From positions 248,001-312,000 of the forward strand of contig JAKSGN010000007.1 of assembly GCA_024180945.1 (NCBI GenBank): a stretch of DNA of 64,000 nt, in the 5' to 3' direction. The translations under genes were made by a program, and so were the position numbers. The notes beneath the pieces are model-generated. The model had not been told where the DNA came from and ran no database searches. It was given only the letters and a program-made list of their open reading frames with translations. The DNA comes from Macrophomina tecta. Taxonomy: Eukaryota; Ascomycota; Dothideomycetes; Botryosphaeriales; Botryosphaeriaceae. Positions 1 to 64,000 of the stretch are shown in pieces. The first letter of the stretch is position 1, and the number at the start of each line of letters is the position of its first letter.

Positions 1-13
1 TCCGAGTCAGTGT

Positions 14-313
14 CTATAGTCCTTCCAACAAGCATGCAGTATTCCGACTTACGGTGCAGTAGCAGCGCGGGTCCGTGGCAGTGCAGGAGTCACAGCCGGT
101 GAACTGCGAAGTGAAGTCCTGCCCGTAGATGTTCTCGTTGGCAGAGCTAAACGACTTGACCGTCTCGCGGATGGTGGGGCAAGCCTTCTGGAACTCAGCG
201 GCACCGTCAGTGCAGGTGGCCTTGGCGGACTTGAACTGGATGGTGTGGCGCGTGCAGCCAAGGGCGGTGCTGGCGAGGGACAGGACAGCGAGGGAGGTGG
301 TGAGGAACTGCAT
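14..313 (-). CDS. Small cysteine-rich secreted protein, first exon (3' part outside window)
   Basis: The ATG is at 313. The first 19 residues form a signal peptide (MQFLTTSLAVLSLASTALG) with cleavage predicted before a Cys. The mature part is small, polar and Cys-rich, ending in paired CxxC and CYC motifs. An unspliced reading stops at 14. However, a perfect donor GTAAGT (reverse complement of ACTTAC at 47-52) falls after codon 87 in phase 0. The coding exon is therefore probably 53-313, and the gene continues off the left edge. Size and composition resemble fungal small secreted proteins, a class that includes effectors, but no named family is recognised. It is divergent from the Zn2Cys6 regulator at 1400, with about 1.1 kb of shared upstream DNA. 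Confidence 0.7.
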   Translation of the reverse strand: MQFLTTSLAVLSLASTALGCTRHTIQFKSAKATCTDGAAEFQKACPTIRETVKSFSSANENIYGQDFTSQFTGCDSCTATDPRCYCTVSRNTACLLEGL

Positions 314-1399
314 CTTGAAAGTGTCTAGAAATGGTCCCGTTTTGTTTCTTATTCTCTTTTAGGACAGTTGAGGTTTGGATGATCACTGACAACCCGGTGC
401 AGATGAAGGGGCCTTATATACAGGACCGCATGGCAGCTCTATCGTCACGCTCAATGCGGCTCTCTGCGTCACACACCGCGATAGCCGTTCTCGAAGGCTT
501 CGGTGCACTCATGGCTCGTATCGCCCGCTGTCAGTAATTGGGAGGCCTTTTATTGGAAACGTACTCGCGTTCGCGTTCTCTCCTATTCTCACCAGATGCG
601 TGGTCTTGGAGGACTGTGATATATGAGGCCGAGCTTTCAGGCAAACCGTTACTTGCTGCTTTAAGTAGAGATCGGTGTGATCGCTCGGCGAAACGTTGCA
701 GTTGGACGGAAAGAGCGGCTTCAGTGTGCTGTGTAGATTCAGCGTAGCGCTTACGTGGACGTTCATATGCACATCGCAGAAGGAAGATACACAGGGAGAG
801 GGTTTGGAAATAATGCCCGTGGGAGGGAGTGGATGGTTCCCTTGAAACACAATGCTTAGGACGTGTCATATACGAGAGGTGTTCTTCACGCTCCAAAGCC
901 TCCTGTACAAAAGATATTGATGTGATTATAGAGTACCCAAGGAATTGAGTTTCTGAATTGCGGCTCCAGCACCATTGCTACTGTAACGAACAGAGAATCG
1001 GGCAGACTCTCGCTAAGCTTTCCTCATGAAGCTTAGGGCTAATTAGTCACCTGCCCTGCAGCTGACGGGATGTACGCCTTCTCTCCCCGTCTCGGCTTCA
1101 CATCACGTTTTCTCAATCAACTACGTTCGAGCTTCGTTGCTTTCCCCGCCATCTTCCCTCGTGCTTCGTCTTTGTCAATTCCTACCGCGAGACAGTGCAC
1201 CGCCGAGACCGGGTGTGGGCCCGGCGGGCTTATGTGCGGAGAAACTGACTCAGCGGCACAGTCCTTCCACCCCCGCCATCATGAGCTGTGATGAAACGCG
1301 AACACGAGTTGGTTACGACCGACCCTGACATTTGGCGTACTCCCTATCCAAGCGCCCCAATCTTGCGAAGACTTTACCACGCTCCGCCTTCCCTTTTCG
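314..1399. other. Divergent intergenic region
   Basis: Shared upstream region of the secreted-protein gene (leftward) and the Zn2Cys6 regulator (rightward). Apart from the TATA-like core at 414-421 I see no convincing gene. Several short overlapping ORFs lack recognisable sequence. Confidence 0.5.
414..421 (-). promoter_or_regulatory. Possible TATA element of the secreted-protein gene
   Basis: A TATATA core lies about 100 bp upstream of the ATG at 313, at the usual distance for a fungal TATA box. It is supported only by sequence and position. Confidence 0.35.
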
Positions 1400-3981
1400 A
1401 TGGACTCCCGATCTCCGGGGTCGCACCATCACCACCGTGCCGCCGCCGGCGCACGCCGGCCCCCTTCGTGCTTGCAGTGTCAGCAGCGCAAGATCAAGTG
1501 TGATCGGAAGCTGCCATGCAACCGGTGCGTTCGCGGCCGGCGCACTGGTGCTTGTTTCTATGCAGTTTCCTCCACTTCACCTTCTGTCGCTCAGGATCGC
1601 GTTGCGGCAGAGGACCAGTCCAATCATGACGCCAATGCCAGCGGACCGGCGGGTCCTGGTGATGACGGCGGTGTTGGAAATGCTGTTCATTTACGAACTG
1701 CGAGGGCTACAAGTGTAGATGTAGCCTCACTTGAGAGGAGAGTGAAAGAGTTGGAAGAGAGGCTCAAGGATCTATCTAATTCACCTAATGCCAAACCGGC
1801 AGCGGGGATCATGAGTCTACCCTACGCCTTTCGGAAGGGAAGAGTCTTTGGCCAGAGCCATTGGATGCACTTTGTCGATCCGGTGAGTATATCTTGATAC
1901 TTACTGGTTGGTCATGTTTTCTCGTACCTGTGCATTCAGGCCGCTCGTATAAATGACTGACCACCATTCCCAGTTCCCGGGCATAGTGAGGCTGGACAAA
2001 GCCAGAAAGCAAGATGCTGACATCCGGATCACTCTGGAAAGATGTGAGAAGCTGCATAAGCAGGCCCAGACCAGGGACGCTGCCTGCGAATCCTACGAGC
2101 AAAGACCTTCTCTACGAGAGCTTGTTCCTTCAGAAGGGCTGGCAACAGAGCTACTCGATGCTTATTTACGGACAATTGGCTCCGTGTTCCGAATTCTACA
2201 TGTCCCATCGTTTATGGTCCAGTACGAACGGTTTTGGGAGGACCCGCAGTCTTCGAACGAAGTATTCATATCTCAGCTTCTACTCACACTTGCAGTTGGC
2301 ACGTGCTTCAGCCCGCAAGAACGGTTGCCGTCGTTACACCGGTCCGCCATTAAGTGGATTCGCTCTGTTCAGAATTGGCTGATGTCGTCAGTTTGGGAAT
2401 CCCGGATTACTATACCTTGCGTTCAGGTTCATTGTCTGCTCCTGCTCGCTCGGCAGACTTGTTCCCTGGGCGCAACTCAGCTCTGGACATCCGCGAGCTT
2501 CCTTCTTCAGACATCCATGCAATTGGGGCTCCATCGAAGTCCGACGCTCATGCCAGGTGTGAGCGCCTTCGAGGCTGAGATGCGAAGACGATTATGGGCC
2601 AATGTTGCCGAACTGGTTGTACAGACGAGTGTCGATGCTGGGGCGGCCCCGATGCTCTCTGAGCGGGATTTCGACTGCGAGCCTCCCTCAAACATTGACG
2701 ACGAGCAACTGCATGAGGATGACATCACGCCGCCAACCCCGAGACCTTTGGACCACTTCACGGATACCACCATGCAGATCCTACTTCATCGATCTCTTCC
2801 CGCTCGTCTCGCTATTGCAACTCATCTCAATCACTTCAAGTCGGACAGTTCCTACCACACAACGTTGCGCCTTCATGCGGAGCTCACCCAACGCATACCT
2901 TCGTATCCACACTCCTCTACATCTGTGCTCCAGTCTGAGGCGCCTTCAATCTTCCAGACAAGGCTCCTCAGTCTTATGACACACCGCTTTCTCATATTAC
3001 TCCACCAGCCCTTTGCGCTCTACTCACCTAAAGATCCTTCATACGGGGTATCCCATACAGCCTGTCTCTCGACTTCGATGTTCCTACTATCATTAATACG
3101 GGCAATAACACAACCATCCCACTTATTGGGTACTCTAAACACGAGCACTGCCTTCAACTGCTCCGACACCAGTATCCCCACGTCACAGCATATATCTCTC
3201 CCTTCATTATTGCCATCATCGTGGCAACCCCGCCAACGGCATGAAATTGATGACTTCGTCCTCCTTATGCGCCGCGGCTCTGGTATGTTTAGTGAAGGTA
3301 TCCTCCGCTCGGCAATTGCCCTCGGCTTTGAATTGGTTGCGCAGCACGATCAGTATAATCGCTCCAACACTGCCTCAAGCTCTTCTACCCACGAGAAACA
3401 CGTTTCTGGTATGCCGCAGGCGCAACGGGAAGCAGAGATGCGAGGATGCAAAGCGATTGAGGATTTTATCGAGCTCTCCGAGGAGCGTATCAGAACCGCT
3501 GGGGATTCGTTCAAGACACATCTGCTTTTAATGGTGATCCTGGCAATCCTGAGGTCCTCGGAAGCAGAAGAGGAAGCGGAGGTGAAGAAGGTAATGAGGG
3601 AGAGTCTGCAGTTTTGTTCAGATGTGTTGAAAAAAAAAGTGGGAGAACGTGTTGAAGATTATGGTGATGATGACATCGGGCCAACAGCAAGAATTGCTGA
3701 TACCCAGCGTATTGGGACGTTTCGTGGTGAACAGACTGGGAATGGACCGCACGCAAATGCGATGGATGATTTTCAGTGGTTCGGTATAGTAAGCATTCCT
3801 TCCCTTTAGGCGACTGCTATATTGGATTTTACTTCCTTTTTTCTTGAGCAACTGTATCTGGAAAAGACAGCAGTGACAGATACACTCACTCATGAGCAAA
3901 CAGGGCTCGGATTTCAACTGCGATTTCGACTTTGACTTTATGATGGCGGCCCAGACAATGGAGGGTTCGCATGGGCTGTAA
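1400..3981 (+). CDS. Zn2Cys6 transcription factor with fungal_trans domain
   Basis: Model of three exons: 1400-1882, 1974-3788 and 3904-3981, all phase 0, giving about 791 aa. A His run (residues 9-12) precedes a binuclear zinc cluster with Cys at 24, 27, 34, 40, 43 and 52. A short coiled coil (VASLERRVKELEERLKDL) follows near residue 110, as expected for a dimerising GAL4-type factor. Exon 2 holds the fungal-specific regulatory domain; LLDAYLRTIGSVFRILHVP and the LWTSASFLLQTSMQLGLHR region are typical. The last exon is inferred: a GTAAGC donor at 3789 joins an acidic/aromatic tail (DFNCDFDFDFMM). It lies directly upstream of monooxygenase, SDR and transporter genes, so it is a candidate pathway regulator. 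The target is unknown. Confidence 0.88.
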
Positions 3982-4718
3982 CGAAGAGGACTCAGACATC
4001 AACGGATGGTCTTCCCGAGGCACTTTCTGGGCAACTGTACTACTTCAATTGTTTTCCGACCCAGATCATGCATCTGCTGTGCGGATCAGACAAGTTCCCG
4101 AGGCTCGCGCTCACGACTCAGATTCCGAACCGGACCCCGACCACGGCCCCGACCCCAACACCGACTCCGGCCCCGACCCCGACCCCGACCCCGACCCTGA
4201 GCCCCAAGGCAGATGCTGCATATGATGTATGCAGGGATCTAAACATCAAAGGAAGAAGGCTCGGCACGGCCCGTCAAGCCATTTCAGCTATCATTTGCCT
4301 TACGTGTTAAGAATACAACAGTGTGGTGTCAGTGACGAGTGTAGTGTTCACATGCATGCCTTATATATCAATATGACTGACCAAACTTGCTAGCTTTCTT
4401 CCTGTACAACCCATGAGTTGACCATTCCTACAGCTGGATATGAGCCTTTCTTACGTTCCGCCTTGGCGGTGCCGCGCGCGGTTTTCCTTGCGCAAATTGA
4501 CCCACAAATATTCAGATGCCCCTATTTCCTGGACAGATTCCGAGACACACATGCGGAGAGAAAAGTATCCGGAAACCGAATACTGCCTTTCCCCAAGACA
4601 TGTGGATATGGGCATCGCCTGTATAATAATGGGGGATTTGCCTGAATTCTTTGAGCACACCAACAGTTTTCACGCAACACAACTACTAACTTCTTTTTGA
4701 ACTTTTCAACATCTCGCC
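3982..4718. other. Intergenic region upstream of FAD monooxygenase
   Basis: Contains the hexamer minisatellite and a TTATATAT stretch near 4361-4368. No gene is supported. Confidence 0.5.
4130..4203. repeat. CCCCGA-type minisatellite
   Basis: Imperfect tandem hexamer array (CCCCGA/CCCCAA/CGGCCC variants), about 12 units, downstream of the regulator gene. It reads as Pro-Thr or Asp-Pro repeats in different frames, but no gene around it is convincing. Probably non-coding. Confidence 0.7.
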
Positions 4719-6249
4719 ATGGCCTTAAAAGTGCTCATAGCCGGTGGTAGCGTCTCCGGACTAACTCTTGCTCTTATTCTCCAGCGTACTGGTATCGAAT
4801 TCGAGGTCCTCGAGAAAGGCGATTTCGCGCCGCAACTGGGAGCTTCGATAGGTATCCAACCTCAGGTCGCAAGGATCTTGGACCAGTTGGGCGTTTGGGA
4901 TGATATTGCCGCAAAGGTGGTACCTCTGCGCCAGAGGAAGTTCTATGACGCTGGAATGAAATTGTGGGATGAAGATGAATCGATGGGGAAGCTGGGCGAT
5001 GCGTATGTGCCCCGCTTCGAAGATACCCCGTTACTCTCAGCCTAGTAAGCCTGGGATAGACGCATTATACTAATTCCTGCCCGAAACTCTACAGCGAGGG
5101 GCATATAACGGCTTTTGTCGAGAGGTGCGAGTTCCTGCGGATCCTGTATTCGCACATCAAGGAGAAATCCAGGTTGCATGCCCGCACTGAACTTTCATCG
5201 TACGAAGAGAGCGAATCAGGTGTTACGGTCATGACTTCCGACGGCAGAACCTTCAGGGGAAGTATTCTCGTGGGCGCCGATGGAGTTCACAGCAAGACCA
5301 GGAACCTGATTGCTGAGAAGCTTCAAATCGAGGATCAGCAACTAAGCAAGGCTCTAAAAGAATGTGAGACTGCAACACCCCGGTCCAGACGGTCCCTCTT
5401 CTGACGACGTGGTGACCTACAGGCTACACCAGCGAGTTCAAGTGTGTTTTTGCGCTGTCACACAACAAAAATTTCATTCCTGGGGGTGACGCAGTATGGG
5501 TATATCGGAAAGATCATAACACTATTGCCGTGGCCACGGTGCCAGGTCTCGCCTTTTGGTTCTTTTTCGTCAAGACACCCCTAACGCGTGTCCCGAACTG
5601 CCCGAAATTCACTGCTGAGGACATGGATGCGTTAATTGAAGAGTACGGAGACGAGGAAATAATTCCTGGCGCTACCATTAGGGACTTCTATCAGGCACGG
5701 GTCAAAGCCGCCCTGGTGCCGCTGGAAGAAGGAATCGTCCAGAAGTGGAGCCAGGAAGAGTCGTGATGATTGGCGACGCCGTACATAAGGTAGGGCTTAT
5801 TCTCAACATTGCCGTGAGCGACCATGCCATTTGTTGACCGCGGATAGGTCACCATCAACGCCGGTCTCGGCGGCAACCTCGCCATCGAAGGCATCACAAG
5901 GCTCATGAACCTGCTGGTGCCCTTAATCCAGAATAACGGGGATCTCTCAACCGGGCAAATCGAAAGCGCTTTTAAGCAGTATGAGATGGCGCACAAACCC
6001 CGGGCCAGGACCACTCTGGCCATGGCCGCCGCCACCTCGCGCATCGAATCAGAACAGAATTGGCTCTACAATTTTGCGAGCCGCTGGGTGCAGCCGGTTC
6101 TCTCAGAAGGCATGAAGTTGAAGCTGGGCGAGATATATGCGCTCGGTGGCACGTATCTGAACTTCTTGCCGTTGTCCAGTCGCAGTATTGCGAAGCTGGA
6201 GAGCAAGCGGACTGCGCAGGGGCAGGGTTGGATCAGCTCGGTACTGTGA
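4719..6249 (+). pseudogene. FAD-dependent monooxygenase (PaxM/meroterpenoid-epoxidase-like), one-base frameshift
   Basis: Exons 4719-5044, 5095-5363, 5423-5789 and 5848-6249 would encode about 454 aa. The N-terminal Rossmann fold (VLIAGGSVSGLTLAL), LVGADGVHSKTR and IGDAVHK/VTINAGLGGNLAIEG are the three FAD-binding blocks of class A flavin monooxygenases. GGSVSGL spacing and NAGLGGN are typical of the PaxM-like fungal group that epoxidises or hydroxylates lipid-like substrates. Reading breaks in exon 3 between the tryptophan codon near 5743 and GRVVMIGDA: one base is missing, which otherwise restores the usual W-x-P-G-R spacing. Exon length agrees, since exons 1-3 total 962 nt where 963 are needed. 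It is either a recent inactivation or a base-level assembly error. It follows the Zn2Cys6 gene in the same direction. Confidence 0.82.
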
Positions 6250-6436
6250 GTGGAGGTGGCCGGTGAAATAGGCACAGCGAGATATCGCAGCGGTTCTTAT
6301 GGTATCCATCAGCTGGGCTTCACGTCATCAGAAACCCAAGAACGAACCATCCTCTCATTCCTTTTCGTTTTCTGAGGACGCTCGCGGGTCACTGTGGCCG
6401 GTGCAACCCCATAGTTATAGATATCTTAGGGTTCAT

Positions 6437-7380
6437 CTACACAACCAATCTCACTTTTAGCTTGTCTCCCTCCACAATCTCCTTTTCCTTCTGCAAAAAC
6501 TCAGGCATGTCCCAGTTGCAATTTATGAGGCGTCCTGCCAGCCACTCCCGCCGCTCATGCGCCAGAAAAACAACGGTATCCCCCGCAAGCTCAGGCGTAT
6601 CCGTGAGTACTGCACAAACTTAGTCAGCAAACGTACCCCAGTAGCGAGAAGGCTACGTCTGAGCTTACCATTATACATGCTCTCCGGAATACTGAGCCCC
6701 CACTCCGTCCTGACCGACCCCGGATGCACCGCATAGCACAGCAACCCCCTTCCCGCATACTCCGTCACAACCGACTCCGTGAACTTCAACACCGCCATCT
6801 TCGACACCTGGTACGCGCTCGCTCCCGCCCGCAGCGCCAGCGCCCCCGTCGAGCTCACGTTGACGATCGTCTTCAAACCGCTCTCCCCGCCCGCGAGCAG
6901 CAAAGGCACGAACGCCCGCGTCGCCAGGTGCGTGCCCCGCAGGTTGATCTCCAGCGCGCTCCACCACGCGTCCGGGTCGGAATCCGCACCCGAAATCGGC
7001 GCCCAGGGGGGCATGTAGCCCGCGTTGTTGACCAGGACGTCGAGCCCGCCGAACGCGCGCGCGGTCGCGGCTGCTGCGGCTTCGACGGCGCGCGCGTCCC
7101 GCACGTCGAGCGCGAAGAAGAGGACGTGCAGTGCGGCGCGAGTGGCGGGCGGCGCGCAGGGTGCGATTGCCGCCGTGAGCGTCGCGCTGCTGGCGGAGGT
7201 GTCGTTGGCCGCGAGCGCGAGGCGCGTACAGCCGGCCGCGATGCAGGAGCGCGCGATGGCGAGGCCGATGCCCCGGCCGGCGCCGGTGATGAAGACGGCG
7301 CGGTTGGCGAGGGTGGAGTGGGTGGTCGGCGAGATGGCAGGGTAGGTGGTGTTGTGGGTGCGGGAGATGAAGGTGGCGCC
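6437..7380 (-). CDS. Short-chain dehydrogenase/reductase (SDR), 5' end unresolved
   Basis: The downstream exon is 6437-6609 and the upstream exon runs from 6669 to at least 7380; the intron 6610-6668 has a GTAAGC donor. At least 294 aa are open. Classical SDR motifs are present: the cofactor loop VFITGAGRGIGLAIA, NNAG, a catalytic Ser in NVSSTG and YQVSK. These indicate an NAD(P)H-dependent oxidoreductase acting on a carbonyl or alcohol. No in-frame ATG exists between the upstream stop at 7483-7485 and the coding region. A small first exon is likely: an ATG near 7467 and a GACTAAC branch site before AAAG at 7380 are suggestive, but the phases do not fit. It is convergent with the FAD monooxygenase, 187 bp apart. 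Confidence 0.85.
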
Positions 7381-8539
7381 TTTGGAGGTTAGTCGCTGTG
7401 GTGGATGATTGTGGACGGGGGTGGGTAGTTCTGTCGTGCCGGTACTATTCCGCAGTTGAAAGCATAGGAGGCGGATTGGGCGTTAAGTGGACAAATGGAT
7501 GTGGATTGTTTGAGAGTATTGATGACAGTTGAGCTTATATCAATGCTCAAGTTTCAGACACGGCTTTGGGAGCGGAATATCTTGGGCAAAGCTTCATAAT
7601 TTTGTGCCGCAGGTGTGCAGATAAGAGATGGAACACAAGGACCGGTTTCTGGAGCCTTAGGCGGGTAAGATGCCATTGCTTGAATGCTCATGAACGAAAG
7701 CTGATCGATGATTTCGTCAAGAGAGAAATAAATCTCCTTCCTAAAGGCGAGGGGACACAACAACGTAAATACAGGAGCAGCCGGCCGAGGCAAAACTTCG
7801 GTTTATCTGAAAGCCTTAATAATAATGGTGATGTAGTGGTTATCGGCTTCGCAGACAATCTTCATGCTGCCAAATACTCATCGTCTTCAAATTCTCCATA
7901 CCGCCGCTGTACGTCAGCGGCTATAGAACTGTAGAATTGCTGGCCCAATACGAATAGGAGGAATCCAAGAAGATTTACTGAGAACCAGCCTGATAGAGAG
8001 TTGAAATTCTAGTCATCAAGATATCAGCTCAAATTTGAGCGGCGCAACGCCTCTTATATTGTACCGCCTCTTGCAGCCATGTCATTAGTATTTGATGGCC
8101 TGAAGTGTCCTGATCTTAAATTGGAATCACAGAGCCTCCTCGGCGGAGGCCCACCCGAGACTACCACGCTATGCTGCTGCATCTACTAAGGCAGCGCAAG
8201 TACGGTGCGATGAACGTGTGGATAACTGTCTCCCTGGAAAAGGCAGCGGCTGATGTCGAGATTGCATGGTATATCCCTTTGAGTTGCTTGCACGCACGGC
8301 AGATAAAAGGCGGGATGACTCATCAGTCATAGAGTGGGGGCATTTCGTATGACGCGCAAAGCGGGTCGGATTGCAGTTTAGGGGTAGGCTTGAGGCATTC
8401 ATGCGTCGCCACATCGCTGCTTGCGGGGAACAGAAAAGGGCGACCATCGCACTTGGAGACCTTCCTAAACATCCCATTTTCATAATTTTCACCCTTAAAT
8501 CTCTCACAGTTTTATTTTGCTCCGCACGACCTAGCATTT
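7381..8539. other. Intergenic region between SDR and MCT-like transporter
   Basis: Holds the unresolved 5' end of the SDR and the promoter of the transporter. ORFs at 7566-7934 and 8169-8537 resemble no family and lack codon-like composition. No other feature seen. Confidence 0.45.
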
Positions 8540-10079
8540 ATGATGGCAACTAGGTGCGGTCAGAATCCCCACGAAGCCAATACTCTCCATACCGGCAATG
8601 AATTTGTGGAGTTGCGAGACGCAGAAGGAGGCTTCCGTCCGAACGGGGAATCGCTGCTCACGTCAACGCAACCGCAAGAAGGAGTCCATGTCGCCTTGAC
8701 TGAAGATGTTCCCCCGAACGGCGGGTACGGATGGGTCTGCACCGTCTGCACCTTCCTGATAAACGCCAACACATGGGGGGTTGCCAGCGTAACGTCCAAC
8801 AGAAGAATCTATGAAGGAGTAAGCAAGCACTGATAGCAGCCAGATATGGGGTGTCATTCTCAACCATTACATCTCCCACAAAACATTCCACGAAGGGTCG
8901 CACCTGCAATATGCGCTTATCGCCGGACTTTCCGTCTCGCAAGCCCTGATTATCTCACCCGTAGTGGGGGCCAGCCGCGAGTACCTGGGCGCGCGAGCCA
9001 CCAACCTGATAGGCACCGCCGTGCAGTTCGGTGCGCTCTTCGGAGCATCGTACGCCACGCGCGTCTGGCACCTCTTCCTGACGCAAGGAGTCTTCTTCGG
9101 CTGGGGCATGGGCGTCCTGTTCATCACTAGCAACACGCTGCTCCCGCCCTGGTTCTTCTCGCGGCGCAGCCTCGCCGTCGGCATCGCGACTTCCGGCGTC
9201 GGGCTCGGCGGCCTCGCATACTCACTCGCCGCTGGCCGCGTCGTCCCCACCCTTGGCGTCCCGTGGTGCTACCGCATCGTATCTTTCAGTAGCCTAGCCT
9301 GCAACCTGATCTCGTCCGTGCTCCTGCGCGACCGCGGCGCCGCCCAATCCCGCCGCCAGCAGCACCAAAAGCCGCCCTTCAACTACGCCGCCTTCACCCG
9401 GATCGAAGTCCTGCTGATCGTCTTCTGGGGCGTCGTGACGGAGCTCGGGTACATGACGCTCTTCTACTCGCTCCCCAGCTACGCCTCGTCCATCGGGCTG
9501 TCCGCGTCGCAGGGCGCGCTCGCCAACGCGCTGCTCAACCTCGGCCTGGGCGTTGGCCGCCCCATCGTCGGCTACTACTCCGACCGCCTCGGCCGCATCA
9601 ACATGGCGCTCGGCATGACCCTGCTCTGCGCCGTCCTGTGCCTCGCGCTGTGGATCCCCGCCCAGAGCTACGGCCCGCTGGCCGCCTTCGCGGTGCTGGC
9701 GGGCGCCGTGTGCGGCACCTTCTGGGGCACCATCGCACCCGTGCTGGTGGAGGTCGTGGGCCTGCGCGAAATGGCCGGCGTCTTTGGCGTCATTTGCTTT
9801 GCGCTGGTCCTGCCGACGACGTTCGCGGAGCCGATTGCCATGCAGTTGGTCGGGGTGGCCGGGGTGGGCTCGGGCTATCTCGCCGCGCAGATCTTTGTTG
9901 GCGTCATGTTCATGCTCGGCGCGTTGAGCGTGTGGATTCTGAGGTCGTGGATGATTTTCCAGATTGAGAAAAAGGCGGCAAACGAGAGGGCGGAGAACCA
10001 GGGCGTGGCGACGGTGCGGAGGGTTAATTCGAAGCTGTGGCTTACGCCGAGGAGGATGTTCATGCTGCGGAGGGTGTAA
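8540..10079 (+). CDS. MFS transporter, monocarboxylate-transporter-like
   Basis: Exons 8540-8788 and 8844-10079 give 494 aa. The 83-residue first exon is a cytosolic N-terminus running into the MCT signature PPNGGYGWVCTVCTF, and the spliced NTWGVAS-IWGVILNHYIS is the classic first membrane segment of fungal MCH/MCT proteins. The rest is strongly hydrophobic with about 12 segments. A conserved loop GYYSDRLGRINM follows segment 8, and the C-terminus is basic. Family members carry monocarboxylates, riboflavin or metabolites across the plasma membrane; substrate cannot be read from sequence. Its place between two flavin monooxygenases and an SDR suggests uptake or export for that pathway. Confidence 0.9.
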
Positions 10080-10485
10080 TTGAGGGCTTCTCAAAGTAGC
10101 ATGCTTGGTTTATCCGAGCGTGGTCGCGACAATGTTACGCGGGGAGTAAAAGGAGAGCGCTTGATGAAACGATGTCATGCTGGAGTATCACTATGTTTCG
10201 AAGTGAGCCGTAGTAAAGCGGTGCGTTATAAGATTGAGCAGGATATACATGTATACGAGGGCTGAAAGACCGTTATAATATACGCAAATCTCTCGCATCT
10301 TTTGATATAATCCAGAGTCTTCCTCTGGCCACAGATCTCAGACCTGGCGTTCCATGCCAGAGACGATCCACACTTGGCGTATTCCGCTCTCCGCCACTTA
10401 GCTGGACATCTCAATACCGTGATCACGACCCACGCTTACTGCGTGGTTCCAGGCATTATGTGCAAGGCACTGCTTTATGGCCATT
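10080..10485. other. Convergent 3' intergenic region
   Basis: Lies between the 3' ends of the MCT-like gene and the salicylate-hydroxylase-like gene. Nothing recognisable seen. Confidence 0.5.
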
Positions 10486-12050
10486 TCAAACTCGGCGGCT
10501 GGATGCAGCAACGGTCAATACTATCCTGACCACCCCTGTTGCAAAAAAAAAAAAAAAAAAAAAAGGGCCAGACTTACGTGTTGGAACCGGGCCGTCCTTC
10601 CCGGACGGATCTCTGCCTCTCTTCCGCGTGAAGTCCTGCACCCAGTCTGCCCTCTCTTTCCGCGCCTTCTCGTACACCTCCAATCGCTTCGGCACGTCTT
10701 CAGCCACAGTGCTGAGCGGCAGTAACGCTGCCAAAGTGCAAGCATCCTCAACAGCTTGAGCAGCACCTTGTCCCATGACTGCCACTCGTGTAAGCAAATG
10801 GCCAGCAAAACTCCATCTTAATGGGGGAAATCTTACATGGCAAGAAAGGATGGGCAGCGTCACCGAGCAGCGCAATACGGCCCCGGATCCAGGTCGGTAA
10901 GACCTCCATATCAAGGAGATCAAAGATCTTGATGTCGTCATCCGGCGCCTTCTCGAGCATCTTGTGCACGGCAGGAGAGAACCCTTCCGAGAAGAGCTTC
11001 ACCATGTTTTCTTTGTTGGCATCCTGGCTCCAACCTGAGCGCGATCGGGTCTCAGCTTGATTCGAGTCTGCAGTTTGACAAAGCACTCAATTGGTCCTTT
11101 TTGCTTACCTTGCTCAATGTCCCCGACCATCTCCTTCTTGACAACTGCCACAACGTTCACAAGGGTGTTGTCGGAGCATGGGTAGAAAACAATATGCCGA
11201 GAATCGGGCCCGGTAACCTGCACGCCCGCCCCCGGATTCTCGACGAAGATGCGCGTCTCCGGATCATCATTCAGCTGGTTGAACGGGATGAGGAAGCGGA
11301 AGCACGCCTTTCCGGACGATTCCAGCGCGTACTTCTTGCCGGTCACGGCCTCGCGGGTCCGCGAGTGGATGCCGTCAGCGCCGATGACAAGGTCTCCGGA
11401 GAGCGTCCGGCCGTCCGCAAGCGTAATGGTGGCAGCGGCGCAGTCGACGGTCGTGACGGCGCTGGCGGTGTGCAGTTTCACGGGGATGCCGGCGCCGGTG
11501 GTGGAGGTGGCTTTGTGCTTGAGTTCGTTGTGCAGGTCCACGCGGTGGAGGTAAAAGTAGCCCTGGGCCTTATTTGAGCTTCTCTTGCGAGCGCAATTGA
11601 TTGAGGGAGGCGGACTGCTTGCCATAACTTCGCCTCCTCGATGTAGTCTTTTCTGAACATTACCTCCGTCTTGGCGTTCAGGAACAGCATCTTTTAAAAC
11701 GCCAGCACTTAGTACAGTTATGATATAGCGGTAAAAAAATTGACATTTGCACCTACAGTTTTACAAAATACACCGCCAAATTCCTCCGGCTTGAGTCCGA
11801 GGCGGTTCCATAAGGCGGTGCAATTTGGCGCGGCATGGATGGCAGCACCCACTTCACTGGCCAACCGTGACTTCTCAAAAACCTAGAGATGGTATGATTA
11901 GCGAACATTTCATCAAAGAAAAAGAACATTGTTAGGTCGCGAAATTGGTACCTCGACCTCATGACCCTGTTGGCGGAGAGCAAGGGCTGCGGTGAGGCCG
12001 CCAATGCCGGCACCAACGATCAACACTTTGAGACCACTTTTCTCTGCCAT
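10486..12050 (-). CDS. FAD-dependent monooxygenase, salicylate-hydroxylase-like
   Basis: Seven exons on the minus strand (11952-12050, 11757-11882, 11616-11690, 11109-11562, 10837-11067, 10578-10778, 10486-10535) give 411 aa with consistent phases. The N-terminus has the GxGxxG fold (VLIVGAGIGGLTAALALR). The middle has VIGADGIHSRTREAV, and the third FAD block ALLGDAAHPFLP continues across a splice into MGQGAAQAVEDACTLAALL. That MGQGA/QAVEDA pattern is typical of salicylate hydroxylase and related aromatic hydroxylases using NAD(P)H and O2. Intron 3 starts with the weak donor GTCCGC. Intron 6 is only 42 bp and contains a 22-base T tract (A tract at 10543-10564 on the plus strand). The last short exon (17 codons) is the least certain part. 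Confidence 0.87.
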
Positions 12051-13353
12051 TTTGGAGCTGGAGGAGTAGACAAAAGGAAAATTGACGATCCAAAGGCGGC
12101 GGCCATTGCTTTTGTTCATGCATATTTGACTGGTTCAAGGGCCGTGTTTGTGGCGCCAACGTGAGAAATCCCCCGAGCAGCGGATGATTATTCAAAATAC
12201 TCCGAACCAGCACCAGACACTGTCTACTTGGAAATAGAAAGATTAGCGGATGACTTTACATAGCCCGGGACGACGGCCGCCCACATTTTACGCTGTTGCC
12301 AGTCATGCTGAGCAGCCTTGGAACGGTAGGTCTTCTGGGTATTCCCAGGAATGGTTAGCGCGAGACCGGTGGCCCAGAGAGACATATCGCAACCACCGTT
12401 AGTCACTTCATTCTCTCTCTTTCTCTCTCTCCCTCTCTCCCCTTCACCCTTACGCACATCAAAGGAGAATAATGATTCATGGAGATTGTGCGCCTATTTC
12501 ACCGATGAGAACATAGAAGTAATGTCAGCATGTGCTCGTCAAAAAGGCGCTTTTCGCCATCACATTATGGTGCTGTTGACGGCCTGTGGTAGCAATCAAC
12601 TGGGTGATTTCACACATCTAAAACTTTGCAGCTAAGCTTTCCATAGTGCAATGACCACCTCGCTGTACGTCTGGATGCTCGGCGAAGCTCTGGCATACAA
12701 CCGCAACATCTTCACCAGCCAACGCACAGGCACCGTCGCCGGGCCCGCAGCCGACGGGGGCGGGGAAGATGCCGTGCTGAGCGCCACCGCGGGCTCGTTC
12801 GTCGCGATGCTCGACGACGTGCTCGGCATCTAACAGCGGCGCGCAAGCAGTTGGCGCGAATGAGTTAGAAACGCTAACGGCTACTCGAACGTCAAGTGAA
12901 AGACCGTGATTTTCCGTCACTGTTCTACCCCCTTACAACCATGCTAGACGCCCGCTGCCTTTCTAAAAGTTACTTTTTTTTTTTTTTTTTGTTCGGAATT
13001 AAAACGAACAAGAATAGTTATGCATACTTATTCCCTCGTAGCAAGCGTCGACTGCACAGGTCAACGCTACGTTGCTTGCCACGCAGAGTGGCCTCAGAAT
13101 AGGAAGTGTTTCGGAAATTTCCAAACGTAGTTAGCGCATGATTTACGGTTCAGGCGGAAGCCTACTAGAGCCCGCAACCATCCCTTCTCCCCGACACACA
13201 TGACTCCGAAGAGCTTAAGGCAAGCATTCCACTAATTCGGATTTGATTTCGTATTTACACTTAGAGATTGTATAAAAATATCTACAGAGAATTGCTTGTA
13301 AACATAGGCTATGTAGAGAGGCTTCTCTCGAGCAATCCATCGAGGTCAAATGT
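12051..13353. other. Intergenic region with CT microsatellite, T tract and gene-like remnants
   Basis: Contains the upstream region of the monooxygenase gene, a CT-rich simple repeat at 12411-12441 and a 17-base T tract at 12974-12990. A minus ORF at 12224-12457 (containing TGLALTIPGNTQKTYRSK) looks protein-like, but I cannot assign it. The plus ORF at 12651-12833 is listed separately. Confidence 0.45.
12651..12833 (+). pseudogene. Possible C-terminal remnant of a fungal transcription factor
   Basis: A 60-codon open stretch, GC-rich and codon-biased, reads LYVWMLGEALAYNRNIF, then a Gly/Asp-rich linker, then SATAGSFVAMLDDVLGI and a stop. Short amphipathic acidic endings like this occur at C-termini of fungal Zn2Cys6 regulators. 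No DNA-binding region is found upstream and the link is weak. It may be a relic of a cluster regulator or chance. Confidence 0.25.
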
Positions 13354-14379
13354 TTACAAGCCAGAGAGGGTGTTGCCCGCGTTGCCAACAACAGCAGCCT
13401 TGACCGCGCTCGCTTCAACAGCGGTGTAGGTGTAAGGCACCTTGGTAAGGGTACCCTCGGGGGCCTCGTTCTTGGAGGTGCCCCAGTCGTTGCCACGCGC
13501 GACGGCGTAGCCGAGCTCCTTGGAGTCGATCGAGACGAGGGCCTGCACGACGTTGTTGAAGGCGTTGTTCTCGACGAGGACCTGCGCGCCCATGCGGGTG
13601 TTGATGCCGGAGACGGAGACGTCCTCGAAGTAGTTGTTGACGATGTGGACGGTGCCGAAGCGCACGAGCGGGCAGCGCGAGCCGACGTTGCTCCAGTAGT
13701 TGTTGGCGTAGGTGACGTGCAGCTTGCCCGTGTCCTCGGCCGCGTTGGAGTCGGAGTGGCCGATGAGCGAGTTCTTGTGGTGGTCGTGGAAGTAGACGTT
13801 CGAGACGGTGACGTAGTCGGCGCCGTGGGAGATGTCGAGCAGGCCGTCGTAGAAGTCCTTGTCGGCGGACAGGTCGCTGGACAGGTCGCAGTGGTCGACC
13901 CAGACGTTGGTGGAGCCGTCGATGGCGATGGCGTCGCCGCCCGTGTCGGCCTCGACCTTGGAGATGGCCAGGTTGCGGATGATGACGTTCTTGGCGTCAC
14001 GGACGAGGAGTCCGATGCCCTCGAGGCCGGAGCTGGAGTCAACGCCGAGGATGGACTGGAGGCTGCGTTAGCTACCCGGATGTCATGGAGTGAAGGGGTG
14101 AGGCCGCACCTTGTTCGAGCCCACGTAGATCTTCGCCTTGCCGGAGATCTTGCCCTTGACGTAGACGACCTTCTTCTCCGTGTCCCCCTTCTTAAGAGCA
14201 GCCGTCATCTCGGGCAGCGAGGAGACGGTGGTGGTGGTGCCGCCCTGACCGCCGGTCACGCCGCCGTTCTGCGAGGCGTAGCCGACGGGCGTGGCCGCGG
14301 GGGCACGCTTCTCGGCCATGGGGACGGCGCACGCCAGGTGCGCGAGGGCCGCCAGGGCCAAAGTGGAAAGAAACTTCAT
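13354..14379 (-). CDS. Secreted pectate lyase, polysaccharide lyase family 1
   Basis: Exons 14110-14379 and 13354-14055 are joined in phase 0 by a 54-bp intron with a CTAAC branch site, giving 323 aa. A signal peptide (MKFLSTLALAALAHLACA) and a short basic propeptide (MAEKR) are followed by a right-handed beta-helix. DGSTNVWVDHCDLSSD carries the Ca2+-binding DHCD element, and ADYVTVSNVYFHDHHKNSLI with the following IGHSDSN is the conserved PL1 core. Length matches fungal PL1 enzymes. The enzyme cleaves polygalacturonate by beta-elimination in plant cell walls, outside the cell. The ending (NAGNTLSGL) is the usual PL1 C-terminus. This gene is a strong pointer to plant association. Confidence 0.93.
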
Positions 14380-15446
14380 GGTGAGGGTGAGCTGGGTTGG
14401 TGATGAAGAGAAAGGTGAAGAGAAAGTTGAGGCTGCTGCTGGAGGACAGCATTAACGCTGCGAAGCCGGTCTATATGTGCACGCTGCATCGTGTCCAGCG
14501 GATCTGTGACGATTGGTGGAGCAGGAGAGATTCACTGGTCCGTTTGAAACATGGGCGGACTGGACAAAATGACGGAGTCACGGCCCGCACCATGCCTCGA
14601 CCGGGAAACCGAACACTCCACAAACAGTTTCGCACCTCCCGTTTCGGCGCCACAGGGTCCTACAACGGGGGCTGCATGAAAATCGTGTGGGGTGCATGTC
14701 CCGCCAAGCCTCGCTTGTATATTACCGTTCGGCTTCCACTCCCATCCGGCCCGGCTGTGGTGTCAATATCGCGATCCTGCAGTTCGTGCTCACTGGTGGA
14801 CACACACGGAGAATCTCCGCACATGTTTCACGGCCACCTGCCAAGACTGGAGGCGAGCCTTGGCGTTTCCGGGGCATTCGGTCTCCGCTCCAGCCGCGGG
14901 TGCGTCGTTTGTGGTGTAGGCGCTGTTTGGGGAGGTGGTGCGGTTTGGTTGGGGGAACGGTGTTTGGGTGTTTGGCTTGGCGGCAAGTCAGGAGGCGAGT
15001 GATCTCGGCGGGACTAGAAATTCCATCCAGTGATGAGGCAGCGGGAGTATCGAGATGGATGATGCACGTCAGAGCCAGAAATCTCGTCATCTATCACTCA
15101 CGTGCATCCGTCTTGCGAAACGCCGGGCGTACCTGCCCGGGGCCCCGTCGACTGCTCTGTCCGGCAATGCAACAACTCCGACCGACTCGAGTATTCACTG
15201 CTTCCGCAGAGCTATGTTCGCAAAAGGCGAGCGGCTCCATAAGTTTAATGGTATACATTCGCTTATTTAGCTCTTGTGTCGGACAAGCTTGATTTAACTG
15301 CCAAAAACAGCTACGTGCATCTTGGCATTTGAATGCAAATCTGCCATCTGCGAGCCTGACGAGTTTTATCGACTCAGTCGCTGACTGGGCCTCAACCTCA
15401 TTCGTCCGCTACAATGATCCATATCACCAAAATGCGCTTACAGCAC
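14380..15446. other. Intergenic region
   Basis: Contains the pectate lyase promoter (a CTATATG motif lies near 14470) and the 3' flank of the MFS exporter. ORFs of 201 codons on the plus strand overlap in two frames and look non-coding. Confidence 0.45.
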
Positions 15447-17649
15447 TCATTCCTTCCCTCGTCCCTTCTCCCCCTCTGCCTCTCTGCCACCCACCCTCAA
15501 CGTCTCCGTACTACTCCCGCCGCTCGCACTCCCAGCCCCGGCAACCGTCCTCTCGCCCATCGCAGCCGAGTACTCCGCGAACGCGCTCCTCTCGCGCAAC
15601 CGCCGCCCATACCTCAGCAACACCCACGGACTGACGCAAAACACCGTCGCGACGGCGGCCAGCACGCTCGCCGCGCCGTTGGCGCCCAAGTGCACGAACA
15701 TGTCCTCGGCGAAGAGCGGGAAAGCAGCGGCGCAGAGGGCGCGTAGCAGCGAGAGCGCCGAGAAGGCCGAGGCCGCGTACATGCCGTAGACGTCGGCCAT
15801 GTAGCCGCAGCTGCGAGAGACAGTCAGCTCTGACTGGTCTTTTTTTTTTTTTTTTTTGCCTTGCCCTCTCTCTCTCTCTCTATATATATATATACTTTGA
15901 CAGGGAGTGGAGCAGGAGGAGGGGAGACTCACAGCACAGAATCCAGATCGTTGATCGCGAACCCCACGGGCACGAGCGCCGCCAGCGACAAAAGCATCGG
16001 CGCGCGCGGCACCAGGGGCGGGATCGTCCACGCGAAGACCCAGAAGCCGAGGGCCAGCGCGGGCACGGCGATGGCGAAGGACGTCAGCTTGCGCTCGGGC
16101 GCAGCGTCGTGGAGGTCGCCGCGGAAGCGGCGGACGTCGTGCAGGCGGAATGGCAGGGAGAAGAAGAGCCCGAGGATGAGCGGCACAAAGGCGAGCGAGG
16201 AGGTGGTGTGCGCATCGGGCAGTGCGTAGGCGGGCGACGAGTAGACGATGGTAAGGCCTTCGGTCAGGCCATAGATCATGGCGAAAGAGATGGCGTTGAG
16301 CGCAGAGCAGAGGATGACGATTGGCTCGGTGAAGAGCAGGCGGAGCGGCCGGAAGAGCGTGGTGGTGAGGAAGGCGTTGAGGGAGAGAACTTCGTCGGGG
16401 TTGTGGATGCGGAGGGGAGGGTTGGCGCCGGTGGTGTCAGGTGAGCTGTTGATGACGGCGAGGATTTCGTCCAGCTTATGTTGTAGGAGCTGGGTGGAGC
16501 GCGATTCGCGGAGGAACAGCGTGAGGATGAAACAGACCGCCATGACGATGGCTGAAATCCAGAAGACCCAGCGCCTTTCCGCCGATGGTGAGCGTGTTGC
16601 TTTGTCGACTACTTTAATGATCATTCGACTTACCAGCCGAGATACGCGGTGACATAGCTTCCGTAGATTGGGCCGAATAGCACGCCCGTATTTGATGCCG
16701 TGGTCCAAGCTGCGACCGTCCAGATGCGTTGTTTCTCATCGAACATATCTTCCAGACTTCCCGGTGCTACCGTGGCTGGCACAGAGTTCACTCCTCCCGC
16801 TGCTGCACGGCCGAATATGAGGAGCGCTACTGACCCATTGAGTTGTGGCGGCGTGAGTGCGGGGATGATGCAAAATACAGAGCACAGCAACGTCGCTGCG
16901 ACGTAGACAAATTTGCGGCCGAACGACTCGGAGATAGGTGGGAGGAAGATACCGCCGAAGCCCTCACCAAGAAGATATCTAAATGCGTTGCGTTGGATGT
17001 CAGATTTGCTTTCCATCTCCACAACAGAGGGCTTACTGAGGTGGGAAAGCTTACGCGGATGTGAAGGCGAAGTAGCCAACGGTCTTTTCGTACCCGAATT
17101 CAGAGCGTGCTTGATCGGACACAGCGGACTGAATGGCAGTAGTACATTAGCTGACAAGATAGTGCACAATGCAGCTGAAATTGAGAAGGTTGCTCTTACG
17201 CCTACAGTGCTCATGACAGACCTGCCATGTTCGTTGATGATTAGTTTTATTCGGCACAGTAAAGCAGAGGCAAGAGCGGAGCGTTCTGAAGGGAACCAGC
17301 TTACTGACATGAGCATCTCTAGCATCATGATCAATGTTGCATCATACGTTTTCCTTCTCCAGTCCCAGTTGCGGGGATGATAGTGGCTGTGTGCAGACCA
17401 GCGCAAGTGCTGGTCAGCGCCGAACTCGAGGCCATGCTCTTCCAAGACGTCGTTTAAATCGGGCGAGGAAGCCATGGAATTTGTCGAGCGGTCTGCCGTT
17501 TTCCCATATGCAAGAGCTACTCCAGCCTCATCAAGAGAAAAAGAATTTGAAGGAGAGTAGTAAGTTGGAGGTAACGAAAGTGAAGAATCCTGTGGGAGTG
17601 AGTGCGGGGCAGGAATCCCCAGATACTGGCGATTAGGAAATCTACTCAT
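15447..17649 (-). CDS. MFS exporter, DHA1 (drug/polyamine:H+ antiporter-like)
   Basis: Six exons on the minus strand (17309-17649, 17200-17221, 17055-17128, 16634-16978, 15933-16574, 15447-15810) total 1788 nt, 595 aa, with all phases consistent. About 115 cytosolic residues come first, ending HPRNWDWRRKTYDATLI, typical of TPO1/FLR1-type transporters. Spliced segments read MLMSVMSTVG, then SDQARSEFGYEKTVGYFAF, then YLLGEGFGGIFLPPISESFG, the loop 2-3 motif. TM4-5 reads GAAAGGV-like and PIYGSYVTAYLGW. Exon 2 is a 22-nt micro-exon. The last intron contains CT and TA simple repeats plus an 18-base T tract. It probably extrudes drugs, toxins or polyamines at the plasma membrane. It is divergent from the ornithine-decarboxylase-like gene. 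Confidence 0.88.
15840..15896. repeat. T tract with CT and TA microsatellites, intronic
   Basis: An 18-base T run (15840-15857), a (CT)n stretch and a (TA)n stretch lie in tandem inside the last intron of the MFS gene. They are likely length-polymorphic. Confidence 0.8.
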
Positions 17650-19051
17650 AGAGAAACGGGGAGAGGATTAGCTTAAGTGGCGTACTCAGAAATCCGCTAT
17701 CTTGCTCCACAATGGATAAGCCATCTTCAAGATGGTCAGCTGAAGAAATGCCAAATTTGTTCTGGCGGGCGCTCTATTGCTGCATAGACGCCAGAGCCTC
17801 ATTCGAGCGGTAACACAGGGCGTTAAGCTGAGTGGAAGTAGTACTGCAGCTGATCTCCTCTGGTACGTACCTGGCCTGCCAGTGGTCCGAGCATTGCAGG
17901 GCTGAAGCGGCAATGCCGATGGTGTCGGAATAGCTCACCGCTGGCGCAGCCCCTCATTCGCTAGGCCTGCACCCCTTCCCTAAACCCGTAGACGCCACAT
18001 CCTTTGAATCACGGCTGTATCCGCAACCCCTTTCTAGAGGTTAAGAGCTACCTACCCGACTTACCACGCCGAAGCAGCCCGATAATTTTGCAACGCATGG
18101 AAGTTCAATGTGCGCGCTTCTCAATTGCTTTGGCATGATGATATGCGCCATTCTCCCCCCTTCACGCTACACTGAGCAGAAGGATCCACAAGCTCGACAA
18201 AGGCCAGTCAGAAAACGCAATACGGCTGCGGACTGGTGAGTTATTGGCGTTCCAGCAAGAAATCAAACGAATGCGGACTCGACCGACACGGCATTTTGAT
18301 GCTTCCCCCTTGCTGGAATGTAGTGCGGCTGAAACCGCAAAGCTTGGCTCTGTGGCCCATGGGGGACGGCTCGACTTGCCATCCATCGCGCCATTCTTTG
18401 GTTCTATGGCGATCGAGGCTCACGATCTGCCTTTGCCAAGATCCGTCAAATCTGCTGGGTCCAACGCACCGCCAACTTCCACATTCACGGACTTGCCGAT
18501 GTGCCAAGAGTCCCTGATCCTCCCATATTGTCCAGTCGCTCCACGTGAAGTGTGGCTGAGATCCAGGAAAGGACTACAGGATGTCTCTATAGATATGTTC
18601 CCGTGCTAAGCTTGTTCTAGTATAAGACAAACATCTCTTCCAGTTTGCGCCTTGGTCTCGATCTCCCTACACGCGAACGCGACGTCCAGGTCGAAACTTA
18701 GAACGCCCTACAGAAGAGCTAGCACCGGGACATACCACGCTAGAGGCAACGGTCGATGAATGCAGGGGTCCATCGCCGGCGTCTTCCTCACTTCCAGCTG
18801 AGGCGCAGCCCACCAGTGTTTCCGAGCTTTGCAGCCACCCATGTGGAAATAATGATGGCGCTGGCCAAAGGGATAATCTGGTCATGTAGAGTGAGGCGAG
18901 GCCGTCCGGAGAGGGTAGAAAAAGATGGGCTGCCATGAAGCTTCTCGATACCCATCTCCTTGGTCGACAAGCGATCTTCAAGCAGAGATCGATTTGATAG
19001 GCAGAACATCCCCTTCACTCATCTTCCTATCTAATCTTCTGATCCTGGGAT
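17650..19051. other. Divergent promoter region, MFS exporter and ODC-like gene
   Basis: 1.4 kb between divergent starts. ORFs present (for example 18244-18609 plus) match nothing I know. No repeats of note. The arrangement allows shared control of the two genes. Confidence 0.45.
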
Positions 19052-20511
19052 ATGGCACCAATTGCGCTCACACGGCCGAGGTCTCCCGACCTCAACCTCC
19101 CGCTCGACTGCCAGGAGAAGACCGCCACAGACGGCAAAGGGACAGCGGAATATCTCGTCCAGAAAATCATGCACGAGCGGATTCAGAGCATCAACGTCGC
19201 AACCTGCGCACCAGGCGAAGACGACGCCTTCTTCGTCGCAGACCTGGGCGAGGTGTACCGGCTGCATGCCGAATGGCGCCAGCGCCTGAGCCGAGTAACA
19301 CCCTTCTTCGGTCCGCGCCCGCCCGCCCGCAGGAAACCCCCGGACGCGAAAGGCTGACCAGATACTTCCTCGCAGCAATCAAAGCGAATCCAGACCCGCA
19401 CGTGCTGCGGCTACTCGCCGCCCTGGGCACCGGCTTCGACTGCGCCTCGATCGGCGAGATCCGGACCGTCCTGGGAATGGGCATTGACCCCAGCCGCATC
19501 GTCTTCGCGCACACCTGCAAAGTCATGTCGGCCATCGGCTTCGCGCGGGCCGTCGGCGTCCAGCAGATGACGTTCGACAACGCCGACGAGCTGCGCAAGA
19601 TCAAGCGCGTGTATCCCGGGGCGCAGCTCTTTCTGCGGATCGCCGCGTGCGACCCGTCGGCCGTGTCGCAGCTGAGCATCAAGTTCGGCGCGCGCATGGA
19701 GGCGACGACGACGCTGCTCCGGCTGGCGAGAGACCTGGGCCTCAACGTCGTTGGCGTGTCGTTCCACGTGGGCAGCGGCGGGAAAGACCCGAGCGCGTTC
19801 AAAAGGGCGATTCGTGACGCGAGGGCCGCGTTCGACCAGGCCACCGGCTTGGGATTCCGGATGCACACCTTGGATATCGGCGGTGGGTTCAGCGCAGGTC
19901 CGCTCTTCGCGCAGACGGCAACCCAGGTAAATCAGGCGTTGGACGTATACTTCCCCCTCGACTCCGGCGTCCGGGTGATTGCAGAACCGGGCCGCTTCAT
20001 GGTCAACAGCGCCTTCACGGCGGCGGCGGCCGTCATATCGCGGAGGTGCTCGGAGCCACTGGCTCAGGACTCGAACAACTTGAAGCCGACAATGCTCTAC
20101 ATCAACGACGGCGTGTACGGCAACTACTTCACTTCCATCTGCGAAGTTCCGCCAGAGCCGCGGGTGTTCAGGCGTGCCGGGCGCACCGTCATTGAGGATC
20201 CGGACCTTATCCAGTCGGCTGAAAGGCGTGAATATAGCATCTGGGGGAACACTTGTGACAGCTTCGATTGCGTCAACCCTTCGTGTAGTTTGCCGGGCGT
20301 GTTGGAGATTGGTGACTGGCTATACTACCGGGACATGGGAGGTAAGTCACACGCGTCTCAGAGTGGAAAATAAGAGCAGCTGACTAACTGTGCCTTAGCA
20401 TATACAAGATGTAGCACTACCACTTTCAATGGCTACACGGATTCTCACGACGTGATTTACATCTGCTCAGAGCCTGAAGCTGCTACTCTGCTGGATGGAG
20501 ATTGGAACTGA
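19052..20511 (+). CDS. Ornithine decarboxylase-like PLP enzyme (fold type III)
   Basis: Exons 19052-19310, 19376-20341 and 20399-20511 give 359 aa. The spliced join FFAIKANPDPHVLRLLA places the PLP Lys (K of AIKANPD) at the usual site. GTGFDCAS, VSFHVGSGG, HTLDIGGGF and AEPGRF are PLP-contact motifs of ornithine/diaminopimelate-type decarboxylases. WGNTCDSFDCV contains the catalytic Cys and matches the WGPTCD region of ODC. Length is short compared with about 430-450 aa for housekeeping fungal ODC, mainly at the N-terminus, so this is probably a paralogue. It would convert ornithine or a related basic amino acid to the amine in the cytosol. Intron 1 uses the weak donor GTCCGC; intron 2 has a GTAAGT donor and CTAAC branch site. 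Confidence 0.88.
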
Positions 20512-20850
20512 GCGGGAGAGAGTGAAGAGTGCGAAAAGAAGAAAAAGAATCGGTACATTAGCGAGCATAGTAATTTATAATCATCTTTCAAGGGGTGACC
20601 TCATTCTCTCCATCCTGCGTCTCCGCCTTTTCATTCACTCTCCAGGGCAAAATGGTCGGTGAGATGATTGGTACATTACAGTAAAGAGGCACGCTTGCCG
20701 GCAAATTGCCGGGAATCACTGGTTATAGCTGAGGATGGAGAGCTGATAATGTTGAAGAGGCCCAGCTTCGGTCTTCACCTCGCCCCGGGCCGAAAGGGGC
20801 CGAGGCAGTCTACGCCATCGGCTAAAAATGCGGTCAAATATTTACCGAAC

Positions 20851-20856
20851 AAAAAA
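20851..20856 (-). terminator. Pol III oligo-T terminator of the 5S gene
   Basis: Six T residues on the minus strand, 7 bp after the 5S 3' end, fit RNA polymerase III termination. Confidence 0.75.
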
Positions 20857-20862
20857 TACGAA

Positions 20863-20981
20863 ACGTACAACAGCCGGGATTCCCCAATGGTCACCCACTT
20901 GAGTACTAATCGGCCGGTTCGCAGCTTAAGTACGGCTGAGCGGACGGGAAGCCCTGTATTCTGCGACCTATGGTCGTACGT
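20863..20981 (-). rRNA. rrn5: 5S ribosomal RNA (dispersed copy)
   Basis: The minus strand starts ACGTACGACCATAGG and ends CCCGGCTGTTGTACGT, 119 nt. The ends pair to form helix I. The internal blocks CAGGGCTTCCCGTCCGCTCA and CCGTACTTAAGC, and the later GGGTGACCA and GAATCCCGG, match the ascomycete 5S consensus, including the Pol III internal promoter. Single dispersed 5S genes are normal in Pezizomycotina. It sits between the 3' ends of the ODC-like and HET genes. Confidence 0.93.
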
Positions 20982-21102
20982 GGTTGATGAACTGGCAGTC
21001 AGGCTTTATCAATACTAGTTATTACGCTGTCGGCAGCCTCCGAATGCGACGCTTGAAGAGACTGGTTTCTCAACCTGCAGTTTTGTCGATTGCTACCATA
21101 TT

Positions 21103-23256
21103 TCAGCATATTCTTATCCGCCTGACCTCTCCCTCGCCACACACGCCACCATGATCCTGTAATCCTGAGAAGATTCCAACTCTTTTGAACAAATCCCGAG
21201 AAACTGGTTGAAGTAGGAGGCCATGGTATGTGTGGTAGACTTGCTCTTCGCCACTTCTGGCGAGCCGTATGCCGTAGACGATGTCCGGACATGTCTCGGG
21301 CGTTGCCAATATATCAAAGTCGAAGTATAGCAAATGATCATCCTCCCAGCCGTCCGTGTCAAGTGAACTAAGGCCCTTCGCAATAGGCGGCTGCCCAATC
21401 GATGTCCAGAGTGAAGAAAATGTTCGGCCTGTAGCCACCGCCTGTTCTGCCGCCAGATACCCATCGACGAACCCGTTCGATTCTTTCTCTCGCATTGCGC
21501 AAACGAAGCCCTCAATCTCGATTATACCCGAGAGGATGAAGCCGTATGGATCTTGGCCGCGAGGAGTGCATTCAACGCTCAGAATCTGGGTTTGCTTGTC
21601 GGTCTGCCATCCGCCATCAACCCATGGCCAGTGTGTCGTTCCTGCAACTGAAGCCCATGACCAGGATGGCGCCGCGTAGTTGGAGGGCCGGGATGCGGCA
21701 GGATCAGATCCTCTCGTGGACCACAGGAGATCTAGGGGTAGGAAGGGACTCCAGAGCCCCGCATAGTAGGCAGGGCTTTCAACTACGCCGCCGGCAGAAG
21801 ACCAGACATGCTTCCACAGCTTCCCCGCCGCGGAAGTAGGCCAAGCTTTGTCTTTGAAATGCTTTGCCAGCCCCGAGAATGCTGGGAGTTTATCCTCTGG
21901 TTTTGTCATGCCGAGACTGGAGTATGCTGCAACCGCGTGGTACCATGACATCTGCAATCCACAGTCGTCAGGACCTAATTCTTGAGAGAAGTATGTCAGC
22001 AAAGCCCGATTGAGCGGCACTCCTAGAGTTGCAAGACCTCGGGATCCCTTGTCGCAACATTCGCAGATCTGGCCCTCTCTGCACTCAAAGATCATAGCGA
22101 GCGGGGTGAAGTGAACGATCCTTGTCGAAAGGAATCGCTCCTGCATTGGCCAAGCCCGCGTCATCAGAGGACATAGCGTGTCTTCATGCATGTTCCGCTT
22201 CAAGCTGTCCATGTAGAGATCCTTGTGCGTGTAAAGCTCGTGCAGTGTTTCCATCTCAGAGCCGCGGATGGAGCGGCGCACGAACATTTGCGCAGTCCCC
22301 TCTTCCGTGCGCGGAATCCTTTTCGAACTTCTCCGCCGCTCTACCAGAATGCCTTCCTCTGCATCACGGGCATGAGATGCCGCAATGGTGATGTATGCAT
22401 GCTCATAAATGGATGCCATTTCTGCAGCTTGTTCGTCCCAATCGCTTGCACTGTCTTGCAAGATACATAACGAGTCTATCCACAGGTACTCTATGCCCAA
22501 GTGGATGCAGATCGTCACGGCATCCTGATATGTTTTTGGGAGCTCGAGCAAGGGAACACCGAGAAGCATTGAGGAAAACGTTGCTTCGGTCAGCATGATC
22601 CGACGGTACGAGCCCCAACAGTAGCTTAGAGCAGCGTATTTCTTTCCTACTAGCCTTTCGAATTGAGTGGGCTGTTGAAGACGGAGGCTGCGTCCATTTT
22701 CGTTTGTTGTGATTCGAAGCAATCTCTTCGGTGCAAATGTCCTGAACGTGCAACACTCCTGGTGATCAAGTGCGCACCTGGCGATCCAGCCATTCAATTG
22801 GTCCAGACATTCCTGTGAATCGAAATCGAGTTCAGCAAAAGAAGTCGTGTAACGGTCGATAAAAGGCGAGGGCCTATCGTCGTCCTGGTTGGCATAGAAC
22901 TCAAACCCCGCAGCTCCGGAATCCGGACAGTGTGAGTACGTCACGTAGACGCCAAAGGTCCCTGTGCGGAAGGCATTTTTCAGGGAATAGAGTTCAACGA
23001 GCGTGTCCGGCTTGGACAGGACTTCGTGCGAGAGCCAAAGACATAGTCCGGTCCAGATGACCTGACAGAACTTGCAACGGCCTGAGGTCTTCTCAAGTAG
23101 TTGAGCGCGTATGCGGCGTTTGAAGATTGGGTTGCGTCCTTCAGCTCTTGGCTTCTGCTCTTCACGCAAGCGGAATGTCTGGTAGAGGCATGTAAGACAG
23201 TCTCCATCCACGGATCCGAGGGAGCCCACAGGCTGATAGAGCCCATGGTTTGACAT
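21103..23256 (-). CDS. HET-domain protein (heterokaryon incompatibility type)
   Basis: Single exon, 717 aa, ATG at 23256. The N-terminus has Cys pairs (CLTCLYQ; CKFCQVIW) common before HET domains. The HET core is clear: KKYAALSYCWGS, then LPKTYQDAVTICIHLGIEYL, WIDSLCILQDSASDWDEQA and MASIYEHAYITIAAS. The C-terminal half includes SRGLATLGVPLNRALLTYF and a WSWASV block, the usual HET-protein ending. Such proteins mediate non-self recognition or cell-death responses after fusion, but most family members have no tested role. No NACHT or repeat domain is present. It is convergent with the 5S and ODC-like genes. Confidence 0.93.
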   Translation of the reverse strand: MSNHGLYQPVGSLGSVDGDCLTCLYQTFRLREEQKPRAEGRNPIFKRRIRAQLLEKTSGRCKFCQVIWTGLCLWLSHEVLSKPDTLVELYSLKNAFRTGTFGVYVTYSHCPDSGAAGFEFYANQDDDRPSPFIDRYTTSFAELDFDSQECLDQLNGWIARCALDHQECCTFRTFAPKRLLRITTNENGRSLRLQQPTQFERLVGKKYAALSYCWGSYRRIMLTEATFSSMLLGVPLLELPKTYQDAVTICIHLGIEYLWIDSLCILQDSASDWDEQAAEMASIYEHAYITIAASHARDAEEGILVERRRSSKRIPRTEEGTAQMFVRRSIRGSEMETLHELYTHKDLYMDSLKRNMHEDTLCPLMTRAWPMQERFLSTRIVHFTPLAMIFECREGQICECCDKGSRGLATLGVPLNRALLTYFSQELGPDDCGLQMSWYHAVAAYSSLGMTKPEDKLPAFSGLAKHFKDKAWPTSAAGKLWKHVWSSAGGVVESPAYYAGLWSPFLPLDLLWSTRGSDPAASRPSNYAAPSWSWASVAGTTHWPWVDGGWQTDKQTQILSVECTPRGQDPYGFILSGIIEIEGFVCAMREKESNGFVDGYLAAEQAVATGRTFSSLWTSIGQPPIAKGLSSLDTDGWEDDHLLYFDFDILATPETCPDIVYGIRLARSGEEQVYHTYHGLLLQPVSRDLFKRVGIFSGLQDHGGVCGEGEVRRIRIC

Positions 23257-23951
23257 TGGCTTTTAACAACGCTGCCTGGCCGACACGGCTGTTAAGATAA
23301 TGAAAGAATGCTAAGAGAAGCCCGGGCGGAGAAAGGTGTGCGATTGTAAAGCGACATGCGAAAACAAGATGAGTTGGGAACGCGGGGACTAATGATGCGG
23401 CATTTAGGCAGCAGCAGCAGCAGCACCGCCAAGGGATCGGGGCAGTCGTCTGTGATAAAGCTTGTCATCAACGCCAGATGCGTCTTGCCTGCGTGTATTT
23501 GTTGCCTACTTCGTGACTTCCTGCATGTCATGCAGCGGCTGAGCGGGACCCGGCGCTTGGCGCTCGTTTCGCGAATGCCGGCTCCCCGCGTGCACAGCAA
23601 ACTGATGACCCGCTATTTTGCGGCATTTCTCACCGTGCGGATCTGTCGATAGCGCGGCATCCCCTTCCTCTGTCAGTTTTTCCTTTGTTCCATCCTCTAG
23701 TCTTGTGCTGGAGGACTCTTGGCTGGCAGCTCCCCTCAGCGTGTTGCGATGCTCTGTCCAAGGCTGCCTGCAGGGAAACTCGCCTGTCAGCAGTTTCACA
23801 AAAGAGAGGGATCTTCGTATCCTCTGGTCATCGATTTAGGCATCGTCTTGTATTCTTTTGCAGGCGAAGGTACTGATATCTATCGGATGGTCTTGCTATA
23901 GTAACTTTGCCTCTGCTAATATCGAGCTGTGTGAACTGCGGTATGTAGCTT
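23257..23951. other. Intergenic region
   Basis: HET promoter side and the 3' flank of the P450. A short CAG triplet run lies near 23407-23424. No gene supported. Confidence 0.5.
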
Positions 23952-25770
23952 CTACTTAGCGAGGGATTGAAGCTTTGCTTTCTCCACTGCGTCTGCAAAG
24001 CCTTTTGGGGTCTCCTTCCACTGTTCATTTTCGTCCAACAACTCGTCCCTCATCTCTGACCAGGACCTTTTGATGATTTCAGCCTTCTCCGCACTGCGCG
24101 GCTTGATAGATAGCTCAAAGTCGGGAAACGCTCTAGCGATGCCGGGCTTCGATTCGTCGGTGACTATCGGCCTCTTGTTGCCATGCTCATCGACCGCCTG
24201 GGAAATGTCAAAGGCCCAAAGGAAACTCGAAATGACGAGGTACATGCTACGCTCAGCAAGGTGCTGGCCAGGACAAATGCGGCGGCCGGCACCAAAAGTG
24301 AAGAGCTCCGAACTGGCGCCCACTGAGTTCTCCGCTGCCATTTCGACCCTGCTTTCCCACCTCTCAGGGATGAATTCGTGAGGCTTAGGGTACTTTTCTT
24401 CGTTGAAGTGAATTGCCATCGTATTATGGATCAAGCCGGTGCCTTCGGGAATCGTGTAACCGCGCCACTCGATCGCCTTAGAAGCTGCATGAGTAATTCC
24501 AAGAGGCGCAACCGTAGCCCATCGATGCACTCTATGGAGTAGACGGCAAGCGTTAGTAGGAGACAGAGTATGCTCGATAATGGAGTCGCGTACTCTTGGA
24601 TCATCTGTCTGACATAAACCAAGTCGACAGCATCTTCGTCGCCCGGTATGCGATCGGTGCCGATAACGCGATCAATTTCTAGCAACATTCAGAACACGTT
24701 GACAACCGTTCAAGCACTGTGTTGGCCATACCTTCTTGAGCCTTGCGCTGCTTCTCGGGGAATAGCGCCATGGCTGCCAGCCAGGCGCGAATCGAGGTTA
24801 CCGTGGTCTCAGTGCCGGCCTTGAATCGTCAGTCAGCCTTCAGCAGACCATAGTGCATCCTCAAGACTTACAAGCAGCAAGGCCTCGCCCATCGCGAGAG
24901 CCTGCTCCTCCGTCAGACCAAGCGATCCTTGTGCTCGCCCAATGACCTGGTAGAATGAGGGGAGCTCTGAGGCCTTTGCTTTCAAAAACCGGCTGTAGTT
25001 TGTTTCAATGAAGCTTTTGTAGACGTCCCGTCCTTGCTTCTTCGGCGGAGACAAGAACGCGGGTAGTTTCCACATCAATGAGACGAAATTCGACCAGTTT
25101 GCTTTCTGGATGTATACCGAGAAATTTTCGAACTCGGCAAGCGTTTTCGCGACGATAGGATCGTCCGAGCCCGCCACGCGATATCCTTCGGTCATGCTCA
25201 GGGAGACAGAATTACTGTATCTTGGAATATGCTTCGCAAAGTCTTGTGGAGAGTCGAGCATCTCACAGAGAAGCTTCCTCGACTCCAAGATCTGGTAGGG
25301 AAGATATCTCTTCGTGGTCCCAACGTTGAGCATGGAGTGCCACTGTCGACGTGCAACTCGCCATAGTGGTCCGTCGTTCATGGCAAAATTATTACCGCCT
25401 CTAATGGCCAGCTCAGTAGGGACATTGGTTCGCCCTGAAGTGCTTTGACCAAGTTTGACGAACAGCTCGCGTGCTGCGTCCGGGTCGTTTACGACGATGT
25501 AAGGCTTGGACCCTTTCATAATCGAGAACACTGGGCCGTATTGTTCGCCCCACTTGTTGAAGATGTTCCACTGGAAGTGCGCCGGCAACTGCATCATGTT
25601 AGAACGCTTGATATTGGCTCGACTGGTGGTGATGAGTGATTGACCTGTCGAAGGTTTCCAAGAAATGGTTCCGTCGGTGGGCCTGGAGGCAGACCCGCAG
25701 GCCTCGATCCCATGCGCGAAAGGCGAAAGAGGCCATACAGAGCAAGACAGATGAAGAGAAGGAGGAGCAT
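23952..25770 (-). CDS. Cytochrome P450 monooxygenase, complete
   Basis: Five exons (25645-25770, 24872-25588, 24732-24819, 24594-24678, 23952-24531) give 531 aa. The first 20 residues form an ER membrane anchor (LLLLFICLALYGLFRL), followed by the proline hinge LPPGPPTEPFLGNL. The I-helix oxygen-binding motif is AGTETT, created across the intron 2 splice. The K-helix ExxR is EVHR. The heme ligand loop is FGAGRRICPG with the Cys thiolate, followed by QHLAER. The sequence resembles the OrdA/CYP64-like fungal group active in secondary metabolism; the substrate is not predictable. It starts about 2.2 kb upstream (divergently) of the MDR oxidoreductase. Intron 1 uses a GTCAAT donor and intron 4 GTACGC. 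Confidence 0.92.
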
Positions 25771-27965
25771 GGTGGATAGAGTGAACTGGGTTGGATTTGT
25801 TGGTATTGTGGGAGGTTTGCTGATGGGGGAGATATGTCTCCGTCAAGTGCCTTTTAATCCTCTCTTTTGAACTTCTCCGTTCCGTTAACTCCGCACAGCG
25901 AGCTCTGCTGCCGAAGAATCGTGCCTGGAATTCATGAGCGGGCATCGTAAGTACTGTGCTACCGCCCCGCTGTAAGCGTTGCGCACCCGGAATGTGCTAT
26001 ACGGCGTGCATGTTACCGATTACCGGTAGCTGGTCACCGGCTATCGGCTATCTACCATCCACTATACCTACTTGCAGATCATGCCAAGAACTGATGGAGG
26101 AATCGAACACGTTCCGTCAGCTTTGCTATTCCGTATGCTCCTGGACCTACCCCTCCTTCGCCTCCTCATCTTCTCGTCTTTTTGTTGAACAATAGCCGAT
26201 AGTCTTCACTCCTCAGCTGAGTAGCGTGTCATTCGGAGGAAATGTGATCCGGATCTGTTTCGTATGTCTGCAGCAGTGTCCCTGTGCCGGAGCTGGACAC
26301 AGCGCGTTCCGGCATCGTGTGGGTCCGGCGCTGTTTACCCCTTCGGTAAGACTTTCGGCCATAGCGGCCGACCCCATGGCCAGAGCTGGGGGAACCGCGT
26401 TTGGGTGTGGATGGTAAAGGAGAACACCATACAGCTATAATTCAGCGGCTTGGAGCGAGGACATTAACTTGACGGCAAGATTTATTATGGTTTACGCAAG
26501 GTAAGCCCGTACGAGCAGGCTTTCTATGTGTGGAGGCGTGTGCGTGCGATGTCAGGTGACTTGGGGTGCACGTGCAATAATTGCGGGTCACTCAATGTAG
26601 AGGTCGTGACACCACCTAGGCAAATAAATAGCCTAGCGAGACGGACACATGAAAAAGGCTTACAGGCAACTGGCATATCTTGACAAGTTGGCTTTGGTTG
26701 GTGTAGTAGAGTACTTTGATCACTGTTCGCATGATGAGGACGAGCTCCCTTCTGGAGTTACCCACTGCTAGGCCCCAAACGAAAAGGATTTCAATTATGG
26801 GTGACCGAATAAGATTCCCGATAGGATTAACGAAGGCAATCACGAGAGCCGGCCACCACATCGTTGTCAAAATCAACTAATGAATTTCACTAGTCTATTG
26901 AAGGCATACTAGTAGTGATCCGTACGAGACACTAGGTTGTTTGAACTCAATGGTTGTCCCTTAAGAGTGCCTTCGGTGAAACTGCAAACTATCTAAAAAG
27001 GGCCAAGAGCCACTATACTACATTTGGCCATTCTCATTTGGACTATCTACTGCTACACACATGTTCGTCTTCAAACATGGGTTGTTCTTAAGATTAATGT
27101 GCCCGCCAGCAAAAAAAAAAAGAAAATGAAAAGAGACGGAAAGAAAGAAAGAAAAAGTGCTGGCGGCGACGAGGGTCCAATCAACTTGGGTTTCTGTTAA
27201 AGAATCCTCGAGGCGAGGTCTAAGATGTCCTTTGTTTCCTCAGGATGGATAGCCGGGCATCTGATCGGGACTTCAGAGCGACATAACTGCATTCTCTACG
27301 TTCGAGCAGCGGCTTTGGACAGAGTTAGGCCATTAGACCCAGGACAAGTTAGCTTTTAGAACAAGTGATATGACGGCTTATTCAGTAATAAAGGCATAGA
27401 TTGGCATGGCATTGGAGGAGGGCGGCCCTGGAGTGCCCTTTTGTCCTCTCCTGAATAGACTACACTTGGCGAAAGCCAAATACACGTGATTGATCCAACA
27501 CTAGCTTTGGAAATTGCACAGTGTAGATTTTAGTGTACGGGTCCAGACTGTCAGGGTGCATCATACTCGGTTCACCTCGGCTCATTCCGGAAGAACAAAG
27601 AAGCCTCAGCGATGCAATGGTCAAATTAATCCCAGGACAGACCAATGTAGTTATAATGCAGATCTCAAAGTTCCCCCGGTCCCGAGGGCAGCCGCGCTTA
27701 TTTCAGTCACGGAGGGATTCATTATACCGACTGCATACAATGGTGTTCCTTTTAAGCTTGCCGACTGCACTCTGCAGCATCAAGTACATGTTAACCTTGA
27801 CCATTCTTACCGTTCCTGTCAGAAAAACTACCTGAGTGCAAAAGGAAAAAAAAGGGAAAAAAGCCAGCAGAAAGAACTGAAACGCTCAGTGCCCAGCCAG
27901 CCAACCACGGGGACTCTCGCATCACTTGAATAAAAAAAAAAAAAAAATAGCCAAGAGGGCTTACG
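25771..27965. other. 2.2-kb gene-poor region
   Basis: Divergent upstream region of the P450 and the MDR oxidoreductase. It holds a purine-rich tract (27109-27157), a 16-base A tract at 27932-27947 just before the MDR start, and a hydrophobic minus ORF at 26616-26876 (contains MWWPALVIAFVNPIGNLI) that I cannot assign. No transposon ends seen. Confidence 0.4.
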
Positions 27966-29027
27966 ATGGCCGATACCTCCCCACCACCAACAATGAAAGC
28001 CTGGCAATCCCACGGCGTCACCACGACCCTCGAAGCCTCGTTAACCCTCAACACCACCCTCCCCACACCCACCACCTCCGCTCTGGGGCCCAACCAACTC
28101 CTCATCCGCGTGCTCTCCGCCGGCCTCAACCCGGCCGACTACAAATTCGCCGAATTGGGCGCCATGTCGAAGCTCAGCACCTTCCGCGGCGGGCCCTACA
28201 TACCGGGCATGGACTTCGCAGGGCGCATCGTCGGCGCGCACGCCTCCGTCACCGACCCGGCCTACCGCGCCGGCGCGCTCGTCTTCGGCTGCCACCCGCC
28301 GCAGCCGAAGCCGCGGTACGGCGCGCTGTGCGAGTACACGGTCGCGTCGACGGAGACGTGCGTCCCGCTGCCGGAGGGCGTGGGCGTGGATGCGGCGGCG
28401 GCGGCGGGCTGCGCGGGCCTGAGCGCGCTGACCACGCTCCAGGGCCTTGGGCCGGGCCAGAGCGTGCTGGTGCTCGGCGGGTCGGGCGGCGTCGGCACCT
28501 TCACTGTGCAGGTCGCGAAGAGGGGGCTGCGGGCGGCGCACGTCACGGCGACGTGCTCCGGGGCGAATGCGGACCTGGTCCGGAGCTTGGGCGCGGACGA
28601 GGTCCTGGACTATCGGACGGTGGATGTGGTGGAGGAGTTGAAAGCGGGCGGGAGGATGTACGACTTGGTGGTGGATAATGTCGGGGACCCGAGACAGAGG
28701 GTGTATGAGGAGGCGGCTAGCTTTCTGAAGAAGGGGGGCGTTTACATGCAAATTGGTGCCGATACCTCGTTCGCCGGGCTGAAAAAGGTGGCGGCGAGGG
28801 CAGTGTGCCCGAGTTTCCTGGGCGGCGGAAAGAGGAAGTTCAAGTTCGTTACGGCGTCGGTGAAGTTGGACTACTTGAAGAGTCTTGCGGAGTGGATGAG
28901 GGAGGGGAAGTTGAAGCCGGTGATTGACCGAGTTTATGAGTTTGAAGACGTGCCGGAGGCGCTGGGAAAACTGAGGCAGGGAAGGACGAGAGGCAAAATT
29001 GTTGTGCATATGAGCAAAGAGACATGA
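27966..29027 (+). CDS. Medium-chain dehydrogenase/reductase, quinone-reductase/enoyl-reductase type
   Basis: Single exon, 353 aa. The GroES-like domain (LLIRVLSAGLNPADYKF, IPGMDFAGRIVG) is followed by a nucleotide-binding fold with VLVLGGSGGVGTFTVQVAKR and a C-terminal GRTRGKIVVHM ending. The structural and catalytic zinc ligands of alcohol dehydrogenases are missing, and the NPADYK motif points to the zinc-free NAD(P)H:quinone oxidoreductase/enoyl reductase branch. Role: NAD(P)H-dependent reduction of quinones or activated double bonds, cytosolic. The gene is GC-rich relative to its flanks. No clear operon-like partner. Confidence 0.92.
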   Translation: MADTSPPPTMKAWQSHGVTTTLEASLTLNTTLPTPTTSALGPNQLLIRVLSAGLNPADYKFAELGAMSKLSTFRGGPYIPGMDFAGRIVGAHASVTDPAYRAGALVFGCHPPQPKPRYGALCEYTVASTETCVPLPEGVGVDAAAAAGCAGLSALTTLQGLGPGQSVLVLGGSGGVGTFTVQVAKRGLRAAHVTATCSGANADLVRSLGADEVLDYRTVDVVEELKAGGRMYDLVVDNVGDPRQRVYEEAASFLKKGGVYMQIGADTSFAGLKKVAARAVCPSFLGGGKRKFKFVTASVKLDYLKSLAEWMREGKLKPVIDRVYEFEDVPEALGKLRQGRTRGKIVVHMSKET

Positions 29028-30156
29028 AACTGAAGGGAGCGAATGAGCCTTCCGCACAGACGGCTGAGCAATCGGAGCAATTCGAACATTGGCTGAATGC
29101 ACCTGCATCTCTAATCTGTGTCCTCAGAACTCCGATTCAATGAGCGGCGAGCTGGGATCTTAGCTTTCGTTCGTCGCCCTTGGACTCACCAGCGAACGGA
29201 GAGAACGAGGGTATTTTGTGACGTATCACCTTCGCACGGGTGAGAACATATTCAAAAATACATTGTCACCTGTTCCTGATAGACGGGAGGCTCTGGGTTT
29301 CATCAGATGCGAATGTATTCAAGGGCGCCATTGACAGGGCTCATCGTTCAAATTGGCCGATCTCCGATTTTTCTCATCAATGGTCGCCCGGGACGATACT
29401 GCGAAGAGAGCAGCGCCGGGTTGGTGTATTTTTGAACATGGTGAGAATGATCGGTAGTATTCAGGACATCTGGGTCGTGCGAAGAAGCGGGTGTCAAATG
29501 GTGGGGTGGAAAGGAGGACCAGGGCCCTCATGATGTCCATTGGGCGGCGACAACGATCCAGACGGAAGTGCGAGGCAAACGGGGTTCTGACTGGGGTTTG
29601 GGTGGAAGAGGGCATCTCCGACAGAGTTGCAGTTGAAGCCAGGTCACTACAGGACGGTCAGTGGGGTGCATGAAGTGAGGTAGCCTTGCAGGCTGGTGCC
29701 ACGGCGTCACGCAAAAGTAAAGTGTCAGGCCGGAGATGCGGAACATTCATTCAGTAGCTAGGAATGCCCCCGAATGATTCTACTAGAGTTCCTCCGAAGA
29801 AGTGATGCATCCAAGTCGACACAGACGTGCACTCGCGCGCCATGACTTAGAATAAGCATAGAGCTTTTCCGACGGGCCCATTTTGGGATGGCCGTTGGTG
29901 TTGGGGTCGAAGCTTCTATCAGCACAAGAAAACAATAAATTGCCAGGGTTCCCGAGACCACCATCGCGCGAAAGAGACTCGAGAAGGGCGCAAGCTCGGA
30001 AAGCCGGGCGTTCTCTACCGAAGCTGTGTCATGATTCAAGAGCAGGCGAAGCTGCAGCCCAACTGACTCGAGCTTACATCTCCACATCGTGCTAGCCACA
30101 GCACCAACCTCGCCTTCGCAGCGACTTCACTATCGCAGCCGCGAGACTGGCCCGAA
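29028..30156. other. Intergenic region
   Basis: 3' flank of the MDR gene and promoter of the PP2C gene. No gene or repeat recognised. Confidence 0.5.
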
Positions 30157-31791
30157 ATGACATTCACCACGCACATCCTCAGGAGAGCCCTTGGTTCCGT
30201 AAGTTTACGTCCCAGCATTGCCCACCGCCTCCTTCTCCGACCGCCTGTCGCGCGCAGCCCACTCCACGCACGCGTCAGCCCTATCGCTGCTCTTGCGGGT
30301 AGCGTAGCTGGTGCGGCTGGAGTGGCTGCCTACCTCACCCAGTCCTCTCCCTCCCACAATTCTGGACCAGAAAATGCTGCGACCCTGGTACCGCAGATAA
30401 GGACATTCGGCGGAGACGCTGGAAACAGCCCCCCTTCGGTTACAAGCCCCGTGAAGGCTCTCGATGTCGCAGCTGCAACCGAACTTTTGCGTCGTGAGCA
30501 AAAGACCAAGGTGTTTGATCTCGGCAATGGTCAGCGCGGCCGATGTGACACTATCCGCTTCGCCAGCAACAACCCAGTGGAAGATGAGTACAGTGTTGGA
30601 TCCGCCCCCGGCCCTGGAGGAAACCCGTGGACTTTCTTCGCCGTCTTTGATGGACATGCGTAAGCAGATCGCCGCCCCTACCTGCTTTGCTCTCATCTGG
30701 TGGCCATATACTAACAGTTCCACAGTGGCTGGGCCACTTCTCTGCTGCTGCGGGACTCTCTGATCCCCTTCGTGTCTGATGCCCTCGAGAAGCTCCCCGC
30801 CGACGCAACCTCACCACAGATCTCCGACAGCATCACCAAGGCCTTTCTCGACCTCGACCAAAAGATCGACGACCTAGCCCTCGACGCCATCAACTCCGAT
30901 GCCGCCCACCCCGGATCCCCCGAAGTTCTCGCCAACATCGCGCCCGCCATATCCGGCTCCTGCGCCCTCCTCGCCGCCTACGACTCCTCCAGCGCCACCG
31001 TCCGCGTCGCCTGCGTCGGCGACTCGCGCGCCGTCCTCGGCCGCGCAAATCCCGACTCCAAGACCTACACCGCCATCCCGCTCTCGACGGACCAAACGGG
31101 CAAAAACGACGCCGAATACGCCCGCCTCACGGCCGCGCACCCCAACGAGCCCGACCTGCTCGACCGCGACTCGGGCCGCATCCTCGGGCTCGCCGTGACG
31201 CGCGCGTTCGGCGACCACCGGTGGAAGTGGCCGGCCGGCGCCATCAGCAAGGCGCAGGAGGACCACTGGGGCACGAAGCCGCGGCCGCACTACCACACCC
31301 CGCCCTACCTGACCGCCGAGCCCGCCATCCAGGAGGCGCGCGTGCAGGTCGGGCGCGCAGACGCCGCCGGCCCTGCCAGGAGCGACTTCCTCATCCTCGC
31401 CAGCGACGGCTTCTGGGACCACTTCTCCAACGAGGACGCGGTCGCGTGCGTCGCGCGCTGGATCGACGCCCCGCGCGATGCCCGCGAGCTCAAGCCGCCC
31501 AGGCCCGAGCTCGACCCGCAGTGGTGGATGGCCCGCGAGCCGGACGGCACGCCCGGCTGGAAGGGCGAGCCGCAGTTCTTCGTCGCCGAGGACGACAACG
31601 CGGCCACGCACCTGGTCCGGAACGCCTTTGGCGGCTCGCGTAGGAGATTGTTCTGCGGCGTCATGAGCGCTTATCCTCCGATGAGCAGGAATGTCAGGGA
31701 CGATATCACCGTGCAAGTTATCTTCTTCGGAAATGTGCGAGAAGGGGGCGTTGTCGGCATGGAAAGCGGGAAGGATGGTGGGGCGTCATGA
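30157..31791 (+). CDS. Mitochondrial protein phosphatase 2C (pyruvate dehydrogenase phosphatase, Ptc5-like)
   Basis: Exons 30157-30659 and 30726-31791 give 522 aa. The N-terminus is an Arg-rich mitochondrial presequence (HILRRALGSVSLRPSIAHR) followed by a hydrophobic stretch (AGSVAGAAGVAAYL). PP2C metal-binding motifs are complete: the intron splits FFAVFDGHA-GWATS; SGSCALLAAYD, CVGDSRAVLG, LAVTRAFGDH, LASDGFWDH and RDDITVQVIFF follow in order. Layout and length match yeast Ptc5 and the mammalian PDP catalytic subunit, which dephosphorylate the E1-alpha subunit of pyruvate dehydrogenase in the matrix. A GTAAGT after codon 14 could be a donor but reading continues in frame without splicing. 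Confidence 0.92.
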
Positions 31792-32177
31792 AATCGAAGT
31801 AGCCGCCACTTGTAGATGCCCTACCATGCTGACGGTCGGAAGATGGACGAATGTCACTGCCGTACATGGGATCGAGGCCTACGAAAGACAGTGGAGGCGG
31901 ATTCTGGATAAGTTATGTCAACAAGCCTTGGATTGTGAATGTGGATAAGAATTGCAGACTAATAGTGAACGAAGAAGGGGAAAAGGAGATGACAGGGCTC
32001 TCCTCCTCTCTCCTGCACCCCGTCTCCCTCTCTCCCTCTTAAAAAGAAAAAAAAAAGAAAAAAGAAAAGGCTGAGAACAGTCATACCCGCACCCAACACC
32101 GTCGCTGTGCCCTCGTAATTCCTTTGAGCAATATGAAAACCCAAAACCCATACTCCTCAGAAATGATGACACGTCCC
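31792..32177. other. Convergent 3' untranslated region
   Basis: Between the PP2C and UBL-protein 3' ends. Contains an A-rich tract at about 32041-32068. No gene seen. Confidence 0.5.
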
Positions 32178-34711
32178 TCAATCCACGTCTGCAAAGGACC
32201 AACCATCCCTCTGTCTCGACGCCGCCACACCATCCTGCCCTTCGTTGGCTGCAGGGTCAAGAGATGAAGAACTAGCCTCACCAGCATCAACAGCTCTACC
32301 CTTGCCCTTGTCCACCCTGTCCGCCTCAACAGGGGCTGGGGAGCCATCTCTAGCGGCCTTCTCTTTCTCCGCATCACCATTCACTCCTGACACCCCAGCC
32401 TCACCGTCTCCTTGTCCAGCCTGAGCTTGAGTTTGAGCCTCCTGTTCCCGCGCCTCCGCCTCAGCAGCCTCGCGCCGCTCCGCTTCCTCCCTATCCTGCG
32501 CATCCCTCCTCGCCTGTGCCTCGGCCTCTTCCCTGGCCGCGACCATTCGCTCTCCAAGACCGGGCCACAGACTTGCCACGAACAATGCTGTTGACCGCTC
32601 GACGCCCCGCACTCTCTCTCGCAACCACGTCTGGCGGTGCTGTCCGCGTTCCCGCAGGAGCCTCTGGGCTACTTCTTCGGGCGAAGGATCTCTCCTTCGC
32701 CCGCGGCGGCCCGGCGGACCGAAGTCGGCTGCGCCGTTGCCATTCGCCTCGTTGGCTTGGCCTTGCTGCTGCGCAGGGCGCTGTTGCTGGGCGTCCGGAC
32801 GTTGAGGCGGGATGCCGACTAGGTTCTCGAAGTAGCGGCGGACACTATCCCAACGGTTGCCAAAGAAGCGCTCGCCCAGTAGTCCGGCCTGGATGATGTA
32901 GATGGCCATGCCGCAGAGCGAGAGTATTAGGGTACGCTGCCAGCCGGCGCCACTGAAGAACCAGAGCATACCGAAGATGCGAAGAAGAAGCCAGAAGTGG
33001 GTTGCAATAGCGGCGATGGGCAACTGCATGGCCTCCTGTTGCTGCTGGAGAATTTGTTGCTGGAGCGGAGGCTGGATGCCCGCAAGAAGTGGGTTACGGA
33101 GAGGATTCTGTGGTTGATCTTCCCGGACCACTTCGCCGGGCGCTGGGAACAAGTCTGCTGCAGCGCCTGGCACAGCAGCGTTCTGCGGAGGCACTTGTCT
33201 ATCCGTAAGGCTGGCATGCGTAGGTCCCATCAGGCGGGCAACGTCGCTCAAAGCCCGCTGGTATGCCAGATTCTGAGTCAATGCATCACCGAACGGAGAA
33301 GAGCCGGGGGCAGTGAAAGTTCCTTCTGGCGAGTATACGATTGCATGAGGGCCGTTAGAAGAAGACAGGAGAAACACGTTGTTCGTGTTGCTGGATCTCG
33401 GAGCGGAATCTGTCCTTGATTCTGCCGCAGGCGCGCTAGGATTGGTTGGCTGCGGGTCTCTCGGGGCCTGGGCCTGAGTCTCTTGTCGCCTGGCCGAGAT
33501 GTGGTCGCCAAGAGTGCGAATCAAGCGGCGAGTAGCGCTGCGCATGCTCTCATTGTCCATTTGGAGCGACACCAATTCGCGGTTCCGAGAGTAGAGCGGG
33601 TTCGCGACAAGGGTATGTAGCAGCTGGTCCATTGTGTTCAGGTAAATGTTCAGACGTTCAATTTCAATAGCCGCCCGTTGAAACTGAGCTGGAGGCATGA
33701 GCCACGCTTCCTCCCTGGAAAAGTTTGGTGGCGCAAGGATATTGTTGATCACAGCCACTTGCTGCTGGGCCGCCTCGAGATTACTATGTACTTGGTCCAG
33801 CATCCTCCGAGAATCCATGCCGCTCAACGAATCCGGCAGTCTGATAGGCGGCCTGGGATCGAAGATGATAGGAAGCTGAGGCAGACCAAGAGGGAGCTGC
33901 TGTTGGGGAAGTAAGACTGCACCGTTGTTCACTGAGAAACTCCAGCGCTCGCCATTGGGGCCGATTCCCCCTTGGGTGATTGTGACTCGGCCTGGCTGGG
34001 CTTGCGGCTGCGGAGGATTTGTATTGGTTGGTTGCGAAGCTGATCGGGAATGCCCTCCAGAAGCCTGGTCGCTGTTATTGTCTGACGGTTGAGGTCCCTC
34101 AGATGTGCGTCTCTGGTTGATGTCCTGCTGCATCTGTTGCATTTGGCGCATGGCCGCCTGGTGTGCGAGGTTTATTTGTTCCACGAAGGCTGCGCTTGTG
34201 ATAGGCACACCCTGGTGAACGTTAGGAGCCGCGAATGGAGGAATGTCTGGTCCAGGAACACGGTCGGGCCGGGGCGGCTGTGATTGCGGACGGTTGAACG
34301 CTGCTGCTCGAGCATTCGGAGCGTTATTTGGCTGGGGCATATGACGGAAAGGGTTCGATGGTGGAGCAGTAGAAGACCGCGCGGTAGGAGCTTCACTAAG
34401 GACCATGTGGATGTTGTACACACGACCCTGCTGGATCTGTGATCCAAAGTCAGCACTCCCAGGCTTTGGCAACAGTTGAACAGCAGGCGTACTTCTCCTA
34501 GCACCGCCCCGAGAGTTGTTTCGTTCATGACGACTCTGCCCAGAGAGATGATGCGCATGCGCTCCGGGGCGGGGTGAGACGGCAGCTCATCCTTGATCTT
34601 GAGCTTGAGCTCGCCAATGGTGGTCGAAGTAGATAAAGCAGAAAAGGTAATGCCACCATCAGCCTCCGGAGATGGCGACAGGACTCGCACGTCGACAGTC
34701 TGGGTAGCCAT
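32178..34711 (-). CDS. Ubiquitin-like-domain ER membrane protein, HERPUD/Usa1-like
   Basis: Exons 34493-34711 and 32178-34436 (phase 0) give 825 aa. Residues 1-90 form a ubiquitin-like fold (DVRVLSPSPEADGGITFSAL; TIGELKLKIKDEL; ERMRIISLGRVV; GRVYNIHMVLSE across the splice). A long Pro/Gln-rich low-complexity region follows. Near residue 590 a hydrophobic pair (FWLLLRIFGMLWFFSGAGW; LILSLCGMAIYIIQAGLLG) fits a membrane hairpin. The C-terminus is charged and rich in Glu/Arg/Ala. UBL plus a late membrane hairpin is the layout of HERPUD1 and yeast Usa1, scaffolds of the Hrd1 ER-associated degradation ligase; this assignment is by architecture. A Tc1-like element is inserted 243 bp upstream of its start. 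Confidence 0.85.
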
Positions 34712-34954
34712 GGGGCGCGTTCAGGAACTCGGGATGCCGCGGTTGCAGCGGTCGTCTGCTTGCACGGCGCCTTGACGCAGAGAGCCGAGCGTAGTGGCCG
34801 ACGGAGAGGTGAGCGGGAGCGCTCCTGCGCGGACTCTGTCGGGTGGTGGATCAGGGACAGCTTGTCGTAGCGGACAGCGAGTGGGGGAAGAGGACAGAGT
34901 TGAGAGCTGGTGCCGTGGGCGAAGGTGCTGGAATCGCGCAACGTAGATCGTCTA

Positions 34955-34984
34955 CCGCACCCGTGCAAAAGTCAGGGCGCACGG
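34955..34984 (+). repeat. Left terminal inverted repeat of Tc1-like element
   Basis: 30 bp, identical in inverse to 36235-36264, preceded by the TA target site. Confidence 0.95.
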
Positions 34985-35042
34985 ACGTGCACGAGTCAAA
35001 ACAACAACGTACCCTCTTCATCCCTTGCCTCATTACACCACC

Positions 35043-36130
35043 ATGCAGCGCATCTTTGGACGCGAAATTTCAGGCAATGCTAGGCAAAGGCATCAGCTTT
35101 CACATGATCAACGAGTTTCGGTTATTACACAATCGCAAGATGGTAAATCTGGGCGTCAAATTGCCCGTGAGACTCGCTTCTCAGAACACGCAATTAGGAG
35201 CTGCATCAACCACTACAATACGACTGGCCAGATTGATCTAACACCTCGTACTGGCCGTCCCCCCAAAGTCAGCCTTCGCACGGAGCGCCAGATTATTCGT
35301 TTTGTTAACCGGTTCCCAAAACTTAAGCACAGCCAGGTGATTAAGCAACTCCAGTTATCTATCCATAAAGATACGCTCAGGCGTATTCTACGCAAGAACC
35401 ATATTACCAAATGGCGTGCAAAGAATCGGCCTTGGATCTCTCAAGCGAATGCCCGCATTCGGTACCAATATGCAAAGAAATACCGGTATAAGAGCTGGAG
35501 ATGGTGGATGAGGGTTACGTTCGGTGATGAGTGCTCAGTTGAGCAGGGCTCTGGCCACGCACCAAGCTGGGTTTTCCGTACGCCTGGCCAGCAAAAGTGG
35601 GACCAAAGCCGGCTTAATACACGGCCACTTGGCAAGAAGGCAAGATGTATGGTATGGGGTGGCTTTTCAGGCCAGCTAGGGGTGTCTGATTTACACGTTA
35701 TGGAGCGTGATTTGGACTCTCCTAGGCAAGGCTATACTGCCAAATCCTATATCAAAGTACTGGAGGAACAGGTGCCAAGAAACTACGACTATGGTATGTA
35801 CTGGTTACAAGATGGTGCTGGTATTCATCGGGCGAACCGGGTGAAGAAATGGCTGCGTGATCACCAAATTAGGTGCATTACTCACCCCCATATTCGCCTG
35901 ATCTGAACCTCCAGGAATACCTTTGGTGGCCACTAAAGATGAAGCTTCAAGAGATTGCGCCATTTATTGAGCTTGAGAAGAATCCTGAGCGCGTGGAGGC
36001 ATTACTAGCTGAGTGGTTACCTAGGGCATACGCATTGGTGGAAAAACCAAGCCTTAAAGCGCTTTGTAAAAGTATGCCACAACGGCTTGTAGATGTTATT
36101 CAAGCTGGTGGCTATCAAACTCGCTGGTAG
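35043..36130 (+). pseudogene. Tc1-like transposase, one-base frameshift
   Basis: ATG at 35043. An HTH region (SHDQRVSVITQSQDGKSG; RQIARETRFSEHAIRSCINH) and a GRPP hinge (TPRTGRPPKVSL) are followed by the catalytic DDE domain: FGDECS (first Asp), LQDGAGIHRA (second Asp) and, after the break, YSPDLNLQEYLWWPLK (Glu). Reading stops at 35906; the conserved end continues in another frame to 36130. One C appears lost from the C run at 35885-35889: six Cs would give the usual PPYSPDLN. The domain is otherwise complete, so the lesion is recent or an assembly error. Confidence 0.92.
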
Positions 36131-36234
36131 CCTAGCTTTATAAAGAATCAACTCTTACTGCATTTGAGCAACTCCTTGTTGAATAATACGACTCCAAAGT
36201 ATTGGTGTTGGTGGCAGGATAATTAGCGCCTTGG

Positions 36235-36264
36235 CCGTGCGCCCTGACTTTTGCACGGGTGCGG
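36235..36264 (-). repeat. Right terminal inverted repeat of Tc1-like element
   Basis: 30 bp, perfect inverse match to 34955-34984, followed by TA. Confidence 0.95.
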
Positions 36265-36416
36265 TATGAGCTGCAGGGTCGCACAAGCGAGGCAGCCCGC
36301 CGCCCCGGGCACCCACAGCGTCATCGCTCCGCCGCCCACCCAGCTTTCGTCACTCCCGTCGCTTCTTTGACTTGCACGCTCCACCCACCCTCGCGCCTGC
36401 CACATGCCGCAATAAG

Positions 36417-38115
36417 ATGGCCTCTCATGGGATAGGGCTCGCCCGACCCTCCCACTGTCTCAACCACGCGCTACGCACCCATCCCCTTCGACCGCATGTC
36501 CTTGCGCCATGCTCTCCTCCGCGCAATCCCCGCCTCGCCTCTGCGCACCGAACATTCACCGTCTCCGCGCGCCGCCAGAACCAAGGAAAAGAATCGTTCC
36601 GTGCAAGACTCAGCGAAGCTCTGAAGAACACGAAGATTGAGTGGAAGCCTATTCCCATCGCTCTTGGCGTCGGCTTCCTGGGTGCGTTCCAATTCTATCG
36701 CATCCAGCGCGACGAGAGGGCCAGGCGAGATGAGGAGGCGAGCTCCTACGGGGGTAGCGACGGTGGCGACGGGGATAGGCCGCCAAAGCGCAAGAGGATT
36801 CGACCCAGTGGTCCTTGGTATGCCTGGTCGCTTGCGCCTCAATGTTGTCGTGCTGACAGCAAACAGGCAAGTCCAGGTTATGTCGACTTTGCCCCTCAAG
36901 GCTCTCTCACGACTGTGGGGTCGTTTTAACGAACTAGATATCCCCTACTACCTGCGTGTCCCCGGCTTCAGGCTCTACTCTTTCATTTTTGGCGTTAACC
37001 TCGACGAGATGGAAGAGCAAGATCTGCACAAATATCCCAACCTGGCTAAATTTTTCTACCGTACACTCAAGCCCGGCGCGCGACCAATTGACCCGAATCC
37101 GAACGCCGTTGTATCTCCTGCCGATGGGAAAGTCGTGCAGTTCGGTACCATCGACAATGGCGAGGTTGAGCAAGTCAAGGGCGTGACGTACAGCTTGGAT
37201 GCGCTGCTTGGAAGCAACCCTCCGAGCAGGCGGAATTCAGACGCTGGCTCAAATATTTCGGTTTCTTCTTCCTCGCCGCAACCGAGCCCCGAGCGCAAAG
37301 CCGAGGGCGATGAGGAAATCATCAAAGCTGACGAGGAATTTGCGCGTGTCAACGGAATCTCCTACACATTGCCCAACCTCTTCTCCGGCCCCTCGAAGGG
37401 CAAGAGAGGAGAAGTTTCTGACCAGTCTACCCCACACAGTCCTTCAACCGAAGCTGAGGTCAGAGCTGACCTCGAGCTGGGACAGAGGCCGTGGTGGAGC
37501 CCCATGACCACCCAGAAGCCCACTGCACTCTACTACTGCGTGGTATACCTCGCGCCTGGTGACTATCACCGATTTCATTCACCCGTTAGTTGGGTGGTGG
37601 AAACACGGCGTCACTTCGCAGGCGAGCTTTACAGCGTCTCTCCATATCTAGTGCGGACGCTTCCCGGACTTTTCACCCTAAACGAGCGAGTCGTCCTTCT
37701 TGGCCGATGGCGCTGGGGCTTCTTCTCGTACATCCCCGTCGGCGCCACCAACGTCGGCTCCATCGTCATCAATTTTGACCGCGAATTGCGCACCAATAGT
37801 TTGACCACCGACACCGCTGCCGACCGCGCCGCAGAGGAGGCGCAGAAGCGTGGCGAGCCGTATTCAGGCTATGCGGAGGCAACCTACTACGGAGCTAGCA
37901 ACGTGCTTGGCGGCCACGCTTTGAAGAGAGGAGAGGAGATGGGCGGTTTCCAATTGGGCAGCACGATCGTGCTCGTATTCGAGGCACCCAAGCCCCAGAG
38001 AAAGTCTAGCCTTGATGAAGGCTTCACCGGCACCAAGGGAGGCTGGAGGTGGAACATCGAGAAAGGCCAGAAGCTAAAGGTCGGACAGGCAATTGGTTAC
38101 GTCGAAGAGGAATGA
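36417..38115 (+). CDS. PSD1: Phosphatidylserine decarboxylase proenzyme, mitochondrial
   Basis: Exons 36417-36817 and 36867-38115 give 549 aa. An Arg-rich presequence is followed by one membrane segment (IPIALGVGFLGAFQFYRI) and a basic linker (PPKRKRIRPSGPW). The catalytic domain has VVSPADGKVVQFG, the His motif DYHRFHSPVSWVV, GATNVGSI and the self-cleavage motif GGFQLGSTIVL. Autocleavage between Gly and Ser of LGST gives the pyruvoyl prosthetic group. The enzyme makes phosphatidylethanolamine at the mitochondrial inner membrane. An insertion rich in Ser (about residues 270-360) is fungal-typical. The start chosen is the first ATG of the targeting sequence. It lies 150 bp from the right end of the Tc1-like insertion. 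Confidence 0.94.
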
Positions 38116-40975
38116 AATCGCGTGCATTGTAATATCAAAAGAAACCGGAAATTCGGACTGGCCAAAGGTCGGGGAATATGTGGTTGTGTTTGTAACATGT
38201 TTCCTTTTCATTCGGTATTAGAATTGGCCTCCGTGGAGATGAAGGTTGCTGAACGACTTGCCAGAATTTTCAAGAGGCAACTGTGTCATCCGCCATCCCG
38301 TATGACAAAAGCGATATCGCACTAACGTGATCGCTCACCATCACCGCCAAGCGCCAGACTACCGAGCGGGTCAACGCCCTTCGTATTGGAAGTCTAAAGG
38401 AATCCAACGGCCGAGGTCCACTGGCGTGTGACATGCGGGTACCCGACGTCGGCTCTTCCCGAAAAGCTTTACAAGATCTGAGCTGAGAGCTTCCCAATGG
38501 CATGGTCCACTTATTAACGTAACGCCAAATTTAAAGCCCCGGCCCGCTGCGAGATTAGTCCTATAAGTTTGAAATTATAGGGAAATTGGGCGCTGATCGA
38601 CGATTCAGAGCATTAAGCGTCTCTTTTCCACTTGACAATATGCAAGACCCCACATCGAACGGTCTTGTCTCATGTCGGTACCTCTACGTGACCGGGAGCG
38701 GGAGATGGCTAAAGGAAAACCTGGGAACTCAGCTGTCTCTAGGGCACGCCGGGACGGCCAAGGAGATGCGCGTCGAGACAAGCAGCGGGAGTGGGAGGCG
38801 GAATCGCCTCCTGTCTCCGTGGCTGCATGTCAGATGATTGTGGAGTCTGCGACACCACGTTGAAAAGATTTTCCTCGCAGAAGAGGGACGTTGGGGTATG
38901 TCTCACGGCTGCACAAGTCCCTCCTTCCCTCCTGCACCCCAAGCTCTTTCAGACGGTGACAGCCGCTGCAGGTATCCTTTTGGACGTGCTACGGCAGGCC
39001 TTGTGCCCGGTAGGCGGCGGCCGCACAGGCATGATCTGCCCCTGCGGAAGGATTTGACCAAGTCCTGTGGTAATGGAAGCGCCGGGGCGGTAGACCAACG
39101 CTGCGCGTCTAGATAGGTGTAATATATAGCAACAAGGCTTGATCGAGCGGGCGTCAATAACGGGTGTATAATGACGGCAGCAACGCAATCAATTCGGGGG
39201 ATTGATGGATAACGGCATGTGGCGTTAAAAAAAAAAAAAAAAAAAGGTCGGTGTGAGGGGCGGGTTTTTGTCTGCGTAGCCCATGGGCGTGCAGGGCGAC
39301 GGCAGATGTTGAAACACGGCTCTGGCGAATCAGCAGCAGGCGTTTTATAACACGCACAGCGGTCGTCCCAGAAAATCAGCGGCTGTGCAACGTTGCCCAT
39401 GAACTCCCTTTTTTTCCACGACAGCCAAACGATCGCAGCACCCTCGATCGCGAGTCGCATCGGCCGCGGCCTGCAGCATGTGCGGTTGGCGTATGCACAC
39501 CACTACCACATCGCGTGTTGATTGTCTGTCGCTTGCGCGCACGCGCGGAGGCAGTGCGAACGCGCAGAGCAGCCTATTTTTGGGGCGGTCTTCCTTGTTG
39601 GCTGGCCGGACAGGGGATGGGGGCGGGTGTCTATTTGTGGCAGGGAGATCATGGGCCATTACTCAGAACTCGCACGGGTCCATCTCCGAAATTCAAACAT
39701 CACCTCAGCGCGCCGTCGAGATGCGGACCGGAGGGCCGGCGGCGTTGGTAGTCGTCGGTGTACGTGTTACGGAGTGGAAACAGAGCAGCCCAAAGGAGAA
39801 CACAGCGGCTGGGCCCGGCAGGGCGCCAAGGAGGAGCTGTTGTGGGATGTCACGGGCGTTTGGAGGGCGCAGCGCAGGAGTGGCTGGACGCAACCATCGT
39901 CTTCAGGCGGTTGCTGCGGCGGGCGGGCGCCGGGGTGGGCGGAGGAGGGGAGCCACCAGGAGCCACCGAGCAATTTCAGCAAGCGCCGCGCAGGACAGGC
40001 CCGAAGCGTCAGCGAGCCTTACCAAAGCAGCAGCGCTCTGCTGGAGCTTGGCCCGCTTGGGCGCACACACGACACGGCAGGCTGCTATCTCTGCTGCGGC
40101 GCGGCTGTCTGGCGGCCGTGGCAGATGGCGTGGTTCCCGGCAGCGCACAGCGCCTCGGGAGCGGCTGCTCGGCCGCGCCCCTGGGCAGGACGCGCTGGCG
40201 GCGGGCATCAATCGCGGACGCCGGCATCGATCCAGCGATACTCATATGGCCGGCTATTGGCAGTGCTTATCTGGCCGGCCTTGGCCCTGTTCGGGTCGGC
40301 GAGGGCGATGAGGGCCTGATCCTTCCACGCTGCCGATAGCACGGGCAAGCCTTTCCGCACCTGTCGACCATCCGCAGATGCTCGCAATGCGCCCAACCGA
40401 GAGTGTTTTAGCGATGTGCGCGGCCGCCTGGGCCAGCGCAAGGGTCCTGCGGCTTGATGAAGGCAGAGAGGAGTGCGTCGTGTGCCCGCCGCCCCAGCGT
40501 TGCTTCTGCTTCTGCATTGCATGTGCCTCCGCCCTCTCCACCTCCCCCGTTGCAGCGCCGCCTACTTTCTGTGGCGGCGCGTCCTGACAGCATAGTTAAC
40601 GCTGCAGTCCCGCTGCCCGCAGTCCAGCCCCGTCCCGCCCACGTCGTTTCTTCTTAGACGCTGCGTCCTGCCCTCCATCTCACCGTCTCGACATTCCAGC
40701 TCAAGCCCCCACGCCACGAATCCTCGGGGCGTCCGCAAACTGCCGTTCCTAGCGCGTCTGGCCATCGGCAGCCCTTTGCTCCAGCTGCCCCGCTGCCCAA
40801 TCGTGCACTCCTCGAAACATACACTACTACAAGAGGAATGTCACATGTAGCCCTGCCGCCTGCCTGTACCTCGCATACCTAAGCTCAACAGAATTCCGCG
40901 CGTTGATCTTCATTTTCGCCGCGCGCTGCACATACCCCCAAGCTCATCAAATACATATTCGCACACGACAACAGC
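38116..40975. other. 2.9-kb intergenic region, GC-rich on the right
   Basis: The largest gap. It contains a 19-base A tract at 39227-39245 and, from 39480 to 40700, a GC-rich stretch with long overlapping ORFs in several frames of both strands (up to 277 codons). None shows family motifs, and their mutual overlap suggests compositional artefact rather than genes. Could include a long 5' UTR of the MIF-like gene or a non-coding RNA. Confidence 0.4.
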
Positions 40976-42168
40976 ATGCCCCACTCAGTACACACCCGCA
41001 CCCCATCCAACATGTCCAACGAAAGAGCATCCACATCCACCATGTCGTCAGCCGCCGACCAATTCCCCAAGCCCGTGGGCGCTACCTTGGTTGCGCCGCC
41101 CGCCGACCGCGACCAGTTCTCCCCAGCGCACTCCAGCTTTTCCTTCGAGGAGGCCCCTCCCAGGTCATCACGCGGTGTGGTTGAGGGCGATCACCTCGTC
41201 GACCGCAAGAACATCACCCGCGCGGTCGAATGGGGCGCGCCTGGAGAAAAGAAGGAGCTCGATGCCACGGAGGGTCTCAACCGTGCCCACAAGTCCAGGC
41301 GGAGGACCCAATACTTCGAAGGCCAGTTCAACGAGAGGGACACACACGGACCTGCCCGGGACCGCATCACCAAGGACAGCCCTATCGTCGCCGAGCTCAA
41401 GACCAATGTAATCGTGAGTTTGCACAAGCCATTGTTTCGGTCTAGTTCGCGGTAGTCTGACACAGCAAACAGATTAAGGACGAGTACACGCTTGTCACAG
41501 ACCTTTCCTACCAGATGTCCCAGCGTTTCCAGCGCCCGGAGCACTGTGTTATGGTCAACCTTGACCACTCGGCTTGCCTCCTGCTTGGGGGCTCGTTCGA
41601 GCCTGCGTACATTCTCACCATAACCGCGCTCTCCTCCCAGCTCCAGCCAGTGACGAACAAGCGCAACGCCGCCATGCTCCAGTCCTTCCTTCGAGAAATC
41701 CTGGGCGTCCCAGCAGCTCGTGGTATCGTCAAGTTTCAGGCCATCGACGAAGCTAATTTGGCCACTGACGGACGCACGGTCCTCGGCGAAATTGAGCGCG
41801 AAGAAAGGAGGCAGGCAGAGGAGAACGGTGGCTTGAAACGCGCCATGACGAAGGCCTCCAGAAGATCTAGCCTCAAACCCAAGAAGAGTCTGACGCTGTC
41901 GCGCAGAGGTTCTACCAGATCAGGCCGCGTGATCACTCCGCCCATCCCTAGCCCTGGACCCTTCGATTCCGTCACGGCGATCCCTGAATACGAGGAAAAA
42001 GAAGGCGTTTCTCCCGTCGACAGCAAGCTGAACGGGTTTTCAACGAAACAGTCTAAGCCATCGACGATGAAGTCGACACCAAATCTCGTGGCCCCGCCTA
42101 TTCCAGGCGACAAGCCGTTGCCGAAGATGGGAAAGAGGAAGAGCTTCATTGCCATTTTCAGACGGTGA
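40976..42168 (+). CDS. MIF-like (tautomerase superfamily) protein with disordered extensions
   Basis: Exons 40976-41413 and 41473-42168 give 377 aa from the first ATG (later ATGs at 41012 and 41042 are possible starts). The central part, about residues 135-265, matches the macrophage migration inhibitory factor fold: LKTNVI-IKDEYTLVTDLSYQM, CVMVNLDHSACLLLGGSFEP, AYILTITALSSQLQPVTNKR, ILGVPAARGIVKFQAIDEAN. MIF tautomerases need an N-terminal Pro; here about 130 residues precede the domain, so the classical enzyme activity is unlikely. The C-terminal 110 residues are Ser/Pro/Lys-rich and end in a basic KRKSFIAIFRR. Homologues are widespread in filamentous ascomycetes; function is not established. 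Confidence 0.87.
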
Positions 42169-42916
42169 TTTGCATTTTAGACCTTAGTATGTGCCGGTCT
42201 CACTCATTTGGCTCATTCTGGAAGGTGTTGGATTAAGAGGTACGGGTTTCTGCGGGGTCCGGTTTTTTTCAGATGACCACGAGACGGTTTGTCTCACAGG
42301 ACGGCGGACACGGTGGTACAAGATGGCTGCATAGCATCTGTGGCGTTCTCTGGTTCCAGATTTTCTTTTGTGCTGTATTCCTCGAATGTCTCTTGTTAGC
42401 ATTGCTTGCATCGAGCATGGCAGCGTGGCATATACCCTTTCCTTTCGTTTATTATTTTTTTTTTTTCGACTCTTTCCAAAACCAAACCCCGGCGCATTTT
42501 CTCGCCGAAGTCGCCGCCTAATCAGTTTCATAGAGTTCCGAATCAGCCTCACTTTCAGACTCTGCGTTGCTCGCGTGCTTCCATGGAGCAGGTTGCAAGG
42601 CTGCTTGCTTCTATGCCTGGCGGTTTCACGCCTGAGAACCCAACATACCTTGTGATGTACTATCTGAACCGCCAAGCCACATTTAGCTACATTTGCAGCC
42701 AAGTAGATGATCCGCTTTGCGCCGTTGCTCCACAATAAATTGCCTCTAAAACGCGGCACAGCACAGCATTGATCACTTTCCCGATTTGGCAATGGTCTAA
42801 CTAGCGCGCACGTGCGTCCGCGTCGTGCCTGACGCGTCAAGGCTTCGCGCGAAGGACGCGAACAGGTACACAAGCATCGCCGTCACCTCTCAATCCACGG
42901 CACACCCCACCCCATC
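42169..42916. other. Intergenic region
   Basis: 3' flank of the MIF-like gene and promoter of CENP-X. A T-rich run lies near 42452-42466. No gene supported. Confidence 0.5.
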
Positions 42917-43659
42917 ATGCCGCCAGTTCGCACTGGCAGCAAGAACACGGCCTTCAAGCCGCCGCGAAGGATCAGCGACAAGTCGGATAACAGCGATCTC
43001 GGCGGTCTTTCGAGAGGGACGGCTCCCCGCCCCGCCCGCGTCCCAGCCAGCAAAACTTCGGCTGCTCCGGGTCCCTCATCAGCCTCGCGCGCGACGACAG
43101 CGCTCAAGCCTGCTGCTGCCACCGTTGCCATCTCGGACTCCGACCTCGACGACCTGGACGACGGCCTTCTTGACGACGACGACGATGATGACGATGAGGA
43201 CACCAGCCGCCGCCGCTCGACCAATGCACCTGCCCAGGATGCTTCCCTGACCGACGCAGCCGCGCCCTCGGCCTCGCAAGACGCGGAGGATCAGCCCCCC
43301 ATCCCGCCAAAGCTCCTGAACAGGCTTCTGCACGAGGGTTTCGAGGATGAGGACATGCGCATCGGCAAGGAGGCCATGGCCGTGGCCAGCAAGTACGTCG
43401 AGACGTTCGTGCGAGAGGCGCTGGCGCGGGCCATGTACGAGCGGGAGGAGGCGGACCGGGAACAAGGCGGAGCCGGCGATGGGTTTCTGCAGGTGAGTTG
43501 CGGCGGATTGATTGATTAACTTTTTTTTTTTTTCCCTCCTCTTTTACACTATCCGAATGCGTGAGGTGCGGTCGCTGACTCGCGCCTGCGTCTTGGTGTC
43601 TCTATCTGCAGGTCGAGGACTTGGAGAAGCTTGCGCCGCAGCTGCTTCTTGATTTCTGA
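42917..43659 (+). CDS. MHF2: Centromere protein X / MHF2 histone-fold protein
   Basis: Exons 42917-43492 and 43612-43659 give 207 aa. The C-terminal ~80 residues are the CENP-X histone fold: IPPKLLNRLLHEGFEDEDM, IGKEAMAVASKYVETFVREA, and the spliced ending FLQ-VEDLEKLAPQLLLDF, a hallmark of the family. It pairs with CENP-S (MHF1) at kinetochores and in the Fanconi (FANCM/Mph1) DNA-repair complex. The N-terminal ~125 residues are a disordered extension with an acidic run (DDDDDDDDED) not found in short CENP-X proteins, plausibly a histone- or DNA-mimic segment. The last exon is only 16 codons, so automatic annotation may miss it. Confidence 0.93.
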
Positions 43660-44976
43660 ATTTCGTGCCGCTGTTAATTTCGCGGGCTTGGAGGACGGGC
43701 CGTCCGGTGGTCGCCGGCATCAACTCAAAGGCCCCGGGTAATACGGGCTCCGCATATGCATTGGACCAGTTGGAGAGGAATGAACCGTGGGATCAAGGAA
43801 GATGCTTTTTGCGCAAGGCAAAGAGTGATGGGCCAGAGACGCGGATTGGCTTTTTTCGGGTGCCTGTTACCTTCATGTCTGGGCGGGTCCTGGCAGCATG
43901 GTGCTTTTTTTGGCTGCAGTAGCCGCAGCCAAGCCAAGGTGGGAAGATGAGGCGGTGACATGACGGCTGGGGCGGCTACGAGGCTGCCAAAAAGCTTAGA
44001 TGTGGGCGGCCAGGGCGCTTTTTCCAATCAGATGACAGGAAATCACCGGGAGCCAAGTTCATTGGGTAATGAGGAGGGTTGCGCGGCCCTGACCGGCTGT
44101 TGCTCGTCCCGCACGGAAATGTGGGTGTTGGCGTCTGGAGCTGCCGCACGTCTGGGATCCGCGACGCAACTGAGACCTCGCTTGTCAAGCCTCAGCCCGA
44201 CAATCAGCAACGCCGTGCCAATCGCCTGGGTGCCAAGTGGTCTTGCTCAGTCGCCTTTGTCCAAATGACCTCGAGGAGAAAAGAAAGTGGAGGAAGCCAA
44301 ACTCGTTGATAATTTCTTCTGAGCTACGGAATCGCCGCTGCACAGCCCCTGCACTGCTGCGGCCGGTGCGGATACGCCACGAAGCCGCAGTTGAGATTTG
44401 AATAACCCCAGTAGTCTCGAAGAGGAGCTCGCGGGATAAGAGGGGTCTTAAGTTAAAGCTTGGCTTTTAGATAACTCTAAAGGATTGATCGGCCCTGCCG
44501 TTATCCGTTCCCCTTGCATGCATCAACACCCACCCATAACATTTGGGATGGGGCTGAAGCATCTCTGCACCGCAAGACGTCGCAGCGCTCCACGAGTGCG
44601 TGCACAACGTGGGCTTCTGAGACACCGTGGCTCAGGTATACGCCCACTTGAATGTTCATGCGATTCAAATAATTGAGAGTCGTCCTTCCGCAGTGCCGTT
44701 CAGTTTCAATTCAAGCGTTTTCCCCCTCTTCCTTTTCTTCAAGAGTGTCGCCAGGCCGTGCCTCCTTTTCTCTCTCACTCTACTCTCTCTCAACGACCGT
44801 TTTCCGCATCCGCCAACTCTTCGCTTTTTCATTTATTTTGCGCAATTTAACGACCACGCTCTCTACGTAATACCCTTCCACCAACTGGCCAGCCCAGTCC
44901 AACGGATACAGCGCAAGCCGCTTCTTATTCTCTAATAATCAACCAACAACCGCTAGCCGGACACCCATCAGAAAAG
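43660..44976. other. Intergenic region
   Basis: CENP-X 3' flank and promoter/5' UTR of the cupredoxin gene. The last 300 bp are pyrimidine-rich (CTCTCTCACT type), common in strongly expressed fungal promoters. No other gene seen. Confidence 0.5.
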
Positions 44977-45955
44977 ATGCACTTCTCAACGCTCTTCACC
45001 GCAGCCATTCTGGCCACCGCCGATACGGCACTGGCGACCTTCCAGCCCCGGCGCGACATGAACCTCGCCGTGCCCCGCGCTGCCCTTCCCTTCGGCTCAG
45101 CAGGCTCACCCTACAATGCCTTCGGCCGCCGCTCCACCTACAACGTCCCCAATCCCTTGGCCAAGCGTACAGAGCACCTTAAGGCAGCACAAACCCCCGG
45201 CGCCGGTGGCGTCTCGGCGCCCGCGGATGGAGCGAAGGTCCAGGTCGTCCAGGTGGGCGGCTCGAACGGCTCGCTGACCTTCCAGCCCGACGACATCAAG
45301 GCCGAGATGGGCAGCTTCGTGCAGTTCCAGTTCAACCCGAAGAATCACAGCGTGGTGCAGTCGACGTTCGACGCGCCGTGCATGCCCATGTCCGTCAGCA
45401 TGCCCAACGCCAGCACCAACGCCTTCTTCTCCGGCTTCATGCCCGCTGCCGCCGCCGGCAACGGCACGAAGCTGACCTACACCATCCAGATCACCGACAC
45501 CAAGCCCATCTGGTTCTACTGCTCCCAGGGCAAGCACTGCCAGTCCGGCATGGTCGGCGCCATCAACGCGTAAGTCTTGCCGCCTTCGATCGCTTACCTT
45601 GCCAATATGTACTGATGTCACCCCTTCTTTCAGTGCTTCTACCGGTCAGAAGACCCTCGCGGGCTACAAGCAGCTCGCCTCTGTCGCCGCCGAGAACCTC
45701 TCCCCTGGCCAGATTCCCTCCGCCATGTCCGGCAACGGTACCGCCAGCAGTGGCGGCTCGGCCGGCGGCTCGACGGGCAGCGGTGCCGCAGGCGAGGGTA
45801 CGGCGGGCAGCAGCGGCAGCGCCGGCAGCGGCAGCGGCAGCGGCACCGACACCGCCGCGCCTGCGCAACAGAGCACCAACGACGGCGCTCGCCTCGTGGG
45901 CAACAGCGCCGCTGGCATCGTTGCTCTGGGCGCTGCCGTGTTTGCGCTGTTGTAA
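44977..45955 (+). CDS. Secreted GPI-anchored cupredoxin-domain protein
   Basis: Exons 44977-45569 and 45634-45955 give 304 aa. A signal peptide (MHFSTLFTAAILATADTALA) is followed by a KR-containing propeptide and a cupredoxin domain: VQVVQVGGSNGSLTFQPDDI, FVQFQFNPKNHSVVQSTFDA, IWFYCSQGKHCQSGMVGAIN. Candidate copper ligands H (NHSV), C (FYC), H (KHC) and M (GMVG) are present, as in the fungal 'extracellular serine-rich protein' family. A Ser/Gly low-complexity region (SAGSGSGSGTDT) and a hydrophobic C-terminus (AAGIVALGAAVFALL) predict a GPI anchor. Likely at the cell wall or plasma membrane; a biological role is not known for most members. Confidence 0.9.
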
Positions 45956-46857
45956 GAAGGATGATGCGTCTCGAGGTGCATGTACCATGTATTTATTTGT
46001 AAGGATGGTTGGGTGGCAGGCGCATCGTGATGTGACCATGGTGTTGGAGAGAAAAATCCGATGAATGATCGTAGCACCCTTTTCTTGTTTCATGGGCTGG
46101 ACCTCTCTCCGATTTGGCACCGCTTTATCCGGTGCAAGCCTGGACCTTTTTCTTTTCTTTTTTTTTTTTTTTTTTTTTTGAAATCATACCCCAACATAAA
46201 CGGAAGTACTACTGGTGGTGGATCTGGGTCAATATAGTAATGAGAAGAGCTTAGAATTGCATGGAGAAATATATATTGGCACCACATTTTGCTGGCCTTG
46301 GTTTAATCTTCGGCGACTCTCGATTGCGTATCCATTTTGATTTTGCATCAGAAAATAGAACGGCTGCAAATGGCGGTGCCTTGCGCCGATCGTCTTGAAT
46401 CAATAATAACGGCGTGGATGTTCAGGACGGACCTCCATCTGGCCACCTCAAGTCCATATCATTCATATTGTTCTAGAAAGGATCAGTTAAAAAAAAATGG
46501 CAAACAGGAAGGTATGACACCCCTAAGCCCCCTTCTTATACGCTACATTGTTAGCTGTGCGGTCTGAGTTTTGAGTCTTGGTAGGTCGGCGCGTTGATTC
46601 AGACATTCAGAGAGTTTTTGAAGACATCGCAGGTCCAAATGCGCTACGCTTACATTGTGGTTCAAAAGGTCTCATTTGGATCCTTCTTCACGGTGATCCG
46701 CCGCCAAGTCTGAAATATTGTTTCACAGAGAGCCGACAGATAATGTCTTTGTCCTTTTCCGGACTTTGCTCTTTCTTGAAAACACTAGAAGCTAATCTTC
46801 AACAGAAGAGGCATTGGGGTTGTCACAAAATGGTTATTAGGCCAATCTACTCACGAT
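45956..46857. other. Intergenic region
   Basis: 3' flank of the cupredoxin gene, with a 22-base T tract at 46158-46179. Otherwise unremarkable. Confidence 0.5.
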
Positions 46858-47390
46858 ATGCAAGAGTATTGCCATCCTAAATTGTATCCGCCGCTTTCCG
46901 CACTCGAACACGTCATGTCCTTTTTCGAATACAGTTCTCCGGTGAGCTCAATCACTGTCATCCAACTCCTGTATCAAGTAAGAGATGCTGATTTTGATCC
47001 AAGACGGACCCTCAACACTTCAGGCTTCAACAGGCAATCCATGATGTCAACAGACTCCTTGTCGACCTCCACACGGAACGTACCTCGCGCCCAGGCCGGA
47101 CGCCCCGGATTCTTCCTCAAGACCACGAATCCCGTCGGCTCCTCCACACAATCAGATCCTACGAGGAGGGCATCCCTCGGTTCACGACAGCCCTGCAGAC
47201 CTTTTTCTCCGATATCCTGAGCCGGAGGCCGAGCATGTCTGGAGCAGAGTGGCAGAGTGCTCTCCGCGATCTCGGGAGCTGGTTGGCGGCAGGCAGGGAG
47301 GTTCTCAGGCAGCTCCCAGGGCTATGGGACAGGCTATACGCGCACTGCGGGTGCCCTGCTCCGGAAGCCCGGCCCGGATGGTACGTCTAG
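46858..47390 (+). CDS. Possible small two-exon gene, unknown
   Basis: Exon 46858-46941 (28 codons) joined to 47034-47390 by a GTGAGC donor and CAACAG acceptor, phase 0, gives 146 aa. The second exon reads as a mostly helical, amphipathic protein (AIHDVNRLLVDLHTERTSRP; IPRFTTALQTFFSDILSRR; EWQSALRDLGSWLAAGREVL). This reading lacks an ATG of its own and is easily overlooked; the overlapping open frame is low-complexity and less convincing. It has no family I recognise. A possible donor GTACGT near the stop means it may continue, or be a fragment of a decayed gene. Confidence 0.35.
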
Positions 47391-48542
47391 ACCAATAGTC
47401 CCGCGGCAGGCATTTCTTCCAAGCTGGTACCGTTTGTTGGGCCCATCTTTCTGCAGATCACCCGTCAGATGTAGGTAGCTCTTTGATTCGTGGAGCAGGC
47501 GACTGCTTTCAATGAGGAGCCAGAGTGCGAGAAATGATCGGGAATGACCCTTGGTGGCTGTAAATGTTGTACATGTGGTATGGCTTCACCTGCGCTCCTG
47601 TAGAATTTCAACCTCTGTTAAATAATTCACCAACAAATCAAAAATCAAGGCGAATCACGCATCAGAGCCACGATTGTGGAAAAAGTGATTCTGGGAAAGT
47701 CGACAGATTCAATTCAAGTAGTTTCCACGTGACGGATGCTGCGCAGACATGAGGGACGCAACTATGGCTACTTCGACTAGGACTGCCTCGATGTTTCTCG
47801 CGAACTCACTTATTATTTCGTAGGTTTACTTTGAAAAGCATTCAATTCTATGAATTTTGAATAATTACTGCTGAAAGAATGTAGGTTTCTGAGGATAGCA
47901 CCTACGGTATATCTCCCGAGTCTGGACTTTAATAACTTTTGAAGTTGAGTTTTTGAAACCAAGTTCGCAAGTTGTAAAATGTAACAGGGGACCCATTGAA
48001 CTAGATGTAGTACTGCAAGGCCCAGTTATCTTTCTACCACACATTACGTAACTACGGAATTGTCGGGAAACGTATCCTTTAGCAGTCACGCTCTTGATGC
48101 TTATACAAACTCTAGAGGCTGCGGAAGAGCTAGAAGGCTGGTTGATTGGCAATATATTATCGATGGGTACCACGCCCCGCCGGTGCATCTACATCAAGAA
48201 AACTACATATTCTTTGGTTCCACCCGCCGTAACTATGGGCGCTGAAGGGGAGCGACACTTGGATGGTCTACACCTAAAAGTGTTAATGATAAGAGAATAA
48301 TTCGCTGGGATATATAAGGGCTTTAATAAGGTCGACTTTATTCAACCGCTGGCGTACTGGGTGCTCACGGAACCGCGTATGGAGATTGCCTTACTTGGAA
48401 CGGCGACATTTATACACGGGACGATTACTTCCCTCAGTCTCAGTAATCCACCCTTGGAACAAGTAATCTTTGAGCAATACATTTTGAAGCGTAATAAAGC
48501 TCAATGGCCGATCACGTAAAAGCTTAGTTGCTAGGCTTAGAA
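47391..48542. other. Intergenic region
   Basis: AT-richer than surrounding DNA. No ORF, repeat or RNA recognised. Confidence 0.45.
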
Positions 48543-49851
48543 CTAGAAGTGCCGCTGGATCTCGGCTGTACTTGATATACATAAGCTTTTCTGTAATGAA
48601 CTTGCGAGCTCTTTCACACCCCGTAGACGTGACTGCAAAAGAGCTGAGTTATCGGCCAGAACGCCGGTTGGCTGTGCAAGCCAAGTGGCTGCACTGTTCT
48701 GTTCTTCGATTCGCCCTTCTAGCACGCTCAGCGCGTCCCTCATGTCACGGACCAGCCGTATTGCAATGAACCTCACCAGGAGTTCCTGCTCATCGCTATC
48801 TATGTCGTAACCCCCTAGAGTTGACTTTCCAATTGCGCTGCTGACGCGTCGTGAAAACGGTTTACAATCATCTCCTATTGGCATCTCTTGCGGCGTGAGT
48901 GGACTTTGGGCCACGTGGAGGCGACAACCGGGAGAGGGCGGGTGTGTGGTGAGTTCGTTCACCTCGCTGGAGAAGATGGCCACAAGATAGCGCAAAGCTG
49001 CTCTTACGCCGCTGAGCGAGATGTAGAGGATCTCTTCGGCGTTTCCCCGCTGACAGGAAGCGCACTGCAGCACCTGCACCCAGGTAGTCGTAGCGGTGCG
49101 GATGTAGAGCAGTGCAGCGTCGACCTGGAACCGTACATTCATCTCCAACGCCTTCACACCCGACAAAACTTTCGTGCTGCGCTGCAAGCAGTCGCAGGAA
49201 AGCTGTGGAACCACGGTCTCAGCCCGACGGGCCGGACTGTCAGGAAGTGGTTGCGGGCACGACATGGGCTCCGCGGGGTCCGGGCTGGAGCCTGGAAGGA
49301 TTTCCGACAGGGATGACTGGGAAATACTTCGCATGGCGTCTTCTGGCCAATCGGGGGCATTGGTGGAGTGGCCGTATGGCGAATGTGTTGACGGAAAAGC
49401 CAGAGCAGAACGGTGACTCCACAGCGACATGTCGTTATAATAACTGTTTTCTGCTAATCCTAGGGCTTGATGTGGCACGGTCAGCTTGGTAGATCTCGTC
49501 TTTTGCTTCTCTACAGCCCATGCACATACCAGACAAGAAACCGCGCGTGTCGAGATCTTCCGCCGTCGCCGTGGCACCACCGTCAGCCTGATTTGTCGTC
49601 ACGCCGGTGTCTGTCGCGTCTTCTGCCCGACTCGTCCCGACCTTCCTCTTCTTTGCGCGATTCTTCGGCCGCCCAAGCACGCTGGAGAAGCTGTAAACGC
49701 ACTCAGCATTGAGTCTGCTGCAGGTCCCACACACGGTGCCGCCACTGCAACGGACTTTAGACGCATGGCAAACGTCGCAAGCCAAACGCTTCTTTCTCAC
49801 TCCCCGAAGCTGCGGCTCATCAGAGCGAGACTTGCTCAGGGGCGCCGCCAT
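48543..49851 (-). CDS. Zn2Cys6 transcription factor, AflR-like
   Basis: Exons 49530-49851 and 48543-49459 give 412 aa. The zinc cluster is at the N-terminus (LACDVCHASKVRCSGGTVCG, then CSRLNAECVYS; six Cys with regular spacing), followed by a basic NLS-like GRPKNRAKKRKVG. The C-terminal half has the Cys-containing AflR-type regulatory domain (LSCDCLQRSTKVLSG; VQVLQCASCQRGNAEEIL). AflR-family factors switch on secondary-metabolite clusters. No polyketide synthase or NRPS lies in the window, so its targets may be to the right (2OG oxygenase, P450) or elsewhere. The intron at 49460-49529 has a GTATGT donor. ATG at 49851. Confidence 0.9.
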
Positions 49852-51253
49852 TATTAGATTTCAAGGTCGAAGTGGACGATTGCGGGGCTTGTGTGTGTCC
49901 TTTTTGTCCTGTTTACATTGTATGAATGATAGGTCGTCCATAAATACTTGGCTTGTCCATTCACCAGTCAAATGCTGCCAGTTGCAGCGAGGAGAATAAG
50001 CGCAGCGGAGGGGCGCCTTATCCAGCGAGACTCATCCCAGAGAGACGACGTGTCCCCACTTGGTCTGGTGCGATGCGGCCCAGGAGCGCCGACGACTTGA
50101 GGCTCGGCATCAGATGCTCACTAGTTCTGCGACGCAGATGCTAAGGCCTTCGCGGGTGCGTGTCAGCGGAGCACACCTGAGTTGACGGTTGTCTCATTGA
50201 CTCCATCGCCGATCGTGTCTTCTGAATCATGTGACCGTGATAGCACCGAAACAGGCACAATTCGCCTACGAGACTGGCCACGACAGCCGGGAGTGGAGTT
50301 TTGCTGTATTGTTAGCAATCGACACGACGGAGCAGGACATCACGTCAGTTGTCTTGGTACGCGTATCCCGGCGGTTGTAGTGCACGCAAAGGGGACAGTG
50401 TATTGGCAGACGCACTGAGAGGAGAATACCTGGCGGTGTAGACGGGAGATTCCTGATTCAGCAGCCAACTTTGCCTACTTGCCCCGATTGGCACGCCGGG
50501 AGTGTATCGCAACGTAGGTGAAACTCCGCGTAACATGTGCCGTGTCAGGTCACAGTTCCGTCAAAAGCAAGTTGGTGTCCACCGGCCCATTACCAGGCCC
50601 TACGCCCACACCAAGGCCAGGCCCTAACGCGAGCGCTAGTGGTTAGGGCGGGGAACGGCCCGGCGAGGTCGACCGTACGTCCTGTCATTTTCCGACCAAC
50701 GGTAGCGAATCGCGCTGGCTGCCATTCCGAGTCACTGGCCCTAGAATTCCCTTCTTTGTGTCTAGCTTTCGAAGCTAACGCCACAGGCAACCGAATACTG
50801 CGATTCAGGGCTGGGCCTACGGGTGAGTCGCTTCGTTGCCGGGGGCGGTTCACGACCCTCACTGGATTCAAGCATACCTGCTGGCTTGCGCGTACCTGTA
50901 CACCCAGAGCCGGCGCACCGGTATCGGCGAATATTGGTGCCGGTGTATGTGGAAGGGAATGCTATATTGAGCAGAGCGTGGGCCTGCCGAGCAGCGGTAT
51001 TGCTAGCGTTGCTAACCAATGGACGAGATGGGGTGCCCGCGCGACCTACACAGCATAGGATTGACTCCAGACACCGCAACGGGCCCATGTAGGGTCCCGT
51101 GGGAGATGCACCGATCGAGCTCATAAACGGAATGGGCTAACAGATAAGGCCGATACATGCGCAGCCGTATTCCGTACCTGCCTATCTAGAAATGCAGCAA
51201 GAGCACGTGTGTGGTAGGTAAACGTCCATTCGGAAAGTCTTTTTCCACACCGC
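49852..51253. other. 1.4-kb intergenic region
   Basis: Regulator promoter and the 3' flank of the FSH hydrolase. A 173-codon plus ORF at 50537-51058 has no recognisable features. A short inverted repeat GCCCTAAC...GTTAGGGC lies at 50621-50649. Confidence 0.4.
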
Positions 51254-52429
51254 TTAAGCACGCGAAGCCGCCGCCGCCTTGTCCGCGCTCGCGTCTCGGA
51301 AGAGCCCCGAGCGCACGACAACTTTCCTCCACATCGCCAGCACGGCGGCCAGATCGTGGTCCTGCACCGGCACCTTGTGGCCGTCGTCGAAGCGGTATAC
51401 CTCGGCCGCCATGCCCGCCGGCGCGCCTGACCCCGTTCCGTCCTCTCCGGCAGCTGCCACCGCCTGGGGATGCACGAGGCGCCACAGAGCCTCACTGCGA
51501 CCTCTGTACGCCTCATCTCGCAAGCCGATGATGTGCAGCCCGGGCGTCTTAAGGCGCGCCGAACAGACAGAACTGCCAATCCCCGCTGCCTCCTGCTCCC
51601 CATCGCCGCCACCACCACCACCACCACCACCACCGGCATGACCGTGCAGCCACGGATCCGGGTAGGGGTCGACGCCGCACGCCAGCACGACGAAGTCCCA
51701 GAGCTTTGGGCATGAGTTGAGGCCTGCCTCGGCCTTGAGCGTCAGCGCCGCCGTCAGCGCCGCGCCGTCGCTGAAGGCCAGCACGCCGTGTACCCCGCCC
51801 ACCTGCTTCACCCGCTCTACCAGCCACCGCTCCACCGCTGGATCGCGCCGGCGCGCGCGCCACTGCCCTGAGACCGCCCCTATTTCTCCGCTGGGCTGGA
51901 ACCACGTGCGGTACGGGCCTGGAAACAGCGAGGCCACCTCCGCCAGCGGCTGCTCCGGCGAGTCCGTCATCGAGGCCGACACCTCGCGCGGCGATTCGAG
52001 GAAGATGAACTCCACGTCGTTGTACACCACCTCGGTCCGTTTGCTGCTCTTGGCGCTGCCGCTGCCGCTGCCGCTGCCGCTGAAGCTGAAGCTGCTCATA
52101 CTGCTGCTCGACGCCGCCAGATCGACCGAGGAAGCGGTGGCGCTGCTGCTGCTGCTCTCATTATCGTCGGTGTCGCTCTCGTAGTAGTCTTGGCTGGGGA
52201 GGGTGTTATTGCCGCGCCACGGCTGTTCGTCCGGGGACGCAGGGACCGTCGAGGGCGCCGACGGCGACGGAGAATCATCTGGCAATACCGCCACCAGCGG
52301 ATGCTGCCGCAGGTGCTCCGCCCAGCGGCTGCGGAGCCTCGCCGTCTGGAAGCGGAAGATGGCGCTGTTGCAGCTGAAGCCGTGGAGGCAGACGATACGG
52401 AGTTTCGCCGTGCGGTCCGCGGAGGTCAT
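51254..52429 (-). CDS. FSH-type serine hydrolase
   Basis: Single exon, 391 aa from the ATG at 52429; an upstream reading extension to 52594 lacks conserved sequence. LRIVCLHGFSCNSAIFRFQT is the start of the FSH1/OVCA2 alpha/beta-hydrolase fold. VHGVLAFSDGAAL is the nucleophile elbow with the catalytic Ser, PGLHIIGLRDE carries the acid, and DDGHKVPV the His. Between strands 1 and 2 it has a Ser-rich insertion of about 90 residues, and later a run of ten Gly encoded by a CCA/CCG repeat. The elbow differs from the common GFSQG. Such enzymes hydrolyse short esters or act in polyketide release; many sit in secondary-metabolite loci. Confidence 0.85.
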   Translation of the reverse strand: MTSADRTAKLRIVCLHGFSCNSAIFRFQTARLRSRWAEHLRQHPLVAVLPDDSPSPSAPSTVPASPDEQPWRGNNTLPSQDYYESDTDDNESSSSSATASSVDLAASSSSMSSFSFSGSGSGSGSAKSSKRTEVVYNDVEFIFLESPREVSASMTDSPEQPLAEVASLFPGPYRTWFQPSGEIGAVSGQWRARRRDPAVERWLVERVKQVGGVHGVLAFSDGAALTAALTLKAEAGLNSCPKLWDFVVLACGVDPYPDPWLHGHAGGGGGGGGGGDGEQEAAGIGSSVCSARLKTPGLHIIGLRDEAYRGRSEALWRLVHPQAVAAAGEDGTGSGAPAGMAAEVYRFDDGHKVPVQDHDLAAVLAMWRKVVVRSGLFRDASADKAAAASRA

Positions 52430-54088
52430 CGTCACGGGACGGCTTTGGTCCGCGGGATGCGTGTCGGGGATTCCTTTGTCGTTTTGGGAAGCTTTGGGCG
52501 GCAAAACGAAATGTCCGGCGGAAATCTGGCCTGTTCTGCCGACAGTGGCTTCTTTCCACAAGATGAGAGAAGAGCGTAGTGAGGTAAACTGCAACAGGCG
52601 TCCCAGTCCGCCTGGCCGTATATATAATCAGCTGCCAAGAGCGCGCCGTATTCAATCTGGCAAGATAAGGCAGCTAAGGGTCAAGGGCTTCTATGCGAAT
52701 AAGGCCAGAGTGATTCCAGACTTCCGCGATAGGTGCTGCACGGTTTCACAATACGACAGGCGAGGCGGGAGTTGCCGACTTTACTCGCGTAGCTGCTCTC
52801 TTGGAGAAGGGTGAGCGGACATTGGGTTGCCCAAGGCGCATAAGATCGTCTGGAGAATGAGTCTCTGTAGCGAGCAGTCTTGGCCCGAGCGGTTTTGGAA
52901 GCTATAGTGTGCATTAGAAAGCTAAGAATCTTCTCGTCCGGACCATGGATTCCGCTGACGCGCCGAAAATACATCGCCTACATAATTCTTCTGACCTCTC
53001 CTTTCGCGCCATTCACAAACATGGTAACTCTACAAAAAAAATTGAAGAAAAAGCGGCCAACTTGAGCTATACCTCAATAGCGGAGTGAAATGCACATGAT
53101 ATTCTGAAGGCATTTCCTCTGCTTACCGCAACCAGACAATTGGGTGCTTAGGTTATTGAATACCCGAGAGCACATCTGGGCCGTCCTACTTGCCCCGTTT
53201 GTCCAATTCGGACTTGTTGAAGGACGATGAACCGCACGTAGTACTTTCCCGGAATAGAAGACCTAGTTGGGCTTAGTTCCACCTCTGAAGTGCACATAGT
53301 CTCTGCTGATTGCTAGCGCCCTAGAGGGATAATCCATTATGATTTCAACATGACTGGTCATTTCCAACTCTGCATCCCCTCCATCTCCAAGATAGTGTCC
53401 ACGGCCGGAAGGATCGTAAACAGAAGGCGCAAAGTAAACGCCTGGAGTTACGCAGTCATACTGTTGGACAGAAAAAAGCACGACGCCGCACTTAGATTCA
53501 GTGCGAATTGATTGATTTATGTTCCAACACATACAAATGTGAATGTCCTTTAACGCTTTCCGGGCCCCTTTGTGTGGGGCTGAATGCATCAGTGATACAT
53601 GCATTTCTACACTGCTTTTAACACGGTCTCAACTTATAGACAATCATTTGACGAAGGCTTTGCCTTGGGGCAAGGCGACGACTTCCCAAAATCCTAGTTG
53701 CATTATAAGGAATCCTTCCCGAAGTTGCGCAATACTCAACAGAAGAGAAATTTGTCGCAAATTTCTCCCTACAACGCTAGTTTAGAAAGCTAGAGATTCT
53801 ATAGAGAACTCAATCTACAATTTTAATCTACAGATAATACATTCTAAGACTCAAATCTGGAATTTATCTAATCAATGACTGAATTACGCATGGAAACTAC
53901 AAAGAGCAATAAGCCAATCAAAACAACAACCATCTCCATACTAATTTAAGCATGGGGAGGGGGAAAAAGAGGGACAATATTACCTTAAACACAGTGCCAT
54001 GAACAAACAAAACAGTCGAAATATCTTCTCATCGACCCCTTCAAAACCTCCTTCCACCGAGCCTAAACCGGAACTGCCGGCTCCTCAC
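52430..54088. other. Intergenic region left of the hAT pair
   Basis: Turns AT-rich after about 53,760. A minus ORF at 53263-53604 (ending DYPSRALAISRDYVHFRGG) looks protein-like but is unassigned. No transposon ends apart from the hAT boundary at 54089. Confidence 0.4.
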
Positions 54089-56813
54089 CAGACATCCCAA
54101 TAATAAATAAATACATAATATTGACATATTCTTATGTATTCATTGGCAGATCCTAATATTATTATCGATTGCTAAGCTTATCAATAATTATTAATATAAA
54201 ACTGAAGCGCCATGCATGTCGTCGTTGCCGCCAGCAATATCCATGACCTTACCATCTACTGCCACGTAGACTTTGCGGACCAAGTCATTCTTCACCCAGT
54301 TGCTCAGGCATTGAAGCTTCTCGATAGTATCAGGCGAGAGCCGTGCCCTGTCCCAAGAAATTGTCCGCCTTGCGCAAGAGAATACCCGTTCCGGATCGTC
54401 GGACATCGCCGGCACACTTAGTATGTCAATGGCCAATTGGTGTAAACGTGGATACTCAATCCTCTGTTCTTCTCGACACCACCATTCAAGCGGTGTTTTG
54501 GTCGTCATAGGTCTTGGCGGAGAATTGACGAATTTTTCGAATTCATCCTCATCTCCGGGTTCATCCAAGACACTCATTGACTGCTTGATACGCTCGTACG
54601 GTGTTACTTCCCGTCGTTCGTCGTTCAGCCGAGCCGCGGACTCCGACGGGAGTGGCCGGTCCTTGTACTTCGCCCAATGCTGCCGTGCACCAGCAATAGC
54701 GGTCTGCCTCCATTCCTCTGCCCAGTGGCGGTCAAGGTACCTCCGGCGCTTTTCTGGATGGAGCAATAATGCCGTGGCATATATTGGGTTTCTGTCACTC
54801 TCTTCATAATACTTCGAGAGAACCCACCAACCCATGTGAATGGAATGAACCATACGCGCGTTGCTGGCGTATTTGCCCTGCTTTAACATCAGTCCAGGTC
54901 TGGTAATCGATCGAGCCGTCCATGGCTTACCTTGGCATTCTCAAACTGCATGAAAAGAATATCCATATTCTCTAGCACCTGATCTATTGATGCCCACTCC
55001 ATTTGCTGCTCCAAGGTCGCTTGGTAAAACGGCTGCAAGAACTCGTGTGTCATTTTGAGTACTTGCCAATCATCATGTGTGAGGATGTCGTCTTCCAGCT
55101 CGTTGTGGTATTGGTTGAGGAATATTGACAATGGACCCTCTTGGCTGATAGCCGCATCAAGCAACTTGAACCATGAGTTCCAACGGGTGATATTGTCAAT
55201 TCCAAGCGCCTTTTCTGCAATGTCATCCCATGCATCGTTGCGCACTGTGGAATTACGGATGAACACCGCAATGTTGTGGAGTTTACCCATTGGGCCGATG
55301 CTCCGCCAGCCGGCAGTGTCATGGCGTTTCTTGCGCCTGTCGTGACTCTTGTGACAAGTGTTCGACTGAATTTGGTCGTGTAACGCGTCCGCAACTGTTA
55401 CATCATTTACCTCGTGTTGCGCCTGCGCAATTGCGGCCTGCAGAGCGTCCTCACTAGTTGCAAAGAGAAAGGCTTGAAGGGACAAGTTAATGATGTGGCC
55501 GGCACACCGCGTTCGAGAGGACACTGGGTCAAGTGTAAGGCCGTACTCTTGCGACAGCTCAACAGCAAGTTGGCGGAGACAGGTGTCATTCTTTGCGTCA
55601 TTGTCCCCAGTGAAGTAGCCGATTCGGGGCGCTAAGTGGTACTGTCGGATAATCGTCATCAAGTGAGGTGCCATAGCCGTGCCGGCGTGAGAGCGGCGGA
55701 GGTTTGGTAGCCCTAGCAATGCTTTCCGAGGTTTGTAGGCCTCGTCAACCCATTGGGCGTGAACAGCGATATAGGCCTTCCGCTGAGGAGAAGACCATAC
55801 GTCCATAGCAATGTGTACGAGGCTCCGGGCACGTTCTAGCCATTCCTTTACGGATTGTTGATGCGCATCGTAGGCCCTATCCAAGTCCGCCGCAACTGTG
55901 CTACCGGAATCAGTTAGGAACTCTTCAACGGCAGGGTTTATCGCGGCCAGAAGTGCCTGGTATTCCGGCCAGGTTACGAAGTTGAGCGGTAAATGTTTAT
56001 GTGCGGATAGCAACATCTGTGCCTCTCGAAAGGCATCGACATTGATTACACTCCGTAGAGTGTTCATCTCATTCTCCCTGACTTGCTGCAGCCGCTTGCC
56101 GGTTGTCCTTGCGAAGGCATTTTCGATGGCTAGTTGGCGCCTGTTTTGAGATTTTGAATCCTCTCGAACAAGTATGTGATGAGCCTTCTCGAGATGATAG
56201 CGGGCGTTGCCAGATATGTGGGTTGACCAGGATGGGTTGCGACAACGCGTGCAGTAGTGAAGTAATTTCCCGCTCATAGTACGTGGCTCGTCGCCTTGAG
56301 CTTCTCGAAAGTGATCCCATGTTGATGTGGCTCTCAGTTTCCGTCTCTTGACCGTATGCTGAGCTGACGATGCCTCGGGTTCTGACAGTGTGCTGGCAAC
56401 TTGTGTGGCACTGTCAGAGGGTACCACGGAGGAAGAACTTGACGGGGCATTGGATTGGGGCAGTGAGGATATGTTGACGTCCATTGTCGTGTGTAGAGAT
56501 ATGTCGCTGATGTATTACGAACTGCGTACTTGCAACGTGACGGGTATGGCGAGGCAGCAGTTTCGGTTGCTAGGAGTTACAAACATTGGAGTTCACCTCC
56601 TATCTAGAGGCCTGATAAGCAGTAATATGCGTACAAGACTGCAATTTAATCTGAAACACTCTGGGGGAATTGGCGCTGGAAAATAGTGGGCCTATATTAT
56701 TAATAGTTAACAATATATATTTATTGGCAGCGTCTATATTATTATCCTTATGGAAAAGCTTAACAATAAATATGCCCTTAATAATAAATATATATTTATT
56801 ACTGGGATGTCTG
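54089..56813 (-). mobile_element. hAT transposon, copy A (transposase apparently intact)
   Basis: 2725 bp bounded by imperfect terminal inverted repeats beginning CAGACATCCC(A/G)TAATAAAT at both ends (54089 onward, and inverse up to 56813). The transposase reads leftward. Sub-terminal DNA is very AT-rich. Its 8-bp flanks do not match each other (CTCCTCAC on the left, GCCGCCAC on the right); the right flank is the inverse of the flank at the 3' end of copy B (61259-61266). This indicates rearrangement after insertion. Confidence 0.93.
54191..56484 (-). CDS. hAT transposase, full length
   Basis: Exons 54931-56484 and 54191-54880, joined by a 50-bp intron (GTAAGC donor), give 747 aa. A BED-type zinc finger (TSTWDHFREAQGDEPRTM; LHYCTRCRNPSW; ARYHLEKAH) is followed by the RNase-H-like catalytic region (HIAMDVWSSPQRKAYIAVHA; GYFTGDNDAKND; RCAGHIINLSLQAFLF) and the hAT C-terminal dimerisation domain (PRLHQLAIDILSVPAMSD; ERVFSCARRTISWDRARLSP). 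The only intact copy in the window. It may still be able to move itself and copy B. Confidence 0.92.
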
Positions 56814-56821
56814 GCCGCCAC
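56814..56821 (-). repeat. hAT target-site duplication, half 1
   Basis: GCCGCCAC on the plus strand, i.e. GTGGCGGC in the reading direction of the 2OG N-terminal piece. Exact match to 61259-61266 in inverse orientation. Confidence 0.85.
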
Positions 56822-57064
56822 TCTCGGCGTTGGAAAAGGCGGCCGCACTGTTGATAGCGGCGTTGCGGCACTGCTAACCTCCGTCGCTGACAAGCTCTGG
56901 TGGCGTGTGGCTGGCGTTTTGAAACTGCGGCTGGTGACCAGTGACAATGAATTGAAGGCGGTAATTGGCCTCGCAACATGCAGCGGCGACGTGGTGGATG
57001 AGGACGCTGCATACTTGAGCGCCACTCTTTGCAGAAGCTTCCATTTGTGTTGGAGTCGTTGCAT
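56814..57064 (-). pseudogene. Detached 5' coding part of 2OG-Fe(II) oxygenase gene
   Basis: An ATG at 57064 opens 83 codons plus two bases, up to the hAT border. The peptide is Arg/Ser-rich with few acids (MQRLQHKWKLLQRVALKYAA; ITAFNSLSLVTSRSF), a likely mitochondrial presequence. It ends in PFPTPRVAA. The last eight bases are the target duplication; continuing from 61267 keeps the frame and yields VAATGTGTAPPP, the start of the oxygenase region. The open frame runs on into the element for 71 codons. A 16-base T tract lies directly before the start. So the 5' exon and promoter of the oxygenase were inverted away from the rest. Confidence 0.75.
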
Positions 57065-57659
57065 TTTTTTTTTTTTTTTCTTGCTTCGGCCCAGTAATAG
57101 AGGGTGTGCTTGAACGGATACGGCAGAACGTAGGGAGATAAGAGGTTTTCGGCAGGTAATTGTGCATTACTGCGTGAACTCCTCAAATACTGTTTTGTCA
57201 ACAATGGTGGCGCTGACCCGTAACTTGGCGGTGTTTGACGGGTCCGGGCCCGAGGAAAGGGGCGAAGGTCCCGATGGTCCATTGTGGCGTTTATAGGATC
57301 GCGACCAACCCACGGGCGTGTTGTTGCTTGCTGCGGTCCCACTATCTTTCAGCTGCGCCGCCCGTCAGCGCCAAAAGAGCCCCTCGTCTACTCAGAATAT
57401 CCACTCGAGGACTATTGTTGGAAAACTCTATGCACCTTTAGGTCACAACTATGTCTGTGCTTAGGCAACGGTTAACTCCGTTGGCGGCCGGCGCATCCTG
57501 TGGAGCGGCTGAGCATGCGGCCATGTTGAACCATTTAATATATAGCAATAAATGAGCTCTATATCACCCTGCTGTGGTTTGAGGCATAAAAGCGCCTGAG
57601 ATCTGCTCGCAGCTGCATAAGTTTCACGAACTCCGAACGCAAAGCGACCAGAAGACACG
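57065..57659. promoter_or_regulatory. Divergent promoter between the detached 2OG 5' exon and the truncated nuclear-protein gene
   Basis: 595 bp between two outward-facing starts. The T tract at 57064-57079 abuts the leftward start. After the inferred inversion is undone, this block lies directly upstream of the oxygenase gene. Confidence 0.5.
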
Positions 57660-58751
57660 ATGTCCGAAGCGGCACTTCCGATCATTCCTTCTACCTCTGT
57701 AGATGCAAAATGCTCTGATCAGGTATTTTCTCTTCCTAACAACTCCTTGGCATCCAGAAGGGCAGAACTTTAATCACTGACCCAGCTTTCTAGAGTACTT
57801 TGCACGAATCATACTCATCCCCGCAGGGCTTATCGACAATACGTGACCTGAAAACTTCCAACACTTCTCCTCCACGCAAGAGAAGTTACTTTGAATCAAG
57901 CGACGAAGACAGCGAGGCTACTATATCACCGCAGCAGCTGAGAGAAAATGATAAGGAGTACGAAGATGGTAGGCTTGCCGTTGAAACATATGAGGACCTT
58001 GCTTACACAGCATGTGGCAGAGTTCTGGAGCCCGCGATCAACAAAGCGCATCCGTACCCCTACTTATCCGGAATGCATACCGGCGGAAAGGCTGGGAAGC
58101 TCCCAGCTGTGGCCATCGATGTTCGATTCCGCGCCCAACGACACGGGAATGGGAGGGGTATCCGACGATTGGTTGTTTAGTTGGAACACGCAACAAGAAG
58201 CTGCCGCACTGCCAACACCTGCGTTCTCATCGACACCGCCCACCTTGTCGTCGTCCTTGACACCCTCCGTCTTCGGCTCGCCACTCACGCCATGCGGTGA
58301 CAAGGACGCTGAGCCCCAGTTGAACTTTGACTTTTTCGGCTTTGGTGATCAGAGCATTTGCGCTTCCGATTTCAACGCCACCCCCTCATTACCTGATCAG
58401 GGCGTATCACCGCCAAAGGTGCGGACTCGCGACATGTTCAGCGAGGTCCTGGAGACGGTGAATGCCCGATCGGCCGTAGCCATAACAGAAGCGTCCGCTT
58501 CCATCGCACAACTCCCGCCCTCACCATCACCAGATCTCAGACATCCCAGTAATAAATATATATTTATTATTAAGGGCATATTTATTGTTAAGCTTTTCCA
58601 TAAGGATAATAATATAGACGCTGCCAATAAATATATATTGTTAACTATTAATAATATAGGCCCACTATTTTCCAGCGCCAATTCCCCCAGAGTGTTTCAG
58701 ATTAAATTGCAGTCTTGTACGCATATTACTGCTTATCAGGCCTCTAGATAG
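57660..58751 (+). CDS. Truncated disordered nuclear-type protein, fused to hAT end
   Basis: Exons 57660-57722, 57827-57968 and 58021-58751 keep frame and give 311 aa, but native sequence ends at 58537 where hAT copy B begins; the last 71 residues are transposon-coded. The native part is Ser/Pro/acid-rich with basic patches (PPRKRSYFESSDEDSE; WSPRSTKRIRTP) and short hydrophobic/acidic motifs (LNFDFFGFGDQSI; SDDWLFSWNTQQ) like activation segments of fungal regulators. No DNA-binding domain is visible. The real C-terminus is missing or displaced. Splice sites GTATTT and GTAGGC are weak, so exon joins are less certain. Confidence 0.55.
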
Positions 58752-61258
58752 GAGGTGAACTCCAATGTTTGTAACTCCTAGCAACCGAAACTGCTGCCTC
58801 GCCATACCCGTCACGTTGCAAGTACGCAGTTCGTAATACATCAGCGACATATCTCTACACACGACAATGGACGTCAACATATCCTCACTGCCCCAATCCA
58901 ATGCCCCGTCAAGTTCTTCCTCCGTGGTACCCTCTGACAGTGCCTCACAAGTTGCCAGCACACTGTCAGAACCCGAAGCATCGTCAGCTCAGCATACGGT
59001 CAAGAGACGGAAACTGAGAGCCACATCAACATGGGATCACTTTCGAGAAGCTCAAGGCGACGAGCCACGTACTATGAGCGGGAAATTACTTCACTACTGC
59101 ACGCGTTGTCGCAATCCATCCTGGTCAACCCACATATCTGGCAACGCCCGCTATCATCTCGAGAAGGCTCATCACATACTTGTTCGAGAGGATTCAAAAT
59201 CTCAAAACAGGCGCCAACTAGCCATCGAAAATGCCTTCGCAAGAACAACCGGCAAGCGGCTGCAGCAAGTCAGGGAGAATGAGATGAACACTCTACAGAG
59301 TGTAATCAATGTCGATGCCTTTCGAGAGGCACAGATGTTGCTATCCGCACATAAACATTTACCGCTCAACTTCGTAACCTGGCCGGAATACCAGGCACTT
59401 CTGGCCGCGATAAACCCTGCCGTTGAAGAGTTCCTAACTGATTCCGGTAGCACAGTTGCGGCGGACTTGGATAGGGCCTACGATGCGCATCAACAATCCG
59501 TAAAGGAATGGCTAGAACGTGCCCGGAGCCTCGTACACATTGCTATGGACGTATGGTCTTCTCCTCAGCGGAAGGCCTATATCGCTGTTCACGCCCAATG
59601 GGTTGACGAGGCCTACAAACCTCGGAAAGCATTGCTAGGGCTACCAAACCTCCGCCGCTCTCACGCCGGCACGGCTATGGCACCTCACTTGATGACGATT
59701 ATCCGACAGTACCACTTAGCGCCCCGAATCGGCTACTTCACTGGGGACAATGACGCAAAGAATGACACCTGTCTCCGCCAACTTGCTGTTGAGCTGTCGC
59801 AAGAGTACGGCCTTACACTTGACCCAGTGTCCTCTCGAACGCGGTGTGCCGGCCCATCGTGCTTGTCCTTCAAAGCCCTTTCTCTTTGCAACTAATGAGG
59901 ACGCTCTGCAGGCCAATTGCGCAGGCGCAACACGAGGTAAATGATGTAACAGTTGCGGACGCGTTACACGACCAAATTCAGTCGAACACTTGTCACAAGA
60001 GTCACGACAGGCGCAAGAAACGCCATGACACTGCCGGCTGGCGGAGCATCTGCCCAATGGGTAAACTCCACAACATTGCGGTGTTCATCCGTAATTCCAC
60101 AGTGCGCAACGATGCATGGGATGACATTGCAGAAAAGGCGCTTGGAATTGACAATATCACCCGTTGGAACTCATGGTTCAAGTTGCTTGATGCGGCTATC
60201 AGCCAAGAGGGTCCATTGTCAATATTCCTCAACCAATACCACAACGAGCTGGAAGACGACATCCTCACACATGATGATTGGCAAGTACTCAAAATGACTC
60301 ACGAGTTCTTGCAGCCGTTTTACCAAGCGACCTTGGAGCAGCAAATGGAGTGGGCATCAATAGATCAGGTGCTAGAGAATATGGATATTCTTTTCATGCA
60401 GTTTGAGAATGCCAAGGTAAGCCATGGACGGCTCGATCGATTACCAGACCTGGACTGATGTTAAAGCAGGGCAAATACGCCAGCAACGCGCGTATGGTTC
60501 ATTCCATTCACATGGGTTGGTGGGTTCTCTCGAAGTATTATGAAGAGAGTGACAGAAACCCAATATATGCCACGGCATTATTGCTCCATCCAGAAAATCG
60601 CCGGAGGTACCTTGACCGCCACTGGGCAGAGGAATGGAGGCAGACCGCTATTGCTGGTGCACGGCAGCATTGGGCGAAGTACAAGGACCGGCCACTCCCG
60701 TCGGAGTCCGCGGCTCGGCTGAACGACGAACGACGGGAAGTAACACCGTACGAGCGTATCAAGCAGTCAATGAGTGTCTTGGATGAACCCGGAGATGAGG
60801 ATGAATTCGAAAAATTCGTCAATTCTCCGCCAAGACCTATGACGACCAAAACACCGCTTGAATGGTGGTGTCGAGAAGAACAGAGGATTGAGTATCCACG
60901 TTTACACCAATTGGCCATTGACATACTAAGTGTGCCGGCGATGTCCGACGATCCGGAACGGGTATTCTCTTGCGCAAGGCGGACAATTTCTTGGGACAGG
61001 GCACGGCTCTCGCCTGATACTATCGAGAAGCTTCAATGCCTGAGCAACTGGGTGAAGAATGACTTGGTCCGCAAAGTCTACGTGGCAGTAGATGGTAAGG
61101 TCATGGATATTGCTGGCGGCAACGACGACATGCATGGCGCTTCAGTTTTATATTAATAATTATTGATAAGCTTAGCAATCGATAATAATATTAGGATCTG
61201 CCAATGAATACATAAGAATATGTCAATATTATGTATTTATTTATTATTGGGATGTCTG
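58538..61258 (+). mobile_element. hAT transposon, copy B (broken)
   Basis: 2721 bp, inverted relative to copy A and nearly identical to it, with the same CAGACATCCC termini. The left flank is CCAGATCT and the right flank GTGGCGGC. The right flank matches the flank at the 5' end of copy A in inverse, not its own left flank. Confidence 0.93.
58867..61156 (+). pseudogene. hAT transposase of copy B, frameshifted
   Basis: Same start and exon layout as copy A (58867-60416 and 60467-61156), but exon 1 is 1550 nt instead of 1554. The differences cluster in a short patch at about 59853-59930, just after RTRCAG, where several small indels destroy the HIINLSLQAF motif and cause a stop at 59895. Elsewhere only scattered substitutions are seen (for example T to S in DSATQV, K to N in HPEKRR). 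It cannot make a full transposase by itself. Confidence 0.92.
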
Positions 61259-62422
61259 GTGGCGGCGACGGGCACGGGCACGGCACCGCCTCCCTTCACG
61301 ATACCAACCGTGGACATCGCGCCCTACCTCTCGGATCCTTCCTCACCCGCCGCGCAGCGAGTGGTCGAGCAGATCAATCAGGCTTGCCGGTCGACGGGCT
61401 TCTTCCAGATCGTCAACCACGGGGTGCCGGCGGCGTTGCAGGACGAGGTGTTCCGGGCGGCGCAGCGCTTCTTCCGGCTGCCGCTCGAGGAGAAGAAGAA
61501 GCTGGACGCGAAGACCACCATCGGCCACCGGGGCTACGATGTTTTGGAAAGTCAGTCGTACGAAGAGGGCGTGCTGCCAGACCTGAAGGAGGTAAGTGAG
61601 AAGAAAGTCCCTTGACATCATTACTCCGACCAAAACAAGAACGAACGGGGGAAAAGAAGCATGAACACCACCAACACAAAACCACCACAGGGCTTCTACG
61701 TCGGCAACGACGTCCCCGCCACCGATCCGCGCGCGCAGGCCGGCCGCTTCTTCATGGGCCCCAACGTGTGGCCCGCGTCGCTCGAAGCGCACGAGCTCCA
61801 GCAGCCCGCGGAAGCGTACTTCGCGGCCGTGTACGCGCTCTCGCTGCGCGTGCTGGACATGATCGCGGCGTCGCTGCCGTACGACGTGCGGGCCACGTTC
61901 GCGCGCTTCACGCAGCCAGCGGAGCTCGTGGCCGCGCCGCTGCGCCTGCTGCACTACCCGCCGGCGCGCCCGCACGCCCACCGCGGCCAACAGCGCCAGC
62001 TCGGCGCGTCGGCGCACACCGACTTCGGCGCCATCACGCTGCTCATGCAGGACGGCAATCCGGGGCTGCAGGTGCTGGACCGGCACGGCGCCGCGCGCTG
62101 GGTCGACGTGCCGTCGACCCGCCGCGCGTACGTCGTCAACGTCGGCGACATGCTGGAGCGCTGGACCCGCGGCTACTACCGCTCCAGCGTGCACCGCGTG
62201 GTCAATCCGCTGCCCCGCGACCGGTACAGCGTCGTCTTCTTCTTCGACGGCAATCTCGACTGCCCGCTCGTGCCGTTGGGTCCGCCGGACGAGGGCGGCG
62301 CCGAGGCGGCGGCGGCGGTGGCGGGCAGTGGGAACGCGGAGGAGCGGGAGGACGTCCTGACTGTGGAGAAGCACATGATTGAGAGGATGACGGCGTCGTA
62401 CGGGAAGGGCGGCAAGAAGTAA
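61220..62422 (+). CDS. 2OG-Fe(II) dioxygenase, 5' end replaced by hAT terminus
   Basis: Exons 61220-61591 and 61691-62422 give 367 aa. Native sequence begins at 61259. The DIOX_N region (FTIPTVDIAPYLSDP; GFFQIVNHGVPAALQDEVFR) is followed by the jelly-roll core with iron ligands HTDFGAITLLMQD (H and D) and SSVHRV (distal His), and 2-oxoglutarate binding by R and S of DRYSVVFFF. It resembles isopenicillin-N-synthase/gibberellin-oxidase-type enzymes. The ATG at 61220 and first 13 codons lie inside the transposon and give a hydrophobic leader (MSILCIYLLLGCLVAA). The original start lies at 57064 on the other strand. If not transcribed from the element, this is a decapitated gene. Confidence 0.85.
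61259..61266 (+). repeat. hAT target-site duplication, half 2
   Basis: GTGGCGGC immediately after the right end of copy B; inverse match to 56814-56821. Confidence 0.85.
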
Positions 62423-63056
62423 CTCTTTGCTTGTTGTCTTTTTGGCATGTGGGTCGTGAGGGAAAACGGGCTGCGCCCGGTCTTTCTTTCTCTTTTTTCG
62501 TTTTTTAATTCTTGAAGTCGTACTTGCTAGGCACTTTGCAAATTCCAGAATGGCAAAGCAGAAATACTGGCTGTATAGTCTGAATGCATTTTCTGAAGGC
62601 AATGAGTGATTACCTCGACTGCACATGGAGTAGTGGGCCCCCAATGGTCATATGAATGAAAATGGACAGCACTGTGGTGTTTTGTAGACGATTTCGTTTC
62701 GGCGCTTCGACAATCAAGTGTGGGTGAACATAGTAGACAGAGGAGGAGTGCTCAAATAAGCGTAATTGGTTGGCGCAGCACGCGCTAGTGAGTGCTACCT
62801 AAGCTGGGGTGAGTTAAGGGACAGGAGAAGGGGGCCCTGATGTCGTACGCATGCGCCATATAGCGTATTCCGCTACGACAGAGAGGATAGGTCCGGGCAT
62901 TTCTTAATACAACACGCCCGGCGAGACTCCCGTCACTTTAACGCACATGCTGCTTCACGGTTTCGCAGTTTATCATTACCGTGGCTGAGGAATTGTGCTA
63001 CGGAAATAAAGGCGAAAAAAAAAAAAAAAAAAAAAGAAATACCATCATTCCAACGC
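62423..63056. other. Convergent 3' intergenic region
   Basis: Between the 2OG oxygenase and the second P450. Contains a 21-base A tract at 63015-63035. No gene seen. Confidence 0.5.
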
Positions 63057-64000
63057 TCAGACATTTGTCGATTCCCTCCGTTTTATAAGAACTTTGAGAC
63101 CGGTCTGGTTCACAAACCACCGGTTCTCAACCTTCCAATGACGGTTCGAGGGGTCGGCCCATTGGAACTATAGAGCACATTTCCGAGTGTCAGAGGCAAA
63201 AGGCTGCGAAAGCCACGGAGAACAGCCTCAGGACAGGCACTTACCGTGAAAGTCTGCAAAAGACTCGGGATGAGTTTGTACACTTCGAGGTGCGCAATGT
63301 TCTTGCCTAAGCAAACGCGGTGTCCAGCACCAAACTGGCGGAATCAGTCAGCGGCGGGGCGCAGACCCAATGCGCTTTCTTCACCGGCAAAAACTCACAG
63401 TCAGCAATGCGTTCTCCATTGTGCGTCTTTTCTCTGCGCTGATTCCAATCCAGCGCTCGGGCTTCCAGTCGTTGCAATCGTGCCCGAAGGTGTCGGGGTC
63501 ACGGTGTACGACCCACGCACTCATTCCTACAACAGTGCCCGGCGGAAGGGCCTGGCCACACACGGTGGCTCCCGACGCGGGCACCACTCGCTCGAGCGGG
63601 AGGCCAAAGGGCGGGTGCAATCGCCCGGCCTCCTTGATCACGGCATCCAAGTAAGGAAGTTCGCGGGCCTCTCGCCATGTGGCTGGGTTGGAGAGACGGC
63701 CGGATGCCGCTGCATGGTCGAGTTCAGCAAGGAGACGGCTCATAGATTCCGGGTTGGCCAGCAGGGAATGGAAGACTGTGCGCAAGAGTATGGCAGTGGT
63801 ATCGGATCCTGCAGCCACATTTGACGTTGTCCACACGGTCAGAGCGAACGGAGGTATCGAAGAATCGTTTCGGATGGCGGCCATGAAGCGGGCCAGAAAG
63901 TCGTTCTCATTGACTTTAGCCGTCTGATCTGCGGCTTCGCTCTTCTGTCGCTCCCGGACCCGGGCCACGGCAAAGCTTACAACAGGATTGGCACGGACGG
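63057..64000 (-). pseudogene. Cytochrome P450, 3' part (runs off window), one-base insertion in heme exon
   Basis: Exons 63399-64000 (open at the right edge), 63245-63335 and 63057-63167. Conserved parts: I-helix AAGSDTT, K-helix KEAGR (ExxR), DWKPERWIG, and FGAGHRVCLGK with the heme Cys. The C-terminus reads FQWADPSNRHWKVENRWFV. Overall type resembles pisatin-demethylase-like fungal P450s. The heme exon is 91 nt where 90 would keep frame: an extra T in the run 63300-63302 (A on the coding strand) shifts reading after CLGK, and dropping it gives NIAHLEVYKLIPSLLQTF and a correct join to the last exon. Either a real lesion or an assembly error. Confidence 0.85.

Follow-up and report, generated by a model that had tools for sequence, protein, structure and literature searches.

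The region analysed (the window) is a stretch of 64,000 nt from Macrophomina tecta (GCA_024180945.1, JAKSGN010000007.1:248,001-312,000, forward strand). Coordinates without a prefix are window positions, and those with a C-number refer to assembly contigs, C7 being the contig that carries the window. Two copies of a hAT transposon lie here in opposite orientations. Copy A (54089..56813, minus strand, 2725 bp) has its left, transposase-start end at 56813 and its right end at 54089; copy B (58538..61258, plus strand, 2721 bp) has its left end at 58538 and its right end at 61258, and the two bound a 1.7-kb segment, 56814-58537. Their terminal inverted repeats are short (CAGACATCCCA at each end of A and B, imperfect beyond), and a domain search placed the hAT dimerisation domain PF05699 (E 1.5e-15) in 54191-54940 of copy A. 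The family comprises about 107 near-identical copies across the genome, and the hallmark of the hAT superfamily, a perfect 8-bp target-site duplication, was found in 62 of the 99 copies with two ends.

All but one of the 62 copies that were aligned (61/62) depart from the consensus in no more than 6 columns across 2725 bp, and the substitutions among them are too few to be informative on element chimerism, and so on the exchange of element halves proposed in the original prediction. The inverted arms of A and B (1317 and 1348 nt) were listed as 100% complementary by an inverted-repeat search and show 5 and 3 single-base differences on alignment. Twenty alignment columns differ between A and B, 12 of them within a damaged patch at the centre of B (59854..59913, plus strand; 6 substitution and 6 indel columns), which breaks the transposase frame of this copy. 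The patch changes are private, none being common to the 61 other aligned copies. A 30-base piece of the patch occurs once genome-wide with up to 2 mismatches allowed, and this search found no source from which the patch could have been copied. It looks like uncorrected long-read errors.

The 5' part of an oxygenase gene (56822..57064, minus strand, ATG at 57064) lies in the segment between the two copies, and the body of the gene lies beyond copy B. The first part of the body (61267..61591, plus strand) has a DIOX_N domain (E 4.6e-27) and is followed by a GTAAGT splice donor, the boundary being placed by eye; the second exon (61691..62422, plus strand, stop at 62420-62422) carries, after the intron, the 2OG-FeII_Oxy domain (E 9.4e-24). 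The nearest solved structures are the SpoC, TraH and TropC oxygenases (E 1e-36 to 2e-33). The N-terminus is basic and rich in serine and threonine, with 7 R, 4 K, 0 D and 1 E per 83 residues, and is possibly an organelle-targeting sequence. As predicted from the window sequence, the frame 57064-56814 (minus strand) stays in frame when continued from 61267; the join reads MQRLQHKWKLLQR...TPRVAATGTGTAPPPFTIPTVDIAPYL and is open into DIOX_N.

Divergent to the oxygenase is the 5' part of a second gene (57661..58537, plus strand, start placed by eye), of unknown family, neither of its two longest frames matching Pfam. Its frame resumes at C7:512045, with 83 further whole codons to the stop, and the join of B with C7:512045, measured apart, is open over 183 codons. 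For the right flank of A, a frame open through the partner flank on C6 passes the octamer and stops about 13 codons later, which is weak evidence. Frame continuity in general is weak proof of such joins, since joining hAT flanks at random also left the frame open over at least 150 codons in 26% of 4021 cases. By the same measure, the frame was open at 4 of the 10 swapped joins whose flanks were long enough, at 14 of 41 intact sites and at 5 of 23 mismatched sites in their present form.

Flanks of the two copies

In element orientation, the flanking octamers are GTGGCGGC / GTGAGGAG for A and CCAGATCT / GTGGCGGC for B. The left flank of A (56814..56821, minus strand, reading GCCGCCAC on the plus strand) directly adjoins 56813, and the right flank of B (61259..61266, plus strand) directly adjoins 61258. 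Thus, neither copy has its own duplication, and the original prediction was right both in placing the octamer at the 5' border of A and the 3' border of B and in finding neither element with matching flanks. GTGGCGGC is common in the window (11 times, both strands counted), so that what counts is its position at two element ends.

The original prediction explained this arrangement by a single flip of 56814-58537. Undoing the flip does restore one perfect 8-bp duplication and a continuous oxygenase frame, but the other element is left with CCAGATCT / GTGAGGAG, which mismatch each other and both match other copies. The flip of A and B alone, with nothing else, is contradicted as a full account by these leftover flanks and is hardly credible. 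The right flank of A (54081..54088, minus strand) has its partner in the left flank of C6:99391-102115, and the left flank of B (58530..58537, plus strand) in the right flank of C7:509320-512044, a copy 203 kb further along C7. Since GTGAGGAG and CCAGATCT are partnered elsewhere and the second gene is also split, a minimum of two exchanges is required.

A and B are two links in a five-copy chain over C6, C7 and C27, the other copies being C7:509320, C27:385084 and C6:99391, and every flank of A and B has a partner on an element end of the right kind. No hAT end bearing a partner was found for the open flanks of the chain. The genome was also searched for scars in which ATACGCCG is joined to GTCGAACA and TATGAAAG to GAGTCAAC, with 1-7 free bases between the outer parts. 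These patterns occurred at 8 and 5 places, compared with 12 and 4 for reversed-pattern controls, and the closest form, on C3, was rejected as the excision scar of a lost chain member, being at chance level. None of the 5 places found with the second pattern fell inside the predicted C20 segment.

Pairing of octamers across the genome

Flank octamers were read at 105 hAT copies, 99 of them with both ends. Besides the 62 copies with a perfect duplication there are 37 without; for 30 of these the partner octamer stands beside another mismatched copy, and for 7 no partner was found among the mismatched copies. The closed sets are five reciprocal swaps (C1/C6, C3/C3, C5/C5, C6/C7 and C13/C31) and one three-cycle on C30, and the exchange is fully reciprocal in the pairs C3:3115434/3145054 and C5:2735715/2780610. 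Counted from flank pairing, the exchanges number 19 or more, of which 7 belong to closed sets and 12 are links in open chains.

Flanks of copies that were mismatched or had one end were compared, 38 on the left and 42 on the right. They gave 26 left-right matches, no left-left matches and no reverse-complement matches of any kind; the 2 right-right matches among the 42 right flanks are both duplicated loci. The 62 intact copies served as a decoy, in which 3782 left/right cross-pairs contained 2 matches, both from one locus on C10 and C36. The pairing of GTGGCGGC is therefore more than chance.

Linked copies tend to be neighbors. Eight of 21 linked pairs are on one contig (1.2 in random pairs, p 2e-5), and 4 are within 100 kb (0.21 in random pairs, p 4e-5), all 4 inverted. 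A stricter shuffle with 26 links gave 10 versus 2.5 on one contig and 6 versus 0.6 within 100 kb, neither observed value being reached in any of 20000 shuffles. There are 26 copy pairs less than 100 kb apart; 15 are inverted, 4 of which are directly exchanged, compared with none of the 11 directly oriented pairs.

An independent check was provided by copia elements. With a copia LTR on both sides, 30 flank combinations are available, and the 5 that restore a length of 5112-5115 are all octamer-matched. Two of these 5 are swaps, C6/C7 and C20/C20, and undoing them restores the length of the copia element split by hAT.

Exchange, misassembly and transposition

The flank pairing is a property of the assembly, and the question then is whether it is also a property of the chromosomes. 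In the case of an assembly fault, each real copy would have its own duplication and the assembler would have joined reads at the wrong one of many near-identical 2.7-kb repeats. The noisy patch lies exactly at the centre of B. Contigs C16, C35, C24 and C25 begin at or in a hAT element (C16 was aligned, C35 read, and C24 and C25 judged by right-end coordinate), and three points sampled in C16 agree with C20:275427-285642, from which it appears that the assembler had trouble at the hAT family. The affected proportion, 37/99, is very high, and a genome search for (TTAGGG)4, which may skip simple repeats, found none and so gave no sign of assembled telomeres. However, the partners strongly favour the same contig and nearby inverted copies, a bias that blind misjoining of equivalent copies does not predict. 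Copia repeats of 5.3 kb, longer than hAT, are mostly intact: their own 5-bp duplication is perfect in 7 and has one mismatch in 1 of the 10 read, leaving 2 without a match. Neither the window nor the 143 loci examined contain an N, contigs reach 5.1 Mb, and under misassembly C20:44756-232434 would need to be circular, barring a further misjoin inside it. We consider misassembly of this kind a substantial but less probable alternative.

Mismatched copies are not closer to contig ends, the medians being 549 kb and 580 kb (p 0.84; 97 of the 99 two-ended copies). They carry 19 private substitutions in 21 copies (B left out), compared with 12 in 40, a modest excess that fits either older copies or a poorer consensus.

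Alternative transposition, by reversed ends or a hybrid element, would have inserted the left end of A and the right end of B into the oxygenase gene, with GTGGCGGC made anew. Such events are known for hAT elements, the maize Ac/fAc inversions carrying a matching 8-bp duplication at the ends of two different elements (PMC8225341). The segment C20:44756-232434, which lies between direct hAT copies and has one octamer, CTCTTGCT, at both ends, would have the expected form; exchanges that start from a linear ancestor cannot, in any combination, put CTCTTGCT at both ends unless another junction lies inside the segment. By this route, however, the inner flanks should be joined or lost, whereas GTGAGGAG and CCAGATCT still adjoin hAT ends of the right kind, reciprocal closed swaps exist, and no joined-flank scar was found above control. 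We consider this route very improbable.

Our preferred reading, to which we give a probability of about 0.6, is that recombination between dispersed hAT copies exchanged their flanks, here and genome-wide. If the assembly is correct, as we infer, a family of about 107 copies would have spread recently through the genome, and presumably homologous recombination between copies then exchanged flanks. Inverted copies lying close together would have given inversions, copies on separate contigs reciprocal translocations, and direct copies probably deletions. The likely starting state here is a pair of elements 1.7 kb apart whose left ends faced each other, the oxygenase gene holding one of them (duplication GTGGCGGC) and its divergent neighbor the other (duplication CCAGATCT). 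Recombination of the two would have flipped the 1.7-kb segment with the 5' parts of both genes. Later exchanges with the copies at C7:509320, C27:385084 and C6:99391 may then have removed the 3' part of the neighbor gene and supplied the present right flank of A. Several observations count against this reading: the error-like patch in B, the contigs that start at the element, the 7 mismatched hAT copies and 2 copia copies left unmatched, the open flanks of the chain, scar counts at control level, and the C20 segment with CTCTTGCT at both ends.

A broader proposal, on which we are evenly divided, is that one recent burst of this hAT family has rearranged the karyotype of a single strain through at least 19 exchanges, with the octamers as a ledger of the pre-shuffle order. 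If so, that order would be largely readable from the exchanged 8-bp duplications with no relative required, and genes would have had their 5' and 3' parts moved to distant places or to separate contigs. If the shuffle is real, one genome would hold a record of transposon-driven chromosome rearrangement that is exact to the base and unusually dense, in which one young family gave both local inversions and translocations, and the rate of exchange and its dependence on distance would be measurable. If it is not real, the 8-bp ledger would be a cheap misjoin test for long-read assemblies rich in young transposons.

Comparison with known systems

Recombination between dispersed transposons has been described in yeast, where breaks at Ty1 elements are repaired by non-allelic recombination, which leads to deletions, duplications and translocations; unlike the case in M. 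tecta, the breaks were Cas9-induced and the element is a retrotransposon (PMC9879454). In Verticillium dahliae, 13 translocations and 6 inversions are reported between two strains 0.024% apart, and 8 of the 12 rearrangements that were resolved in detail overlie similar transposable elements (PMC4971763). The likeness is that of a fungus rearranged many times over a brief period. The V. dahliae work compares strains with long reads and involves various repeat families, whereas M. tecta has one hAT family and the target duplications as the only record.

The maize Ac/fAc system is similar in that hAT elements are involved and an 8-bp duplication is common to the ends of two elements bounding an inversion. 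In maize, that duplication is newly made and the DNA between the two elements is lost (PMC8225341), whereas in M. tecta the other flanks survive by other copies.

Galileo of Drosophila buzzatii has opposite-orientation copies with exchanged target-site duplications, which are read as ectopic recombination (PMC2775673). Here too, two opposed copies, A on the minus and B on the plus strand, bound a segment. The likeness is partial, GTGGCGGC being exchanged between A and B while the remaining flanks match third copies. The Galileo work concerns a single inversion, for which the uninverted chromosome serves as control and the copies were shown to be chimeric (PMC2775673), whereas M. tecta has a fungal hAT with many swaps in one genome, no uninverted control and copies too alike to reveal chimerism. 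By this analogy, the exchanges in M. tecta are best read as probably like those of Galileo in Drosophila, but denser.

Copies A and B and the oxygenase gene

Copy A of the hAT element (window 54089-56813, minus strand, 2725 bp) and copy B (window 58538-61258, plus strand, 2721 bp) are inverted, and their left, transposase-start ends face each other over 1724 bp, a segment with a single genomic location by the 287 bases tested. The hAT transposase has a hAT dimerisation domain. Read in element orientation, the left and right flank octamers are GTGGCGGC and GTGAGGAG for A and CCAGATCT and GTGGCGGC for B. The original prediction was that a lone flip between A and B had split a 2OG-Fe(II) oxygenase gene. 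On re-reading of the sequence, the shared octamer, its coordinates and the oxygenase frame were all correct, and the body of the split gene contains DIOX_N and 2OG-FeII_Oxy domains, with SpoC, TraH and TropC as the closest solved structures. An in-frame ATG for this body lies at 61220, inside the right end of B (window 61220-61266; MSILCIYLLLGCLVAATGTG...), and translation from there could still yield a chimeric protein whose start is hydrophobic and encoded by the hAT. A cytochrome P450 gene fragment (window 63384-63998, minus strand, PF00067, E 1.6e-29) adjoins the oxygenase gene.

The flip itself could be retained only in part: GTGGCGGC links the left end of A to the right end of B, but the second element would keep CCAGATCT and GTGAGGAG, which are unlike. 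The flanks of the family were therefore read genome-wide.

Flank octamers across the genome

The assembly comprises 37 contigs (designated C and a number; the window lies on C7) and 54.1 Mb. It contains 107 right ends of the hAT family (100 listed); a search with the left end gave 212 places at up to 2 mismatches, which should include the right ends, and at least 100 exact left ends. Flanks were read for 105 copies, including those of the window, with both ends in 99; a few further copies lie outside the survey. The 8-bp duplication is perfect in 62 of the 99 (intact copies) and absent in 37, and for 30 of these 37 mismatched copies the missing octamer is located at the opposite end type of another. 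Grouping by hand from octamer look-up gave five reciprocal two-copy swaps, one three-cycle on C30, and five open chains comprising 17 copies. The other seven have no partner among mismatched copies; one of them, C31:2268376, shares its octamer with a hAT inside a copia repeat. All six copies read in C7:1-512044 are mismatched, versus one of seven read in the remainder of C7.

Comparing left with right octamers of different copies within the intact set of 62 (3782 cross pairs) produced two matches, which trace to a single locus found on both C10 and C36. Intact-to-mismatched pairs gave two, the copia repeat on C31/C25 by octamer look-up. Mismatched and one-ended copies gave 26 left-right matches, two right-right matches (duplicated loci C16/C20 and C25/C31), no left-left match and no reverse-complement match of any kind. 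A copia element (LTR 228 bp, LTR-to-LTR 5104 bp) adjoins some hAT ends. Thirty flank combinations have its LTR on both sides, and a length of 5112-5115 bp is restored in five, every one of them octamer-matched. Two of the five are intact nested hATs, one is the C31/C25 repeat, and the remaining two are swaps (C6:591472 with C7:2122920, and C20:42031 with C20:232435). Another octamer-matched combination, C31:2121186 with C31:2268376, gives 5062. The octamer matches are not chance. The copia length, a second independent ledger, concurs with them, so matched pairs mark former neighbours. At C31:2121186, C31:2268376 and C25:1-2720 the hAT occupies an identical site in copia sequences that are apparently copies of a single element, which would fit transport of the nested hAT by the retrotransposon.

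The link between A left and B right (GTGGCGGC) belongs to a five-copy chain, in which GTGAGGAG links the left end of C6:99391 to A right, CCAGATCT links B left to the right end of C7:509320, and CCCATCAG links the left end of the latter to the right end of C27:385084. For the chain-end octamers, ATACGCCG and GTCGAACA, no partner-bearing hAT end was found by a search that is blind to bare flanks at contig ends. With the links undone, C7:512045 onward is connected to the reversed 1.7-kb segment, then to C7:309259-509319 and to C27 (385083 downward), and C7:302088 downward becomes connected to C6:102116 onward. The plus-strand gene cut at 58537 runs on in frame at C7:512045 for 83 whole codons and then stops, and the frame from C6 runs about 13 codons beyond A's right-flank octamer before a stop; 26% of 4021 random joins stay open over at least 150 codons. 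Frame continuity across the rejoined flanks lends weak support to the links in the Macrophomina tecta genome.

Origin of the permuted flanks

Flank permutation is expected both from recombination and from an assembly fault. Several observations speak for an assembly fault. Contigs C16, C24, C25 and C35 begin at or within a hAT element, and 2 of 10 copia copies are mismatched too. Of the 62 full-length copies aligned, only B shows private changes packed closely together, 6 columns with substitutions and 6 with indels, at the element midpoint (window 59854-59913; columns 1319-1382 of 2727, in an alignment without insertion-bearing copies L056 and L061, contig-end copy L058 and ends-only copies). 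A piece of this cluster had no second occurrence across the genome, and the cluster looks like uncorrected raw long-read errors or an error-prone repair tract. C16, a 12.9-kb contig starting at a hAT copy, agrees with C20:275427-285642 at three sampled points (50 bases at the element edge, 14 at mid-length, and the far end with a 2-base shift); it may represent a second haplotype, a genuine duplication or an alternative join left over in the assembly.

We nevertheless consider an assembly fault rather unlikely and favour recombination between hAT copies (probability about 0.6), because of the excess of same-contig and nearby inverted partners, the mostly kept copia duplications and the lack of N bases in the window and in 143 loci read from the assembly. 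Linked pairs lie on one contig in 8 of 21 distinct pairs (1.2 random, p 2e-5) and less than 100 kb apart in 4 of 21 (0.21 random, p 4e-5), all four inverted. Compared with a shuffle of the 26 links, 10 are on one contig (2.5 expected) and 6 within 100 kb (0.6 expected). The 5-bp duplication of copia, which at 5.3 kb is longer than the hAT, is perfect in seven and has one mismatch in one of the 10 copies read (of 11 recognised at full length; identity 99.8-100% over the partial stretches compared). Where two inverted copies share a chromosome, recombination would flip the intervening segment; between copies on different chromosomes it would produce a translocation, and between direct copies a deletion that leaves a single mismatched copy, which may be the origin of some of the seven partnerless copies. 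Transposase-made breaks may have been the trigger.

Alternative transposition of hAT ends, a known process (PMC8225341), would likewise yield an octamer common to two elements, but other flanks would then lose their elements. A and B show no such loss, and for this pair we disfavour it. A possible case of alternative transposition is C20:44756-232434. This segment of 188 kb is bounded by two direct hAT copies; both of its ends carry CTCTTGCT and together rebuild a split copia element, and the inner scar that such transposition predicts was looked for in the segment and not found. The segment may also be read as circularly permuted, as an integrated circle or as holding a further junction inside.

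Known systems

None of the titles among the open-licence PMC matches listed reports a ledger of exchanged hAT duplications covering a whole fungal genome. For Galileo, exchanged duplications are established as proof of transposon-mediated inversion (PMC2775673), and fungal genomes with numerous repeat-mediated rearrangements within a short time are already known (PMC4971763).
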